NCBI GenBank assembly: GCA_001751155.1
Contig: MAXR01000022.1
Coordinates: 6,610 to 16,862 of the forward strand
Length of the DNA: 10,253 bases
Source: Desulfuromonadales bacterium C00003068
GTDB lineage: Bacteria > Desulfobacterota > Desulfuromonadia > Desulfuromonadales > Desulfuromonadaceae
Direction: 5' to 3'
Part shown: piece after piece, positions 1-10,253 of the stretch
How the letters are laid out: every line of letters starts with the position of its first letter
Numbering within the stretch: the first letter of the stretch is position 1
Program-made: the position numbers and the translations under genes
The notes under the pieces: generated by a model
The model's input: only the letters and a program-made list of their open reading frames with translations
Databases searched by the model: none
Told to the model about the DNA's origin: nothing

Positions 1-771
1 CAGGCGGCGAGTAAGAGGCTCACCGATGTTAAGTAGGATCTTGGTTGTTTCAGTTATCTGAAGGGCAGCCACCAATGCTGGGGTAAAAGAGGGGTTACCC
101 ATCTCTTTCTCTACTCCTGTATGGTTCTCTTTGCCAACATAGAGCGTTTCGAGACTGTTGTCACCTGGTAACTGTGACGTCACCTGACCTGACCAACCGC
201 CGATAGCACCATGCACCAATGGTAAGCTAAGATCTCGACATACGGCTGATAGCTCAAGGCGGACAACGATGCTGTCAAGGGCATCGACAACGATATCCGC
301 ACCAGATAGCAGCTTATTGCCATTATTGGAAGAAAAAGCAAGAACATGGGATGAAATCGTTACTGCTGGATTTAATTCGGCGAGCCGCTCGGCGGTGACT
401 TCGGCCTTGTTGCGGCCGAGATTGTTGATGGTACAAAATGTCTGACGATTGAGATTGTGTTCTTCGAAAATATCGGGATCAATGATGGTGAGGTGGCCAA
501 CGCCAAGGCGTACCAACCCTTCAATAACATGTCCACCCAGTCCACCACAGCCGATGACAACAACGTGGCTGCAAAAAAGACGCAACTGATCTTCACAGGA
601 GAGTACATTACGGTTACGTTGATAGCGTGCCGGTAATATCCCTTGCTTCAGGGCAAGACCTTCAATGACGGCGATACTGGTGTTGAAGGTATTTGCCGCT
701 GCCACTTGATCGGCCCAGAGGAAGAGGCCATTGTACGTATTGTCTGCGATCCATTGATCAACTTCTGACAT
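1..771 (-). CDS. ThiF/HesA/MoeB-family adenylyltransferase (3' end cut by window edge)
   Basis: This E1-like enzyme is expected to activate the C-terminal glycine of a sulfur-carrier protein with ATP in the cytoplasm, most likely the MoaD-like protein encoded just before it. The 257 visible codons show the ThiF fold in order: a lead-in RYQRN near residue 50, the nucleotide loop GCGGLGG at 74-80, Asp98 in IIDPD, Arg109 in NLNRQ, Lys122, and DALDS at 163-167. These match the ATP-binding and catalytic positions of MoeB/ThiF. The start is ATG at 771, one base after the moaD stop, with GGAGG eight bases upstream. The segment after DALDS, where MoeB normally has its first zinc CxxC pair, has no such pair, so this is closer to zinc-free HesA-like proteins. 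The reading frame is open to base 1, so the C-terminus is missing from the window. Family assignment is firm; the exact partner is inferred from position. Confidence 0.9.
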   Translation of the reverse strand, partial: MSEVDQWIADNTYNGLFLWADQVAAANTFNTSIAVIEGLALKQGILPARYQRNRNVLSCEDQLRLFCSHVVVIGCGGLGGHVIEGLVRLGVGHLTIIDPDIFEEHNLNRQTFCTINNLGRNKAEVTAERLAELNPAVTISSHVLAFSSNNGNKLLSGADIVVDALDSIVVRLELSAVCRDLSLPLVHGAIGGWSGQVTSQLPGDNSLETLYVGKENHTGVEKEMGNPSFTPALVAALQITETTKILLNIGEPLTRRL

Positions 772-789
772 TCTAGCCGCCTCCAACCA
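772..789 (-). promoter_or_regulatory. Ribosome binding site of the thiF-like gene, embedded in the moaD Gly-Gly codons
   Basis: The last codons of moaD read GTT GGA GGC GGC TAG and are followed by A and the ATG of the next gene. GGAGG (784-780) is an ideal Shine-Dalgarno sequence eight bases before that ATG. The obligatory Gly-Gly tail of the carrier therefore doubles as the ribosome binding site of its activating enzyme, which should couple translation of the two. Confidence 0.7.
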
Positions 790-1000
790 GTGGGAAAATT
801 CCAACAGAATCACCCTCAGTGAGGAGTTGATCTAGTTCGGCATGCCGATTGTTGATCATCAGTACCCCTAGCTCATCTGTTGGAATTCCAAGTTCAGCTA
901 ATATTTGGCGGGTCGATATGGGTTCAGCATAGTCGCGCTGCTCAATTTTAAAACGATCATTGCGAAACTGGGCAAACAGTTTGACTGTTACTGAAATCAT
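773..1000 (-). CDS. moaD: MoaD/ThiS-family sulfur-carrier protein
   Basis: A 75-aa ubiquitin-fold protein. MoaD proteins carry sulfur as a C-terminal thiocarboxylate and hand it to molybdopterin synthase to build the dithiolene that binds molybdenum or tungsten. Visible evidence is the small size, the N-terminal beta strand ISVTVKLFAQFR, the central segment NNRHAELDQLLTEGDSVGIFP and the terminal LVGGG, whose last two glycines are the activated tail. The start is taken as ATG at 1000, with GGAG at 1009-1006 and five U residues between. The frame stays open upstream to an ATG at 1159, but the extra 53 codons lie in the terminator and leader hairpins and look unlike protein. It sits between an AOR-family enzyme and a ThiF-family activator, so it is probably a paralog dedicated to that enzyme's cofactor and not the housekeeping MoaD. 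A ThiS-like role cannot be excluded from sequence alone. Confidence 0.88.
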   Translation of the reverse strand: MISVTVKLFAQFRNDRFKIEQRDYAEPISTRQILAELGIPTDELGVLMINNRHAELDQLLTEGDSVGIFPLVGGG

Positions 1001-1100
1001 AAAAACTCCGATAGGAGGTTGTCCGACAATAGGAGGCGTAGCGAGAAACCGGTTGAACGGTTTCGCAGTAGTCTCTTCTGTTGTCGGATAGCCTCCTAGT
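1001..1100 (-). promoter_or_regulatory. Structured leader of moaD-thiF; candidate riboswitch-like element
   Basis: On the minus-strand transcript, UAGGAGGC (1098-1091) can pair with GCCUCCUA (1037-1030, 8 of 8) or with CCUCCUA (1018-1012, 7 of 7). The second pairing extends through UCCGACAA (1088-1081) with UUGUCGGA (1026-1019), giving 16 of 18 pairs. The two folds exclude each other. A hairpin at 1066-1041 (arms GCGAAACCG and CGGUUUC with a small bulge) lies inside both. CUCC in the distal arm (1017-1014) is also complementary to the moaD Shine-Dalgarno GGAG (1009-1006) with a 4-nt loop. One fold would free the ribosome site and the other would allow it to be hidden. Molybdenum or tungsten cofactor riboswitches (Moco motif, RF01055) act on such genes, but I cannot confirm membership. 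The near-perfect terminal inverted repeats would also fit a short palindromic mobile element. Confidence 0.5.
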
Positions 1101-1105
1101 TTCTT

Positions 1106-1148
1106 AAAAAATCCGGGTGCACCCAAGGAGGGGGGAGAGTACACCCGG
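1106..1148 (-). terminator. Intrinsic terminator after the AOR gene
   Basis: In the minus-strand transcript, CCGGGUGUAC (1148-1139) pairs along all ten bases with GUGCACCCGG (1122-1113), including one G-U pair. It closes a 16-nt pyrimidine-rich loop and is followed within one base by six U residues. It begins about 20 nt after the AOR stop codon. This is a strong rho-independent terminator, so moaD-thiF would be expressed by read-through, attenuation or its own promoter. The loop includes CCUCCU, complementary to AGGAGG in the leader just downstream. Confidence 0.82.
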
Positions 1149-1168
1149 CAACAAATCATTCGTTTAAT

Positions 1169-2899
1169 TTAGAAGTTCCAGAATTCGTCGATCTCAGAGT
1201 CGGTAAAGTCCCACACTGCATTGTGAGGTAATACTGGATCGCTCTTAAAAAATTCTGGTAAACGGTCCTCTTTATTGGAGAGACCCGCATCGAGATTAAA
1301 TTGACGCTCAAGTTTAAGAACGCTTTTGCCCAACTCGGTCACATCATCACCAGAGAGTTCACAACCGAAACGGGCGTTAATCATATCAATCAGCGCTGGT
1401 AAGCACTCAGGGATATCTAACGCTGGGAAGGCGATAAATACGCACATTCCTGTCGAGTCAATCGCTGCGGTGGCAATTTGTAAATTGCGCGATAATTCAA
1501 CCTGACCAACTTTTGATAATGGATCAACATGACCACCGATACCGAGAATATTGGTGGCAATCGTGTAGCCCGCGGTGTGGTCTGCACCCATAGTACTGGT
1601 GGCGTAGGTGATTCCAATTCCCTTAACGCTACGTGGGTCGTAAGCTGGGATGCCTTGATTTTTAACCACCGGTACACGAGTTACGCCGTAAACTTTTCCG
1701 ACAATACCCGTTCCGCTACCAAGGATACGACCCAGCGGAGTTCCTTGACCAATCTCTTCACGTAACAGGCGCAGAATCCCTTGGCTATCACCAAACTCGA
1801 GAATACCAGCTTCCATGGCGACACCAAACATAACGACTGTTTCGATGGAATCTAGGCCGATATCGTCCATCAAGCTATCGGCTTCAGCAATGGCATCAAG
1901 GTCATTGATGCAACAGTTAGCACCCATACCCCAAATGGTTTCATATTCGAAGCCAGATGTAACATAGTTGCCATCTTTGTCGTTGTATACCTGTGAACAT
2001 TGAATGATACACCCTTTATGACAGCCGTGCTTTGGTTTTCCACCGCGTGCAACAATGGTGTCATGCATGGTTTCGCCACTAATTTTGTCGTGATCGTCGA
2101 ACTGGCCATACCTAAAGTTCTTCGTTGGTAAACCGCCGGCCTCATTGAGAATATTGACTAAGACATTGGTTCCATAGGTGCCCAACCCTTCACCTGCGAC
2201 AGGGTGGTCCATTATTGATTTTGCGAATACACGTGATGCTGCTTTGAATTTATCTGAGTCCGCGAGTTGAAGCGGGCCGCAACCTTCAGCGTCAACAGTG
2301 ATATATTTTATTTTTTTAGAGCCCATTACCGCACCCATGCCACCACGACCGTGACTACGGATTTTACCGTCGGGATCTTTTACTGAGATGTTCGCGGCGG
2401 CCATTTTTAATTCACCGGCAATACCGATGGTCATGACCCCGACCTTATCTCCTTTTTTAGCCATTTGATCTTCAATGACAGCAAAGTTACCTTTACCGAT
2501 CAGTTCAGATTCTTCAGAAATTGTAACACTGTCTTTTGTCACATGCAGGCTGTAGAACTTATCTTCTTGAGGTAGTCCCTCAATGATCAGCGCTTTAATC
2601 CCCATGCGAGCAAATTGCTGAGCTGTTGTACCGCCAGAGTTACTCTCTTTAATACCACCAGTTAACGGACTTTTTGCACCACAGGACATCCGGCCAGATT
2701 GGGCCGCAGCGGTACCGCTAAGTAACCCGGGAGCGAAAACCAATTTATTATTGGGACCTAAAGCATGGCACGTAGGGATAACTTCACTCGCAACAATCGT
2801 AGAAGTGAGTGCTCTACCGCCTAGGCCTACCCATTCAAGGGGAACCTCTTCGGTAGTGGTGGTCAGGTCTGTCATGTTAACGCGGAAAATTTTATCCAT
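1169..2899 (-). CDS. Aldehyde:ferredoxin oxidoreductase (AOR) family tungsten/molybdenum enzyme
   Basis: AOR-family enzymes bind a bis-pyranopterin tungsten or molybdenum cofactor and one [4Fe-4S] cluster in the cytoplasm, and typically oxidise aldehydes to acids or run the reverse. The 576-aa product has the family layout: an N-terminal domain with GRMSCGAKSPLTG and SNSGG near 70-90, RGGMGAVMGSKK near 185-196, cluster cysteines at 293, 297 and 301 (CHKGCIIQC), the EYET motif near 318-321, GADH with His441, and Cys486 in DSTGMC. These line up with Pyrococcus furiosus AOR, whose cluster ligands are Cys288, 291, 295 and 494 and whose active site uses Glu313 and His448. The first three cysteines are spaced CX3CX3C here, not CX2CX3C. 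The start is ATG at 2899, with GGAG nine bases upstream; an in-frame ATG at 2914 overlaps that GGAG and is less likely. No electron-transfer subunit is visible beside it. The substrate cannot be read from sequence. Confidence 0.93.
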   Translation of the reverse strand: MDKIFRVNMTDLTTTTEEVPLEWVGLGGRALTSTIVASEVIPTCHALGPNNKLVFAPGLLSGTAAAQSGRMSCGAKSPLTGGIKESNSGGTTAQQFARMGIKALIIEGLPQEDKFYSLHVTKDSVTISEESELIGKGNFAVIEDQMAKKGDKVGVMTIGIAGELKMAAANISVKDPDGKIRSHGRGGMGAVMGSKKIKYITVDAEGCGPLQLADSDKFKAASRVFAKSIMDHPVAGEGLGTYGTNVLVNILNEAGGLPTKNFRYGQFDDHDKISGETMHDTIVARGGKPKHGCHKGCIIQCSQVYNDKDGNYVTSGFEYETIWGMGANCCINDLDAIAEADSLMDDIGLDSIETVVMFGVAMEAGILEFGDSQGILRLLREEIGQGTPLGRILGSGTGIVGKVYGVTRVPVVKNQGIPAYDPRSVKGIGITYATSTMGADHTAGYTIATNILGIGGHVDPLSKVGQVELSRNLQIATAAIDSTGMCVFIAFPALDIPECLPALIDMINARFGCELSGDDVTELGKSVLKLERQFNLDAGLSNKEDRLPEFFKSDPVLPHNAVWDFTDSEIDEFWNF

Positions 2900-2933
2900 G
2901 GTTTTCGTCTCCATTTCTTAGTTTGCACATCAT
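2892..2933 (-). CDS. Possible 13-codon leader ORF overlapping the AOR start
   Basis: The peptide would read MMCKLRNGDENHG. Its ATG has a GGAG (2945-2942) eight bases upstream, a better-placed ribosome site than many real genes have. Its UAA stop overlaps codons 2-3 of the AOR gene in another frame, so ribosomes ending there could restart at 2899. The same GGAG forms one arm of the leader stem, which would make this ORF the point of control. It may also be chance in a short leader. No homolog is recognised. Confidence 0.3.
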   Translation of the reverse strand: MMCKLRNGDENHG

Positions 2934-2936
2934 TAT

Positions 2937-3014
2937 AAAAACTCCACTCCCAAAAGAGACTGCTTAAAATACAGCCATCTCTATTGAGGACATCCTCGGT
3001 AGGGTAGGAGTTGT
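2937..3014 (-). promoter_or_regulatory. Structured leader of the AOR gene with a switchable ribosome site
   Basis: In the transcript, AACUCC (3012-3007) pairs with GGAGUU (2945-2940), backed by CCC (3004-3002) with GGG (2951-2949). This closing stem would enclose two hairpins: GAGG-AUGU-CCUC (2997-2986), and AGAGA/UCUCU plus CUG/CAG (2982-2955), giving a three-way junction. GGAGU occurs twice in a row (2950-2946 and 2945-2941), so ACUCC can pair with either copy. Pairing with the first leaves the second GGAG free as a ribosome site; pairing with the second hides it. A U-run follows the stem, so it could also act as a transcription attenuator. The leader ends in GGAGUUUUUAU, as does the moaD leader. 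Confidence 0.42.
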
Positions 3015-3068
3015 ATTCGAAGTAATTAATCACCGTTTTTATGTTAACGATGACGCATAATCTACTAT

Positions 3069-3084
3069 CGCAATGATCATACCA
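3069..3084 (-). promoter_or_regulatory. Candidate sigma-54 (-24/-12) promoter for the AOR gene
   Basis: The minus strand reads TGGTATGATCATTGCG. It has the invariant GG and GC elements exactly 10 nt apart and differs from the consensus TGGCAC-N5-TTGC at two positions in the first block. Transcription would start near 3058, giving a leader of about 160 nt that contains the whole folded region. A TATTAT at 3096-3091 could be a sigma-70 -10 element instead, but no good -35 is visible. No regulator gene or activator site is recognised nearby. Confidence 0.38.
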
Positions 3085-3258
3085 ATCACTATAATAGGGA
3101 AACTTTTAAGCGATATGCCGTATACAACTTATTGATTCTTATTGGTTTATTGCATATTAGCAAAAGGATTCACTTTTGTCTGGCAGAAAAAACATATGTT
3201 CTATTATGAAACAACTGTCGCAGTTATGAACCTGAGGTCACCGTTTAACATGGGGGAT

Positions 3259-4266
3259 TTATACCATCATATAGAGAGAATAAAGAGCTAAGCTAAACAT
3301 CAAAAACAGGCTACTGAGGTCTAACCAACCCAATGATGAAACAACCGCTTTATCAGTCTGTTGAGCATGTTGTAGAATCTGATCCACGACCTGTTGAGCC
3401 GCTCTGCTGGTGTCGCTGCGATAATGCCAGTTCGCTCCTTGGGTTAACGCTGTAATGTGTTGTAATCGTGCGTCACTGGCTCGGGTTTGTAGGGTAATCC
3501 CTTGTTCATCGGTGTAAAATCCTTCAATGGTGGGAATCCCCGGTTTGCGAATTGGGATAAGAACCGATTCCTCGCTACCAACGCGCACGCTATAAACGGG
3601 TCGTTGTTTGGTCTTCGGTGATTGGAGGTGGTTCATCAGTTGTTCAAGTGTGTTTTCAGTATCTTCGCCATCAGTAATAAGTACCACCGCTTCATTGGCC
3701 TGAGAGCTGTCATCAGCCATCATGTTATCAGCCGTTGTCAGCGCCGCGACAAGGTCACTACCTGAATCGGTGAGACGCCCCATATCGGTATGGCGAAGGA
3801 TATAGCGGATAAAACCATGGTCGCGTGTTGGTGGTACCACTTCCATACCGTCACGAGCAAAGAAGAACAATCCGACTCGTTCATTTTCCAGTTCATTGAG
3901 GAGATCATTGATAAACGAACGACCTAGGTTTAAACGATTTGCCAGACGCTGCGGCTCAGGGGATTCAAGTACATCTTCGGCTAGCATCGATTTGCTCACA
4001 TCGAGGCCGATCACCAACGTCATCCGTTCATGAGTACTCTGCCCAGCCATAGACGGAACAGTCAAACCTGCTAACGCCAGCGGTAACACGATAAAAAGTG
4101 CCGCAATCAGTGCAAGGCGCAATTGACTGCGCCAGTGTAATCGTGCTCGCTGTCCAGACCAGAGCACACGAACACGTTGCCAGTAGCGTTCTGTCACTAG
4201 GGTGAGCAGCACCATTACGGGTAATGCGAGCAGCAATAATAGGTATGCAGGTTGGGTCCACTTCAT
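3259..4266 (-). CDS. Membrane VWA-domain protein, MxaL-like
   Basis: The 335-aa product has two N-terminal membrane segments (about 8-25 and 49-71), a von Willebrand factor A domain (about 82-300) and a C-terminal membrane segment (about 314-335). This is the BatA/BatB and MxaC/MxaL topology, with the VWA domain outside the inner membrane. The metal-ion-dependent adhesion site is largely intact: Asp89, Ser91 and Ser93 in DVSKSM and Asp199 in ITDGED. The usual threonine is replaced by Ser170 in DSGSD, which could still bind metal. It starts 12 nt after the stop of the mxaK-like gene and is the last gene of the operon. In methylotrophs MxaL is required for active methanol dehydrogenase, probably for calcium insertion. 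Here the client is unknown. A BatA/B-type stress role is the main alternative. Confidence 0.82.
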   Translation of the reverse strand: MKWTQPAYLLLLLALPVMVLLTLVTERYWQRVRVLWSGQRARLHWRSQLRLALIAALFIVLPLALAGLTVPSMAGQSTHERMTLVIGLDVSKSMLAEDVLESPEPQRLANRLNLGRSFINDLLNELENERVGLFFFARDGMEVVPPTRDHGFIRYILRHTDMGRLTDSGSDLVAALTTADNMMADDSSQANEAVVLITDGEDTENTLEQLMNHLQSPKTKQRPVYSVRVGSEESVLIPIRKPGIPTIEGFYTDEQGITLQTRASDARLQHITALTQGANWHYRSDTSRAAQQVVDQILQHAQQTDKAVVSSLGWLDLSSLFLMFSLALYSLYMMV

Positions 4267-4278
4267 CGCATCATCCGT

Positions 4279-5094
4279 TTATTTACGTACCCTTGTTTCA
4301 AGGGGAGCCCCTGGTGAATAGCCGCCGACATTAGGTACGACAGCTTGAAGTTGTCCGCGCATCTCCTCGACCGAATCGCCACCGAGCTGACGACCGACTA
4401 CCACCGATTCTCCTGCGCCAACAATCAGTTCTAAATTCCAGCGTGGGATCATTCGTTGACTAGGTAGCACATCACTTTCATCAACGCTGCGGATCGACTG
4501 TTTAAAATCTTCCACCGCATCAGCGAGAAACGTTCGGCTTTTCTCGCTATCTTGTGAAAATTCAATCAAGCTATAGGCCATCATCACGGATACGGCACCG
4601 CGTAAATTATAGATGGGCCAATGGTGGTCATTATTCTTAGCTTCGTTACCATCGCCGTAGCGCAATTGCTTATCGCAGCGAGCGCGTAGTTGCAGTAATG
4701 ATTGATGAACATCGTTACGCAGGCTATCAAGATCGCTCGAAACATAGCGGTTTTCTGCCCCAGCAACTAATTTGTCGAAATGGGTTAAAGCATCTAGCCA
4801 CTGATGGTAGAGAATAAGATAATCAAGCGATGGTACCGCTAATTGGAGGTGTTGCGCCCGCTGTTGCAATATGGTCAACTCAGAGAGTTCGACGCCTTGC
4901 CCGTTCTGCTCTTCGTTCTGCTGCACTTGTGCCAGTTGCTGATAAAACTGTTGCTCATTTTCATGACGCTGGCTCGCGCGCTGATAACTGATGGCACCAT
5001 CAATAGCGACGACCAAACAGGCGGACAGTAATAGCCAGAATAGGGCAGAGGTTAATGCCGATCTGTTTTTGTTCGTTGATTTCGGTTTAGTCAT
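4279..5094 (-). CDS. Single-pass inner-membrane protein, MxaK-like by position
   Basis: The 271-aa product begins with a short basic segment and one hydrophobic helix at about 15-36. The remaining soluble part is probably periplasmic, rich in Gln, Leu and charged residues, with helical stretches (about 38-90, 95-135 and 155-200) that could form a TPR-like or coiled bundle. It has no catalytic motif. Its place between two VWA genes is that of mxaK in the mxaRSACKL block of methylotrophs, where MxaK is a small membrane protein needed for methanol dehydrogenase activity. The match rests on position and topology, not on a recognised sequence motif. The start at 5094 has AGGTG seven bases upstream. 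It could equally be a divergent BatC/BatE-like partner. Confidence 0.6.
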   Translation of the reverse strand: MTKPKSTNKNRSALTSALFWLLLSACLVVAIDGAISYQRASQRHENEQQFYQQLAQVQQNEEQNGQGVELSELTILQQRAQHLQLAVPSLDYLILYHQWLDALTHFDKLVAGAENRYVSSDLDSLRNDVHQSLLQLRARCDKQLRYGDGNEAKNNDHHWPIYNLRGAVSVMMAYSLIEFSQDSEKSRTFLADAVEDFKQSIRSVDESDVLPSQRMIPRWNLELIVGAGESVVVGRQLGGDSVEEMRGQLQAVVPNVGGYSPGAPLETRVRK

Positions 5095-5123
5095 AATTTC
5101 ACCTTTGTTTCTGTAACGACACT

Positions 5124-6233
5124 TTAGAGTCGGCGTAACGGTGGCACGTTACGTAATAGCACATGGATTAAAACCAGCAACCAGCCAGCAATGGCAAAAA
5201 ATGGCCGAGTGGAGCGGGTCACCTGTGTGACTCGGGTCAGATTGTGGTTGCTTTCGAGGTTATCGATCTCCTGATAGACCTCGTGAATCGTTTGTTGCTG
5301 AAGCGATTTTGCGGTAACAAAAATACGGCCAATATCACGACCAACATCGTCCATGGCGCGCTGAACAGCTGTATCCACTTCACCACCAACTGAGATGATG
5401 TAGAAGCGGATACCGAGAGCTTTCATCAACTCAATCACATTGACGAGGTTGGGAACCTTGCCCTTACGTTTATGAGCGCGCAACGTCGGTTCAATGCGGC
5501 CATCGGTAAACAGAATCACCGCCTTGCCGGTACCAAATTGCTGCTGGTGCAGTTTGTCTGGCACGTCGAGCAGTCCGCCTGGTGCTCCGAGGAGAAAGTT
5601 GCGTAGGGCGGAAATCTCGTCCAGACTTAGACGACTTTTTTCTGGCAGCATGGAAAAGAACGCCGATAACGCCAGCCACACCGCTTCCGAAGCATTGGTG
5701 CCACCACCAGAGGTGAGCTGACGGTAGATGGGAGTATGGTTTTTGCGCCGCAACAGTTCAATTTTCTTGCGTAGCAGGCGGCGATCAAACGTCAACGGTG
5801 CTAAGAGTTTTGGCGTGCTGGAAAACGCGACCAGTCCGATGTAGTCTTCAACGCCTCGAATATCGATAAAACTCTCAATGCCATCGAGTGCCAAATCGTC
5901 GAGCGTTTGGTCGGAGAAGCGGTTAATGGGTCGTTGCATCGAACCAGACATGTCCAAGGTGAGGAAGATCCACTTCGACTCGATAAACTCTTCCACTTCC
6001 TGACGGGCATAACTGATATCGACGATGCTTAACACCAAACACAAATACGCAGCAACAAATAGCAGGGTTTCGTAATGGCGAACGAATGAGGTTGGAGCGA
6101 TCGTTTCAAAACGACTATCGACGCGTGAAAACGGTATCGTTTCGCGCCAGCGCAGGCCTGCAAGCACAATCAATGGCAGCAGCCCTAGCAGCAGAAATGC
6201 CCAAGGGTATGTCAGTTCCAACGAGGTAAACAT
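5124..6233 (-). CDS. Membrane VWA-domain protein, MxaC/BatA-like
   Basis: The 369-aa product has membrane helices at about 11-27 and 56-74, a VWA domain from about 87 to 325, and a last helix near 343-361. Its metal-ion-dependent adhesion site is complete: Asp94, Ser96 and Ser98 in DMSGSM, Thr179 in GGGTNAS and Asp244 in LFTDG. Between the third and fourth elements lies an insertion of about 45 residues (roughly 190-235). Proteins of this type pair with MoxR ATPases, the VWA domain acting as the metal-dependent binding arm toward a client. Its ATG overlaps the stop of the mxaA-like gene by one base (TAATG), indicating coupled translation. Position and architecture fit MxaC; BatA is the closely related alternative. 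Confidence 0.85.
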   Translation of the reverse strand: MFTSLELTYPWAFLLLGLLPLIVLAGLRWRETIPFSRVDSRFETIAPTSFVRHYETLLFVAAYLCLVLSIVDISYARQEVEEFIESKWIFLTLDMSGSMQRPINRFSDQTLDDLALDGIESFIDIRGVEDYIGLVAFSSTPKLLAPLTFDRRLLRKKIELLRRKNHTPIYRQLTSGGGTNASEAVWLALSAFFSMLPEKSRLSLDEISALRNFLLGAPGGLLDVPDKLHQQQFGTGKAVILFTDGRIEPTLRAHKRKGKVPNLVNVIELMKALGIRFYIISVGGEVDTAVQRAMDDVGRDIGRIFVTAKSLQQQTIHEVYQEIDNLESNHNLTRVTQVTRSTRPFFAIAGWLLVLIHVLLRNVPPLRRL

Positions 6234-7945
6234 TACGGATTAGGCACCGTGCTGTTACGGTTGAGTGACTCAGCTGAGCGATGTTTTTCAAGGGTCAACG
6301 TTAATTGTGCAACCTGTTCGAGTAATTCATTCGTTTCGACCTGACTAACTGTTTTCGCCAAAGAGTTGTCGAGATGTTGAAGCGTCTGCTGGACCAGTAA
6401 CCGATATTCGGCGTTGAGATAGGGCTGTAAGTTATTGAAAAAGTGTTGGCTGCCTCCACCCGTAGTGAGACCCTCAGCACCAGCCCAGTCGATGAGATAA
6501 TAACGCAGCGCCTGACCAACTCGTGCTAAAGATTGTGGCGGCTCAAGTGTCTGTTGCAACTGCTGTAATGCTGTTGTTTCGACCACCACTGTTTGTGGTT
6601 GTTGTTGCCGATGCTGCCATTGTCGCCGCAATATCACACCCACACCACTAACAAACAGTACCATCGCGATCAGCGCTCGCAACAGAGTAGAGCGAGGTGG
6701 TTGTGAATCATTTTTAGCCGCAACCAGCTGATCTAATTGAGCCGGAACCTGCAGGCGGTAATCACCTTCGGCATCAGGAACTAGTGCTGCCATGCGCACG
6801 CTGATTGCTGGGGTAGTGATACGGTGAACTTGGCTGGCATCGCCACTTTCGTTACGGTAAAAAACAGGGATGCGCGGTAACTCAAATTCGCCACTGGCGT
6901 AAAGATACAATCGACCTCGGAGTTGAATTGGACTGCGGCGAATGTCCACAGCACTGAGCGGCGTATCGTACTCAATAGCAAACAGATTGCGGAAAACCTG
7001 CGCTGGTTTAAGGTTGAGGTTAGCTAGAGTTCCGAGTTCGATCCTTATATCATCGTTAAAATGGATATCGAGGCTGAATGGTATCGCTGCACCAGCGACA
7101 GCACCCGGGCTGGCGAGGCTGAAGTTCACAGCAATTGGCGCTTCGACCGCTAGAAGTTTAGGGGTTGCGTGCACCACCTGAACATCTTCTGCTAGGCGAT
7201 TGGCTGCCTGCCAAGTCGACATGTGACAGGGATCAATTTGAATAACCTCTTCGCGGCCCGTTAAGTCTGCGGAATAATCAATTGCTCCGATTGATTGGAG
7301 TAGTTGCTGACGCCGTTGCGGGCGAATCTGACTTTTCCAGCGCACACTGATCCGTTCACCGAGAATCTGGGTTTGCCCATCTATGATCAAGGCCGGTAAA
7401 ATATAGCGAATCGTCGAATCGTCACTAGCGAGAATGGTATTGATCACCCCATTACGATGGGTCGCTTTAAAACGGTAGAGGCCTAAGTCTGGCTGGGCTG
7501 GATTATAAATGACATCGACCAACGCTTCGCCGTAGCGCTGGTTAAATTCGACCATCACCTCTGGCATATCACTGCCTGTCGCAAATACTGCTGTAAAGCG
7601 CACCGCTAACCAGTTGTTGTCAATGGTTGGCACCACTGGTTGCCCCTCAGTATCATAAAACCACAGTTCCGCTAGATTCTCCTGCCATACGTGACGCAGC
7701 TGATTGCTTTGCGCGACTAGAGGTGATGTTGGCGATGATGGTGATATTTGTGAAGGTGGGGTGGGTTGCTTACACAGCGGAGTTGCTGCTGTGGCTGAAC
7801 CACAGAATATGGCAACACTGAGCACCAAACAGCCAATAAAGGTGGCACCATGCTTGCCGCCAAGCTTGGCAATGTGCGTCGAGTTGGTGGGGTTAGCAAC
7901 GTTTTTGAAGCGTGTCATTGAGATAAAATGGATCAAAGCGTCCAT
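6233..7945 (-). CDS. Exported, membrane-anchored protein, MxaA-like by position
   Basis: The 570-aa product has a long N-region followed by a hydrophobic signal or anchor at about 33-53 (ending SATAATPLC), a Pro/Ser-rich linker, a large beta-rich extracytoplasmic part to about 415, one membrane helix at about 420-439 (LLRALIAMVLFVSGVGVILR), and a 130-residue helical cytoplasmic tail rich in Gln. Exported domain, helix and cytoplasmic tail are the plan of MxaA and of BatD/DUF4381 proteins that work with MoxR and VWA partners. Its position after the DUF58 gene and before a VWA gene is that of mxaA. It is longer than I would expect for MxaA, so it may be a fusion of BatD-like and DUF4381-like parts. 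The start at 7945 has GGAG seven bases upstream; ATG at 7918 is a weaker alternative. Confidence 0.65.
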   Translation of the reverse strand: MDALIHFISMTRFKNVANPTNSTHIAKLGGKHGATFIGCLVLSVAIFCGSATAATPLCKQPTPPSQISPSSPTSPLVAQSNQLRHVWQENLAELWFYDTEGQPVVPTIDNNWLAVRFTAVFATGSDMPEVMVEFNQRYGEALVDVIYNPAQPDLGLYRFKATHRNGVINTILASDDSTIRYILPALIIDGQTQILGERISVRWKSQIRPQRRQQLLQSIGAIDYSADLTGREEVIQIDPCHMSTWQAANRLAEDVQVVHATPKLLAVEAPIAVNFSLASPGAVAGAAIPFSLDIHFNDDIRIELGTLANLNLKPAQVFRNLFAIEYDTPLSAVDIRRSPIQLRGRLYLYASGEFELPRIPVFYRNESGDASQVHRITTPAISVRMAALVPDAEGDYRLQVPAQLDQLVAAKNDSQPPRSTLLRALIAMVLFVSGVGVILRRQWQHRQQQPQTVVVETTALQQLQQTLEPPQSLARVGQALRYYLIDWAGAEGLTTGGGSQHFFNNLQPYLNAEYRLLVQQTLQHLDNSLAKTVSQVETNELLEQVAQLTLTLEKHRSAESLNRNSTVPNP

Positions 7946-7979
7946 GGTGTTTCTCCGTCATCGTGAATAAATAATTCGC

Positions 7980-8846
7980 TCAGCGTCTTGAGGCCACTCG
8001 GCGAACAAATAGATTGTTGATCTTTTGTTGAACATCGCCTGCGCTCACGTCGATCAGCAACGAACTGACTCCGCTGTGATCTAAACTCTGTGCCGTCTGC
8101 TGTCGATGTTGCTGCTGTAATCGGTCATAATCACGCCAGCGATTGAGGTCGATAGAACAGGTCTGGCCACTTTCCACATCTTTAATTGAAAACTGACCAC
8201 CACGAAAACCTTGATGGTTAACCTCGACTCCACTGAGGAGATGGAGTGCTACCAACTCGTGAGCGGGAATTTTTTGGCGTCCCGTTGCTTCAGTGACCCC
8301 TTGTAATTCATCTAAATTATGTTGGAAGTCGGATAAAATGATACCGAGACAACTGGGTAGTTTCTGTTTCATAAACCGTAGTGCTGGCCGCAAACAGGTG
8401 CGGCGTACGTCAGCACAGTGAGTCATCGATAATTGTTTGGCAATGCGCTGGACCTGGCGAGGATCGGCACTGGGGGGCAGATAATGCTCCACTCCCTGGG
8501 CGTACAACAAGAGGCCACAACGATTATTCTCCTGTATTGCCGCCTGAGCCATGGAGAGTGCAATGTCACGCTGCATCTCTCGTTTACCACCTTGTTGCAT
8601 TGATGGACTGATATCACAGATCAGCATGAGAGTGTAGGCCGCGTCACGAGCAAATTCGCGTACATAAAGGTTTCCCGTACGCGCCCGTGCCTTCCAATCG
8701 ATATGACGAAAGCTGTCGCCCCGCTCATAGGGGCGTAGTGACCACAACTCGTAGCCAACGCCCTTATTTAGTCCTGTCCAATCACCACTGGTTTCTTCAC
8801 GTGGTGGATATTTTAGCTGCAGGTTTAAAAGATATTTTGGTTTCAT
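7980..8846 (-). CDS. DUF58-domain protein, MxaS-like
   Basis: The 288-aa soluble protein has the DUF58 signature RPYERGDSFRHIDWKARAR at 38-56, followed by GNLYVREF, and a VWA-like continuation with Asp78, Ser80 and Ser82 in CDISPSM. DUF58 proteins are almost always encoded next to MoxR ATPases and are thought to link the cytoplasmic ATPase to the membrane VWA partners. It starts 17 nt after the moxR stop, with GGGG five bases upstream of the ATG, and 34 nt separate it from the next gene. In methylotroph clusters the gene in this slot is mxaS. Its molecular role in any system is poorly defined. Confidence 0.87.
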   Translation of the reverse strand: MKPKYLLNLQLKYPPREETSGDWTGLNKGVGYELWSLRPYERGDSFRHIDWKARARTGNLYVREFARDAAYTLMLICDISPSMQQGGKREMQRDIALSMAQAAIQENNRCGLLLYAQGVEHYLPPSADPRQVQRIAKQLSMTHCADVRRTCLRPALRFMKQKLPSCLGIILSDFQHNLDELQGVTEATGRQKIPAHELVALHLLSGVEVNHQGFRGGQFSIKDVESGQTCSIDLNRWRDYDRLQQQHRQQTAQSLDHSGVSSLLIDVSAGDVQQKINNLFVRRVASRR

Positions 8847-8863
8847 CTTTGCCCCGCTAAAGG

Positions 8864-9922
8864 TTACAGAGCACGTGAATGATTCGAGTGATCGATCACA
8901 TCTGCTACAGCGAAGGGGGAAACCGTCGCCACCACGGCTTGGAGGATATCGCTCTCACACACTCCTTCAAGAATGGCGGCATCGCTTAATATCAGACGAT
9001 GACCGAGTACTGGAACAATGCACGCATCGACATCATCAAAACTGACATAGTTGCGGCGCTGTAAAAATGCGTAACTTTTGCAGTAAGCGACCAAATGTTC
9101 CGCTGCACGTGGCGAATTACCGACCTGTACATAACATGACACCATGCTCGGTGCCGTGCTATTTTCAGGACGCGTGCGCTGGCAGATGGTTAAAATGTAG
9201 TGAATCACCTCTTTAGTGAGTGAAACGTTGTTGGCCACATAGTCCTGAATAAATACTGCTTGTTCTGGTTGCAAGATTTTCTCTAACGACTGATCGCCAG
9301 CCTGAATTCCTTGACCACGGCTGGTTAGCAACGCCGCTTCGTGGTGTGACTGAGGGTAAGTGATGGTTATTTTGGCCATGAAACGATCAAGCTGAGCCTC
9401 AGACAGGGGATAGGTTCCCAGCTGCTCAACGGGATTTTGGGTTGCTAGCACCATAAACAGTTCGGGGAGCGGATAGTTATCGCTATCGACACTTACTGCT
9501 TGTTCTTGCATCGCTTCGAGCAGTGCAGATTGAACCTTGGGCGAGGCCCGGTTGATCTCATCGGCAAGTAAGATGTTGCAAAACACCGGACCCGCATGGA
9601 AAACAAAGGTACTCTGGCTTTCATCGTAAACCATGGTGCCTGTGACATCGCTGGGTAACTTATCGGGGGTAAACTGAATGCGGTGATAATCACCACCGAT
9701 GGTTCGCGAAAAAGTTGCCACGGCCAGACTTTTTGCTAAGCCGGGAACCCCTTCAAGTAAAATATGTCCACGCGATAGCATGGCGCACAGAATCGCTTCC
9801 ACCATTGGTTGTTGACCGACAATCACCGTCGCAATCTGTTGACGAATCTGCTCTAACTGGGTGTAATACGTTGCCGCTGTGGCGTCCAGTTGCTCTGATT
9901 GATGAGATTGTATCTCTGACAT
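8864..9922 (-). CDS. moxR: MoxR-family AAA+ ATPase
   Basis: The 352-aa cytoplasmic AAA+ ATPase has Walker A GVPGLAKS at 58-65, Walker B ILLADE at 117-122 followed by INRASPKVQSALLEAMQE, and the sensor segment VLATQNP, then the C-terminal lid domain. MoxR ATPases act as chaperones that remodel or metal-load client enzymes together with VWA-domain proteins, as in methanol dehydrogenase activation and in magnesium or cobalt chelatase relatives. The start is taken as ATG at 9922 (MSEIQSHQ), with an AAGGA about ten bases upstream. An ATG at 9997 would add 25 residues that do not resemble the family and would run into the upstream gene. It heads the six-gene block and is probably expressed with it. 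Confidence 0.93.
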   Translation of the reverse strand: MSEIQSHQSEQLDATAATYYTQLEQIRQQIATVIVGQQPMVEAILCAMLSRGHILLEGVPGLAKSLAVATFSRTIGGDYHRIQFTPDKLPSDVTGTMVYDESQSTFVFHAGPVFCNILLADEINRASPKVQSALLEAMQEQAVSVDSDNYPLPELFMVLATQNPVEQLGTYPLSEAQLDRFMAKITITYPQSHHEAALLTSRGQGIQAGDQSLEKILQPEQAVFIQDYVANNVSLTKEVIHYILTICQRTRPENSTAPSMVSCYVQVGNSPRAAEHLVAYCKSYAFLQRRNYVSFDDVDACIVPVLGHRLILSDAAILEGVCESDILQAVVATVSPFAVADVIDHSNHSRAL

Positions 9923-10001
9923 CAAATTCCATCCTTCACGCTTTAAGTTGACCGTTTCAATTTCGGCCCTTAGACAGGTTCGCCACGTTGCCAACAACGC
10001 G

Positions 10002-10253
10002 CTAGAAATAGATAAACTTCTTGCGATCTCGAATGATCAAATAGAGGAAAAATGGTCCTCCAAGCAGGGCGGTTAGTACGCCGATTCGTAAACCACCACT
10101 GGCGACAATTCGTACCAAGCAATCCGCGTAAACCACCATCACTGAGCCGAGCAAACCTGATGCTGGCAACAAAATTCGGTTGTCAGAGCCAACGAAGCTA
10201 CGCATCATGTGTGGGGCAATCAAGCCGACAAAGCCAATGCCACCCGCCACAGC
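10002..10253 (-). CDS. FecCD/BtuC-family ABC transporter permease (C-terminal part only)
   Basis: The last 83 codons are visible and the gene continues past the right edge. The family signature AVAGGIGFVGLIAPHMMR opens the fragment. It is followed by the helix around LLPASGLLGSVMVVYADCLVR and the closing GVLTALLGGPFFLYLI, which is standard for permeases importing ferric siderophores, heme, cobalamin or other metal chelates across the inner membrane. The substrate cannot be read from this part. No terminator is visible in the 79 nt before moxR, so both may lie on one transcript. That would place a metal-chelate importer upstream of the MoxR/VWA genes. Binding-protein and ATPase genes, if present, lie outside the window. 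Confidence 0.9.
   Translation of the reverse strand, partial: AVAGGIGFVGLIAPHMMRSFVGSDNRILLPASGLLGSVMVVYADCLVRIVASGGLRIGVLTALLGGPFFLYLIIRDRKKFIYF

Follow-up and report, generated by a model that had tools for sequence, protein, structure and literature searches.

We analysed a 10,253-nt stretch of DNA, here called the window, and find that it carries a block of six genes, all on the minus strand, which encode in order a MoxR ATPase, a DUF58 protein, an exported anchored protein, a VWA protein, a single-pass protein and a second VWA protein. The first gene (8864..9922, mxaR-like position) encodes a MoxR-family AAA+ ATPase (Pfam AAA_3, 6.8e-60) with intact Walker A (GVPGLAKS) and Walker B (ILLADE) motifs; its listed frame begins with a TTG at 9997, and the ATG at 9922 is the likelier start. 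The DUF58/VWA-like protein in the mxaS-like position (7980..8846; Pfam DUF58, 4e-32) contains a DISPS motif, and no transmembrane segment was found in it. The mxaA-like position is occupied by a 570-aa exported membrane-anchored protein (6233..7945) with two hydrophobic segments, for which no Pfam match passes the cut-off (DUF4381 is weak, at 0.053) and whose structure model (pLDDT 75) gives weak Ig-like matches. The VWA protein in the mxaC-like position (5124..6233; Pfam VWA_2, 3.7e-10) has two N-terminal and one C-terminal transmembrane segments and an intact MIDAS, the residues of which are invariant across 12 sequences. It is followed by a 271-aa single-pass protein in the mxaK-like position (4279..5094), with a large predicted periplasmic part, an invariant PRWN.E in alignment A4 (n = 16) and no match above cut-off among Pfam and NCBIfam models, and by the second VWA protein in the mxaL-like position (3259..4266; Pfam VWA_2, 2.4e-15), with an intact MIDAS (DVSKS/TDG). 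For both VWA proteins the charge distribution predicts a periplasmic VWA domain, which agrees with the outward orientation assigned to them in the original prediction. The Walker A and B motifs together with the MIDAS motifs identify a MoxR AAA+ protein with VWA partners. Other genomes contain the same gene set, with identities of about 30 to 96%, and, judged from sequence, the six-gene order is far beyond chance and the block is real.

The mxaRSACKL genes encode MoxR, DUF58, an anchored protein, a VWA protein, a small single-pass protein and a further VWA protein. The window block has the same gene order on one strand, as had been recognised beforehand, and Pfam supports the identities of MoxR, DUF58 and both VWA proteins. 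The proteins in the A and K positions have no family model match above cut-off, and at 570 aa the A-position protein is larger than MxaA, which has about 300 aa. A plasmid tblastn search for an Mxa-like VWA with the window VWA protein gave no match. In the methanol dehydrogenase operon of Methylorubrum extorquens, where the mxaRSACKL order is described (PMC6414531), these genes are linked to mxaF, J, G, I and D. None of the five was recognised here, neither in the window, for which their absence had first been noted, nor elsewhere on the 26,978-base contig, where a Pfam scan of 23 frames (10 in the window, 7 in L003 and 6 in L002) revealed no methanol dehydrogenase and no linkage of the block to methanol dehydrogenase genes.

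The genes that flank the block within the window are likewise on the minus strand. Next downstream lies the pyranopterin AOR that had been predicted there (1169..2914), an AOR-family pterin oxidoreductase with both domains of an aldehyde:ferredoxin oxidoreductase (Pfam AFOR_N, 2.1e-59; AFOR_C, 2.7e-76) and 73% identity to the AOR adjoining the same block in genome G016. It is followed by a MoaD/ThiS-like sulfur carrier for the pterin cofactor (773..1159; Pfam ThiS, 1.5e-7) and a ThiF/MoeB-like adenylyltransferase (1..813; Pfam ThiF, 2.9e-48) that continues past the window edge; further along the contig (L002) there are MoaE and a MoaA-like gene (radical SAM/Mob_synth_C by Pfam). No Moco riboswitch was found before the window AOR; one is present near the corresponding place in L013, L014, L015 and L017. 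On the other side of the block the window ends in the C-terminal part of a FecCD/BtuC-type permease (10002..10253; Pfam FecCD, 3.1e-23), and upstream, outside the window (L003, G000:C22:17669-22878), there are a Peripla_BP_2 protein, an ABC ATPase, a membrane protein and a fused EutB-EutC protein, that is, an ethanolamine ammonia-lyase (EAL). The families matched (FecCD, scanned over the last 83 residues of the permease only, ABC_tran and Peripla_BP_2) point to a BtuCDF-like transporter with putative cobalamin specificity.

The upstream EAL joins EutB (8.7e-139) and EutC (5.8e-33) in one protein (Pfam), and a close relative of it aligns with solved EALs. The EutB active-site motifs are retained in 29 or 30 of 30 Sec-type sequences, the one miss being a truncated sequence, and in 4/4 Tat-type sequences; for this we used the E. 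coli EAL residue numbers, which are consistent with the alignment to solved EALs. A Sec-type signal peptide is predicted on the cluster EAL copies, and no signal was seen on EALs outside the exported clade. Among the best 120 of 4198 database EALs the signal rule called 107 Sec-like, 2 Tat-like and 11 without signal, and most of these 11 have one when read by eye. The calls come from a simple hydropathy and motif rule together with inspection by eye; the Sec rule gave calls as well for three Tat-type EALs, for the fragment L018 and for an internal segment of the L094 EAL, which has no signal, and Tat motifs were identified by eye and by pattern. The EALs of G005 and G478, which lack their N-termini, were placed in the Sec class by clade and synteny and that of G176 by eye, whereas the cytosolic class rests on inspection by eye of 31 of 32 N-termini, G093 being the exception. 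The predicted Sec signal speaks against a cytoplasmic location of the cluster EAL, and we infer that it is exported. A second, signal-less EAL in the same genome (G000:C6) adjoins an EutA-like gene, on a stretch that has no block; this is the only place where the genome has such a gene, and no full-length EutA was found in the cluster.

The original prediction proposed comparing gene neighbourhoods across genomes and looked for a conserved association of the block with AOR. This association exists, the gene after the block being AOR in 12 of the 18 EAL-type loci in which that position can be seen, and a lack of it, named beforehand as telling against the prediction, was thus not observed; the block also tracks the Sec-type EAL. 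An EAL is present in 16 of the 18 block loci with enough upstream sequence (in two of the 16 only as end pieces), and also in L155, L163 and L171, where the contig holds no more than the first part of the block. Across the phylum, seven families have the block. It was detected with a profile of the 570-aa protein (A570; alignment A1, n = 17), chosen as marker for the EAL-type block, in the order-level survey, with A570 and VWA1 profiles in the phylum survey, and with VWA1 alone in the G165 family; over both surveys and this family it is found in 20/29 genomes with a Sec-type EAL, 0/10 with a Tat-type EAL and 0/32 with cytosolic EAL only. Genome-level Fisher values are inflated by related genomes; counted by family, the block is present in 7/7 for Sec and 0/2 for Tat, with a p of only 0.03. 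At the order level, both EAL and block occur in 13 of 136 genomes, EAL only in 2, block only in 1 and neither in 120; in the sole block-only genome the contig ends beside the expected EAL.

There are exceptions in both directions. The assemblies of nine of the 29 Sec-EAL genomes lack an EAL-type block, and five of these genomes (G275, G349, G370, G450 and G503) belong to one genus, g160. In G349 the run of EAL, M296 and BtuDFC is seen to end without a block, which indicates that the block is not indispensable in this genus. The other block-less assemblies are G294 (91% complete), G003 (87%), G132 (67%) and G176, whose contig ends inside MoxR. Conversely, the block loci L090 (G302) and L197 (G370) adjoin neither EAL nor transporter, so this type of cassette is not specific to EAL. 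We rejected both as EAL-type on account of a short A protein, the missing transporter and DUF3300 or spermidine-synthase-like neighbours, and G370, at first a profile match, was later dropped from the EAL-type count.

We favor the explanation, with a probability of roughly 0.6, that the six genes constitute a MoxR/DUF58/VWA cassette for maturation and have as their client the upstream fused EutB-EutC protein, exported unfolded through Sec. The original prediction had left open whether such a block is re-used for a metal-dependent or an envelope enzyme or has its true client outside the window. Re-use appears to be the case, the likely client being an envelope enzyme encoded shortly beyond the window edge, upstream on this contig, and direct service to the AOR is unlikely. 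In the mechanism that we suggest, apo-EAL would cross the membrane through Sec and would have to acquire adenosylcobalamin in the periplasm. By analogy with Mxa, NorQD and CbbQO, MoxR, together with DUF58, would hydrolyse ATP in the cytoplasm, and the two membrane-anchored VWA proteins, along with the 570-aa and the single-pass protein, would pass the drive on to EAL in its apo or spent form and open its conformation, so that adenosylcobalamin could enter or damaged cobalamin leave. The BtuCDF-like transporter and the six-helix protein may carry the corrinoid over the inner membrane. Outside the cytoplasm EAL would then split ethanolamine into ammonia and acetaldehyde, and the latter could diffuse in, where AOR, from its family and linkage, probably oxidises it to acetate with reduction of ferredoxin.

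An alternative is that the block and the BtuCDF-like transporter together serve corrinoid uptake, with the VWA proteins as ligand-binding partners and EAL merely consuming the imported B12. A 2012 genome paper on Pelobacter (Syntrophotalea) carbinolicus lists what is the same cluster, with fused eutBC, a corrinoid-related ABC transporter, VWFA proteins, an ATPase and aorA2 and with no eutA, and its account names the transporter, the VWFA proteins, the ATPase and an outer membrane channel side by side and mentions a putative cobalamin transport system (PMC3543383), which is close to this alternative. BtuC does precede MoxR in those EAL-type loci whose contig covers this side. Against this, G349 carries the EAL and the transporter without the block, the block-like sets L090 and L197 have no such transporter adjoining, and the MoxR/VWA pairs NorQD, CbbQO and RavA/ViaA are described as acting on enzymes (PMC9976466), and we consider corrinoid uptake unlikely as the role of the block.

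Somewhat more doubtful still is that the main task of the block is to restore EAL that has undergone suicide inactivation, in place of EutA, rather than to load it in the first place. Full-length EutA is missing from 25/29 Sec-EAL genomes, the account of P. carbinolicus also remarks on the absence of eutA (PMC3543383), and CbbQO is a MoxR/VWA pair able to act on an inhibited enzyme (PMC9976466). However, the absence of EutA says little, since 20/32 cytosolic-EAL genomes also lack it; these counts leave out weak matches, which score about 18-38 bits across a small middle part and are probably FtsA-like. In the four Tat-EAL genomes examined for block and EutA alike, neither the one nor a full-length copy of the other is present, although their EAL is expected in the same compartment, and replacement of EutA as the sole role is weakened accordingly. 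One genome, G385, has Sec-type EAL, block and full-length EutA together. Since Tat-type EALs, expected to be exported folded, occur without the block, loading of an apoenzyme exported unfolded is the likelier core role of the block, with repair as a possible second one.

Direct service to AOR, by metal or pterin insertion, is very improbable, even though AOR so often follows the block, and we rejected AOR as the direct client. AOR directly adjoins EAL in L160, L161 and L162, where no block is present on stretches of 10.8, 6.3 and 14.2 kb, and in six EAL-type loci (L016, L085, L087, L088, L089 and L200) the block is not followed by an AOR. AOR therefore seems to be the enzyme that acts next in the pathway and not the client. 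Moreover, the block tracks the Sec-type EAL, and P. carbinolicus is described as having three further AOR paralogues, with homologues in many Geobacteraceae (PMC3543383). The topological difficulty already noted in the original prediction, that the VWA proteins face outward while AOR is cytoplasmic, would vanish with an exported client. A general Bat-type stress cassette lying here by chance is just as improbable, for the similarity of the mxaC-position VWA to BatA (51.5 bits, cut-off 380) and of the mxaL-position VWA to BatB (51.5 bits, cut-off 350) falls far below curated cut-offs, no BatD match was found among the block proteins with Pfam and NCBIfam models, and the linkage to the EAL cluster recurs.

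The proposed maturation of an exported EAL by the block has parallels in known systems. The mxaRSACKL client is a periplasmic cofactor enzyme served by a cytoplasmic ATPase with outward-facing partners, as proposed here, but that client is a PQQ/Ca enzyme whereas ours would be a cobalamin enzyme. In NorQ/NorD and CbbQ/CbbO a MoxR AAA+ protein and a VWA partner act on one dedicated enzyme, as we propose for the block, by cofactor insertion or activation of an inhibited form, and the most likely location given for NorQ and NorD is the cytosol (PMC9976466); the window VWA proteins, unlike these, have membrane anchors and a predicted periplasmic orientation, and are joined by two further anchored proteins. 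With the EutBC/EutA system the cluster EAL shares the EutB and EutC families and the EutB active-site motifs, and differs in its fused subunits, its predicted Sec signal peptide and the lack of an adjoining EutA; on incidental inspection, no genes for a microcompartment were noticed in the loci.

The conserved cluster around a signal-bearing B12 enzyme suggests, as far as genomes can tell, that extracytoplasmic assembly of a B12 radical enzyme may be possible in bacteria. To our knowledge, the only extracytoplasmic corrinoid enzymes are the corrinoid reductive dehalogenases, which are exported folded by Tat. A periplasmic adenosylcobalamin enzyme would thus be unexpected, and one would have to ask by what route coenzyme B12 gets into the periplasm; MoxR/VWA cassettes are known for maturing metal enzymes, and a cobalamin radical enzyme would, if true, be a new class of client. 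A wider proposal, for which we judge the chances evenly balanced, is that an adenosylcobalamin radical enzyme leaves the cytoplasm unfolded by way of Sec and is converted to the holo form in the periplasm by an mxa-type ATPase cassette with which Tat-EAL lineages dispense, and that an extracytoplasmic lyase serves in place of the eut microcompartment to keep acetaldehyde off the cytosol, with AOR collecting what diffuses inward. We found no description of an exported EAL, or of a MoxR/VWA role for EAL, in the literature searched, with subscription papers mostly outside its scope. The P. carbinolicus account of the cluster states no EAL export signal, mxa comparison or maturation role, and the term MoxR is absent from the text of that paper (PMC3543383). 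The Sec/Tat split within one enzyme family offers a natural test of the purpose of the cassette, and the cluster provides a different setting for studying the poorly understood functions of mxaRSACKL. In line with the favored explanation, in the G016 locus a cobalamin riboswitch and a TonB receptor follow the AOR.

The six genes of the block (MoxR, DUF58, the 570-residue anchored protein A570, VWA1, the 271-residue single-pass protein K271 and VWA2) and those for the AOR-family enzyme, MoaD and ThiF lie on the minus strand; frames and Pfam bear out the original prediction of the block. The contig (C22, with the window at 6610-16862), from a 2.74-Mb draft genome (G000) of 461 contigs, was analysed past both window ends, and database matches name Desulfuromonas and related MAGs as close relatives of the window proteins. 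Downstream of ThiF, Pfam identifies a MoaA-like gene and one for MoaE, and then a citrate lyase set encoded on the opposite strand. Upstream of MoxR lie, with increasing distance, a FecCD permease (BtuC-like), a Peripla_BP_2 protein (BtuF-like), an ABC ATPase (BtuD-like), a 296-residue protein matching no Pfam family (M296), and a fused ethanolamine ammonia-lyase (EAL), whose frame of 798 residues joins EutB (8.7e-139) to EutC (5.8e-33) in a single chain. Beyond the EAL are a solute-binding protein piece (SBP_bac_6), a weak match to an OmpA-like protein and a sigma-54 regulator.

With the gene content, gene order, signal sequences and co-distribution observed here, we infer that the EAL is the client of the block. 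The EAL begins with MVKISRLAIGGAMSLVLLVAGFAGAVS, a Sec-type signal, and is thus predicted to be exported. A simple rule calls a signal in the other cluster EALs with an available N-terminus (it is missing in L018, L091 and L171) except that of L163, where it is visible by eye; among the best 120 of 4198 database relatives, the rule gives 107 Sec-like, 2 Tat-like and 11 without signal. Twin-arginine motifs occur in EALs of one family (SRRKFC, SRREFC and NRREFC; L165, L166, L168, L201-L208, L210) and in L157 (IPRRAFL), and if these signals work, these enzymes would be exported folded. All 4 Tat sequences keep the EutB motifs at six positions, which correspond to E. coli R160, Q162, N193, E287, F329 and D362, a numbering consistent with the alignment, as do 29 or 30 of the 30 Sec sequences.

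An A570 search returned 15 database proteins and gave hits in 6 of the 58 relatives, in 14 of the 136 order genomes and in 11 of the 395 phylum genomes (about half of this last group weak), its own protein and genome included in each count. The common order is SBP6, EAL, M296, BtuD, BtuF, BtuC, MoxR, DUF58, A570, VWA1, K271, VWA2, often followed by AOR and MoaD. The EAL is present in 16 of the 18 block loci with sufficient upstream sequence (the window with its upstream stretch L003, L013-L018, L088, L091, L102, L104, L105/L106, L107, L109, L112, L113), in L018 and L091 as end pieces only, and in all three loci where the contig holds only the block start (L155, L163, L171). Contigs too short upstream were left out (L085, L086, L087, L089, L103, L114, L115, L198-L200), and in families f96 and f118 EAL and block lie on different contigs. 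In the other two of the 18 loci, neither EAL nor transporter was found. One, L090 451-7727 (G302:C680), reads MoxR-DUF58-short A-VWA-K-VWA beside a DUF3300 protein and possibly serves another client of the same cassette type; the other, L197 3619-12549 (G370:C150), is a comparable block flanked by a spermidine-synthase-like protein on one side and a HAD-like hydrolase on the other, in a genome with a Sec-EAL at another locus. M296 (L003 2979-3788), a helical membrane protein with a half-MFS-like predicted structure, is conserved after the Sec-EAL wherever that side is visible except in L160-L162, and is a possible corrinoid or ethanolamine carrier.

EutB was found in 31 of 136 genomes of the order and 35 of 395 of the phylum (522 genomes in all, the two sets sharing nine). 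Sec-EALs occur in 29 genomes (families f1, f4, f25, f65, f90, f96, f118), 20 of which carry the EAL-type block, 13 of 15 in the order and 7 of 14 elsewhere. Those without it are G003 (87% complete), G132 (67%), G294 (91%), G176 (85%; not counted as having a block because its contig ends inside MoxR) and five of genus g160 (G275, G349, G370, G450, G503). In G349 (C21; L159 7142-13347), EAL, membrane protein and BtuDFC stand in order with no block after BtuC, and this Sec-EAL lineage seems to do without it. Three genomes have a block and no EutB match of the Sec type: in G127 the contig ends beside the expected EAL site, in G467 an EAL end piece lies on the block contig, and the G302 block is of the other type. 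The VWA1 profile matches 11 of 395 genomes at 284 bits or more, G302 and G370 included. The block is absent from all 10 Tat-EAL genomes (G407 and nine of the ten EutB-positive f53 genomes, G544 being uncounted for its unreadable N-terminus; top VWA scores of 39 and 50 bits) and from all 32 with only a cytosolic EAL. Fisher tests give 3e-15 for the order table and 1.5e-4 for the block in Sec versus Tat genomes, both too small owing to kinship among genomes, and 0.03 at the family level.

As to the task of the block, we favor cofactor loading of the EAL, because the Tat-EAL genomes lack the block and, in the four tested, a full-length EutA (at least 147 bits); repair of the EAL is perhaps an added role. 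No full-length EutA was found in 25 of the 29 Sec-EAL genomes. Three of the other four (G000, G005, G009) have EutA or a EutA-like protein next to a second fused EAL that belongs to the signal-less clade; in the fourth, G385, it lies apart from the EAL. EutA or a EutA-like protein occurs in 12 of the 32 cytosolic-EAL genomes. The second EAL of G000 (L094 7922-11618; C6:15921-19617) has no signal peptide, and its EutA-like neighbour scores 219 bits.

In both VWA1 and VWA2 a positively charged loop separates two N-terminal TM segments, the VWA domain carries DxSxS and TDG motifs, and a third TM segment lies at the C-terminus. A570 and K271 are anchored, with large parts predicted to be periplasmic. 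No hydrophobic segment was found in DUF58, and those of MoxR are weak, as is typical of a soluble protein. On this predicted topology ATPase and client would therefore be on opposite membrane sides, as they are in the Mxa system.

MoxR/VWA pairs are described as inserting iron (NorQD) and as activating rubisco (CbbQO; PMC9976466). For P. carbinolicus, a 43-gene cluster is reported with fused, duplicated eutBC, eutA missing, VWFA proteins, an ATPase, a corrinoid-related transporter and aorA2, and cobalamin transport was proposed for it (PMC3543383). New relative to that account of the cluster are the export signals on the EALs, the mxa-like gene order, the contrast between Sec and Tat enzymes, and the interpretation of the block as a maturation system.

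In a 41-sequence tree, in which the tree program flagged long branches, the exported EALs form a single clade (support 100/99). Its first branches are Sec-EALs of f118, f96 and f90 (G385), all from block genomes, and the Tat-EALs are nested inside with moderate support (94/68, 93/94). This topology is compatible with, and no proof of, an ancestor with Sec signal and block and a later switch to Tat. G212, which also has an exported EAL, encodes a fused EAL without signal peptide that is divergent in sequence and sits at the end of a very long branch (L169 6095-8272; C277). Family f81 has EutB frames about 705 residues long (L136-L138; G354, G396, G283), in which no signal peptide was seen; they score like classical EutB and may be a separate fusion or a long frame.

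Second Sec-EALs, accompanied by a binding protein and a membrane protein of their own (L117, L118, L096, L108, L110, L105 1413-3737), have no block alongside; the 2012 paper suggests that the two lyases may act on different substrates, ethanolamine and choline (PMC3543383). AOR, which would oxidise the acetaldehyde, follows VWA2 in 12 of the 18 EAL-type loci with a view of that side (the window, L014, L015, L017, L102, L106, L107, L109, L112, L115, L198, L199) and not in L016, L085, L087, L088, L089 or L200; in L088 it lies instead at the far side of the EAL. In L160, L161 and L162, with no block within the available stretch, AOR adjoins the EAL itself.
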